Assembly (NCBI GenBank): GCA_014799405.1
Contig: JAAVIA010000007.1
Span: 17,712 to 56,080, forward strand
Length of the DNA: 38,369 nucleotides
Direction of reading: 5' to 3'
Source: Lachnospiraceae bacterium
GTDB lineage: Bacteria; Bacillota; Clostridia; Lachnospirales; Lachnospiraceae
The position numbers were made by a program, and so were the translations under genes. Positions 1 through 38,369 of the stretch are shown piece after piece; the first letter of the stretch is position 1, and each line of letters opens with the position of its first letter. The notes below the pieces were generated by a model. That model was not told the DNA's origin, did no database searches, and saw nothing but the letters and a program-made list of their open reading frames with translations.

Positions 1-1170
1 GAAAGAATACCGATACCGGGTGAACTGTATTTTCAGGGCTATGAGGTGAAAAAGCTTGTTGCAGGTCAAAAACACAGCCTTTATGGCTTCGAGGAGGCTA
101 CATACCTTCTGCTTTTCGGAGAGCTTCCAACAAAGCCTCAGCTTGACAGCTTTGTGGAGGTGCTTGGCAATTTAAGACAGCTTCCGGATTCCTTTAACAG
201 AGACGTAATTATGAAGGCACCTAGCAATGACATGATGAACGTGTTGCAAAAATGTGTTCTGACTCTTTACTCTTATGATGACAACCCGGATGACCTCAGT
301 ATAAAAAATGTTCTTAAGCAGTGCCTAAGGCTTATTGCCCAATTTCCGGTTATGGCAGCATACGGATATCAGGCATACAGACATTACTATTTGGATAAGA
401 GTCTTGTAATTCACAGACCAAAGAAGGAGCTTTCCACTGCTGAAAATATATTGAGGCTTCTTCGGACGGATGGAAAATATACGGAGCTTGAGGCGAAGGT
501 TTTGGATGTATGTCTCATAATACATGCGGAGCATGGAGGAGGTAACAACTCAACCTTCACAACACATGTGCTCTCGTCTACAGGCACGGATACATACTCT
601 GCCGTTGCAGCATCCCTTGGCTCCCTTAAGGGTCCGAGACATGGTGGGGCTAACCTGAAGGTGCAGCAGATGTTTGATGACCTAAAGAGCAACATAAAGG
701 ACTGGGAAAATGAGGACGAGCTAAGCGAATATCTTCAGGGACTTTTAGATAAAAAAGGTTTTGACAAATCGGGGCTCATATACGGAATGGGACATGCGGT
801 ATACAGCGAGTCAGATCCGAGAGCTGTTATACTTAAGGAATATGCGAAGAAGCTTTCCGAGGAAAAAGGACTTTCCGAGGAATTTGCCCTTTACGACAGG
901 GTGGAGACCATTGCGGCAAAGCTGATTGCCCAGTATCGGAAAACACTTAAAACTGTAAGCGCTAATGTGGATTTTTACAGCGGCTTTGTATATAAAATGT
1001 TAAAGCTGCCTACGGAGATATTTACGCCGATATTTGCCATATCACGTATTTCAGGTTGGTCGGCGCACCGCATAGAGGAGCTTGTAAATAATGGAAAAAT
1101 AATTCGTCCCGCATATAAATTTGTGGGAAGACATAAGGAATATGTTTCCATAGAGGAACGAAACTGGTAA
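1..1170 (+). CDS. gltA: Citrate synthase, 5' end cut off by the window
   Basis: Citrate synthase condenses oxaloacetate with acetyl-CoA to citrate at the entry of the oxidative TCA branch, which many anaerobes use to make 2-oxoglutarate and glutamate. The frame is open from base 1 and reads ERIPIPGELYFQGYEVKK, so the GTG at 46 is internal and about 390 C-terminal residues are present. The family's active-site blocks are visible: HAEHGGGNNST, GPRHGGANLKV and GMGHAVYSESDPRA (histidines and arginine), then the catalytic aspartate region ANVDFYSGF. The protein ends in a normal family C-terminus (VSIEERNW). It is followed after 47 bp by the methyltransferase gene. The identity is sure; the start lies outside the window. 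Confidence 0.95.
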   Translation, partial: ERIPIPGELYFQGYEVKKLVAGQKHSLYGFEEATYLLLFGELPTKPQLDSFVEVLGNLRQLPDSFNRDVIMKAPSNDMMNVLQKCVLTLYSYDDNPDDLSIKNVLKQCLRLIAQFPVMAAYGYQAYRHYYLDKSLVIHRPKKELSTAENILRLLRTDGKYTELEAKVLDVCLIIHAEHGGGNNSTFTTHVLSSTGTDTYSAVAASLGSLKGPRHGGANLKVQQMFDDLKSNIKDWENEDELSEYLQGLLDKKGFDKSGLIYGMGHAVYSESDPRAVILKEYAKKLSEEKGLSEEFALYDRVETIAAKLIAQYRKTLKTVSANVDFYSGFVYKMLKLPTEIFTPIFAISRISGWSAHRIEELVNNGKIIRPAYKFVGRHKEYVSIEERNW

Positions 1171-1217
1171 ATATGTCGGATTTTCCATGGAAAACTGAAA
1201 TGGTAGGGTGAAACAAT

Positions 1218-2081
1218 ATGTGGATTGCAGAACAATGGAAGGACTATGAGGTTATAGACTGCTCGGCGGGAGAAAAGCTTGAACGCTGGGGAGAGTATGT
1301 ACTTGTAAGACCTGACCCGCAGGTAATATGGGATACACCAAGGGAAAATGCCTTGTGGGAAAAGTCAAATGCCCATTACCACAGAAGTAAAAGCGGCGGA
1401 GGAAATTGGGAATTTAAAAACCTTCCCAAACAGTGGCAGATTGGATATAAGGGGCTTAGGTTTAATCTTAAGCCCTTTGCTTTTAAACATACGGGACTTT
1501 TTCCTGAACAGGCGGTAAACTGGGATTGGTTCGGGGAAAAAATAAGAGAGGCAGGACGTGCCGTAAAGGTTTTAAACCTTTTTGCTTACACGGGAGGAGC
1601 TACACTTGCTGCCGCACAGGCAGGCGCGATGGTAACTCATGTTGACGCATCAAAGGGAATGGTTACATGGGCAAGAGAAAATGCAGTGTCATCAGGACTT
1701 GGTGATGCTCTCATAAGATGGCTTGTGGATGATTGTGTAAAATTTGTACAGCGTGAAATAAGACGGGGAAACACATATGATGCGGTAATTATGGACCCTC
1801 CCTCATACGGCAGAGGACCAAAGGGGGAAACATGGAAGCTTGAGGAAAATATATATGAATTTATTAAGCTTTGCAGTGAGCTTCTTTGTGATAATCCGCT
1901 GTTTTTCCTTGTCAATTCATATACGACGGGACTTTCTCCGTCGGTGCTTACCTATATGATTTCGGAAACGGTAGGAAAAAAATATAAGGGAAAAACGGAA
2001 TCGCAGGAGATAGGACTTCCTGTTACGGATACAGGGCTTGTACTTCCCTGCGGTGCATCGGGAAGATGGTGTGAAATATAA
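1218..2081 (+). CDS. Class I SAM-dependent methyltransferase, RlmI/RlmK-like (likely RNA)
   Basis: This is a 287-residue Rossmann-fold methyltransferase. The SAM-binding motif I is VLNLFAYTGGATLAAAQAG near residue 118, followed by the acidic ribose-binding strand (THVDASKG). The catalytic-type motif is MDPPSYGRGP at about residues 192-201. This layout is that of the RlmI/RlmK-like family (Methyltrans_SAM) that modifies rRNA bases, but no PUA domain precedes it, so the substrate is inferred only as RNA. The ATG has a weak upstream AGGGTG. A 14-nt perfect palindrome (TTTTCCATGGAAAA, 1181-1194) lies in the short gap after the citrate synthase gene. Its stop is 29 bp from the cardiolipin synthase start, so the two are probably cotranscribed. 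Confidence 0.8.
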   Translation: MWIAEQWKDYEVIDCSAGEKLERWGEYVLVRPDPQVIWDTPRENALWEKSNAHYHRSKSGGGNWEFKNLPKQWQIGYKGLRFNLKPFAFKHTGLFPEQAVNWDWFGEKIREAGRAVKVLNLFAYTGGATLAAAQAGAMVTHVDASKGMVTWARENAVSSGLGDALIRWLVDDCVKFVQREIRRGNTYDAVIMDPPSYGRGPKGETWKLEENIYEFIKLCSELLCDNPLFFLVNSYTTGLSPSVLTYMISETVGKKYKGKTESQEIGLPVTDTGLVLPCGASGRWCEI

Positions 2082-2110
2082 GTATAGACATTCAAAACAA
2101 GAGGTAGTAT

Positions 2111-3709
2111 ATGGATGAAGAAAACAAGCAGGTAAAAAAGAAAAGGAACAGCAAAAAAGGCAAAATCGGTATGTCACACAGACGGGAACAGGTCTTTGCT
2201 GCAAAAATGACTATCGTTGTAGCCCTTGTTGTGATGCAGCTTATTCTTTCCATATGGGTGTACAGTGCGCTGGAACCGTATATCGTATATTGGCGTACAG
2301 GAGCGCTGCTTTTGAGTATCGGCGTTGTGCTTTATATAGTAAATAAACAGGATAATCCTGCATATAAGCTTGCATGGATTGTGCTTATTTTATCCGCACC
2401 ACTGATTGGAGGTACATTGTATGTAATTCTTGCGGGAAACCGAACACGTAAAAAATTCATAAATAAGGCGCTTGAAAACCATACTGCAACCTTTGAGTAT
2501 CTGCCTGATGATAAGGAAACTCTTGAGGAGATAAAGGAAATAAGCAAAAGTGCAGGTGTGCAGTCGGAATATATATCAAAATCCGCAGGATATTCCATAT
2601 ACAAAAATACGGAAGTAAAATATTTTCCTTTGGGGGAGGAGAATTATGTATGTCTCCTTGAGGAGCTTAATAAGGCAAAGCATTTTATATTTATGGAGTA
2701 CTTTATCATAAAACAGGGGGAAATGTGGGAAACCATACTTGAGGTTCTTCATAAAAAAGCCTCTGAGGGTGTTGATGTCAGGCTTATATATGATGACTTC
2801 GGGTGTGCCATGTGGCTTCCCTCATGGTTCATTGCCGATATGAAAAGGCTTGGCATAAAGGCGGCCCCATTTAATCCGGTAACGGCTGCATTATCACTAA
2901 GACAGAATAACAGGGACCATAGAAAGATAACGGTAATTGACGGATATACCGGATTTACGGGAGGAATAAACATTGCAGATGAATACATTAATAAAGTAAA
3001 CCGCTTTGGACATTGGAAGGATACAGGTATAATGCTCAAGGGGGAGGCTGTGTGGAACCTGACGGTCATGTTTCTTCAGACATGGAAAATGCTTACCGGT
3101 GAGGAGGAGGACTATCATTTATATGAGCCGTCAAAATTTGAGCATGAACCTGTAAGCTCTGATGGCTACATCCAGCCCTATGCCGACACACCTGTTGATG
3201 ATGAGATTGTAGGGGAAAATATATACCTTAATATGATAAATAAGGCGAAACGGTATGTTTATATAACAACGCCTTATCTCATAATAGACAACGAAATGTT
3301 TACTGCGCTCACTCTTGCGGCAAAAAGCGGAATAGACGTGCGGATAATAACTCCGGGTATACCCGATAAAAAAACCGTATATATGGTAACGCAGTCCTAT
3401 TATTATCATCTTATAAAGTCAGGCGTGAGAATATATCAATATACCCCCGGCTTTATTCATGCAAAAACCTTTGTGGTGGATGATAGGATAGCAACGGTTG
3501 GAACTATAAATATGGATTTCAGAAGCCTGTATCTTCACTTTGAATGCGGTGTGTGGATGTTTGATTCGGGCGTTATAAAAGAGATAAAGGATGATTATGT
3601 AAATACCCTTGAAAAATGCGATGAGATAACACTTGAGGAGGCTGAACAGACAAGCGTTGTAAAGCGGTTTTTCCAGAGTATTTTAAGATTGATTTCACCA
3701 TTGCTTTAA
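2111..3709 (+). CDS. cls: Cardiolipin synthase, two HKD (phospholipase D) motifs
   Basis: This 532-residue membrane protein would condense two phosphatidylglycerols into cardiolipin and glycerol. A basic Lys-rich N-terminus is followed by three hydrophobic segments (residues about 35-110) that form the usual PLDc_N anchor. Two HKD motifs follow: HRKITVIDG from His270 and HAKTFVVDD from His450, each with the H-x-K-x4-D spacing of the phospholipase D superfamily. Length and architecture match bacterial Cls proteins of about 480-530 residues. The start ATG follows an AGAGGTAG site by a normal distance. A terminator-like hairpin at 3750-3802 closes the unit. Paralogues are common in Firmicutes, so which Cls this is cannot be said. 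Confidence 0.92.
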   Translation: MDEENKQVKKKRNSKKGKIGMSHRREQVFAAKMTIVVALVVMQLILSIWVYSALEPYIVYWRTGALLLSIGVVLYIVNKQDNPAYKLAWIVLILSAPLIGGTLYVILAGNRTRKKFINKALENHTATFEYLPDDKETLEEIKEISKSAGVQSEYISKSAGYSIYKNTEVKYFPLGEENYVCLLEELNKAKHFIFMEYFIIKQGEMWETILEVLHKKASEGVDVRLIYDDFGCAMWLPSWFIADMKRLGIKAAPFNPVTAALSLRQNNRDHRKITVIDGYTGFTGGINIADEYINKVNRFGHWKDTGIMLKGEAVWNLTVMFLQTWKMLTGEEEDYHLYEPSKFEHEPVSSDGYIQPYADTPVDDEIVGENIYLNMINKAKRYVYITTPYLIIDNEMFTALTLAAKSGIDVRIITPGIPDKKTVYMVTQSYYYHLIKSGVRIYQYTPGFIHAKTFVVDDRIATVGTINMDFRSLYLHFECGVWMFDSGVIKEIKDDYVNTLEKCDEITLEEAEQTSVVKRFFQSILRLISPLL

Positions 3710-3719
3710 AATTTAAAAT

Positions 3720-3742
3720 CGCTGGTAATTTGCTGGTAATTT
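3720..3742 (+). repeat. Short tandem repeat, GCTGGTAATTT twice
   Basis: Two adjacent copies of GCTGGTAATTT lie just after the cardiolipin synthase stop and immediately before a promoter-like sequence. No function is evident. It could be an operator pair or simple slippage. Confidence 0.5.
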
Positions 3743-3744
3743 GC

Positions 3745-3773
3745 TTGACGCAGTCCACGCTTTATTGTAAAAT
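3745..3773 (+). promoter_or_regulatory. Sigma-A-like promoter, TTGACG-17-TAAAAT
   Basis: TTGACG (3745-3750) and TAAAAT (3768-3773) are separated by exactly 17 bp, which would start transcription near 3780 towards the small membrane protein gene. The 5' arm of the following terminator hairpin lies inside the promoter spacer, so either the promoter or the terminator reading could be the main one. Confidence 0.5.
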
Positions 3774-3802
3774 ATTATGTAGAGTGGGTGGACTGCCTTT
3801 TC
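3750..3802 (+). terminator. Rho-independent terminator after cardiolipin synthase
   Basis: GCAGTCCAC (3750-3758) and GTGGACTGC (3788-3796) are perfect reverse complements around a 29-nt loop, and CTTTTCTT follows. The T-tract is short and interrupted and the loop is long, so strength is uncertain. Confidence 0.6.
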
Positions 3803-3804
3803 TT

Positions 3805-3835
3805 ATATTTTAACTGGATTTTTTTGTTAAAATAT
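3805..3835. repeat. 10-bp perfect inverted repeat upstream of the 252-residue protein gene
   Basis: ATATTTTAAC (3805-3814) and GTTAAAATAT (3826-3835) flank an 11-nt T-rich spacer about 60 bp before the next start codon. It could be an operator or a small A/T hairpin in the 5' leader of that gene. Confidence 0.5.
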
Positions 3836-3895
3836 AAGGATATGCGGACCCGGAAACGGATAAAAATATTTAATTTCAAGGGGGAATGACGAAAG

Positions 3896-4654
3896 ATGAA
3901 AAAAGAAAAAACGAAAGGCGGATACATAGTACAATCTGTAGCTTCGTTAATTGCGGCATTGTTGATTGCACTGATTTTAATTGCGGCAGGTTCGGATGAC
4001 TTGAAATATCTGTTTGGAAAAGCCGAAAACATGAACAATGTGCTTGCGGAAGGGGGACCTGAAAAGGGTGAATATGTATCCGTAGGGGTAGATGCAGTTG
4101 TTGACTGGTATGCAGAGACAACATACAAGATAAACGGAATTATACCGGCAGGTTCAAAGTGGCACTGCCTGATATGGTTGGATGATGACTCCTTCATATC
4201 GCTTTCGATTAAAGGAAAGAAGAACAAAGACATAATAAACGGATTAATAAACGATACGGAAAAATATATGAACTACCAGACGGATGAGTTACCTGCACCT
4301 GTAGTGTTTGAGGGCAAGATAACAAGCATCGGAAGTGAGGTGGATGAGTATTATGATGATGCCATAAGATATTATGGAATAACCGGTATGGAGGTCCATT
4401 ACCTTACAATAGATACCTCATATTCGAAGACGTCAATCATAATATATGGAATCATATTCCTTGCTATTATAGGAGCGTTTATAGGAGCATTCATAGGCGG
4501 CATAAAGGGGGTAAAGAGATTGAAGGCTGCTGAAAGACTTGCTTCTTCATCTGCACAGAACTACAACACATATGGCACTGATCCAAATTACAATGCACAA
4601 TATGATAACAGTCAGACCTACAATACATATGATAACAATCAGGGCGGAATTTAA
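3896..4654 (+). CDS. Membrane protein of unknown function with Asn/Tyr/Gln-rich C-terminal tail
   Basis: I do not recognise this 252-residue protein. A Lys-rich N-terminus is followed by a transmembrane helix (about residues 14-33), a mostly polar domain of about 145 residues predicted outside the cell (containing KWHCLIWLDDDSFISL), and a second, Gly/Ala/Ile-rich helix (about 180-200) ending in basic residues. The last 35 residues form a low-complexity tail of YNTYG and YNTYD-like repeats rich in Asn, Tyr and Gln, predicted cytoplasmic by positive-inside reasoning. The start ATG follows AAGGGGG. It lies 83 bp before the giant surface protein gene with no visible terminator between, so cotranscription is possible; a functional link is only a guess. 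Confidence 0.75.
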   Translation: MKKEKTKGGYIVQSVASLIAALLIALILIAAGSDDLKYLFGKAENMNNVLAEGGPEKGEYVSVGVDAVVDWYAETTYKINGIIPAGSKWHCLIWLDDDSFISLSIKGKKNKDIINGLINDTEKYMNYQTDELPAPVVFEGKITSIGSEVDEYYDDAIRYYGITGMEVHYLTIDTSYSKTSIIIYGIIFLAIIGAFIGAFIGGIKGVKRLKAAERLASSSAQNYNTYGTDPNYNAQYDNSQTYNTYDNNQGGI

Positions 4655-4737
4655 GATAAGTGCGATAAAATAATTAAAAAAACAATAAAAAATAAATGAT
4701 TATGAAAAACTAAAATTTATAGAAGGGAGAATGTAAA

Positions 4738-7700
4738 GTGATGATGAAGAAATTTGTAAAAAAGAATAGTTTTACAAAAAGAATGGTTGCACTTATGCTT
4801 GTGTTACTTTTGCTTACTACGCTTATTCCTTCAGATTTGAGCTTAAAGGCGGAGGGTGAAAATACCTTATTTGACGGAACAAGCATCATCATGTCAAGCA
4901 TGATATTTGATGCCACATATAAAGATGAAAATGGTAAGGATGTAACAGTTACCGTAGTTCCCAGCGATACGACGGAGCTTCCTGCAAATGCAACGATTAA
5001 TCTTATGATGAATTTCCTGCTTCAGGATGGAAGCTTTGTGAAGGCGGACACACCGTATGTCTATAACGTGCCTAAGGGAATAAGGGTTGACGTCAATACA
5101 ACGCTGCCCCTTACAATAGCCGGAAAAGAAGAGGCTATCGGTAACGTTGTTATATCAAAGGATGGTACGCTGACATTCTATTTTGACACGGATGTAATTG
5201 GAGACAGTAAGGGTGTCGGCTTCTATGTAGGCTTTGGCGGCGGTTTAAGTGAAGACCTTGAGGAGAAGGATGAGGAATTAAACATACAGTTCCCAACCGG
5301 AGGAGGCTCCTTTGATTTTAATATAAAGTCTAAGGGCGATACCACTCCTGACAGAGAGGATGATGGCTCAAATGCCGTTATAAACAAATCGGGAAACTTT
5401 GTAACAGGAGATGACGGTAAGCAGTATGTAGAATGGACTGTTGCTCTTAGAAACAAAAACGGAGATGTAATAGAGGGAGACATTACTGATGACTTGCCGG
5501 AGGGACTTACATATGCGGGAAATGTAACTGTAAATGGTAAAACTTATCCGAGCATATCAGGCAATTCATGGGGCTATAATGCAGAACATGGCGCTCCGAG
5601 AATGGATGTTACAACACCGGAGGGTGGTACATCCGTAAATATCCATGTGGAAAACTGTAAACCGGATTGGGAGACACAGGTTACATTTTTGACAGTCATG
5701 GATGCAAATAAGATATATGGGGATAAGATTGACGCAAATAGTTCCGCTGAGATTAATAACTCGGCAACCTTTAATCCACGTGATGATGAGGAGGGCGTAA
5801 GCAACTCTGTAAAGCTTACAAAGAAACCGAATGCACTGAGTAAGTCAAAAAGTAATGTAGATGCTGACGGAAATGTTGAATGGACCGTAACGGTAAATGC
5901 AGACAAACTTGATATAAGTGGTACGGTTGTTATGGACAACTGGGAAAACGGAACCCTTGTTGGAGATACTATCATTGTACAGAAGGCTGATGGCTCCAAA
6001 TTTGGAGAAGCAACGATAACTGGTAATGGCTTTCAATATAACGTACCTGAAAACTGTAATGAGACACTTATCATAAAATACAAAACACATGTAGATGACA
6101 TTGAGAAGGAGAGCAAGAATAAGGTAACTATTACGGGCGGAAAAGATCCTGAATTTGACCTTGAAAGCTCTGCTAGCGTACCAGGTGCTAATTTGTTAAA
6201 AAAAGAAGGAAAGGGTTATGACCCTATATCCCAGAGAGCTACATGGGTTATAACTGTGAATGAGAGCGGAATACTTCTGAAAGGGGTTACCGTTGAGGAT
6301 GTTTTTCCGGGAGAGTTTTTTGATAAGGACTCAGTTATCGTAAGTACCAATCCTTCTGTGGGTTCGGTTGGAAATGTTACTGCGGCGTCAGAAAATCCCA
6401 ATGGATATAATGACCCACAGGGTATTACCATTAACTTAGGAGATATCCAGGACACAGTTTATATAACGGTTTCCATGAAAATTAACGAGAGTGTGGCGGA
6501 AGGAGGGACTACATTTAGGAATACTGCAATCCTTCACTCCCCTACAATCAATGATAAAAAAGTACCGGGGGATTTTTGGGGAACGGTTGAGAAAGTAAAG
6601 CTGTCACAAAAATGGGGAAAGAAAACAGACAATAAGGAAGGCTATATTACATGGACCATAGAGATTAAGGGACAAAAGCAGAGACCGGAAGGATACACAT
6701 TAAAGGATTATCTCCCTGAAAATATGGAGTATGTTCCGGGAAGCTTCCGTGTGCAAAACCAGTATTATGATGGCAATCCGAGCTATAAGCCGCAGGTAAC
6801 TGTGGTTACAACCGGACAGGATGGACTGTCGATTGACAAGCCATACATAGAATACACCTTTGACCCTGCGGCAGATGCCCGTTTCTTAGATATGATTGGC
6901 AATGGAACCGCTTTTTGGGTTCAATATGAAACAAGAGTAAAAAATGTGGAAGATGCCCAAAAGGAGACTACATATGAGAACAGCGTGGATGTAACAGGAA
7001 AGTTCCCTGGTGGCGTAACTGTAACACAAAAAGAAGATGCAAAAGTAAAAGAAACTCTTGGCGGTATTCTCGGTAAGGAGTATGCCTATAAAGAGGGAAA
7101 CAGAGAGGTTACATGGACTGTTAAGATAAATGAAGCAAAAACTGATATGAGTGCAATCAAAAATCCTACCATAAAGGACCAGCTTGAGGATTACCTTGAA
7201 TACAAGTCAGGCTCGGGAAAACTTTATTTGGTAAACGCTGATGGCACAAGGACAGAAGTTCCGACTACAAATTATCAGATTGCAGTTGTAAATAATCTTG
7301 TAACCGTAGTGCTTCCTAATATTTCTACAAACTATTATGAATTTGAGTTTACTACAAGCTTTCTCAAGGGCGCAGGCGATATGCAACAAATTAAGGTAAA
7401 CAATAAGGTTGACCTTGTGGGAGACGGACAAATAGCCCACAAGCAGACCACTGACGTAACAAATATTAATTTTAGCTCTAATTCGGCGGGCTCATCTATA
7501 AAGCGTCAGATACGTGTAAGGAAGGTGGATGCATCCTCAAATAAACCGTTGGAGGGTGCTACCTTTGAGCTTTACCTTCCGGGTAAAACCGCAGACAGAG
7601 ACATATTGATAGGTAAAGCAGTTACGGGTAAGGACGGATATGCCGTATTTGAGGAAACTGATACACTGCTTGATGCGACCTTAAAGCTTAAGGAAACGGA

Positions 7701-10700
7701 CACACCACCCGGCTATGAGTATTTGGCAGGTACAACCAATACAGGGGATATAACCTCTGAGGATGGTGTAACGACAATTAAAAACTTTACTGAGTCAAGT
7801 CTTCAGTCTGATATAAATGGATTGTATTACGAAATTGTTATACCGAATAGAAACGAAAATGATGTTACAACTGCTGACATCAAGCTTAAAAAAATGAATG
7901 CCAATAAGACAACCGTACTTCCAAATGCAGTGTACGGACTTTACACGGATGAGGCTTGCACTACACTTAAGGGTGTAACAAAGGCTACGGATAGTACCGG
8001 CTATGTTACCTTTGGAAATATTCCTGAGGGAATCTATTGGCTTAAGGAGGTTACGCCGCCTGACGGTTATAAGCTTTCGAGTCAGAAGGTAAAGGTTGAG
8101 GTAATCGTTGATAAAACCGCAACACCTGCAACGGTATCAGTAAAATATGACAATGACGATGCTTATGAGGTTACGGTTACAGATGATAAGGCAACAGGAA
8201 AATTCACTATAACTAAGGTAGAATCAGGCAGCAAAACCAATGAAAAGATTGCGGGCGTTAAGTTTGAAATCTACAAGGATGAGGCGTGTACCCTTTTGGT
8301 GGCTTCTGCAACAACAGATGCAAATGGTATAGCTGAATTTACTAATCTTGATCTTGGAAGAACATATTGGTATAAGGAGGCAAGCGCTCCGGATAAGTAT
8401 GTGCTTGATGAAACAGTGAGAAGCGTTAAGGTAGGTACAGGAACAGAGACTACCGACCAAAGTAAAAAGGAGACGATATACAATAGTCTTAAGCTTGGAA
8501 ATATCGTTCTCACAAAGCAGGATGACAGCATTCCTGCAAGAAGGCTTGAAGGAGTCGAATTTACTCTTTGGACTGCAGATGACGATGGCAATGCTATAGC
8601 TGCTTACAAAAAGAGTGATGGCACTAATTACATTGTTACCACCGATAAAAATGGTATGGCAACCTTTGAGGACATTCCTTTTGGCAATTATGTTGTTAGG
8701 GAGACAAAAGGAAAGACAAACTATGTTATGGCTGCCGATACGGCAATTACTGTAAATAAAACAGGTGACACTACCAGAACAATTATAAATAAGGCGGAAA
8801 GGTTTACCGTTACCATTGATAAAAGGGGTAATGATGGCAAACAGCTTCGGGGAGCAGAATTCACCTTGTACAATAAGGATGGAGTTGCCATAAGGACCGG
8901 TATTACGAATGCAAACGGAAGGCTTGTCTTTGAGGACATCCCGCTTAGGGATTATACAGGAAACTATACATTAAAGGAGACACAGACGCCTGATGGTTAT
9001 ATTACGGCGGCAGACAAAACAATAACATATACAGAAATAAAAGCTGCCCCACAGGTCAATAATGTATATCAAATTAATTTAACCAATGCAAATGCTATTA
9101 TTGATGAAAAACAGGCAGGTAAAGTGCTTCTTCGCAAGGTTGATGAAGATGGTAATAATCTTGCTGGTGCTGAGTATGTCATTATGGATGAGGATGGCAA
9201 TATAGTAGATACCACAATGTCAGCTGCGGACGGTTCTATATACTTTGAGAATCTCAAGTGGGGAACCTACTATATCGTTGAGACAAAAGCACCTGTAACT
9301 GACGATAATAAGGTTTATATACGTGACGAGAAAAAATATAAGGTCATTATCGATTCAAATGGTGACCCTGTGGAAACTACGGTTGCATATGTGGATGAAA
9401 ACGGCGTTGAACAAAAATATGAAACGAATGTTTTCACAAATATGCCACAGGAGGGAGGACTTCCTTTTGTAAGCTTTAAGTTTAAAAAGACAGATGATGC
9501 TACAACTGCAAATCCGATAAATGGTGCAGTTTTTAAGCTGTATAAATATGACCCTGAAGTTGATGCTGACTTTGTTGACACGGGCATAACGGGAGTCAGC
9601 GGTGGTGGTAGCATCGGCACCACGAGTGCAAACAATGGAATGGTTTATTTCAGACGTATATCTGTGGAGGATGATTCTGATGGCACAATTTATAGAATTG
9701 TGGAGACGGAAACCCTTTTTGGATATAAAAAGAGCGACATAAAATACGAAATTACAAAGGCAGAGTTTGAGGCCAATTATGACATGTATGTAGATGCTGA
9801 TCCTGATGACCCTAAGGCAAATCTTAGGGATGATGCTGAGATTTATTATCTTCCTACAGCAAATGCCACAGGACATCTTACCGGTTTGGCAAATGTCAGC
9901 ACTACAAGCGGTCTTACCGTTATAAACGAAAAGCTTTACGGAAGCATACAGCTTACAAAGCAGGGAGCTACGACAAACGTTAAGCTTGCAGGTGCAATAT
10001 TCTATATATGTGATGAAAACGGAACTCAAAAAAGAGTACCGGGTGAGAGTACCTATCGTAGAGTAACTACCAATGCACAGGGTATTGCTCTGTTTGAGAA
10101 TTTACCGTTTGGAACTTATTACATAAAGGAGGCGGCTCCTACCCCGGATGGCTATATACTGAACGATAAGATAATACGTGTCGAGGTAAATCAGGAGTCT
10201 TCGAAGGGTGCAATTCCTGTTACTGTTACGGATGCAAGAATTGGTCTTTATATAAGTAAGCAGGACCTTGGTATTGGCACGGAGGTTCCAGGTGCAACGC
10301 TTGTTCTTAAGGACAAAGCAACAGGAACGGTGATTGACCAGTGGGTATCAGGTGTGGACCCGCATCATTTAGACTTTAGCAAATTGAAAATTAACACAAG
10401 GTATACGTTGGAGGAGACTGCCGCACCGGATGGCTATGGTTATACAAAAAAAGTGGATTTTCGTATAAAGGAAGATGGAACAATAGAAAGGTATTCTGTG
10501 ATGGATGATCCCGAGTACGACGCAAACTATAATGCAGTACAAGGCGATGCCATTATTCTTTACGACGGTGCAGTTGATTTAACTGTTATAAAGGTGGAGA
10601 AAAACACAAATACTCCTATATCCGGCGCCAGACTTGCGATATATGATGATGCCGACAATGAGGTATTCAGATGGACGACGGGCGAGACCGGTGACTGTGC

Positions 10701-13116
10701 TGTGGGGCCGAAGCTTACTGTACCAAAGTCGGGCTATAAGGTATATACCATAAAGGAGCGATTTGCACCTTTGGCTTACATGCTTGCGGAGCCGATACAG
10801 TTTGCAGTCGATTCTGAGGCAAATGTATATGAGTATGCAAATGGAGCCGTAGGAGCTAAGATTACAGATGGTAAAATTCTGATGGAGGATGCGAAGAAGT
10901 CGGGTGCATTCTTTAGAAAGGTTGATGCGGAAAACTATGCTGATATTAAGGGAGCAAGGCTTGCCATATATGATATGACAGGTGGAGGAACCTTAGTTAG
11001 ACAGTGGACCAGTGACGGAACGCCTGAGCATTTTGCCGTTACAAGCAGCACTCCTTCTGCGGATGACGATTTGGTTGTGGGCAATACATATGAATTCAGG
11101 GAGCTTGCAGCGCCTGAGGGATATGCAGAGGCGATGACCGTTACATTTAAGATAACAAGCATCGATGCGGAAGGTAAGGCAGTGATAGAGGTGCTTGAAA
11201 ACGGAAACGACGATTCTCTGAACCATGACAATGATACCCTTCTTATGCATGACAAGAGGGTAACGCTTAAGATTAAGAAACAGGATACATTTGGAATGTA
11301 TCTGCCTGGTGCGGAGCTTGAAGTATATGAATATAACTTTGATGCCAAGAGGGCAGGAACGAAGCTTCAGACTATAACAACAGGTAAAACTGTAATTGAG
11401 GTTGATAACACGAAGCTTAAGCTGGGAGGCTATTACCTTATCAAGGAGACTGTTGCACCGGACGGCTTTGGATATGCGGATGATATTGTTGTTCACATTA
11501 AGGAAGACGGTGTGGCGGAAGCAGTCATGACCATATCAAGAAATGACGGAACATTTAATTATGATGAGCTTCCTGTTGTATATGAAAATGTAGTTTATGT
11601 GACTGACATTGATAATGTTGTAAGCATTGGAAAGCTTGATGCAGATGAGCTTATGAATGGAAAAAATGTACGTGTTGCAAATTCCGTGCTTAAGCTTACC
11701 TCCGATAATGACAGATTCTTTGAGGAGGTTGTGTGGAGCAGCAGTGACAGAGGCTCAGAACCGTTTGATATGTTGAAGTTTACACCTGGATGCACTTATA
11801 CTCTTACTGAGATTGGAGCACCGGACGGATATGCATATACGGATCCGATTAACTTCAGAATTGATGCAGACACAAGAGAGGTTTATATTTTAAATGATGA
11901 CGGCACGGAAGAAATTGCAGATAATCGTACAGTTTACATTTCGGATGCCAAAATAAACCTGAATGTGGCTAAGGTGGATATGCTTTCAGGCGAGTCGGTT
12001 GCAGGAGCAAAATTCCGTATCGTTGATGCTGATGGAGCGGTAGTTGTATCCTGGACCAGCAAGGATAAGGCTGACGCAATAGACACATCAAAGCTGAAAG
12101 CTGGAGACCCTGAATATTTGGCAGTAAATGCCGATTACAAGAAATATGCCGAGTACACGATACAGGAGGTTGAACCACCTGTAGGCTATGAGAAGGCAGA
12201 AGACGTTACATTTGCCATAGACGGAGACGGTAAGATGTATAATGTTACCGTGGATGAAAATGGACAGAAGCAGTACACATTATTTACTGTCACTGCCGGC
12301 GGTGTGAATATTAACCTTATAAGAGTTTCGGATGAGCCGAAGCTTAAGATAAGCAAGGTTGATATAATGGGTAAGGAGATTCCTAAGGCAACACTTACCA
12401 TATATGCCAAAGATGGCAGCGTGGACTTTGAACCTATTACATGGTCTACGGGAGAGACTGTAGGAGAGCCTAAATATATAAGCAAGAATGTGTTTACACC
12501 AAATGTAGAATATGTGGTTGAGGAGAATGTTGCACCAAACGGATATGCATATGCTCATAACATCACCTTCTACTTTGACGAAGAAGGCATGCTTTATGTT
12601 GACGGTGTTCCTATGGATGACTCAAGAAAAATCAATATGGTTGATGAGTCTATAAATGTAGTTGTAAGCAAGCAGGATGAAGAAAACGCAAATGAGATAA
12701 AGGGTGCGTCTCTTGCAATAAGAGACAGCAAGGGCGAGGTAATCTATACATTTGAAAGTGATGTAAGACCTACGTTGCTCCCATCAGACTTGTTTGTTGT
12801 TGAAAAAGGTAAGCTTTCATACTATACCCTTGAGGAACTTATGGCACCTGAGGGCTATCTGATGGCTGCACCTGTGAAATTTGCAATAGATGAATATGGA
12901 GTGATATATCTTGCAAACGAAAATGGTGAATATCAGCCAGCGACAGCTACAAATGGTTCGGTTGTCATGAAGGATGCAAGAGACCCTGATTACTCAGGTC
13001 GATTTAAAGGACCGAATACAGGTGATAATATGCCGATAATACCAATTGTTATATTGGGTATTGCAGCGCTTGGAGGAATAATTATACTTATAATAAGAAG
13101 AAAACGTGTACGATAA
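4738..13116 (+). CDS. Giant cell-wall-anchored surface protein with about 16 CnaB/SpaA repeats
   Basis: This 2792-residue protein would be exported and anchored to peptidoglycan. A basic, hydrophobic signal peptide covers residues 1-40. Residues about 45-920 contain some five adhesin-like modules sharing a (V/A)TWT(V/I)xI strand and a DxLPExxxY-type strand, as in collagen-binding/DUF11-like domains. From about residue 925 to 2740 I count 16 CnaB/SpaA modules, each opening with a (K/R)K(V/Q)D-type strand and closing with YxLKExxxPxGY. In that fold the opening Lys and closing Glu form an isopeptide bond. The end is a sorting signal: GPNTG (2758-2762), a hydrophobic helix and RRKRVR. The motif is not classical LPXTG, so the matching sortase is probably of another class; none is in the window. 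The start could be GTG 4738, ATG 4741 or ATG 4744; the AAGGGAG at 4724-4729 fits any of them. Confidence 0.9.
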   Translation: MMMKKFVKKNSFTKRMVALMLVLLLLTTLIPSDLSLKAEGENTLFDGTSIIMSSMIFDATYKDENGKDVTVTVVPSDTTELPANATINLMMNFLLQDGSFVKADTPYVYNVPKGIRVDVNTTLPLTIAGKEEAIGNVVISKDGTLTFYFDTDVIGDSKGVGFYVGFGGGLSEDLEEKDEELNIQFPTGGGSFDFNIKSKGDTTPDREDDGSNAVINKSGNFVTGDDGKQYVEWTVALRNKNGDVIEGDITDDLPEGLTYAGNVTVNGKTYPSISGNSWGYNAEHGAPRMDVTTPEGGTSVNIHVENCKPDWETQVTFLTVMDANKIYGDKIDANSSAEINNSATFNPRDDEEGVSNSVKLTKKPNALSKSKSNVDADGNVEWTVTVNADKLDISGTVVMDNWENGTLVGDTIIVQKADGSKFGEATITGNGFQYNVPENCNETLIIKYKTHVDDIEKESKNKVTITGGKDPEFDLESSASVPGANLLKKEGKGYDPISQRATWVITVNESGILLKGVTVEDVFPGEFFDKDSVIVSTNPSVGSVGNVTAASENPNGYNDPQGITINLGDIQDTVYITVSMKINESVAEGGTTFRNTAILHSPTINDKKVPGDFWGTVEKVKLSQKWGKKTDNKEGYITWTIEIKGQKQRPEGYTLKDYLPENMEYVPGSFRVQNQYYDGNPSYKPQVTVVTTGQDGLSIDKPYIEYTFDPAADARFLDMIGNGTAFWVQYETRVKNVEDAQKETTYENSVDVTGKFPGGVTVTQKEDAKVKETLGGILGKEYAYKEGNREVTWTVKINEAKTDMSAIKNPTIKDQLEDYLEYKSGSGKLYLVNADGTRTEVPTTNYQIAVVNNLVTVVLPNISTNYYEFEFTTSFLKGAGDMQQIKVNNKVDLVGDGQIAHKQTTDVTNINFSSNSAGSSIKRQIRVRKVDASSNKPLEGATFELYLPGKTADRDILIGKAVTGKDGYAVFEETDTLLDATLKLKETDTPPGYEYLAGTTNTGDITSEDGVTTIKNFTESSLQSDINGLYYEIVIPNRNENDVTTADIKLKKMNANKTTVLPNAVYGLYTDEACTTLKGVTKATDSTGYVTFGNIPEGIYWLKEVTPPDGYKLSSQKVKVEVIVDKTATPATVSVKYDNDDAYEVTVTDDKATGKFTITKVESGSKTNEKIAGVKFEIYKDEACTLLVASATTDANGIAEFTNLDLGRTYWYKEASAPDKYVLDETVRSVKVGTGTETTDQSKKETIYNSLKLGNIVLTKQDDSIPARRLEGVEFTLWTADDDGNAIAAYKKSDGTNYIVTTDKNGMATFEDIPFGNYVVRETKGKTNYVMAADTAITVNKTGDTTRTIINKAERFTVTIDKRGNDGKQLRGAEFTLYNKDGVAIRTGITNANGRLVFEDIPLRDYTGNYTLKETQTPDGYITAADKTITYTEIKAAPQVNNVYQINLTNANAIIDEKQAGKVLLRKVDEDGNNLAGAEYVIMDEDGNIVDTTMSAADGSIYFENLKWGTYYIVETKAPVTDDNKVYIRDEKKYKVIIDSNGDPVETTVAYVDENGVEQKYETNVFTNMPQEGGLPFVSFKFKKTDDATTANPINGAVFKLYKYDPEVDADFVDTGITGVSGGGSIGTTSANNGMVYFRRISVEDDSDGTIYRIVETETLFGYKKSDIKYEITKAEFEANYDMYVDADPDDPKANLRDDAEIYYLPTANATGHLTGLANVSTTSGLTVINEKLYGSIQLTKQGATTNVKLAGAIFYICDENGTQKRVPGESTYRRVTTNAQGIALFENLPFGTYYIKEAAPTPDGYILNDKIIRVEVNQESSKGAIPVTVTDARIGLYISKQDLGIGTEVPGATLVLKDKATGTVIDQWVSGVDPHHLDFSKLKINTRYTLEETAAPDGYGYTKKVDFRIKEDGTIERYSVMDDPEYDANYNAVQGDAIILYDGAVDLTVIKVEKNTNTPISGARLAIYDDADNEVFRWTTGETGDCAVGPKLTVPKSGYKVYTIKERFAPLAYMLAEPIQFAVDSEANVYEYANGAVGAKITDGKILMEDAKKSGAFFRKVDAENYADIKGARLAIYDMTGGGTLVRQWTSDGTPEHFAVTSSTPSADDDLVVGNTYEFRELAAPEGYAEAMTVTFKITSIDAEGKAVIEVLENGNDDSLNHDNDTLLMHDKRVTLKIKKQDTFGMYLPGAELEVYEYNFDAKRAGTKLQTITTGKTVIEVDNTKLKLGGYYLIKETVAPDGFGYADDIVVHIKEDGVAEAVMTISRNDGTFNYDELPVVYENVVYVTDIDNVVSIGKLDADELMNGKNVRVANSVLKLTSDNDRFFEEVVWSSSDRGSEPFDMLKFTPGCTYTLTEIGAPDGYAYTDPINFRIDADTREVYILNDDGTEEIADNRTVYISDAKINLNVAKVDMLSGESVAGAKFRIVDADGAVVVSWTSKDKADAIDTSKLKAGDPEYLAVNADYKKYAEYTIQEVEPPVGYEKAEDVTFAIDGDGKMYNVTVDENGQKQYTLFTVTAGGVNINLIRVSDEPKLKISKVDIMGKEIPKATLTIYAKDGSVDFEPITWSTGETVGEPKYISKNVFTPNVEYVVEENVAPNGYAYAHNITFYFDEEGMLYVDGVPMDDSRKINMVDESINVVVSKQDEENANEIKGASLAIRDSKGEVIYTFESDVRPTLLPSDLFVVEKGKLSYYTLEELMAPEGYLMAAPVKFAIDEYGVIYLANENGEYQPATATNGSVVMKDARDPDYSGRFKGPNTGDNMPIIPIVILGIAALGGIIILIIRRKRVR

Positions 13117-13203
13117 CTAAAATCCACGTTCATTTGATTATATGTCTGAAAGACAATAACGTAACGGTGCTGAGAGTTGATGCTTGGGAATGTTTCTCAG
13201 GTG

Positions 13204-13338
13204 GACAAAAAACCGTTTGAGGACGTTGGTACTTAAATTGCCGGCTTAAGGTGGTATCCTAATTTATTAAAGATACCACCTTAAGCCGGCGATTTTTAGT
13301 ACCACTACGTCCGAGACGAGCGAAAGCGGGTTTTTTGC
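13204..13338. repeat. Nested long inverted repeat between the surface protein gene and the S10 operon
   Basis: The core is a perfect 19-bp inverted repeat, 13240-13258 with 13272-13290, around a 13-nt loop. Flanking sequence keeps pairing outward: TGGTACT with AGTACCA, GGACGT with ACGTCC, and CAAAAAACC with GGTTTTTTG, with the 3' arm about 14 nt longer. Total span is about 135 bp. The core followed by GATTTTTAG may end transcription of the surface protein gene, but the symmetry is far longer than a terminator needs and suggests a small mobile-element-like or structured RNA element. No reading frame inside it looks real. Confidence 0.75.
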
Positions 13339-13419
13339 TTCATCTGTGAAAACATTGCCAAGTGTCAACTCAAATGTACCCTAAAAGTATGGTTTTGCTA
13401 AAAAAAAGCAAAAAAGTGC

Positions 13420-13448
13420 TTGCAATATACATTTCCCTGTTATATAAT
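13420..13448 (+). promoter_or_regulatory. S10 operon promoter, TTGCAA-17-TATAAT
   Basis: TTGCAA (13420-13425) and TATAAT (13443-13448) are 17 bp apart, which would place initiation near 13455 and leave a 5' leader of about 264 nt before rpsJ. An A/T hairpin (TTTTGCT at 13393-13399 with AGCAAAA at 13407-13413) sits just upstream. It is the only strong promoter match upstream of rpsJ in this 600-bp gap. Confidence 0.85.
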
Positions 13449-13454
13449 AACCCT

Positions 13455-13718
13455 TGCTGTGACATTGATAGCGTGGAAGCGGAGGTTGCTGCGCAATATG
13501 CAGGTCATTTCGTGGAGCGAATGTCAATTAAAAATAACTGGCGACAAGTCACTGTACTTATATCATCCGTTATGGATTTCGATTTACAAAGTAAACCTGA
13601 AACTCCGAAGGACGGAAATGACGTGTGATATGTCTAAAAACATGACACACACGGGAAAGTTGTACAGTCACCGCTTGTCGTACTATTAACAAAGTGCGAA
13701 AAGGAGGCGACTTTTTTT
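13455..13718 (+). promoter_or_regulatory. Structured 5' leader of the S10 operon (putative)
   Basis: The leader has a long-range stem: CGACAAG (13542-13548) pairs with CTTGTCG (13674-13680) and ACTGTAC (13551-13557) with GTACAGT (13662-13668). It encloses a hairpin GTGTGATATG/CATGACACAC (13623-13632 with 13641-13650, one mismatch). The rpsJ site AAAGGAGG follows. In E. coli the S10 leader is the target of L4 autoregulation; whether this unrelated-looking leader does the same job is inference. Two overlapping small open frames here lack ribosome-binding sites and are not called as genes. Confidence 0.55.
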
Positions 13719-14030
13719 ATGGCAAGTCAAATTATGAGAATCACATTGAAGGCATACGACCACAAGTTAATCGATCAGGCTGCAAAGCAGATTATCGAGA
13801 CTGTAAAGAGTACAGGTGCAAAGGTAAGCGGACCTGTTCCAATGCCTACAAAGGTTGAGAAGATTACAATTCTTCGAGCTGTTCATAAGTATAAGGATTC
13901 CAGAGAGCAGTTTGAGCAGAGAACTCACAAGAGACTCATTGATGTACTTACACCATCACAAAAGACAATTGATGCATTACAGAAGCTCGATATGTCAGCA
14001 GGTGTATACATTGACGTAAAAATGAAGTAA
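13719..14030 (+). CDS. rpsJ: 30S ribosomal protein S10
   Basis: This 103-residue protein belongs to the 30S head and is also the NusE transcription factor in antitermination complexes. [14 protein letters not shown] near the N-terminus and [16 protein letters not shown] in the middle are typical family blocks, and the length is standard. The ATG follows AAAGGAGG. It is the first gene of the superoperon. Unlike most genes downstream, it is separated from rplC by 145 bp. Confidence 0.98.
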
Positions 14031-14175
14031 AAATTGATATGCAGTACCTAATTACATTTTAAATGACTTCCTTATATATATGGAAGATTGATAACGTATA
14101 GGAATATTTAAAATGAATTTAGTATGATTACGATGGGTAATCCGCTGTGAATTAAAATTAGGAGGAAATTTTAAA
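14031..14175 (+). promoter_or_regulatory. Long rpsJ-rplC spacer with small hairpins
   Basis: This 145-bp spacer is long for a ribosomal operon. It contains CTTCC/GGAAG around a short A/T loop (about 14070-14095) and ATTAC/GTAAT around GATGG (about 14126-14140), then the rplC site AGGAGG. No promoter with good -35 and -10 boxes is evident. It may be a processing or regulatory segment; evidence is weak. Confidence 0.3.
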
Positions 14176-14859
14176 ATGAAGAAAGCTATTTTAGCAACAA
14201 AAGTCGGAATGACTCAAATCTTCAACGATGACGGTGTTCTTACACCGGTAACAGTATTACAGGCTGGTCCATGTGTTGTAACTCAGGTAAAAACAGTTGA
14301 CAATGACGGTTACGATGCAATTCAGGTTGGACTTGGCGAAAAGAAGGAAAGAGTTACTACTAAGGACGTTTCAGGTAAGAAGGTTATCAGAAACCCACAT
14401 GGCGCTACTAAGGCAGAGACAGGACATTTCAAGAAAGCAGGAACAACACCTAAGAGATATGTAAGAGAATTCAGAATTGAAAATGTATCTGATTACAATC
14501 CGGGTGATGAAATCAAGGCTGATATCTTTGCAGAGGGTGACAAGATTGATGTTACTGCTAAGTCAAAGGGTAAGGGATATGCAGGCGGTATCAAGAGATA
14601 CGGCATGAGGTCCGGTCCTTCAGCTCACGGTTCAAAATACCATCGTCATGCGGGCTCAAATGGTTCTGCAACTACTCCGGGTAGGGTATTCAAAGGTAAG
14701 AAGATGCCTGGTCACATGGGTAACGTAAGAGTTACTGTTCAGAATCTTGAGATTGTTAAGATAGATGTTGAAAACAATGTAATCTTGGTAAAGGGCGCAG
14801 TTCCGGGACCTAAGAAATCATTAGTAATGATTAAGGAAACAGTAAAAGTCGGTAAATAG
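14176..14859 (+). CDS. rplC: 50S ribosomal protein L3
   Basis: L3 binds 23S rRNA early in 50S assembly and reaches toward the peptidyl transferase centre. The protein has 227 residues and opens with [16 protein letters not shown], the canonical L3 start. It contains the Gly-rich loop [20 protein letters not shown] and the [16 protein letters not shown] block. A strong AGGAGG precedes the ATG. It is followed 29 bp later by rplD, the usual S10 operon order. Confidence 0.98.
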
Positions 14860-14888
14860 CCGGTTTTTCAGGAAGGAGGAACATTTAG

Positions 14889-15509
14889 ATGGCAACAGTA
14901 GCTGTTTATAACATCGAAGGCAAGGAAGTTGATAAGCTTGAGCTTAATGATAACGTATTCGGTGTTGAAATAAATGAACAATTAGTACACAAGGCTGTAG
15001 TTACCCAGCTTGCTAACAAGCGTCAGGGAACACAGAGCGCAAAAACACGTTCCGAGGTATCCGGCGGTGGAAAGAAGCCGTGGAGACAGAAGGGAACAGG
15101 CCACGCAAGACAGGGTTCGATAAGAGCACCTCAGTGGAAGGGCGGCGGAGTTGTATTTGCTCCAAAGCCAAGGGATTATTCTATGAAGATGAACAAGAGA
15201 GAAAAGCAGATTGCTATGAAGTCAGTGCTTACCTCAAAGGTTCAGACTTCAAAGCTTATAGTTGTTGATGAGCTTAAGGTTGATGAGATTAAGACTTCAA
15301 AGTTTGTTCAGATTCTTGATAATCTTAAAAGCCCTAAGGCATTAGTAGTAACTAAGGAAAAAGACGAAAAGGTTTATCTTTCAGCAAGAAATATACCTAC
15401 AGTTAAGACTGCTTTGGCAAACACAATTAATGTGTATGATATCCTTAAGTACGATTCACTTGTAATTACTAAGGATGCCGTAGCTGCAATCGAGGAGGTG
15501 TATGCATAA
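14889..15509 (+). CDS. rplD: 50S ribosomal protein L4
   Basis: L4 lines the polypeptide exit tunnel and in enterobacteria also represses its own operon. The protein has 206 residues. The basic extended loop [20 protein letters not shown] and the following [16 protein letters not shown] are the L4 signature. AGGAGGA precedes the ATG. Its stop codon overlaps the rplW start by one base (TAATG), implying translational coupling. Whether it acts on the leader upstream of rpsJ is not shown by sequence. Confidence 0.98.
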
Positions 15510-15808
15510 TGGCAGATATTAAATATTATGACGTTATCTTAAAGCCGGTTCTTACAGAAAAGAGCATGAACATAATGGCAGAAAAAAAATATACATTTTA
15601 TGTTCATCCGGACGCAACTAAGACTCAGGTTAAGGAAGCTGTTGAAAAGATGTTTGACGGAGTTAAGGTGGCAAAGGTTAATACAATGAATATTGCAGGC
15701 AAGACAAAAAGACGTGGCATGACATACGGAAAGACTGCAAAGAGAAAAAAGGCAATCGTACAGCTTACTGCTGAGAGCAACGACATTCAGTTGTTCGAGG
15801 GACTGTAG
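15509..15808 (+). CDS. rplW: 50S ribosomal protein L23
   Basis: L23 sits at the tunnel exit and is the docking site for trigger factor and signal recognition particle. At 99 residues it is standard length. It has the [14 protein letters not shown] start and the [20 protein letters not shown] block. The conserved surface Glu region and the [13 protein letters not shown] strand follow. The start overlaps the rplD stop by one base, and AGGAGG lies inside the end of rplD. Confidence 0.97.
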
Positions 15809-15877
15809 AACATGCATTAGGGTTTCTATGAAACCAAATATACGCAATAAGGCGTGATAATCGAAAGGAGAAACAAA

Positions 15878-16720
15878 ATGGGAATTAAGACTTATAACCC
15901 ATATACACCTTCCAGAAGGAATATGACCGGTCTTGATTTTTCAGAGATTACAAAGACTACTCCTGAAAAGTCACTTCTTGCCAAGAAGTCAAAAAATTCC
16001 GGACGTAACAATCAGGGTAAAATCACCGTAAGACATCACGGTGGTGGAAATAGACAAAAATATAGAATTATTGATTTTAAGAGAAGAAAGGATGACATAC
16101 CTGCAAAGGTTGCTGCAATCGAGTACGACCCGAACAGAACTGCAAATATTGCACTTCTTCACTATGTTGATGGCGAGAAGGCATACATTATTGCACCTGT
16201 GGGACTTAAGGTTGGGGACATGCTTATGAGCGGTCCTAATGCAGAGGTTAGAGTTGGTAACTGCCTGCCGCTTTCTGACATTCCGGTTGGTACTGAGATT
16301 CACAACATTGAGCTTTATCCGGGCAAGGGCGGACAGCTTGTTCGTTCAGCAGGTAACTCAGCTCAGCTTATGGCAAAGGAAGGAAAGTATGCAACACTCC
16401 GTCTTCCTTCAGGCGAGATGAGAATGGTTCCTATCGTATGTCGTGCAACAATCGGTCAGGTTGGAAATATTGAGCACGGACTTGTTAATATCGGTAAGGC
16501 AGGACGTAAGCGTCACATGGGAATAAGACCTACAGTAAGAGGTTCCGTTATGAACCCTAACGACCATCCACACGGTGGTGGTGAAGGTAGAACCAGTATC
16601 GGTAGACCAGGACCTTCTACTCCTTGGGGTAAACCGGCACTGGGACTTAAGACCAGAAAGAAGAATAAGCAGTCTAACAAGCTGATAATAAGAACAAGAG
16701 ACGGTAAGAACGTTAAGTAA
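15878..16720 (+). CDS. rplB: 50S ribosomal protein L2
   Basis: L2 is a core 23S rRNA-binding protein needed for subunit association and near the peptidyl transferase centre. I choose the ATG at 15878, giving 280 residues beginning [15 protein letters not shown], because AAAGGAG ends 7 bases before it and this is the canonical L2 start; an in-frame ATG at 15854 would add eight unrelated residues. The conserved HPHGGGEGR and [14 protein letters not shown] blocks near the C-terminus include the family's key histidine. It is separated by 11 bp from rpsS. Confidence 0.97.
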
Positions 16721-16731
16721 GGAGGTAACAT

Positions 16732-17013
16732 ATGGCTCGTTCATTAAAAAAAGGACCATTTGCAGACGAGAGTTTATTAAAGAAAATAGATGCACTTAAT
16801 GCGGCAAATGACAAGCAGGTTATAAAAACATGGTCACGCCGTTCAACTATCTTCCCTTCATTTGTAGGTCATACAATAGCAGTTTATGATGGAAGAAAGC
16901 ATGTTCCTGTATATGTAACTGAGGATATGGTTGGACATAAGCTCGGTGAGTTCGTTGCAACAAGAACATACAGAGGACATGGCAAGGATGAGAAAAAGGG
17001 TAAGAAGAAATAA
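16732..17013 (+). CDS. rpsS: 30S ribosomal protein S19
   Basis: S19 lies in the 30S head next to S13 and contacts the A-site finger bridge. It has 93 residues, opens with [19 protein letters not shown] and carries the [20 protein letters not shown] block and a Lys-rich tail (KDEKKGKKK), all typical. A clear GGAGG precedes the ATG. It is in its usual place between rplB and rplV. Confidence 0.97.
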
Positions 17014-17032
17014 GTGAGAGGAGGAGACATTC

Positions 17033-17419
17033 ATGGCAAAAGGACATAGATCCCAGATTAAGAGACTCAGAAATGAGAATAAGGATACAAGACCAAAGGC
17101 TACAGTATCTTATGCCAGAGTTTCAGTGACAAAGGCATGCTTTGTATTAGATGCAATAAGAGGCAAGGATGTAACTTCAGCACTTGGTATTCTTGCTTAT
17201 AACAACAGATACGCTTCAAGGGTTATTGAGAAGCTCTTAAAGTCAGCTATTGCAAATGCAGAAAACAACAACGGCATGAAGGCAGAGGACCTTTACATTG
17301 CTGAATGTTATGCAAATAAAGGACCAACAATGAAAAGAATTCAACCAAGAGCACAGGGTAGGGCTTACAGAATCGAAAAGAGAACAAGCCACATTACAAT
17401 TGTGCTGGATGAAAGATAG
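17033..17419 (+). CDS. rplV: 50S ribosomal protein L22
   Basis: L22 has a globular domain on the 50S surface and a long beta-hairpin that narrows the exit tunnel and is a site of macrolide-resistance mutations. The protein has 128 residues. The loop GPTMKRIQPRAQGRAYRIEK matches the tunnel hairpin and shows no obvious insertion or deletion. GAGGAG precedes the ATG and rpsC starts 10 bp after the stop. Confidence 0.97.
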   Translation: MAKGHRSQIKRLRNENKDTRPKATVSYARVSVTKACFVLDAIRGKDVTSALGILAYNNRYASRVIEKLLKSAIANAENNNGMKAEDLYIAECYANKGPTMKRIQPRAQGRAYRIEKRTSHITIVLDER

Positions 17420-17429
17420 GAGGTAGGCA

Positions 17430-18095
17430 ATGGGACAGAAGGTAAACCCACATGGTTTAAGAGTCGGAATAATCAAGGATTGGGATTCAAAGTGGTATGC
17501 TGAGACAAAAAACGGAGAATTTGCAGACAATCTTGTTGAAGATTATAAAATAAGAGAGTTTATAAAGAAAGAGCTTTATCAGGCAAACATTTCTAAGATT
17601 GAGATTGAGAGAACCGCAGACAGGGTAAAGGTTAGTGTTTATACTGCAAAGCCTGGTGTTGTAATAGGTAAGGGCGGAGCCGGTATAGAGAAGGTTAAGG
17701 CTAAGGTTCAGAAGCTTACCAAAAAGAAGCTTATCATTGACATTAAGGAAATTAAAAAGCCGGATTTGGATGCACAGCTTGTAGCAGAGAATATTGCTGC
17801 ACAGCTTGAGAACCGTATTTCCTTCAGAAGGGCAATGAAGTCATGCATGGGAAGAACTATGAAGGCAGGAGCTCTTGGAATAAAGACTGCATGTTCAGGA
17901 AGACTTGGCGGTGCAGATATGGCAAGAACAGAGTTTTACAGTGAGGGTACTATACCTCTTCAGACTCTCCGTGCCGATATCGACTACGGTTTTGCTGAGG
18001 CAGATACAACATACGGTAAAGTCGGTGTTAAGACATGGATTTACCATGGAGAGGTACTTCCTACTAAGGAAAATAAGGAAGGGAGCGATAAATAA
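17430..18095 (+). CDS. rpsC: 30S ribosomal protein S3
   Basis: S3 forms part of the mRNA entry channel and its helicase activity. The protein has 221 residues and starts [20 protein letters not shown]. The type II KH domain carries the GxxG loop in [20 protein letters not shown]. The C-terminal domain has [17 protein letters not shown] and [12 protein letters not shown]. The start follows GGAGG placed across the rplV stop. The last base of its stop codon is the first base of rplP. Confidence 0.98.
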
Positions 18096-18529
18096 TGTTA
18101 ATGCCTAAGAGAGTTAAGCGTCGTAAGCAGTTCAGAGGCTCTATGAAGGGAAAGGCGCTTAGAGGAAACAAAATAACAAATGGTGAGTATGGTATTGTGG
18201 CAATGGAGCCTGCATGGATTAAGTCAAATCAGATTGAGGCTGCTCGTATTGCTATGACACGTTACGTAAAGCGTAATGGTAAAGTTTGGATAAAGATTTT
18301 CCCTGATAAGCCGGTAACAGCTAAGCCAGCTGAAACTCGTATGGGTTCCGGTAAGGGTTCACTTGAGTACTGGGTTGCAGTTGTTAAACCTGGAAGGGTG
18401 CTTTTTGAGATTGCAGGTGTTCCTGAGGAAACTGCAAGGGAGGCGCTCCGTCTTGCGACACACAAGCTTCCGTTGAAGTGTAAGATTGTGTCAAAGGCAG
18501 ACTTAGAAGCTAGTGAAGGAGGTAAATAG
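18095..18529 (+). CDS. rplP: 50S ribosomal protein L16
   Basis: L16 is a late-assembling 50S protein that helps position the A-site tRNA. It has 144 residues and opens with [15 protein letters not shown]. The [20 protein letters not shown] block and the loop [20 protein letters not shown] are the family signature. It overlaps rpsC by one base (TAATG), so its translation is probably coupled. rpmC follows after 2 bp. Confidence 0.98.
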
Positions 18530-18531
18530 CA

Positions 18532-18732
18532 GTGAAGCTTAAAGAATATAAAGAAGAATTAAAGGCAAAATCACTTGAGGAATTACAGAGCGATTTAGTA
18601 GCTGCTAAGAAGGAATTATTCAACTTGAGATTCCAGAATGCCACTAATCAGCTTGAGAATACAAGCAGAATTAAGGATGTCAGAAGAAACATCGCCAGAA
18701 TACAGACTATGATAGCCCAAAAGGCTAACTAA
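18532..18732 (+). CDS. rpmC: 50S ribosomal protein L29
   Basis: L29 is a small helical hairpin next to the exit tunnel beside L23. The 66-residue product starts from GTG, the correct initiator because GGAGG is at the end of rplP with standard spacing. [20 protein letters not shown] and [20 protein letters not shown] are typical helices. rpsQ follows 23 bp later. Confidence 0.95.
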
Positions 18733-18755
18733 TTATCGTAAAAGGAGGAATTATT

Positions 18756-19010
18756 GTGGACAGAAATCTTAGAAAAACACGTGTAGGCTTAGTTACAAGT
18801 GATAAAATGGATAAGACAATTGTTGTTTCAATCGTTGACAATGTAAAGCATCCTCTTTACGGTAAGATTGTAAAGAGAACTTACAAATTGAAAGCTCATG
18901 ATGAGAAAAATGAGTGCAGGATTGGCGATAGAGTAAAAGTTATGGAGACAAGACCACTTTCAAAGGATAAGAGATGGAGACTTGTTGAGATAATTGAGAA
19001 AGCTAAGTAA
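18756..19010 (+). CDS. rpsQ: 30S ribosomal protein S17
   Basis: S17 is a primary 16S rRNA-binding OB-fold protein. The 84-residue product starts at GTG after AAAGGAGG and opens with [20 protein letters not shown]. The strands [20 protein letters not shown] and [18 protein letters not shown] are typical. Order and spacing in the operon are the usual ones. Confidence 0.97.
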
Positions 19011-19024
19011 AGGAGGCATAAGCA

Positions 19025-19393
19025 ATGGTTCAGCAGGAAACAAGACTTAGAGTTGCCGACAATACAGGTGCTAAGGAGCTTCTCTGCATCAGAGTATTAG
19101 GCGGTTCAACCAGAAGATATGCAAACATCGGTGATATCATAGTTGCCTCCGTTAAGGATGCAACGCCGGGCGGAGTTGTAAAAAAAGGTGACGTTGTAAA
19201 GGCTGTGGTAGTACGTTCAAAGAAGGGTGCACGCCGTAAGGACGGTTCATACATCAAGTTTGATGAGAATGCAGCAGTTATTATAAAGGATGACGGAAAC
19301 CCAAGAGGAACCCGTATATTTGGACCTGTAGCAAGAGAACTTCGTGATAAGAAGTTTATGAAGATTGTTTCTCTTGCACCGGAAGTATTATAG
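19025..19393 (+). CDS. rplN: 50S ribosomal protein L14
   Basis: L14 is a universally conserved 50S protein at the intersubunit face. The product has the standard 122 residues. It starts [20 protein letters not shown], carries the conserved [20 protein letters not shown] stretch and ends in [12 protein letters not shown]. The ATG follows AAAGGAGG. The TAG stop partly overlaps the ribosome-binding site of rplX. Confidence 0.98.
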
Positions 19394-19405
19394 GAGGTAG
19401 AGACT

Positions 19406-19726
19406 GTGGCAACAATGAAAATTAAAAAAGACGATCTCGTCAGAGTGATTGCCGGTAAGGATAAAGGCAAAGAGGGAAAAGTATTAGCAGTTGATACTAA
19501 AAATAATAAGGTGCTTGTTGAGGGTGTTAATATTGTTCACAGACACAGTAAGCCGAGCATGCAGAATCAGCAGGGCGGAATTATTGACAAGGAGGCACCT
19601 ATTGATATATCTAACGTAATGTACCTTTACAAGGGTAAGCCGGTTAGAATCGGTTTTGTAGGTGAGAAGAAAGATAAGACGAGAGCTGCCAAGGTAAACG
19701 GTAAGCTTGAGGCTATTGATGACTAG
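19406..19726 (+). CDS. rplX: 50S ribosomal protein L24
   Basis: L24 initiates 50S assembly. The product has 106 residues with the KOW motif VRVIAGKDKGKEGKVLAVD and VEGVNIVHRHSKPS. I choose GTG 19406 over ATG 19415 because AGGAGG at 19392-19397 is 8 bases before the GTG. The gene lies 12 bp after rplN. Confidence 0.97.
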   Translation: MATMKIKKDDLVRVIAGKDKGKEGKVLAVDTKNNKVLVEGVNIVHRHSKPSMQNQQGGIIDKEAPIDISNVMYLYKGKPVRIGFVGEKKDKTRAAKVNGKLEAIDD

Positions 19727-19753
19727 GAATACTAAGAAAGGAGGCATAGGAAT

Positions 19754-20293
19754 TTGAGCAGACTTAAAGATATGTATAGCACCGAAATTAAAGATGCTAT
19801 GACAAAAAAGTTCGGATATAAAAATGTTATGCAGGTGCCAAAGCTTGAGAAGATTGTAATCAACATGGGTGTTGGTGAGGCAAGAGAAAATGCTAAGGTG
19901 CTTGATGCAGCTATAAAGGATTTAGAGATTATAACAGGTCAGAAGGCTGTTGTTACAAGAGCAAAGAAGTCGGTTGCAAACTTCAAGCTTAGAGAGGGTA
20001 TGCCTATCGGATGTAAGGTAACTCTTAGAGGAGAGAAGATGTATGAGTTCACTGACAGACTTGTTAATCTTGCGCTTCCTCGTGTACGTGACTTCAGAGG
20101 TGTTAATCCTAATGCGTTTGACGGTAGAGGAAACTATGCGCTTGGCATTAAGGAGCAGCTTATTTTCCCGGAAATAGAATACGATAAGATTGATAAGGTA
20201 AGAGGTATGGATGTTATATTTGTCACTACGGCAAATACTGACGAGGAAGCCCGCGAATTATTAACTCTTTTCGGTATGCCATTTAAGAAGTAA
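19754..20293 (+). CDS. rplE: 50S ribosomal protein L5
   Basis: L5 binds 5S rRNA and forms part of the central protuberance. The product has 179 residues, with the [20 protein letters not shown] block and the [20 protein letters not shown] loop. It starts at TTG 19754: AAAGGAGG at 19737-19744 is correctly spaced and the resulting MSRLKDMY matches the family start, while the next ATG (19772) would drop the first six residues. The rare start may tune output. Confidence 0.97.
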
Positions 20294-20307
20294 TAGGAGG
20301 GATTAAC

Positions 20308-20493
20308 ATGGCAAAAACATCAATGAAGGTTAAACAGCAGCGTGCTCAGAAGTTTTCAACAAGAGAGTATACCCGCTGTAAGATATGTGGTCGTCCACAT
20401 GCATATTTGAGAAAATACGGAATCTGCAGAATCTGCTTCCGTGAGTTAGCATATAAGGGACAGATACCAGGCGTTAAGAAATCAAGCTGGTAG
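20308..20493 (+). CDS. rpsN: 30S ribosomal protein S14, zinc-binding short form
   Basis: S14 is needed for 30S head assembly. This 61-residue form has two Cys pairs, C24-x2-C27 and C40-x2-C43, the zinc ribbon of the short C+ type, rather than the longer zinc-free form. It opens [20 protein letters not shown] and ends [17 protein letters not shown] precedes the ATG. It is followed by an unusually long spacer of 103 bp before rpsH. Confidence 0.97.
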
Positions 20494-20580
20494 TTGTCGT
20501 AAGAAGGGGCCCACGCAGTGGGAAGATTTCTTAGGACCGACCCACGGAGAAGGACCCACGTAGCAAGTCTAAATATAAAT
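20494..20580 (+). promoter_or_regulatory. Structured rpsN-rpsH spacer with three CCCACG motifs
   Basis: A hairpin can form at 20500-20533: TAAGAA/TTCTTA outside, CCCAC (20510-20514) with GTGGG (20518-20522) inside. Two further CCCACG copies follow (20541-20546, 20555-20560), each within GACCCACG and able to compete for the same GTGGG. In E. coli, S8 represses the spc operon by binding near the L5 start; a similar role here is only conjecture. No promoter is visible. Confidence 0.4.
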
Positions 20581-20596
20581 AGGAGGCAAAAGAATT

Positions 20597-20998
20597 ATGT
20601 CAATGAGCGATCCAATTGCAGATATGCTTACAAGAATTCGTAATGCAAATACTGCAAAACATGATACAGTAGATATACCGGCATCTAAGATGAAGCTGGC
20701 GATTGCGGATATTCTTCTTAAAGAGGGATATATTAAGGCAGTTGACGTTGTTGAGGAAGGAAACTTCAAGACTATAAGGATTACACTTAAGTATGGTGCA
20801 AACAAAAATGAGAAGGTACTTACCGGACTTAAGAGAATTTCTAAGCCTGGACTTCGTGTGTATGCATCAAAGGATGAGCTTCCAAAGGTTCTTGGAGGAC
20901 TTGGAACGGCTATCATTTCAACGAACAAGGGTGTGCTTACTGATAAGGAAGCAAGAAAAGAGAATGTCGGTGGAGAGGTTCTCGCTTTCATTTGGTAA
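20597..20998 (+). CDS. rpsH: 30S ribosomal protein S8
   Basis: S8 binds helix 21 of 16S rRNA in the platform. The product has 133 residues, begins [18 protein letters not shown] and has the C-terminal [20 protein letters not shown] block with the GGEVLAFIW end, all typical. The ATG follows AGGAGG by 10 bases. It is the first gene after the structured spacer, which makes it the likeliest target or beneficiary of any control there. Confidence 0.98.
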
Positions 20999-21033
20999 AT
21001 ACACATTAAAAATTATAAGGAGGATAAGGCGAA

Positions 21034-21573
21034 ATGTCACGAATTGGAAGAATGCCTATCGCTGTACCGGCAGGTGTTACTGTTGATATAGCAGAAAATA
21101 ATAAGGTGACTGTAAAGGGACCAAAGGGAACTCTTGAGAGAGTGCTCCCTGCTGAAATGGAAATCACTAGAGAAGGTGAAGAAATTTTAGTAAAAAGACC
21201 AAATGACTTAAAGAAAATGAAATCACTTCACGGTCTTACAAGAACACTTATCAACAACATGGTTGTTGGTGTTACGGAAGGATATACAAAGACTCTTGAG
21301 GTAAACGGAGTTGGTTACAGAGCAGCAAAGCAGGGCAGCAAGCTTACTCTTTCTCTTGGATTTTCACATCCTGTAGAGATGACTGACCCTGAGGGAATTA
21401 CAACTACCGTTGACGGAAATAAGATTGTTGTAAGTGGTATTGATAAAGAAAAGGTTGGACAGTACGCAGCCGAAATAAGAGAAAAGAGAGCTCCTGAACC
21501 ATATAAGGGTAAGGGTATCAAGTACGATTATGAGGTTATCAGACGTAAGGTTGGTAAGACCGGTAAGAAATAA
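21034..21573 (+). CDS. rplF: 50S ribosomal protein L6
   Basis: L6 lies near the sarcin-ricin loop and elongation factor site. The product has 179 residues made of two similar domains. It starts [19 protein letters not shown] and ends in the signature [26 protein letters not shown] precedes the ATG. Length and context are standard. Confidence 0.98.
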
Positions 21574-21591
21574 TTAAGGAGTGTAAATGAG

Positions 21592-21960
21592 ATGATTAAT
21601 AAAGAATCAAGAAGCGTTAGACGTGTTAAAAAGCATTTAAGAGTTCGTAACCGTTTCAGTGGCACAGCAGCCAGACCTCGTTTAGCAGTATTCAGAAGTA
21701 ATAATCATATGTACGCTCAGATTATTGATGATACGGCTGGACATACTTTAGTGTCTGCTTCAACTGTTCAGAAGGATGTAAAGGCTGAGCTTGAAAAGAC
21801 AAATGATGTGGCAGCGGCTGCTTATCTTGGAAAGGTTATAGCAAAAAGAGCCCTTGATGCAGGAATAACGACAGTTGTTTTTGACAGAGGCGGATTTGTC
21901 TATCATGGTAAGATTAAGGCATTAGCAGATGCAGCAAGAGAAGCTGGATTGGAATTCTAA
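21592..21960 (+). CDS. rplR: 50S ribosomal protein L18
   Basis: L18 carries 5S rRNA into the central protuberance together with L5. The 122-residue product has a basic N-terminus ([17 protein letters not shown]), then [20 protein letters not shown] and the C-terminal [20 protein letters not shown] block. An ATG five bases upstream runs into a stop after two codons, so 21592 is the start. AAGGAG precedes it. Confidence 0.97.
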
Positions 21961-21979
21961 TAAGGAGGAAAAGCGACAT

Positions 21980-22489
21980 ATGAAGCATGAAATCATAGAT
22001 GCGAGTAAGTTAGAATTAGAAGAAAATGTTGTAAACATTAAGCGTGTTACTAAAGTTGTTAAGGGCGGACGTAACATGAGATTTGCTGCTCTTGTGGTTG
22101 TCGGAGACAAAAACGGCCATGTAGGCGCCGGCGTAGGAAAGGCTGCGGAGATTCCGGAAGCCATCCGCAAGGGTAAAGAGGATGCAATAAAGAAATTAGT
22201 TAAGGTTAAAATTAATGAAAACGGAAGTATCCCTTATGATTGGGAAGGCAGCTTCGGCAGTGCTAAGGTATTGCTTAAGTCTTCTCCAAAGGGTACTGGT
22301 ATAATTGCTGGAGGTCCTGCCCGTTCAGTGCTTGAGCTTGCAGGCTACAAGAATATCCGTACAAAGTCCTTAGGTTCAAATAATAAGCAGAATGTTGTTC
22401 TTGCTACTATTGCAGGACTTGCTGAGATTAAGTCTCCTGAGGAAGTTGCAAAGCTTCGCAGCAAATCTTTAGATGAGATTCTTAACTAA
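21980..22489 (+). CDS. rpsE: 30S ribosomal protein S5
   Basis: S5 acts in decoding fidelity and in the mRNA-entry helicase site. I choose ATG 21980 (169 residues, [20 protein letters not shown]) because AAGGAGG at 21962-21968 precedes it; the longer open frame starting at 21929 lies inside rplR. The S5 double-stranded-RNA-binding fold is shown by [40 protein letters not shown], and the [18 protein letters not shown] block. Confidence 0.97.
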
Positions 22490-22503
22490 GGAGGGATTTA
22501 AAA

Positions 22504-22686
22504 ATGGCAGATAAGTTAAAGGTTACGTTAGTTAAGTCACCGATTGGAGCTATTCCAAAGCATAGAGCAACCGTTGCAGCACTTGGACTTAGAAAGCTTA
22601 ATAAGAGTGTTGAGCTTCCAAATAATGCAGCAACATTAGGAATGGTAAAACAGGTTAGTCACTTAGTTAAGGTAGAGGAAGTTTAA
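22504..22686 (+). CDS. rpmD: 50S ribosomal protein L30
   Basis: L30 is a small 50S protein found in most but not all bacteria. The 60-residue product has [20 protein letters not shown] followed by [20 protein letters not shown], the family signature with its conserved hydrophobic helix, and ends in a short beta strand (HLVKVEEV). AGGAGG precedes the ATG. Confidence 0.96.
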
Positions 22687-22712
22687 TAGTATTTGAATTA
22701 GGAGGTACAGTC

Positions 22713-23153
22713 ATGGATTTATCGAACTTAAAGCCGGCTGAAGGCGCTGTGTCAAGCGGTAATTTCAGAAGAGGCCGTGGACATGGTTCAGGAAATGGCA
22801 AGACCGCAGGTAAGGGACACAAGGGTCAGAAGGCTCGTTCAGGTGCACCTAGACCAGGCTTTGAAGGTGGTCAGATGCCACTTTATAGAAGAATACCAAA
22901 GAGAGGATTCACTTGCAGAAACCACAAGGAAATCGTTGCAATCAATTTGTCTGTTCTTGAAAGATTTGAGGATGGTTCTGAGGTAACCGTTGCAACTCTT
23001 ATTGAGGCAGGTATTGTTAAGAATCCTAGAGATGGTGTTAAGATATTGGGAAATGGAGAGTTAACTAAGAAGCTTACTGTTAAGGTTAACGCTTTCAGTA
23101 AAGCTGCCGCTGAGAAAATCGAGGCACTTGGTGGAAAAGTTGAGGTGGTTTAG
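22713..23153 (+). CDS. rplO: 50S ribosomal protein L15
   Basis: L15 is an assembly protein whose long Gly/Arg-rich N-terminal extension threads through 23S rRNA. The product has 146 residues, opening [15 protein letters not shown] and continuing with [20 protein letters not shown] and [18 protein letters not shown]. The C-terminal domain is compact. secY starts 2 bp after the stop, so the two are probably translationally coupled. Confidence 0.98.
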
Positions 23154-23155
23154 GT

Positions 23156-24475
23156 ATGTTCAAAACCTTGAGAGACGCTCTTAAAGTAAAGGATATACGA
23201 AATGGTTTGCTTTTTACATTCTTTATAATGGTTGTTATAAGACTTGGATCACATATTCCGGTTCCAGGTCTTGACACAGAGGGCATAAAGGCATATATGG
23301 ACTCCATGTTTGGCGATTCCGGTGCCGGCAATCTGCTTGCGACATTTACGGGCGGTTCATTTACACAGATGACCATATTTGCCCTGAATGTAACGCCATA
23401 TATCACATCCTCAATTATAATACAGCTTCTCACTATAGCCATTCCGGCTCTTGAGGAGATGCAGAGAGATGGTGAGGATGGACGTAAAAAGATGACTGCA
23501 ATAACAAGGTATGTAACCTTACTTCTCGCTGTCATTGAAAGCATTGGTCTTTCCATAGGCTTTGACAGAGGAAATTTTTTCACCATAAACACGACACTTG
23601 GGTATTTTACTGTTGTTGTTACACTTACGGCAGGTAGTGCATTTGTTATGTGGCTTGGAGAAAAGGTTACGGATTACGGTGTTGGAAACGGTATATCAAT
23701 TATACTTTTAATAAACATTGTTTCAAGGATGCCTAGTGATTTTTATAATCTTTACGTGATGTTTGTAAAGGGTAAGGATATCGTAAATCAGACTATTGCT
23801 GTCGTGATTGTCTTGGCAGTTGTAATAGTTACTATCGTTCTTGTAGTTCTGCTTCAGGACGGTGTAAGAAAAATACCTGTTCAATATGCACAGAAGGTTC
23901 AGGGTAGAAGAATGGTTGGCGGACAGTCAAGCCATATTCCGCTTAAGGTTAATACCTCAGGCGTTATTCCTGTAATCTTTGCATCGTCAATACTTTCGGT
24001 GCCGTCAGTTGTTGTAAGTCTGTTCAGCATTAAGGTATCGGGAACATGGGCAAAGATTTTTGAGGGCATGAACCAGTCATATTGGTGTAACCCGGATCAT
24101 CCTTGGGCAAGCATAGGACTTTTGGTATATATTCTTTTAGTTTTCTTCTTTGCTTATTTCTATACATCGGTTACGTTTAATCCGATGGAGATAGCAAATA
24201 ACATGAAAAGAAGCGGTGGATTTATACCGGGTATCAGACCGGGTAAGCCTACACAGGACTACCTGAATAAGATACTCAATTATATAGTGTTTATTGGTGC
24301 CGTTGGTCTTATAATAGTAGCTGTTATACCGATATTCTTTAACGGTTGGTTTGGCGCAAATGTGTCCTTTGGTGGAACATCGCTTATAATCATTGTCGGT
24401 GTAATCGTTGAGACAATAAAGCAGATAGAATCAAAGATGATTGTCAGAAATTATTCGGGATTTTTAAATAGTTAG
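23156..24475 (+). CDS. secY: Protein translocase subunit SecY
   Basis: SecY is the channel of the Sec translocon, which with SecE and SecG exports proteins or inserts them into the membrane. The 439-residue product has ten hydrophobic segments. It starts MFKTLRDALKVKDIRNGLLF, has the plug/pore region SHIPVPGLDTEGIKAYM, the conserved PYITSSIIIQLLT, the cytoplasmic loop VPVQYAQKVQGRRMVGGQ-like block (here IPVQYAQKVQGRRMVGGQ), and FNPMEIANNMKRSGGFIPGI. No strong ribosome-binding site is seen, consistent with coupling to rplO. A terminator-like hairpin begins within its stop codon. Confidence 0.98.
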   Translation: MFKTLRDALKVKDIRNGLLFTFFIMVVIRLGSHIPVPGLDTEGIKAYMDSMFGDSGAGNLLATFTGGSFTQMTIFALNVTPYITSSIIIQLLTIAIPALEEMQRDGEDGRKKMTAITRYVTLLLAVIESIGLSIGFDRGNFFTINTTLGYFTVVVTLTAGSAFVMWLGEKVTDYGVGNGISIILLINIVSRMPSDFYNLYVMFVKGKDIVNQTIAVVIVLAVVIVTIVLVVLLQDGVRKIPVQYAQKVQGRRMVGGQSSHIPLKVNTSGVIPVIFASSILSVPSVVVSLFSIKVSGTWAKIFEGMNQSYWCNPDHPWASIGLLVYILLVFFFAYFYTSVTFNPMEIANNMKRSGGFIPGIRPGKPTQDYLNKILNYIVFIGAVGLIIVAVIPIFFNGWFGANVSFGGTSLIIIVGVIVETIKQIESKMIVRNYSGFLNS

Positions 24476-24520
24476 GGATAAGGGTTGCTGTGAAAATGCG
24501 GCAGCCCAATTCCTGGTTTT
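24474..24520 (+). terminator. Terminator-like hairpin between secY and adk
   Basis: AGGGAT (24474-24479) pairs with ATTCCT (24509-24514) and GGGTTGCTG (24482-24490) with CGGCAGCCC (24499-24507), using G-U pairs, and GGTTTTAT follows. It resembles the hairpin at 37442-37498. If real it would reduce expression of adk, map and infA relative to the ribosomal genes; the T-tract is weak. Confidence 0.5.
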
Positions 24521-24586
24521 ATAACTTGTTTTGCAAAACCGTACATGAAATGCGGATATGTTCAAAAATATTAGGAGGTAATGTTT

Positions 24587-25231
24587 ATGAAGATTATTAT
24601 GTTGGGTGCACCTGGTGCAGGAAAAGGAACACAGGCTAAGATGATAGCGGAAAAATATTCTATTCCACACATTTCAACAGGTGATATATTCAGGGCAAAT
24701 ATAAAAAATGGAACAGAGCTTGGAGCAAAGGCGAAAGAATATATGGATAAGGGACTCCTTGTACCGGATGAGTTGGTTGTAGACCTTATTATGGACAGAT
24801 TTAAGGCTGATGACTGCAAAAACGGATATGTGCTTGACGGCTTCCCAAGAACAATTCCACAGGCAGAAGCATTAGACAAAGCACTTTCAGCGGCTGGTGA
24901 GAGCATAGATTATGCAATAAATGTTGAGGTGCCTGATGAGAACATTGTAAACAGAATGTCAGGAAGAAGAGCATGTGTAGGCTGTGGAGCAACCTATCAC
25001 ATTAAGTACAATCCTACAAAGGTAGAGGGTAAATGCGACGCCTGCGGTGAGGAGCTTATTTTAAGAGATGATGATAAGCCGGAGACTGTTCTTAACAGAC
25101 TTTCAGTTTACCATGAGCAGACACAGCCTCTTATTGATTATTATACAAAGAAGGGTGTTATTGCTGAGGTTGATGGAACAAAGGATATGCAGGATGTATT
25201 CAATGCAATTGTAGACATTTTGGGAGAGTAA
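24587..25231 (+). CDS. adk: Adenylate kinase, zinc-containing LID
   Basis: Adenylate kinase interconverts ATP plus AMP with two ADP. I choose ATG 24587 (214 residues, [16 protein letters not shown]) rather than ATG 24581, because AGGAGG at 24573-24578 is only 2 bases from the latter and 8 from the former. The P-loop is GAPGAGKGT at residues 7-15; [14 protein letters not shown] is the AMP/Mg2+ region. The LID has two Cys pairs (CVGC and CDAC), which bind zinc in Gram-positive enzymes. Location between secY and map is the standard Firmicutes spc arrangement. Confidence 0.97.
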
Positions 25232-25237
25232 GAAAAA

Positions 25238-26005
25238 ATGGCTATTATTATTAAATCCCATAGAGAAATCGAATTGATGAAGGAGGCAGGCAGAATACTT
25301 GCCATAACTCATGAGGAAATCAGGAAGATAATTAAACCGGGCATATCAACCTATGACATTGATAAGCTTGGAGAGGAAGTAATAAGAAGCTATGGGTGTG
25401 TACCATCATTTTTAAACTATAATGGTTATCCGGCATCAATATGTACCTCCGTAAATGATGAGGTTGTGCACGGTATTCCTTCAAAGGACAGAATCCTGCA
25501 AGAGGGGGACATCATAAGTCTTGATGCAGGCGTAATATATAAGGGCTATCATTCTGATTCCGCAAGAACCTATCCTGTAGGAAAGGTAAGCGAGAAGGCT
25601 GAAAGACTTATGAAGGTCACTAAGGAAAGTTTTTTTGAAGGACTTAAAATGTGCAGGGACGGAAATCATGTAAATGATATTTCAAAGGCAGTATTTGATT
25701 ATATTACTGCAAGAGGTTACTCTGCGGTGAGAGATTTGGTAGGCCATGGTGTAGGTGCAAATTTACATGAGGCACCAGAGGTTCCGAATTTTACAAGACC
25801 GAGAAAGGGTCCGAAGCTTAAAGCAGGAATGACGATAGCGGTAGAGCCCATGATTAACATAGGAACCTATGAGGTAGAATGGCTGGATGATGACTGGACA
25901 GTTGTTACGGCAGATGGGGAGCTTTCCGCCCATTATGAGAACACAATTCTTATAACGGAGGGCGATCCGGTTATTTTGTCACAGGCAGAGGGAATTGAAC
26001 TATGA
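25238..26005 (+). CDS. map: Methionine aminopeptidase, type I
   Basis: This enzyme removes the initiator methionine from new proteins. The 255-residue product has the pita-bread metallopeptidase motifs: the first metal aspartate in ISLDAGVIYKGYHSD with the second in HSDSARTY, the histidine in VGHGVGANLHEAPEVPNF, the glutamate in AVEPMINIG and the last glutamate in SAHYENTILITE. No N-terminal zinc-finger extension is present, as expected for type Ia. It starts 6 bp after adk. Confidence 0.97.
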   Translation: MAIIIKSHREIELMKEAGRILAITHEEIRKIIKPGISTYDIDKLGEEVIRSYGCVPSFLNYNGYPASICTSVNDEVVHGIPSKDRILQEGDIISLDAGVIYKGYHSDSARTYPVGKVSEKAERLMKVTKESFFEGLKMCRDGNHVNDISKAVFDYITARGYSAVRDLVGHGVGANLHEAPEVPNFTRPRKGPKLKAGMTIAVEPMINIGTYEVEWLDDDWTVVTADGELSAHYENTILITEGDPVILSQAEGIEL

Positions 26006-26021
26006 TTAGGAGGATTAATAT

Positions 26022-26240
26022 ATGCCAAAAGCAGACGAGATAGAAATGGAAGGTGTAGTTCTTGAGAAGCTTCCAAACGCAATGTTTCAGGTTGAATTGG
26101 AGAATGGACTCAAGGTTCTTGCACATATAAGTGGAAAACTCAGAATGAATTATATAAAAATTCTTCCGGGAGATAAGGTTACGGTTGTACTTTCACCATA
26201 CGACCTTACAAAGGGAAGAATAACATGGAGGGCTAAATAG
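26022..26240 (+). CDS. infA: Translation initiation factor IF-1
   Basis: IF-1 occupies the 30S A site during initiation. The 72-residue product is an S1-like OB fold: [20 protein letters not shown], then [20 protein letters not shown], and [13 protein letters not shown] at the end. AGGAGG precedes the ATG. No KOW-domain protein gene lies between map and infA, unlike in several clostridia. A 127-bp gap with its own promoter follows before rpmJ. Confidence 0.98.
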
Positions 26241-26291
26241 CGAAAAGCCCTAAAAACAGCTAAATTGTTGATAAATTAATTAAAAAACTGC

Positions 26292-26320
26292 TTGCATTAT
26301 ATTCTGGAAAATGTTAGAAT
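26292..26320 (+). promoter_or_regulatory. Internal promoter before rpmJ, TTGCAT-17-TAGAAT
   Basis: TTGCAT (26292-26297) and TAGAAT (26315-26320) are exactly 17 bp apart, which would start transcription near 26327, about 40 bp before rpmJ. It would allow rpmJ, rpsM, rpsK, rpsD, rpoA and rplQ to be expressed apart from the S10-spc transcript. Confidence 0.7.
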
Positions 26321-26367
26321 ATCAATTTGTAGCGGACTTTTTTAAGTTGTGAAAGGAGTGCATTTTA

Positions 26368-26481
26368 ATGAAGGTTAGAGCATCAGTAAAACCAATTTGC
26401 GATAAGTGCAAAGTCATTAAAAGAAAAGGCAGTATTCGTATAATCTGCGAAAATCCAAAGCACAAACAGCGTCAGGGTTAA
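26368..26481 (+). CDS. rpmJ: 50S ribosomal protein L36, zinc-binding form
   Basis: L36 is a tiny 50S protein. The 37-residue product reads [20 protein letters not shown] and then a short C-terminal part with Cys27 and His32. Cys11, Cys14, Cys27 and His32 are the zinc ligands of the C+ form. The ATG follows AAAGGAG. It is standard between infA and rpsM, and is followed by an unusually long structured gap of 289 bp. Confidence 0.96.
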
Positions 26482-26770
26482 TAATAAGCTTAATTCATGA
26501 CAGGTTAGAACAAGGTATGTAGGATGATGGCCCATCTGTGAGTATGCCTTGTATTTGTGCACGTGATACTATTCCATATCACGTTACTAACCAACTAAAA
26601 TTTAGCGGCTGTAGCATTTGATATGCTAATTATATAACAATGTATTGATTTTTTGTCAAAGCCGATATGCATTTCACCTTTGTGATTTGGTACGAGCGCT
26701 AACCGGAGTACAAAGGATATCGGAAAGGCGAAAAATGAGCGCAAAAGAAAATTTCGGAGGTATATTTAGA
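26482..26770 (+). promoter_or_regulatory. Structured rpmJ-rpsM leader (putative r-protein control RNA)
   Basis: Perfect or near-perfect stems fill this gap. GGTTAG (26503-26508) pairs with CTAACC (26587-26592) and encloses two hairpins, ACAAGGTAT/ATGCCTTGT (26510-26518 with 26544-26552, one G-U) and ACGTGATA/TATCACGT (26561-26568 with 26577-26584), so a three-way junction is possible. TAGCAT/ATGCTA follows (26612-26628). Then a long hairpin pairs CCGATAT (26662-26668) with ATATCGG (26717-26723) and CCTTTGT (26677-26683) with ACAAAGG (26710-26716). The rpsM site CGGAGG is at 26755-26760. In E. coli, S4 represses the alpha operon at this position; here rpsD is also in the operon, so S4 control is a reasonable but untested idea. 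Confidence 0.6.
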
Positions 26771-27139
26771 ATGGCTCGTATTTCAGGTGTTGATTTACCA
26801 AGAGAGAAGCGTGTCGAGATAGGTCTTACTTATATTTATGGTATAGGCAGGACTTCTTCAGCAAGAATTCTTAAAGAAGCAAATGTAGATCCAGATACAA
26901 GAGTTCGTGACCTTACTGATGATGAGGTTAAGAGAATCAGTGAAGTTATCAATGAAACTCAGGTTGTAGAGGGTGATTTACGTAGAGAGATAGCTCTTAA
27001 TATTAAGCGTTTACAGGAAATTGGCTGTTATCGTGGAATCCGCCACAGAAAGAAATTACCTGTTCGTGGTCAGAAAACTAAGACAAACGCAAGAACCCGT
27101 AAAGGTCCTAAGAAGACTGTAGCTAATAAGAAGAAGTAA
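26771..27139 (+). CDS. rpsM: 30S ribosomal protein S13
   Basis: S13 is in the 30S head and contacts the P-site tRNA and L5. I choose ATG 26771 (122 residues, [20 protein letters not shown]), which follows CGGAGG by 10 bases; the frame is open further upstream but that part is the leader. An in-frame ATG at 26735 with a weaker purine tract could give a 12-residue extension, which is unlikely. The [20 protein letters not shown] tail is typical. It heads the alpha operon block. Confidence 0.97.
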
Positions 27140-27157
27140 TCAGGGAGGTTTAGGTTA

Positions 27158-27556
27158 ATGGCTAAGAAGGTTACTACTAAAAAAGTGACAAAGAAGCGTG
27201 TCAGAAAGAACGTTGAACGTGGACAGGCTCATATTCAGTCATCATTTAATAATACAATTGTTACATTAACAGATGCCGAGGGTAACGCATTATCCTGGGC
27301 TAGTGCCGGTGGATTAGGCTTTAGAGGTTCAAAGAAGTCTACTCCTTATGCTGCACAGATGGCAGCAGAGACTGCAGCAAAGGCTGCTTTACCATATGGT
27401 CTTAAGACTATTGACGTTATGGTAAAAGGACCGGGTTCAGGCAGAGAGGCAGCTATACGTGCTCTTTCCGCTTGTGGTCTTGAAGTTGTTAGTATAAGAG
27501 ACGTGACTCCTGTTCCACATAACGGATGCCGTCCGCCAAAAAGAAGAAGAGTTTAA
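27158..27556 (+). CDS. rpsK: 30S ribosomal protein S11
   Basis: S11 is in the 30S platform near the E site and the Shine-Dalgarno helix. The product has 132 residues with a Lys-rich N-terminus, [20 protein letters not shown] and the conserved [14 protein letters not shown]-terminus. GGGAGG precedes the ATG. It is 18 bp after rpsM and 17 bp before rpsD. Confidence 0.98.
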
Positions 27557-27573
27557 TAGGAGGTACAAGGAAA

Positions 27574-28167
27574 ATGGCAGTAGATAGAACCCCAGTTCTT
27601 AAGAGATGCAGATCTTTGGGTATGGAGCCAATGTATCTCGGCGTAAATAAAAAGTCAAAAAGAAAGTTAAACAGAGCAAACAGAAAGGTAAGCGAGTATG
27701 GCATGCAGCTTCGTGAGAAGCAGAAGGCTAAATTTATTTATGGCGTGCTTGAAAAGCCTTTCCGTAATTTATTTGAGAAGGCACAGAAGATGCCCGGTCT
27801 TGCAGGTCCTAACCTTATGATGCTGCTTGAGCTTAGACTTGACAACATCGTTTTCCGTATGGGCTTTGCGAGAACAAGAAGAGAAGCAAGACAGATTGTT
27901 GACCATAAGCATGTATTAGTAAATGGCAAATGTGTCAACATTCCTTCCTACAGAGTAGAGGCAGGAGACAAGATTGAAATAAGAGAAAAGAGCAAATCAC
28001 TTCAGAGATATAAGGATATAGTAGAGGCGAATACGGGACACACAACCCCTAGCTGGATGGAATCAGATCTTGAGTCTTTAAGCGGAACAGTATTGGAAAG
28101 ACCACTTAGAGAGCAGATTGACGTTCCTGTAAATGAGACCCTTATTGTCGAGTTATATTCAAAGTAA
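27574..28167 (+). CDS. rpsD: 30S ribosomal protein S4
   Basis: S4 nucleates 30S assembly and is a translational repressor in E. coli and B. subtilis. I choose ATG 27574 (197 residues, MAVDRTPVLKRCRSLGMEPM) after AGGAGG; the longer open frame begins inside rpsK. The S4 RNA-binding domain is visible in RLDNIVFRMGFARTRREARQ and VDHKHVLVNGKCVNIPSYRV. The N-terminal region has only one Cys, so it is the zinc-free form. Its place between rpsK and rpoA matches clostridia and E. coli, not B. subtilis, where rpsD is elsewhere. Confidence 0.97.
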   Translation: MAVDRTPVLKRCRSLGMEPMYLGVNKKSKRKLNRANRKVSEYGMQLREKQKAKFIYGVLEKPFRNLFEKAQKMPGLAGPNLMMLLELRLDNIVFRMGFARTRREARQIVDHKHVLVNGKCVNIPSYRVEAGDKIEIREKSKSLQRYKDIVEANTGHTTPSWMESDLESLSGTVLERPLREQIDVPVNETLIVELYSK

Positions 28168-28188
28168 AAGCTAATGTAACTTATAAAC

Positions 28189-28206
28189 GATAGGAATATT
28201 CCTATC
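28189..28206. repeat. 18-bp perfect palindrome before rpoA
   Basis: GATAGGAAT (28189-28197) is followed directly by its reverse complement ATTCCTATC (28198-28206), ending 7 bases before AAAGGAGG of rpoA. With no loop it may act as a DNA operator or, as RNA, a short hairpin near the ribosome-binding site. The function is unknown. Confidence 0.6.
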
Positions 28207-28226
28207 AACTAAAAGGAGGGGCAATA

Positions 28227-29183
28227 GTGTTTGAATTTGAGAAACCTAAAATTGAAATCGCTGAAATTTCTGAGGATAATAAGTACGGCAGATTTGTAGT
28301 TGAGCCTTTGGAAAGAGGCTATGGTACAACACTTGGTAATTCGCTTAGAAGAATTATGTTGTCATCATTGCCTGGAACGGCAGTGAGCCTCATTAAAATT
28401 AAGGGTGTATTGCATGAGTTTTCTTCAATTCCGGGAGTTAAGGAGGACGTAACTGAAATAGTTATGAACATAAAGGAACTCTGCATTAAAAATAATGGCG
28501 TTGTCAGTGAGGTAAAGCAGGCATATATAGATGCATCAGGTGATTGCGTGGTAACAGCAGGTGACATTCAGTTGGATGGTGACCTTGAGATATTAAATCC
28601 GGACCTTGTTATAGCTAATTTAAGCGGTCCGGAGGCAAAGCTTGAGATGGAGCTTACCATCACAAATGGCAGAGGCTATGTGGGCTCTGATAAGAATAAG
28701 GAGCTTGATTCATCAATTGATGCAATAGCGATTGATTCCATATATACGCCTGTTGAACGTGTAAATCTCACTGTTGAGAATACCCGTGTAGGTCAGATTA
28801 CAGATTATGACAAGCTTACGCTTGACGTATTTACCAATGGTACGCTTCCGCCTGATGAGGCTGTAAGCCTTGCGGCAAAGGTACTTAGTGAGCATCTTAA
28901 TCTTTTCATTGATTTGTCTGAAAATGCAAAGGCGGTCGATGTAATGGTAGAAAAGACCGATGATGCCAAGGAAAAGGTACTTGAAATGAACATTGATGAG
29001 CTCGAGCTTTCCGTTCGTTCATATAACTGCCTTAAGAGAGCAGGCATCAATACTGTGGAGGAACTCACAAACAAGACCTCTGAGGATATGATGAAAGTTA
29101 GAAATCTTGGTCGTAAGTCTCTTGAGGAGGTTCTCGGTAAGCTTAAAGAACTTGGATTATCACTTAAGACAGGTGATGATTAG
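28227..29183 (+). CDS. rpoA: DNA-directed RNA polymerase subunit alpha
   Basis: The alpha subunit nucleates RNA polymerase assembly and contacts UP elements and activators. The 318-residue product starts at GTG after AAAGGAGGGG. The N-terminal dimerisation domain shows [20 protein letters not shown] and the C-terminal domain [20 protein letters not shown] with [18 protein letters not shown], the DNA-binding helix-hairpin-helix. A linker joins them near residue 230-245. An 18-bp palindrome lies immediately upstream. Confidence 0.98.
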
Positions 29184-29265
29184 GACAATATCCACTTAAG
29201 CCGAAGGATTCAGTAAGCAAAGTGAAGACCCTAATGTAAATTAGAGGTAAGGAGGATAATTTAAC

Positions 29266-29802
29266 ATGGCTATGTATAGAAAGCTTGGAAAGAAATCAGA
29301 TCAGAGAAAGGCGTTACTTCGTAATCAGGTAACTCAGTTGCTTTATCATGGAAAAATTGAAACGACTGAGGCTAGAGCCAAGGAAGTTCGCAAAATTGCA
29401 GAGCATCTTATCACACTTGCAATTAAGGAAAAGGATAACTTCGATGAGGTTACAGTAACTGCAAAAGTTGCAAGAAAGGATAAGGACGGCAAGAGAGTTA
29501 AGGAAGTTGTTGACGATAAGAAGGTAACTGTTTACGACGAGGTACAAAAAACAATAAAGAAGGATCAGCCTTCAAGACTTCATGCCAGAAGACAGATGCT
29601 TCAGATTCTCTATCCTGTAGTTGAGGTTCCTGTAGAGGCTGCCGGAAGAAAGGCAGGAACAAAGAAAGTTGACCTCACTGCAAAGCTTTTCGATGAGTAT
29701 GGTACAAAGTATGCATCCCGTAAGGGTGGATATACCAGAATAATCAAGGTTGGCGAGCGTCGTGGTGACGGTGCTATGAAGGTTATACTTGAGCTTGTAT
29801 AA
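29266..29802 (+). CDS. rplQ: 50S ribosomal protein L17 with a large internal insertion
   Basis: L17 lies near the tunnel exit on the 50S back. The N-terminal [20 protein letters not shown] and C-terminal [20 protein letters not shown] with [18 protein letters not shown] are clearly L17. At 178 residues it is about 50 longer than the E. coli protein: an insertion of roughly 60 mostly charged residues (about 55-135, containing [20 protein letters not shown]) separates the two halves. The reading frame is intact. AAGGAGG precedes the ATG. An 82-bp gap with only minor hairpins separates it from rpoA, and a strong terminator follows. Confidence 0.95.
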
Positions 29803-29826
29803 GCGCAAATTAAAGTAGAGGATGTA

Positions 29827-29895
29827 AAAGGGGCTGTTGCACCAAGAATATTTATATCATAATATAAAAATCTTAGTGCGATGGCCCCCTTTTAT
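29827..29895 (+). terminator. Rho-independent terminator of the S10-spc-alpha superoperon
   Basis: AAAAGGGGCTGTTGCAC with CAAGAAT pairs with ATCTTAGTGCGATGGCCCC (ending near 29889) and CTTTT follows. The stem is about 20 bp with a few mismatches and an A/T-rich loop. The next start codon is only about 10 bases after the T-tract. Confidence 0.85.
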
Positions 29896-29904
29896 TTGTA
29901 AATT

Positions 29905-31707
29905 ATGATAGAAATACGCAACCTTACATTTGAATATTTTGACAGGGATGATGATGGACACCTGACAGAGATGATAAATGCCATACGGGGCATTAATTTT
30001 GATGCAGAAAAGGGCGAGTTTATTGCTATCGCAGGGAAAAACGGCTCGGGCAAGAGTACCTTTGCCAAGATATTAAACCGTCTTGTAGTTCCGATAGAAG
30101 GTACTGTGTTAATATCGGGACTTGATGCGATGAATGAGGATAATGTAATTGAAATACGAAAAAATGTTGGAATGGTATTTCAAAATCCGGATGATCAGCT
30201 TATTGGAAGTATTGTTTCCGAGGATGTTGCGTTTGGAGCAGAAAATATCGGAGTATCGCAGATAAATCTTTGGGAGCGGGTTATATCCGCAGTTGAAATG
30301 GCAGGACTTGTGGTATATGATGATACCAACAAGCCAAACAGTAAAAAGGCTGCATCGGATATGAAAAAAATTCTTTATAAAAGAATAAATGATTTGTCAG
30401 GAGGGGAAAAACAGAAGGTGGCACTTGCGGGAGTCCTTGCAATGAAGCCTAAATGTATAGTTTTGGATGAGGCCACCAGCATGCTCGACCCGCATTCAAG
30501 AAAAGAGATACTTGATGCAATAAAGCGGTTAAATGAGAAGCTGGGTATCACGGTTATTATGATAACCCATCTTATGGAGGAGCTTTCCTATGCGGATATG
30601 GTTTATATTATGCATAATGGAACAATTGCCATGAAGGGAAGACCAAAGGATATATATGAAAGGGAGAAGGAGCTTCTTTCGCTTGGGCTTGATATTCCTA
30701 AGTGTGCAAGGCTTGGAAAAATGTTGTTTGAGACAGGAATTACCGCTGCACCGGACCTGTATGGGATAAATGATATGGCACAATCCATAAAATCAAGATT
30801 TCCAAACAGATTTTTTTTGAATACAAAAATGCCGGAAAAAAGAAAGTCCCATAAAGAGATAAATCCTATGCAGGCTGTGCTGGCAGATAACATAAGCTTT
30901 TCTTACGGTAATAAAAAAATATTTGAAAATGTTTCGTTTTCCGTTTCAAAGGGAGAGTATGTTGCTATAGTTGGAAGAACCGGAGTGGGAAAAACAACTC
31001 TTTTGCAGCATATTCCGGGTTTGCTTAAGCCACAGGAGGGACATATATATGTTGATGGTGTGGACTTATGGGATAAATACACGGATTTAAGGAAGATAAG
31101 ATGTAAGGTAGGATATGTATTTCAGTATCCGGAACAGCAGCTTTTTGCAAAAAATGTATACGAGGACGTTGTGTTTGGACCAAGAAATATAGGGATATCT
31201 GAGGTGGAGGCAGAAAAAAGAGCCTATGACTCCATCAAGCTTGTAGGGCTTCCTGATGATGTGTATGACCTTCCCCTTGACAAGCTTTCGGGAGGGCAGC
31301 GCCGCAGGGTTGCGCTTGCAGGAATTTTGGCAATGCAGCCGGAATATCTTATTCTTGATGAGCCTGTTGCTGGTCTTGATCCTGAAGGTAGGAGACAGAT
31401 GCTTGAGATAATAAATGCTCTTAATAAGGAGGCAGGCATTACGATAATAGCCGTAAGCCATGATGTGGAGAGCGTAGCGGAGTATGCGGATCGGGTTATT
31501 GTATTCGAGGATAAAACCGTTGAGGATTTTAATGATGTGAGAGAGGCATTTTACCATATGTATATGAAATATGGAGCCATGGAATATCTGCCTGTCGGAA
31601 TGCAGCTGCTTGTCGTTCTGCGAAGTATGGGGCTTGAGGTTGACTGCTTTGAGACGGATGTGGAAGGGGCAGTAAATGCCATTAAGGCTGCGTTAAATTA
31701 CATGTAG
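29905..31707 (+). CDS. ecfA: Energy-coupling factor transporter ATPase, EcfA1-EcfA2 fusion
   Basis: This protein powers uptake of vitamins or metals by ECF transporters. The 600-residue product contains two complete ABC ATPase domains in tandem. Domain 1 has Walker A GKNGSGKST (44-52), Q-loop NPDDQLIG, signature LSGGEKQKVALAG, Walker B VLDEATSMLDP and ITHLMEE. Domain 2 has Walker A GRTGVGKTT (357-365), YPEQQLFAKNV, LSGGQRRRVALAG, ILDEPVAGLDP and VSHDVES. In most Firmicutes these are two genes, EcfA1 and EcfA2. MIEIRNLTFEY is the canonical start, yet no ribosome-binding site precedes the ATG. ecfT follows; no substrate-binding S component is present, so this is a shared group II module. Confidence 0.93.
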   Translation: MIEIRNLTFEYFDRDDDGHLTEMINAIRGINFDAEKGEFIAIAGKNGSGKSTFAKILNRLVVPIEGTVLISGLDAMNEDNVIEIRKNVGMVFQNPDDQLIGSIVSEDVAFGAENIGVSQINLWERVISAVEMAGLVVYDDTNKPNSKKAASDMKKILYKRINDLSGGEKQKVALAGVLAMKPKCIVLDEATSMLDPHSRKEILDAIKRLNEKLGITVIMITHLMEELSYADMVYIMHNGTIAMKGRPKDIYEREKELLSLGLDIPKCARLGKMLFETGITAAPDLYGINDMAQSIKSRFPNRFFLNTKMPEKRKSHKEINPMQAVLADNISFSYGNKKIFENVSFSVSKGEYVAIVGRTGVGKTTLLQHIPGLLKPQEGHIYVDGVDLWDKYTDLRKIRCKVGYVFQYPEQQLFAKNVYEDVVFGPRNIGISEVEAEKRAYDSIKLVGLPDDVYDLPLDKLSGGQRRRVALAGILAMQPEYLILDEPVAGLDPEGRRQMLEIINALNKEAGITIIAVSHDVESVAEYADRVIVFEDKTVEDFNDVREAFYHMYMKYGAMEYLPVGMQLLVVLRSMGLEVDCFETDVEGAVNAIKAALNYM

Positions 31708-31769
31708 CATCAGCTTTTGCTGAAAGTAAATTATAAATGATCTGATGTTAAAGGGGAGGTGGTATTATA

Positions 31770-32549
31770 ATGTTAAAGGATATTACACTGGGTCAGTATT
31801 GTAGTGCCGACTCATGTATTCACAGACTTGATCCGAGAGTTAAGATTAGATTTGTTATCGTATATATTATAATGCTGCTTATCGACAGAAATTTGTATTT
31901 ATTCGGAATGCTGACAGCCGTATATTTGATTACGGTATTACTAAGCAGGGTAAATTTCAGGACGATATTAAAGGGAACAAGAGGCATATTTATTTTTATT
32001 TTGGTTTGCTCAGCCATAAATATATTTACCACATCAGGACAGACATTATATCAGGTTGGCAGTCTGTCGGTAACTCTTGAAGGAGTAATAAAATTCGGTT
32101 TTGTATTTTGGAGAATGGTACTTATCATACTTATGTCATCAATGCTTATGTACACTACAACTCCGTCAGAGCTCACTGACGGACTGGAAAAATGCTTTCA
32201 TTTAAGCGGTGGTGTTGCAATGGGAATAACCATTGCCCTTAGATTTGTTTCTGTTTTGTCAGGAGAGCTTGACAGAATATTAAAGGCACAGTATGCAAGA
32301 GGGGTGGACTTTAAAAGCGGAAGTCCAAAGGCAAGAATAAAAAAAATGGGAAATGTTATAGTGCCCCTTTTTCAAAATGCCATTGACAGGGCAGGACGCT
32401 TAGGTGATGCAATGGATGCAAGATGCTATGTGGGAGGTAAGGAAAGAACAAAACTCAGGCCTCTTATTTATGATGTGAATGATGTTATAGGGTATTTGGT
32501 ATTATTGGCTGTAACAGTGGCTTCAATATGGCTGGCAGTGACTTTTTGA
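31770..32549 (+). CDS. ecfT: Energy-coupling factor transporter transmembrane protein EcfT
   Basis: EcfT couples the two ATPases to interchangeable substrate-binding S proteins in the membrane. The 259-residue product has hydrophobic helices in the first 130 residues and at the C-terminus. The two coupling-helix motifs with Ala-Arg-Gly type cores are AQYARGVDF and DAMDARCYVGG. GGGGAGGTGG precedes the ATG. The 62-bp gap after ecfA contains small hairpins (CATCAG/CTGATG, 31708-31747) without a T-tract. Confidence 0.93.
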   Translation: MLKDITLGQYCSADSCIHRLDPRVKIRFVIVYIIMLLIDRNLYLFGMLTAVYLITVLLSRVNFRTILKGTRGIFIFILVCSAINIFTTSGQTLYQVGSLSVTLEGVIKFGFVFWRMVLIILMSSMLMYTTTPSELTDGLEKCFHLSGGVAMGITIALRFVSVLSGELDRILKAQYARGVDFKSGSPKARIKKMGNVIVPLFQNAIDRAGRLGDAMDARCYVGGKERTKLRPLIYDVNDVIGYLVLLAVTVASIWLAVTF

Positions 32550-32592
32550 TGAATGAATGGCTGACGTTCAATGATGCACGAGGAAATTAATT

Positions 32593-33327
32593 ATGAGAGT
32601 TAAGCTTATTGTTGCCTACGATGGCACAAATTACTGTGGATGGCAGATACAGGACAACGGAATAACGATTGAGGAGGTATTGAACCGAGAGCTTTCAAGG
32701 CTCCTCGGGGAGGAGATAGCGGTAATCGGTGCAAGCCGCACGGATTCAGGGGTACATGCTCTTGGAAATGTAGCCGTTTTCGATACGAATACAAGAATAC
32801 CTGCGGAAAAAATTTCCTATGCGCTTAATCAGAGACTGCCCGATGACATAAGGATACAGGAATCCTGTCAGGTGGCGGACGATTTTCACCCTAGGTTTTG
32901 TGATACGATAAAAACCTATGAATATAAAATATGGAATGCAAAATTCCCCAATCCGATTGTCAGGCTTTATTCCAAGTTTGTTTACTATAAAATTGATATT
33001 GACAGGATGCAGCAGGCAGCAGACTACCTTATAGGAGAGCATGATTTTAAGTCATTTTGCTCTACGAGAACTCAAGTTGAAACTACGGTTCGGCACGTTA
33101 CGGACATAAGCTTTCGGCATGAGGGAAGCATGATAATCATGCAGATTAAGGGCTATGGCTTTTTATACAATATGGTAAGAATTATAATGGGTACACTTTT
33201 AAAATGTGGAATGGGTATGTATGAGCCGGAGCACGTTAAAGAAATTCTCGAGGCATGTGACAGGAGCTGTGCAGGGCCAAAGGTGGAGGCGTGCGGACTT
33301 ACCCTGGTGGGAATTGAGTATTTGTAA
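32593..33327 (+). CDS. truA: tRNA pseudouridine(38-40) synthase TruA
   Basis: TruA converts uridines 38-40 in the anticodon arm to pseudouridine. The 244-residue product begins MRVKLIVAYDGTNYCGWQIQ, and the catalytic aspartate is Asp51 in GASRTDSGVHALG. The FKSFCST block and the C-terminal GYGFLYNMVRIIMGTLL are typical. Location after the ecf genes and before rplM-rpsI is the usual Firmicutes order. Confidence 0.97.
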   Translation: MRVKLIVAYDGTNYCGWQIQDNGITIEEVLNRELSRLLGEEIAVIGASRTDSGVHALGNVAVFDTNTRIPAEKISYALNQRLPDDIRIQESCQVADDFHPRFCDTIKTYEYKIWNAKFPNPIVRLYSKFVYYKIDIDRMQQAADYLIGEHDFKSFCSTRTQVETTVRHVTDISFRHEGSMIIMQIKGYGFLYNMVRIIMGTLLKCGMGMYEPEHVKEILEACDRSCAGPKVEACGLTLVGIEYL

Positions 33328-33393
33328 GGATAGAAGATATATTTTTGTTGATTATTTTTAGTTAAATTTTTTCCAACATTTTTGATAAAAACA

Positions 33394-33422
33394 TTGACAC
33401 ACTTGGACTAGTGTAATATAAT
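33394..33422 (+). promoter_or_regulatory. rplM-rpsI promoter, TTGACA-17-TATAAT
   Basis: A full consensus promoter: TTGACA (33394-33399), 17 bp, TATAAT (33417-33422). Initiation near 33430 leaves a leader of about 197 nt before rplM. Confidence 0.9.
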
Positions 33423-33429
33423 ATCTAAT

Positions 33430-33626
33430 TGTGTAAAAGGAAAGCTTTGCGTAGTGCCAAAGCCCCGGCGGTATGTAAGGCTTATATTTTTCTGTTTTCA
33501 TCTGAACTCCATTGATTTTGAAAGCAGAGAGATAAATTACTTTGAGGGACATGAAAAGCTGTTTCGGACATTTCAGCATTTATACATGTTCAGGATTAGT
33601 TTTATTAGTTTTAAGGAGGAACCACA
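33430..33626 (+). promoter_or_regulatory. 5' leader of rplM, candidate L13 leader
   Basis: An L13 leader RNA motif is known upstream of rplM in low-GC Gram-positives, and this leader lies in the same place. A hairpin GCTTTG (33444-33449) with CAAAGC (33458-33463) around an 8-nt loop sits near its 5' end. I could not match the known consensus base by base, so assignment is by position. The rest holds no gene; AAGGAGG precedes rplM. Confidence 0.45.
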
Positions 33627-34061
33627 ATGAAAAGTTTTATGGCAAGCCCATCGAACATTGAAAGAAAGTGGTATGTAGTTGATGCCACCGGACATACATT
33701 AGGTCGTTTATCATCTGAAATAGCAAGTATTTTAAGAGGAAAGAACAAGCCGACATTTACACCTCATATTGATACAGGTGATTATGTAGTTGTAATTAAC
33801 GCTGATAAGATTAAGGTTACAGGCAAGAAGCTTGAGCAGAAGATTTATTATCATCATTCAGATTACGTTGGCGGTATGAAGGAGCAGACACTTAAGGAGA
33901 AGCTCGCTAAGAAGCCTGAGGATGTTATTTATCTTGCAGTTAAGGGAATGCTTCCAAAGGGACCGCTGGGCAGACAGATGATCAAGAAGCTTCATGTATA
34001 TGCAGGACCTGAGCATAAGCAGCAGGCACAGAAGCCTGAGGCTTTAGAGATTAAGTATTAG
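33627..34061 (+). CDS. rplM: 50S ribosomal protein L13
   Basis: L13 is an early 50S assembly protein. The 144-residue product starts [20 protein letters not shown] and contains [36 protein letters not shown] and the C-terminal [19 protein letters not shown] block. AAGGAGG precedes the ATG. rpsI follows 17 bp after the stop in the standard pair. Confidence 0.98.
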
Positions 34062-34078
34062 TAAGGGAGGAAATGTTC

Positions 34079-34474
34079 GTGGCTAAGAGTACAAGATTTT
34101 ACGGAACAGGTAGAAGAAAAAGCAGTATCGCACGAGTATATCTCGTACCGGGTACCGGAAAAATAACTATAAATAAAAAGGACATGGATGATTACTTCGG
34201 ATTAAACACACTTAAGGTAATCGTTCAGCAGCCATTTGCAGCAACAGGTACTACAGGAAAGTTTGACGTGCTTGTAAATGTTCATGGCGGTGGATTTACC
34301 GGTCAGGCAGGAGCAATCAGACATGGTATTTCAAGAGCACTTCTTCAGGCAGATGCAGATTACAGACCTGCACTTAAGAAGGCAGGCTTCTTAACAAGAG
34401 ACCCACGTATGAAGGAAAGAAAGAAATACGGTCTCAAGGCTGCAAGACGTGCACCACAGTTCTCGAAGAGATAA
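34079..34474 (+). CDS. rpsI: 30S ribosomal protein S9
   Basis: S9 reaches the P-site tRNA anticodon with its C-terminal tail. I choose GTG 34079 (131 residues, [20 protein letters not shown]) over ATG 34073, since GGGAGG at 34065-34070 is 8 bases from the GTG and only 2 from the ATG. The [20 protein letters not shown] block and the conserved tail ending FSKR, with its tRNA-contacting Lys-Arg, are present. A perfect terminator follows. Confidence 0.97.
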
Positions 34475-34500
34475 TATTAAAACATATAAGAGATTTTATG

Positions 34501-34536
34501 AAACCCTTGAAAGTTTGGACTTTCAAGGGTTTTCTT
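34501..34536 (+). terminator. rpsI terminator, perfect 14-bp stem
   Basis: AAACCCTTGAAAGT (34501-34514) and ACTTTCAAGGGTTT (34519-34532) pair perfectly around TTGG, followed by TCTTT. It is identical to the hairpin at 36649-36680. Confidence 0.92.
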
Positions 34537-34643
34537 TATGTCAGTGTTTTCTGGAATTGTGGTAAAAGGTACTGAATTTTGAAACGTAGAACACAAGTTG
34601 CACGTTTGGAAATTTGTAGATGCAGACCCACAGGTGACATTTA

Positions 34644-34672
34644 TTGACAATATAGTTTTAAAATGTTATATT
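34644..34672 (+). promoter_or_regulatory. Cassette 1 promoter, TTGACA-17-TATATT
   Basis: TTGACA (34644-34649) and TATATT (34667-34672) with a 17-bp spacer, conserved at 36792-36820. Initiation near 34679 leaves a leader of about 220 nt. Confidence 0.85.
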
Positions 34673-34678
34673 TTGTCT

Positions 34679-34901
34679 ATAAGCATGATAGGGGAAGTAA
34701 GTTCCCTATCGATTCCAGAATATTATTTTACAAAATGTAGCTATACGGTGGAAAATTAATATAGAGGGGAGGATATTAAGGGACGAATTGTCCTTGACAC
34801 TGTAAGAATGCACAGATACATCAACAATAGTTTGTTCAAACTAAGAATTCCATCGGTATACATTTCATAAAAAAAGAAAATACAAAGGGGAGATTTTTAA
34901 T
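34679..34901 (+). promoter_or_regulatory. Cassette 1 structured leader RNA, unknown class
   Basis: The leader begins with a hairpin at 34687-34710 (GATAGGGG.../...TTCCCTATC) that covaries with its duplicate. A long-range stem TATACGGTGG (34742-34751) with CCATCGGTATA (34850-34860, one bulged G) encloses AAGG-GAC/GTC-CTT (about 34778-34795) and TAGTTT/AAACTA (34828-34833 with 34838-34843). An internal GAGGGGAGGA (34764-34773) looks like a ribosome-binding site with no conventional start codon behind it; the true site AAAGGGGAG is at 34884-34892. It matches no riboswitch consensus I know. Confidence 0.6.
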
Positions 34902-35288
34902 ATGAAAAAAAACACGTTTAAGAAAAGAATCATAGCAACTATGATGGCAATGTTTATGGCTGTAAGTATGGTATGTATCAAAGCGGATGCTAAGTCCGTT
35001 GGAACGGGCACTATTTCAACGGTGGCAGCGGGATATACTTTACATGTGAGGGAGTCAGGTAATACAACTGAGCTTGGAGTCATGTATATGCATAAAAACT
35101 CAAAGGGTGTTTATAATAAATTTACGGCAAGCAAGAAATGTGGTGAAACAACAGTAAGAGTATCGAATGTGGATGCATGGTATGCGACAAGTACAATAGC
35201 GGAACTTCAAAGCGGTAAATATGTTGAGATATCGAAAGAAGCTACAAACCCAACCAAAGTATATGGTTCATGTACGGTGAATTACTAA
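34902..35288 (+). CDS. Small secreted protein of unknown function, cassette 1
   Basis: I do not recognise this 128-residue protein. It has a strong signal peptide: KKNTFKKRIIA, a Met/Ala/Val-rich core and a likely cleavage after ADA at residue 30. The mature part of about 98 residues is polar, beta-like and Tyr/Thr/Ser-rich, with two cysteines (80 and 124) that could form a disulphide. The end motif NPTKVYGSCTVNY is shared with its paralogue at 37050 (NPSKVYGACTVDY). The mature parts are about 47% identical by hand alignment while the 31-residue leader is fully identical. A terminator lies 17 bp after the stop. Confidence 0.8.
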   Translation: MKKNTFKKRIIATMMAMFMAVSMVCIKADAKSVGTGTISTVAAGYTLHVRESGNTTELGVMYMHKNSKGVYNKFTASKKCGETTVRVSNVDAWYATSTIAELQSGKYVEISKEATNPTKVYGSCTVNY

Positions 35289-35300
35289 ATTAACAGAGTA

Positions 35301-35352
35301 GGGATACCCAATTACATGTATAAATGTAATTGGGTGTTCCTGCTTTATTTTT
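35301..35352 (+). terminator. Terminator after small secreted protein 1
   Basis: ACCCAATTACAT (35306-35317) and ATGTAATTGGGT (35324-35335) pair perfectly, extended by GGGA/TTCC, then TGCTTTATTTTTT. It separates the small protein from the membrane-anchored gene, so the latter depends on readthrough or another promoter. Confidence 0.85.
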
Positions 35353-35379
35353 TAATTTCTAAAGTAAAGGGTGGATAAC

Positions 35380-36615
35380 ATGAAACGAATAATCAAATAT
35401 ATGGCATGTCTGCTTGCAATCGTAGTGATAGCAGCGGCTGTGTTTATAATAGTAAAGCTAAACAAAAAGTTCCCTGATGAAATTGTGTACAGTGAATATA
35501 TGCAGACATTCAGCGATAACGGAATGTATTTTATCAATAATAACCGGCTATGTTTTATTGATAATGCAACAGGGAAGGATGTTGTAGTCTGTAACCGGGC
35601 AAACTGTGAGCATAAGGACAAAACATGTAATGCCTATATTCCGGGTCATGGTATTGATATGTTGGTTTATGATGGATATATATATATATCATTCTTTGAA
35701 TCTGAATGGTCTTTTGGTGAAGATGGAGAAGAAACAAGGGAAACTCTAGTTACATTAACAAGGCTGGGAATTGACGGAGCACATAGGAAGGATATATATT
35801 CCGCAGATTCAGGGGCGGTTTTAAGCATGATGGCTGTGGGAGATACGATATATTTTACAGCATACACTGAACATGGTGAACATGAGGCAAATGTATGGAA
35901 AGAAGATAATGCCATATATGCATACAATATCCGTTGGAATAAATTAAAATGTATAAAAAACTATGATTATACTGAAGGAAGAATTTCGGAAGGGGTAGAA
36001 ATTATCGGAAGTAGCGATAAGGGCACATTATATATTAATTATGGCTATATAAAAGGTGATCCGGCAACGGGAGTAGTAACGGATATAATACAGGAAGTAA
36101 ATATAAATACAGGAGATGTGGTTGAGCTAAGAACATTTGAAGATGCATATCCGAGATTTTTCACAGAAAAAAATAAAAAATATATACAGACCTCGGATTT
36201 TGAAACAGATACACTTACGATGTTAGAGTGTGATGACAGCTTCGTTGAGACAAAGGAGCTGTTTACTGCGAGGGATGCAAGAGTTGACTGGCTTGGCGGA
36301 TACATGCATATCGTGACGTCGGATTATCTCAAGGCATTATATGATTATGAGGAAGACCGATGGTATATTGCAAAGACATCGTTTACGCAGGAGGGAACCT
36401 ATATATCGGATATAAAGAAGGTGGACCGTGATAAAAATGTTGTTTACATAGATGCAACAGACTATACAGGCTATAAGCCGGGCGATATGCTGCCAGGAGA
36501 CATAAGTAACAATGCCGTAAGAGACTGGGGCGTATTCCTTGAAGAAAATTTTGTCCCTTACGAGGACTTGACAGATGAACAGTTAAAGAGTCTGACATGG
36601 ATTGATATTAAGTAG
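35380..36615 (+). CDS. Membrane-anchored extracellular protein with C-x4-C-x-H-x4-C motif, cassette 1
   Basis: Function unknown. I choose ATG 35380 (411 residues) since the paralogue at 37570 also starts MKRIIKY; an in-frame GTG lies nine bases upstream. One N-terminal helix (about residues 8-25) has no lipobox, so it should be a type II anchor with the rest outside. The motif CNRANCEHKDKTC (Cys71, Cys76, His78, Cys83) could bind a metal or form disulphides. Repeated DGxYF, DGYIYIS, GDTIYFTAY and NAIYAYN stretches suggest a beta-propeller like DUF5050/TolB-type proteins. It ends 33 bp before a second copy of the rpsI terminator. Confidence 0.8.
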   Translation: MKRIIKYMACLLAIVVIAAAVFIIVKLNKKFPDEIVYSEYMQTFSDNGMYFINNNRLCFIDNATGKDVVVCNRANCEHKDKTCNAYIPGHGIDMLVYDGYIYISFFESEWSFGEDGEETRETLVTLTRLGIDGAHRKDIYSADSGAVLSMMAVGDTIYFTAYTEHGEHEANVWKEDNAIYAYNIRWNKLKCIKNYDYTEGRISEGVEIIGSSDKGTLYINYGYIKGDPATGVVTDIIQEVNINTGDVVELRTFEDAYPRFFTEKNKKYIQTSDFETDTLTMLECDDSFVETKELFTARDARVDWLGGYMHIVTSDYLKALYDYEEDRWYIAKTSFTQEGTYISDIKKVDRDKNVVYIDATDYTGYKPGDMLPGDISNNAVRDWGVFLEENFVPYEDLTDEQLKSLTWIDIK

Positions 36616-36648
36616 GAGATATTTTTAAAACATATAAGAGATTTTATG

Positions 36649-36684
36649 AAACCCTTGAAAGTTTGGACTTTCAAGGGTTTTCTT
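36649..36684 (+). terminator. Duplicated terminator, cassette 2
   Basis: The same perfect 14-bp stem as at 34501: AAACCCTTGAAAGT (36649-36662) with ACTTTCAAGGGTTT (36667-36680), then TCTTT. It now ends transcription of the cassette 1 membrane protein gene. Confidence 0.92.
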
Positions 36685-36791
36685 TATGTCAGTGTTTTCT
36701 GGAATTGTGGTAAAAGGTACTGAATTTTGAAACGTAGAACACAAGTTGCACGTTTGGAAATTTGTAGATGCAGACCCACAGGTGACATTTA

Positions 36792-36820
36792 TTGACAATA
36801 GAGTTTTAAAATGTTATATT
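36792..36820 (+). promoter_or_regulatory. Cassette 2 promoter, TTGACA-17-TATATT
   Basis: TTGACA (36792-36797) and TATATT (36815-36820), spacer 17 bp, identical boxes to cassette 1 with one spacer difference. Confidence 0.85.
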
Positions 36821-36826
36821 TTGTCT

Positions 36827-37049
36827 ATAAGCATGATAGAGAAAGTAAATTCTCTATCGATTCTGGAATATTATTTTACAAAATGTCGCTATATGGTGGA
36901 AAATTAATATAGAGGGGAGGATATTAAGGGACGAACTGTCTTTGACACTGTAAGAATGCGCAGATACATCAACAATAGTTTGTTCAAACTAAGAATTCCA
37001 TCGATATACATTTATTAAAAATAAAAAATACAAAGGGGAGATTTTTAAT
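36827..37049 (+). promoter_or_regulatory. Cassette 2 structured leader RNA
   Basis: This has the same fold as at 34679-34901. The first hairpin (36835-36858) is a perfect 9-bp stem GATAGAGAA/TTCTCTATC; relative to copy 1, one G-C pair became A-T by two changes and one G-U became A-T. The long-range stem becomes TATATGGTGG (36890-36899) with CCATCGATATA (36998-37008), keeping pairing through a G-U. The TAGTTT/AAACTA hairpin is unchanged. Confidence 0.6.
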
Positions 37050-37433
37050 ATGAAAAAAAACACGTTTAAGAAAAGAATCATAGCAACCATGATGGCAATG
37101 TTTATGGCTGTAAGTATGGTATGTATTAAAGCGGATGCTAAGACTGCAGGAACAGGGATACGCGAGTCAATAACAGCATATACCTTATATGTTCGGGAAA
37201 ATGAAAATACTAATTTGCTTGGAACAATGCGTATGACAATTCATTCTTCATATGTTCAAAATGAGTTTACGGCAGCAAAAGCTTGCGGATATACCACAGT
37301 ATCTGTATCCAATAATGGTATTGATTTTATATCCGGTGCTAAGCCTAATTTGTCAGCGGGTGATTTTTGTGGAGCAGTGAAATATGCAAATAATCCAAGT
37401 AAAGTATATGGGGCATGTACAGTAGATTATTAA
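37050..37433 (+). CDS. Small secreted protein of unknown function, cassette 2
   Basis: This is the 127-residue paralogue of the gene at 34902. The 31-residue signal peptide is identical, with only two synonymous base differences over its codons. The mature part keeps GTG, YTL-VRE, FTA-K-CG-TTV-VSN and VYGACTVDY but differs at about half its positions and gains a third cysteine (in GDFCGAV). AAAGGGGAG precedes the ATG. The contrast between frozen leader and variable mature part recalls secreted antigens or effectors, but no function is shown. Confidence 0.8.
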   Translation: MKKNTFKKRIIATMMAMFMAVSMVCIKADAKTAGTGIRESITAYTLYVRENENTNLLGTMRMTIHSSYVQNEFTAAKACGYTTVSVSNNGIDFISGAKPNLSAGDFCGAVKYANNPSKVYGACTVDY

Positions 37434-37441
37434 ATTTATGA

Positions 37442-37500
37442 GGCAGGAATGGCTGTCGCAGTAAGAATATTTATATTGCGGCAGCCCATTCCTGCTTTTT
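37442..37500 (+). terminator. Terminator after small secreted protein 2
   Basis: GGCAGGAATGG-CTGTCGC pairs with GCGGCAGCCCATTCCTGC with a single-base bulge, followed by TTTTTG. It lies where cassette 1 has a terminator of unrelated sequence. Its core resembles the hairpin after secY. Confidence 0.85.
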
Positions 37501-37569
37501 GTTTCTAATAGGTGTAGTTCGAAGGCAAATAAGGAATAGCTGACGTTCAAAGAGTAAAGGAGAAAAGGT

Positions 37570-38369
37570 ATGAAACGAATAATAAAATATTGTGTCTGTC
37601 TGCTTGTTACAGTTGCTTTGGCTGTTGGGATATTCGTAGCAGTGAAGCTGAATCAAAAATTTCCTGATGAAATTGTGTATAGCGGATATCTACAGGCATT
37701 TAGTGAGGATGGAATGTATTATATGAAAGACGAACGCTTATATTTTATGGATAATGCTACAGGGGAAAAGGCGGTAGTCTGTAACCGGGCAAACTGTGAA
37801 CACAATGACAATTCATGTAATGCTTATATTCCGGGGATGGGCAGCGAAATATTGGTTTATGGGGATTACATATATATATCGTATTTTGATAGTGATGTTT
37901 TTATAAATGACGCAGGGGAAGCCATCTATGAAGGTGATATTAAATTAATAAGGATAGGCATTAATGGAGAGGGAAGGAAGGAAATTTATACGGCAGATTC
38001 CGGCGCAGTTATAAATATGATAGCTATGGGGGATACAATATACTTTGCGACATGGATTCTTCATGGAGAATATCAGATGAACAAAAGTGAAAGTGATTGT
38101 GCCATATATGCATACAATATCCGCTGGAATAAATTAAAATGCATAAAGAATTATCCTCATATGGAAGAAATGACTTCGGAAGGGATAGAAATTATCGGAA
38201 TCAGCGATAAGGGGACGTTATATATTGATTATACGTATGTAAAAGGTGAGGAAAATACTACAGAAAGTATTACTGTTGCAGATGATGAAGAACTCGAAGA
38301 TATACTTGAAATAATAAAGCGTAAAAGCAAGGCAATAGTAGTGGACAAAATAGAAGAAATAAATATAAA
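37570..38369 (+). CDS. Membrane-anchored extracellular protein, cassette 2, 3' end outside the window
   Basis: The frame opens at ATG 37570 after AAAGGAG and stays open to the last base, giving 266 codons. It is the paralogue of the 35380 gene: MKRIIKY start, one transmembrane helix, KFPDEIVYSGYLQAFSEDGM, CNRANCEHNDNSC with Cys71, Cys76, His78 and Cys83 at the same positions, then YAYNIRWNKLKCIKNY. After KGTLYIDYTYVKGE it carries a charged insertion (ENTTESITVADDEELEDILE and on) missing in cassette 1. Function unknown. Confidence 0.8.
   Translation, partial: MKRIIKYCVCLLVTVALAVGIFVAVKLNQKFPDEIVYSGYLQAFSEDGMYYMKDERLYFMDNATGEKAVVCNRANCEHNDNSCNAYIPGMGSEILVYGDYIYISYFDSDVFINDAGEAIYEGDIKLIRIGINGEGRKEIYTADSGAVINMIAMGDTIYFATWILHGEYQMNKSESDCAIYAYNIRWNKLKCIKNYPHMEEMTSEGIEIIGISDKGTLYIDYTYVKGEENTTESITVADDEELEDILEIIKRKSKAIVVDKIEEINI

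Follow-up and report, generated by a model that had tools for sequence, protein, structure and literature searches.

How do two adjacent copies of a gene cassette come to share their control regions and export signals almost base for base and yet encode exported proteins that match at fewer than half of their positions? This question is raised by a tandem of two units in contig JAAVIA010000007.1 of Lachnospiraceae bacterium (GCA_014799405.1), which we analyzed in a window of 38,369 nucleotides (contig positions 17,712–56,080; the coordinates below are those of the window, and all of the features lie on the + strand). A first-pass annotation had described two units 2148 bp apart, each with a terminator, a promoter, a structured leader, a gene for a small secreted Cys protein (SSP), a further terminator, and a gene for an anchored protein (the partner). 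On recount the offset was again 2148 bp, and each of these parts could be placed at coordinates.

The tandem lies behind rpsI (34073–34474), which forms the left flank of the locus both here and in a relative, G015. The intrinsic terminator 3′ of rpsI (34500–34533) is followed by a sigma-70-type promoter with an extended −10 element (TTGACA-17-TATATT, 34644–34672; 11 of 12 matches), a first leader hairpin (34687–34710), and a conserved leader motif (34727–34865, with its core at 34747–34784). Next come the gene for SSP1 (34902–35288), a two-Cys, all-β protein of 128 amino acids with a signal extending to about codon 30; a terminator-like hairpin (35297–35344); and the gene for extracellular partner 1 (35380–36615; 411 amino acids), the proposed immunity protein, in which an N-terminal hydrophobic segment can be recognized by eye. 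At 36616–36640 the flank of partner 1 is joined to the sequence that follows rpsI, with a short GAGATA common to both, and the rpsI terminator then recurs with the same sequence (36648–36681). Unit 2 continues with its own promoter (TTGACA-17-TATATT, 36792–36820), the second copy of the leader motif (36875–37013), the gene for SSP2 (37050–37433; 127 amino acids), a strong predicted hairpin whose sequence is unlike that of its unit 1 counterpart (37440–37498), and the gene for partner 2 (37570–38369), which is cut by the end of the window and ends at contig position 56588. The suggestion that more units may follow fails here: the sequence past 38369 holds the end of partner 2, one ABC ATPase gene (PF00005, 96 bits in a Pfam search), and then one permease gene, and no third copy of the repeat was found in the 14 kb searched. 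The genome as a whole contains three units, the third of which is diverged and lies on a separate contig (C38).

When the units are compared at an offset of 2148 bp, there are no differences in the 176 bp from 34477 to 34652 and 19 differences in the 518 bp from 34477 to 34994 (codon 31), the first of them at 34653; both counts reproduce those of the first-pass annotation. The mature SSPs are identical at 45 of 96 aligned residues, close to the 46 of 98 estimated earlier. DNA identity is 0.989 at 34468–34643, 0.934 in the rest of the leader, and 0.978 in the signal, and it drops to 0.56 in the mature SSP and 0.556 in the intergenic region. It then climbs again toward the 3′ end, which extends partly beyond the window, with values of 0.70, 0.76, and 0.89 in successive thirds of the anchored protein.

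Two explanations had been offered for this profile: gene conversion of the control region, or diversifying selection on the exported part. The mosaic is the result of recombination between the control region and signal on one side and the exported part on the other, and the two units come from two different ancestral variants. Between units 1 and 2, dS is 0.14 in the signal, 1.60 in the mature SSP, and 1.61, 0.85, 0.63, and 0.33 along the partner. A ten-fold rise in dS is more than diversifying selection alone can account for, and dS together with the trees rules that explanation out. We built trees of seven units for each of five segments (leader plus signal, mature SSP, and three partner segments). 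The leader-plus-signal tree placed units 1 and 2 together (99/98) and rejected a grouping of unit 2 with G015 and G035a (p-AU = 0.00016). In contrast, the mature SSP and the three partner segments placed unit 2 with G015 and G035a (99/99, 100/100, 99/98, and 98/98) and rejected a grouping of units 1 and 2 (p-AU = 1.4e-68, 1.5e-4, 1.3e-11, and 1.8e-4). The SSP and partner of unit 2 have thus been inherited as one allele block; for type 1, block inheritance holds only for the SSP and, weakly, for partner residues 1–140.

The mature SSP of unit 2 shows a dS of 0.40 to G015 and 0.38 to G035a, which resembles what the ABC ATPase and permease genes show when the same genomes are compared (0.35–0.45). 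Baseline dS to the genome analyzed here was 0.13–0.24 for HU and, for an AbrB/SpoVT-like gene, 0.51 to G015, 0.39 to G035, 2.21 to G022, and saturated to G011; together with the ABC genes, these values indicate a species baseline that varies along the locus, especially for G011. Sites that split the two types number 1 in the leader, 0 in the signal, and 35 in the mature part, and sites private to units 1 and 2 number 6, 4, and 3, respectively. These diagnostic sites place the switch in SSP2 between 37140 and 37143, approximately at the signal cleavage site. A four-sequence site scan favored a breakpoint in the leader as the single best one (9 to 9 in the leader), because changes found only in unit 1 count there against units 1 and 2; with G011 added, such changes could be told apart from those shared by the two units. 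The locus presents a sharply mapped exchange of toxin-immunity-like cassettes at a signal-peptide boundary in Lachnospiraceae.

ABC-linked units are also present in five relatives (G011, G015, G022, G035, and, in a different setting, G034). The first-pass annotation had regarded a single cassette in related genomes as evidence against a diversified secreted system; each of these five loci does hold one unit, but G035 has three in total, as does the genome analyzed here, and G029 has a tandem belonging to another subfamily. The mosaic pattern recurs in that second subfamily. In the G029 tandem, which lies behind an RNase P protein gene, identity is 98–100% in the leader and signal, 58–69% in the mature part, and 97–100% in the last ~350 bp of the partner. 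Between the G029 SSP-like protein and SSP1 the match is weak (27% over 83 residues; E = 0.006 in a single comparison), and so it is layout and the partner that tie the two subfamilies together. An SSP profile matched 88 of 397 genomes of the family at E ≤ 0.01, nearly all of the matches looking like signal peptides because they cover a short range within long host ORFs; two were retained, namely G076, which is itself among the rows of the profile, and G368 (E = 6.7e-8). SSP1 had no match on plasmids or phages.

What do these cassettes encode? Profile searches and structure prediction of the mature proteins, both proposed at the outset, gave different returns: the SSP1 model is confidently all-β (pLDDT 91–98 per ten-residue block from residue 31), but neither the SSP nor the partner matched a family in the libraries searched, TIGR among them. 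By eye, the signal ends in ADA at residues 28–30, and the model places a low-confidence helix at residues 7–20. Sequence searches of solved structures gave nothing convincing, with no solved structure matched by the partner, and PADLOC returned no match.

The unit is probably a Sec-secreted, bacteriocin-like β protein with a cognate immunity/ABC module, whose alleles are exchanged through conserved ends and whose role is presumably antagonistic. The SSP would be exported through its Sec-type signal and cleaved to a two-Cys β protein of ~97–98 residues, whose action would be extracellular, most likely that of a bacteriocin with a narrow range that kills relatives. The anchored partner would lie on the outer face of the producer membrane; together with the ABC ATPase and permease encoded after the last unit, it could provide self-protection specific for the cell's own SSP variant. 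At the hairpin after the SSP gene, attenuation may allow only part of transcription to reach the partner gene, so that the SSP would be made in excess. The genus would hold two old allele lineages, and recombination via sequence conserved at both ends (the leader and signal on one side, the 3′ part of the partner on the other), which we take as the probable route, would shift the variable segment between them as a single block. In the present genome, two alleles would have been joined in tandem behind rpsI with nearly the same promoter and leader. The locus has the appearance of a reserve of antibacterial proteins accompanied by the self-protection genes that match them. One SSP in G035 is truncated (99 amino acids) beside open partner and ABC genes, as expected if protection outlasts toxin loss.

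We think it unlikely, although deserving of some weight, that the SSP is instead a secreted signal or ligand, with the partner and ABC proteins as a sensor or uptake system and the variants as specificity groups, as in pheromone typing. The G034 unit is preceded by genes for a LytTR response regulator, a GHKL kinase, AgrB (PF04647, 105 bits), and AgrD (TIGR04223, 28.3 versus a cut-off of 19), with ABC ATPase and permease genes on its 3′ side; two-component-like genes were seen by eye in G076; and contigs C26 and C5 of the present genome carry partner-like proteins and ABC genes, plus AgrB or two-component genes, without an SSP. However, a folded β protein of ~97 residues is large for a pheromone, agr adjoins only 1 of the 10 family units, and in G034 the AgrD peptide itself would be the signal. 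Inspection by eye showed no agrB or agrD beside the window units; the C26 AgrB (PF04647, 110 bits) may place them under agr control in trans.

A reading in which the exported part functions at the cell surface or in host interaction, and varies antigenically under pressure from host immunity, is improbable. Lachnospiraceae are for the most part gut bacteria, the signal is frozen while the mature part varies, and local dN/dS in the C-terminal half of the SSP reaches 1.0–1.2 in allele type 2, but it is 0.7 in type 1, 0.5 and 1.1 in type 3, and 0.3–0.6 in the G029 group. The comparison of dN/dS in signal and mature regions that the first-pass annotation had recommended yielded no window in which dN significantly exceeded dS, with p-values that are rough because the pooled pairs are not independent. 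Partner residues 141–275, for which one pair gave a dN of 0.20 and a dS of 0.08, were not outstanding once three pairs were pooled. In addition, the SSP has no anchor that can be seen by eye, the variation extends to the partner gene and goes with an ABC module (in G034, with quorum-sensing genes as well), and a truncated SSP beside an open partner fits an antigen poorly.

We give similarly little credence to an assembly artefact in which two strain variants of one locus from a mixed sample were strung together. In its favor, the assembly comprises 61 contigs, and the leader is a repeated sequence in which two G011 contigs end; against this, 19 sites differ between the leaders, the junction of the partner 1 and rpsI flanks shares few bases for a k-mer misjoin, and a similar, independent tandem is present in G029. 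The remaining alternative, that the unit was simply duplicated in tandem and that diversifying selection then acted on the exported protein without recombination between different alleles, is extremely improbable and is contradicted by dS, trees, and diagnostic sites: it could invoke constraint on the signal and leader and less on the mature part, but dS climbs too, from 0.14 to 1.60, and past codon 31 the units of other genomes are closer to unit 2 than unit 1 is.

A limited literature search found no published account of the SSP/partner pair, and the closest known systems include Formosin D (PDB 9hkj) and the three that follow. The lactococcin 972 family (Lcn972, mediterrocin) has a small protein of similar size that is unmodified and carries a Sec-type signal, as the SSPs may also be and do, and mediterrocin, from a Lachnospiraceae species, has a 114-residue precursor and an 89-residue mature form (PMC12345188). 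Downstream genes, including one for an ABC ATPase, are thought to confer immunity in that family (PMC12345188, PMC4055356), and here PF00005 is found behind partner 2. In contrast, that family is defined by PF09683, which had no match above its curated cut-off in any of 9 genomes, no weak match at any SSP gene, and no match at E ≤ 1 to SSP1, SSP2, or five other SSPs. The family also has a seven-pass DUF1430 protein, whereas the partner combines a large outer part with one N-terminal hydrophobic segment, as judged by eye; no Pfam match to DUF1430 at E ≤ 1 was obtained for partner 1, the permease, or the first half of partner 2. Lcn972 has a β-sandwich fold; it is absent among the fold matches listed for the all-β SSP1 model, which weighs neither way. 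Tandem allele cassettes with a common leader, as found here, do not feature in the accounts of that family that were compared. The pneumococcal blp region similarly combines a conserved regulatory part and common leader sequences with variable bacteriocin/immunity genes, and recombination has been proposed as the driver (PMC4860687). The blp system uses double-glycine leaders and dedicated export, in contrast to the putative Sec-type signal of the SSP units. We know of no relation between blp and SSP proteins. Tse1/Tsi1 is an earlier case of an immunity protein that is exported, is partly propeller-like, and works outside the cytoplasm (PMC3391265), but it pairs a Type VI amidase with a periplasmic inhibitor in Gram-negatives, and the partner matches no solved structure by sequence.

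Between 34400 and 37600 there are 7 terminator-like sites (1.3 in shuffles) and 19 promoter-like sites (14.8 in shuffles); as the latter number is near the shuffle level, the promoters rest on their 11/12 fit and on conservation. The leader had been described as structured. Its sequence is conserved, its folding differs modestly from that of shuffles (z = −2.0 and −2.3), and in its first hairpin the changes in unit 2 keep the pairing, one affecting both sides of a pair (34692/34705) and one a single position (34694), but there is no covariation to speak of in the core (RNAalifold terms of +1.13 and +0.16; both-side changes in 1 of 43 and 0 of 19 pairs). The element could as possibly be a DNA operator as an RNA. 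No Rfam family matched the leader at gathering, and the five sub-threshold matches (E = 0.26–8.4) are all to snoRNA or miRNA families. The motif also occurs 5′ of three other secreted systems in the genus; it was absent from 298 other family genomes searched with a model under strict filters, from 396 other genomes searched by pattern (one genome of the same genus in each set), and from viral contigs. One promoter-proximal motif before four unlike secreted systems raises the possibility, which we put forward tentatively, that the leader is an undescribed regulatory element marking an antagonism regulon of the genus, and that the SSP signal cleavage site is a natural exchange point at which a fixed promoter, leader, and export signal take an incoming mature toxin and partner, so that arrays grow by allele capture. 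The motif also provides a handle for finding more secreted systems in these genomes. A strong hairpin follows the SSP gene in the best fold of 9 of the 10 family units, with sequences that are unlike one another, and in the remaining unit, G035a, the post-SSP region is paired differently in the best fold.

Behind rpsI, the window (G000:C7:17712-56080, from a genome of 2.8 Mb in 61 contigs) carries two units, spaced 2148 bp apart. Each is headed by an rpsI-type terminator and contains a sigma-70-type promoter (TTGACA-17-TATATT), a leader of ~230 nt, a gene for a small secreted two-cysteine all-beta protein (SSP; 128 aa in unit 1 and 127 aa in unit 2), a hairpin with a T run, and a gene for an anchored extracellular partner (411 and 435 aa, respectively), which is the proposed immunity protein and, by eye only, looks propeller-like. 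The array ends 3′ in a single ABC ATPase (PF00005, 96 bits) and a single 695-aa permease-like protein, beyond which are a sodium:neurotransmitter symporter (PF00209), a hybrid kinase, an AbrB/SpoVT-like regulator (PF15714), and an HU-like gene (HU by eye). In the database copy just past the window, partner 2, the ATPase, and the permease contain scattered N (extracted locus L005, 5950-9581). Ahead of the ribosomal protein genes, inspection by eye also revealed a surface protein of 2792 aa that carries numerous similar repeats and is anchored to the membrane at its C terminus (window 4738-13116).

The first-pass annotation had described a stepwise fall in identity between the two units. We found the first 176 bp to be identical, as claimed, and 19 of the 518 bp up to codon 31 to differ, also as claimed; the low identity of the mature SSPs stood as well, with the exact count corrected from about 46 of 98 to 45 of 96 aligned residues. 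Of the 19 differences up to codon 31, three lie within the stem of the first leader hairpin; none of them breaks the pairing, and at one stem pair both sides are changed. Between the units, dS is 0.14 in the signal (a rough value from 31 codons), 1.60 in the mature SSP, and 1.61, 0.85, 0.63, and 0.33 along the partner from 5′ to 3′; partner DNA identity rises from 70% to 89% toward the gene end.

Our trees took in seven units and left out unit 3 of G000 (the genome of the window), its counterpart in the related genome G035, and the G034 unit. The leader and signal grouped units 1 and 2 (99/98), and the grouping of unit 2 with the G015 unit and G035a was rejected (p-AU 0.00016). In the mature SSP, unit 2 grouped with G015 and G035a (99/99), and a pairing of units 1 and 2 was rejected (p-AU 1.4e-68). 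All three partner segments likewise placed unit 2 with G015 and G035a (100/100, 99/98, and 98/98) and rejected its pairing with unit 1 (p-AU 1.5e-4, 1.3e-11, and 1.8e-4). The type 1 lineage (unit 1, G011, and G035b) is a clade in the mature SSP (98/97) that is weak in partner residues 1-140 (83/92) and absent from the partner trees beyond residue 140 in the seven-unit set. The mature SSPs of unit 2, G015, and G035a look like orthologous alleles that predate the leader shared by units 1 and 2, because the dS of unit 2 in this part is 0.40 to G015 and 0.38 to G035a. For the ABC ATPase and permease, dS from G000 is 0.21-0.23 to G011, 0.35-0.36 to G015, and 0.35-0.45 to G035; among the other baseline genes, HU gave lower values and the AbrB-like gene higher ones, which were saturated for G011.

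Sites that split the two types number one in the leader, none in the signal, and 35 in the mature part, and those found only in units 1 and 2 number six, four, and three, respectively. The last site of the latter kind in the signal is 37140 and the first type-splitting site in the mature part is 37143; the switch thus lies at codon 31/32, beside the likely signal cleavage site, which by eye follows ADA at codons 28-30. At the inter-unit junction, the partner 1 flank is fused to the rpsI flank with few bases in common. We conclude that the mosaic almost certainly arose by recombination between allelic cassettes. Two routes fit equally: unequal exchange between two strains whose alleles behind rpsI differed, and duplication followed by conversion. 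In G015, extra sequence between rpsI and the leader (L033 8900-9540) contains what may be a small hydrophobic peptide together with paired repeats, and by eye looks similar to a type I toxin locus.

The same mosaic occurs independently in G029, where two SSP-like and anchored-protein cassettes stand in tandem (L092 5900-9651) at a different locus, behind the RNase P protein gene (PF00825), and precede a single ABC ATPase and permease. Their SSPs belong to a different subfamily, which matches SSP1 weakly and has no hairpin between the SSP and partner genes. The two cassettes are 98-100% identical in leader and signal, 58-69% in the mature part, and 97-100% in the final ~350 bp of the partner. 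The second SSP shares 82 of 117 residues with the G022 SSP versus 73 of 122 with the first, and appears as close or closer to the former.

A leader model built from seven sequences and run on the 37 genus genomes detected 11 copies with E ≤ 1.1e-10, spread over six genomes; two further matches, in two other genomes, were at chance level (E 0.18 and 0.97). All 11 copies have the core GGTGGRAAATTAATATAGRGGGGAGGATATTAARGRAC in common, and seven stand before SSPs of the SSP1/SSP2 family. Of the other four, three precede a 156-aa Cys protein with a signal and ABC-type genes (G022 contig C15, L107 5031-5171, minus strand; a LytTR regulator, PF04397, 60 bits, lies upstream), a signal-bearing 146-aa ORF with FtsX-like permeases (G011 contig C39, L109 5173-5293, minus strand), and a protein of 1075 aa that carries VWA and DUF3289 domains (G029 contig C12, L108 2777-2906, plus strand); the fourth is cut by a contig end (G011 contig C35, L110 2650-2732, plus strand). 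Neither the 156-aa nor the 146-aa protein resembled SSP1 convincingly (E 0.07 and 91). A TTGACA-type promoter was seen by eye upstream of all four copies examined with upstream sequence. The G034 unit, which has agr genes, gave no match to the model. The motif was not found outside the genus among the genomes and viral contigs searched; Rfam gave no match. No covariation supports the leader fold, because the core hardly varies. The motif is a putative regulatory element that may act either as an RNA or as a DNA operator. Directly 3′ of the VWA-DUF3289 gene are two near-identical small genes (L108 6239-6748, 169 aa, and 6900-7298, 132 aa), which by eye resemble a duplicated immunity gene.

The SSP family comprises 10 units, one truncated, in G000, G011, G015, G022, G034, and G035. 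A search of 145 relatives matched 13 at E ≤ 0.01, from which six weak matches were taken as chance and G076 was retained. Partners occur in seven of the 37 genus genomes, G029 included, and in 20 of 299 genomes sampled from the family (E ≤ 1e-8). An ABC ATPase lies within a few genes at 13 of 18 distant partner loci (script-flagged; 17 genomes), and a small signal-bearing ORF shortly upstream at five of the 18 (by eye). Since the partner is wider in the family and often near an ABC ATPase, the partner and ABC module is wider than the SSP, and it may be an envelope module of general use that has had toxins coupled to it. Antagonism by the SSP, with a cognate protector, is the somewhat favored function, held back by the limited reach of the variable-middle pattern and of the type 1 block. 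By the defining tests of the lactococcin 972 family the system does not belong to it, though it may work like one of its members.

Elsewhere in G000, two further loci combine a partner-like protein with an ABC ATPase and a permease, one of them alongside AgrB (PF04647, 110 bits; L096 1717-10087) and the other, by eye, alongside a two-component pair (L095 3466-9890); no SSP of at least 60 aa was seen at either locus. In G035, the truncated SSP (99 aa, L034 7813-8112) is accompanied by an open partner, ABC ATPase, and permease.
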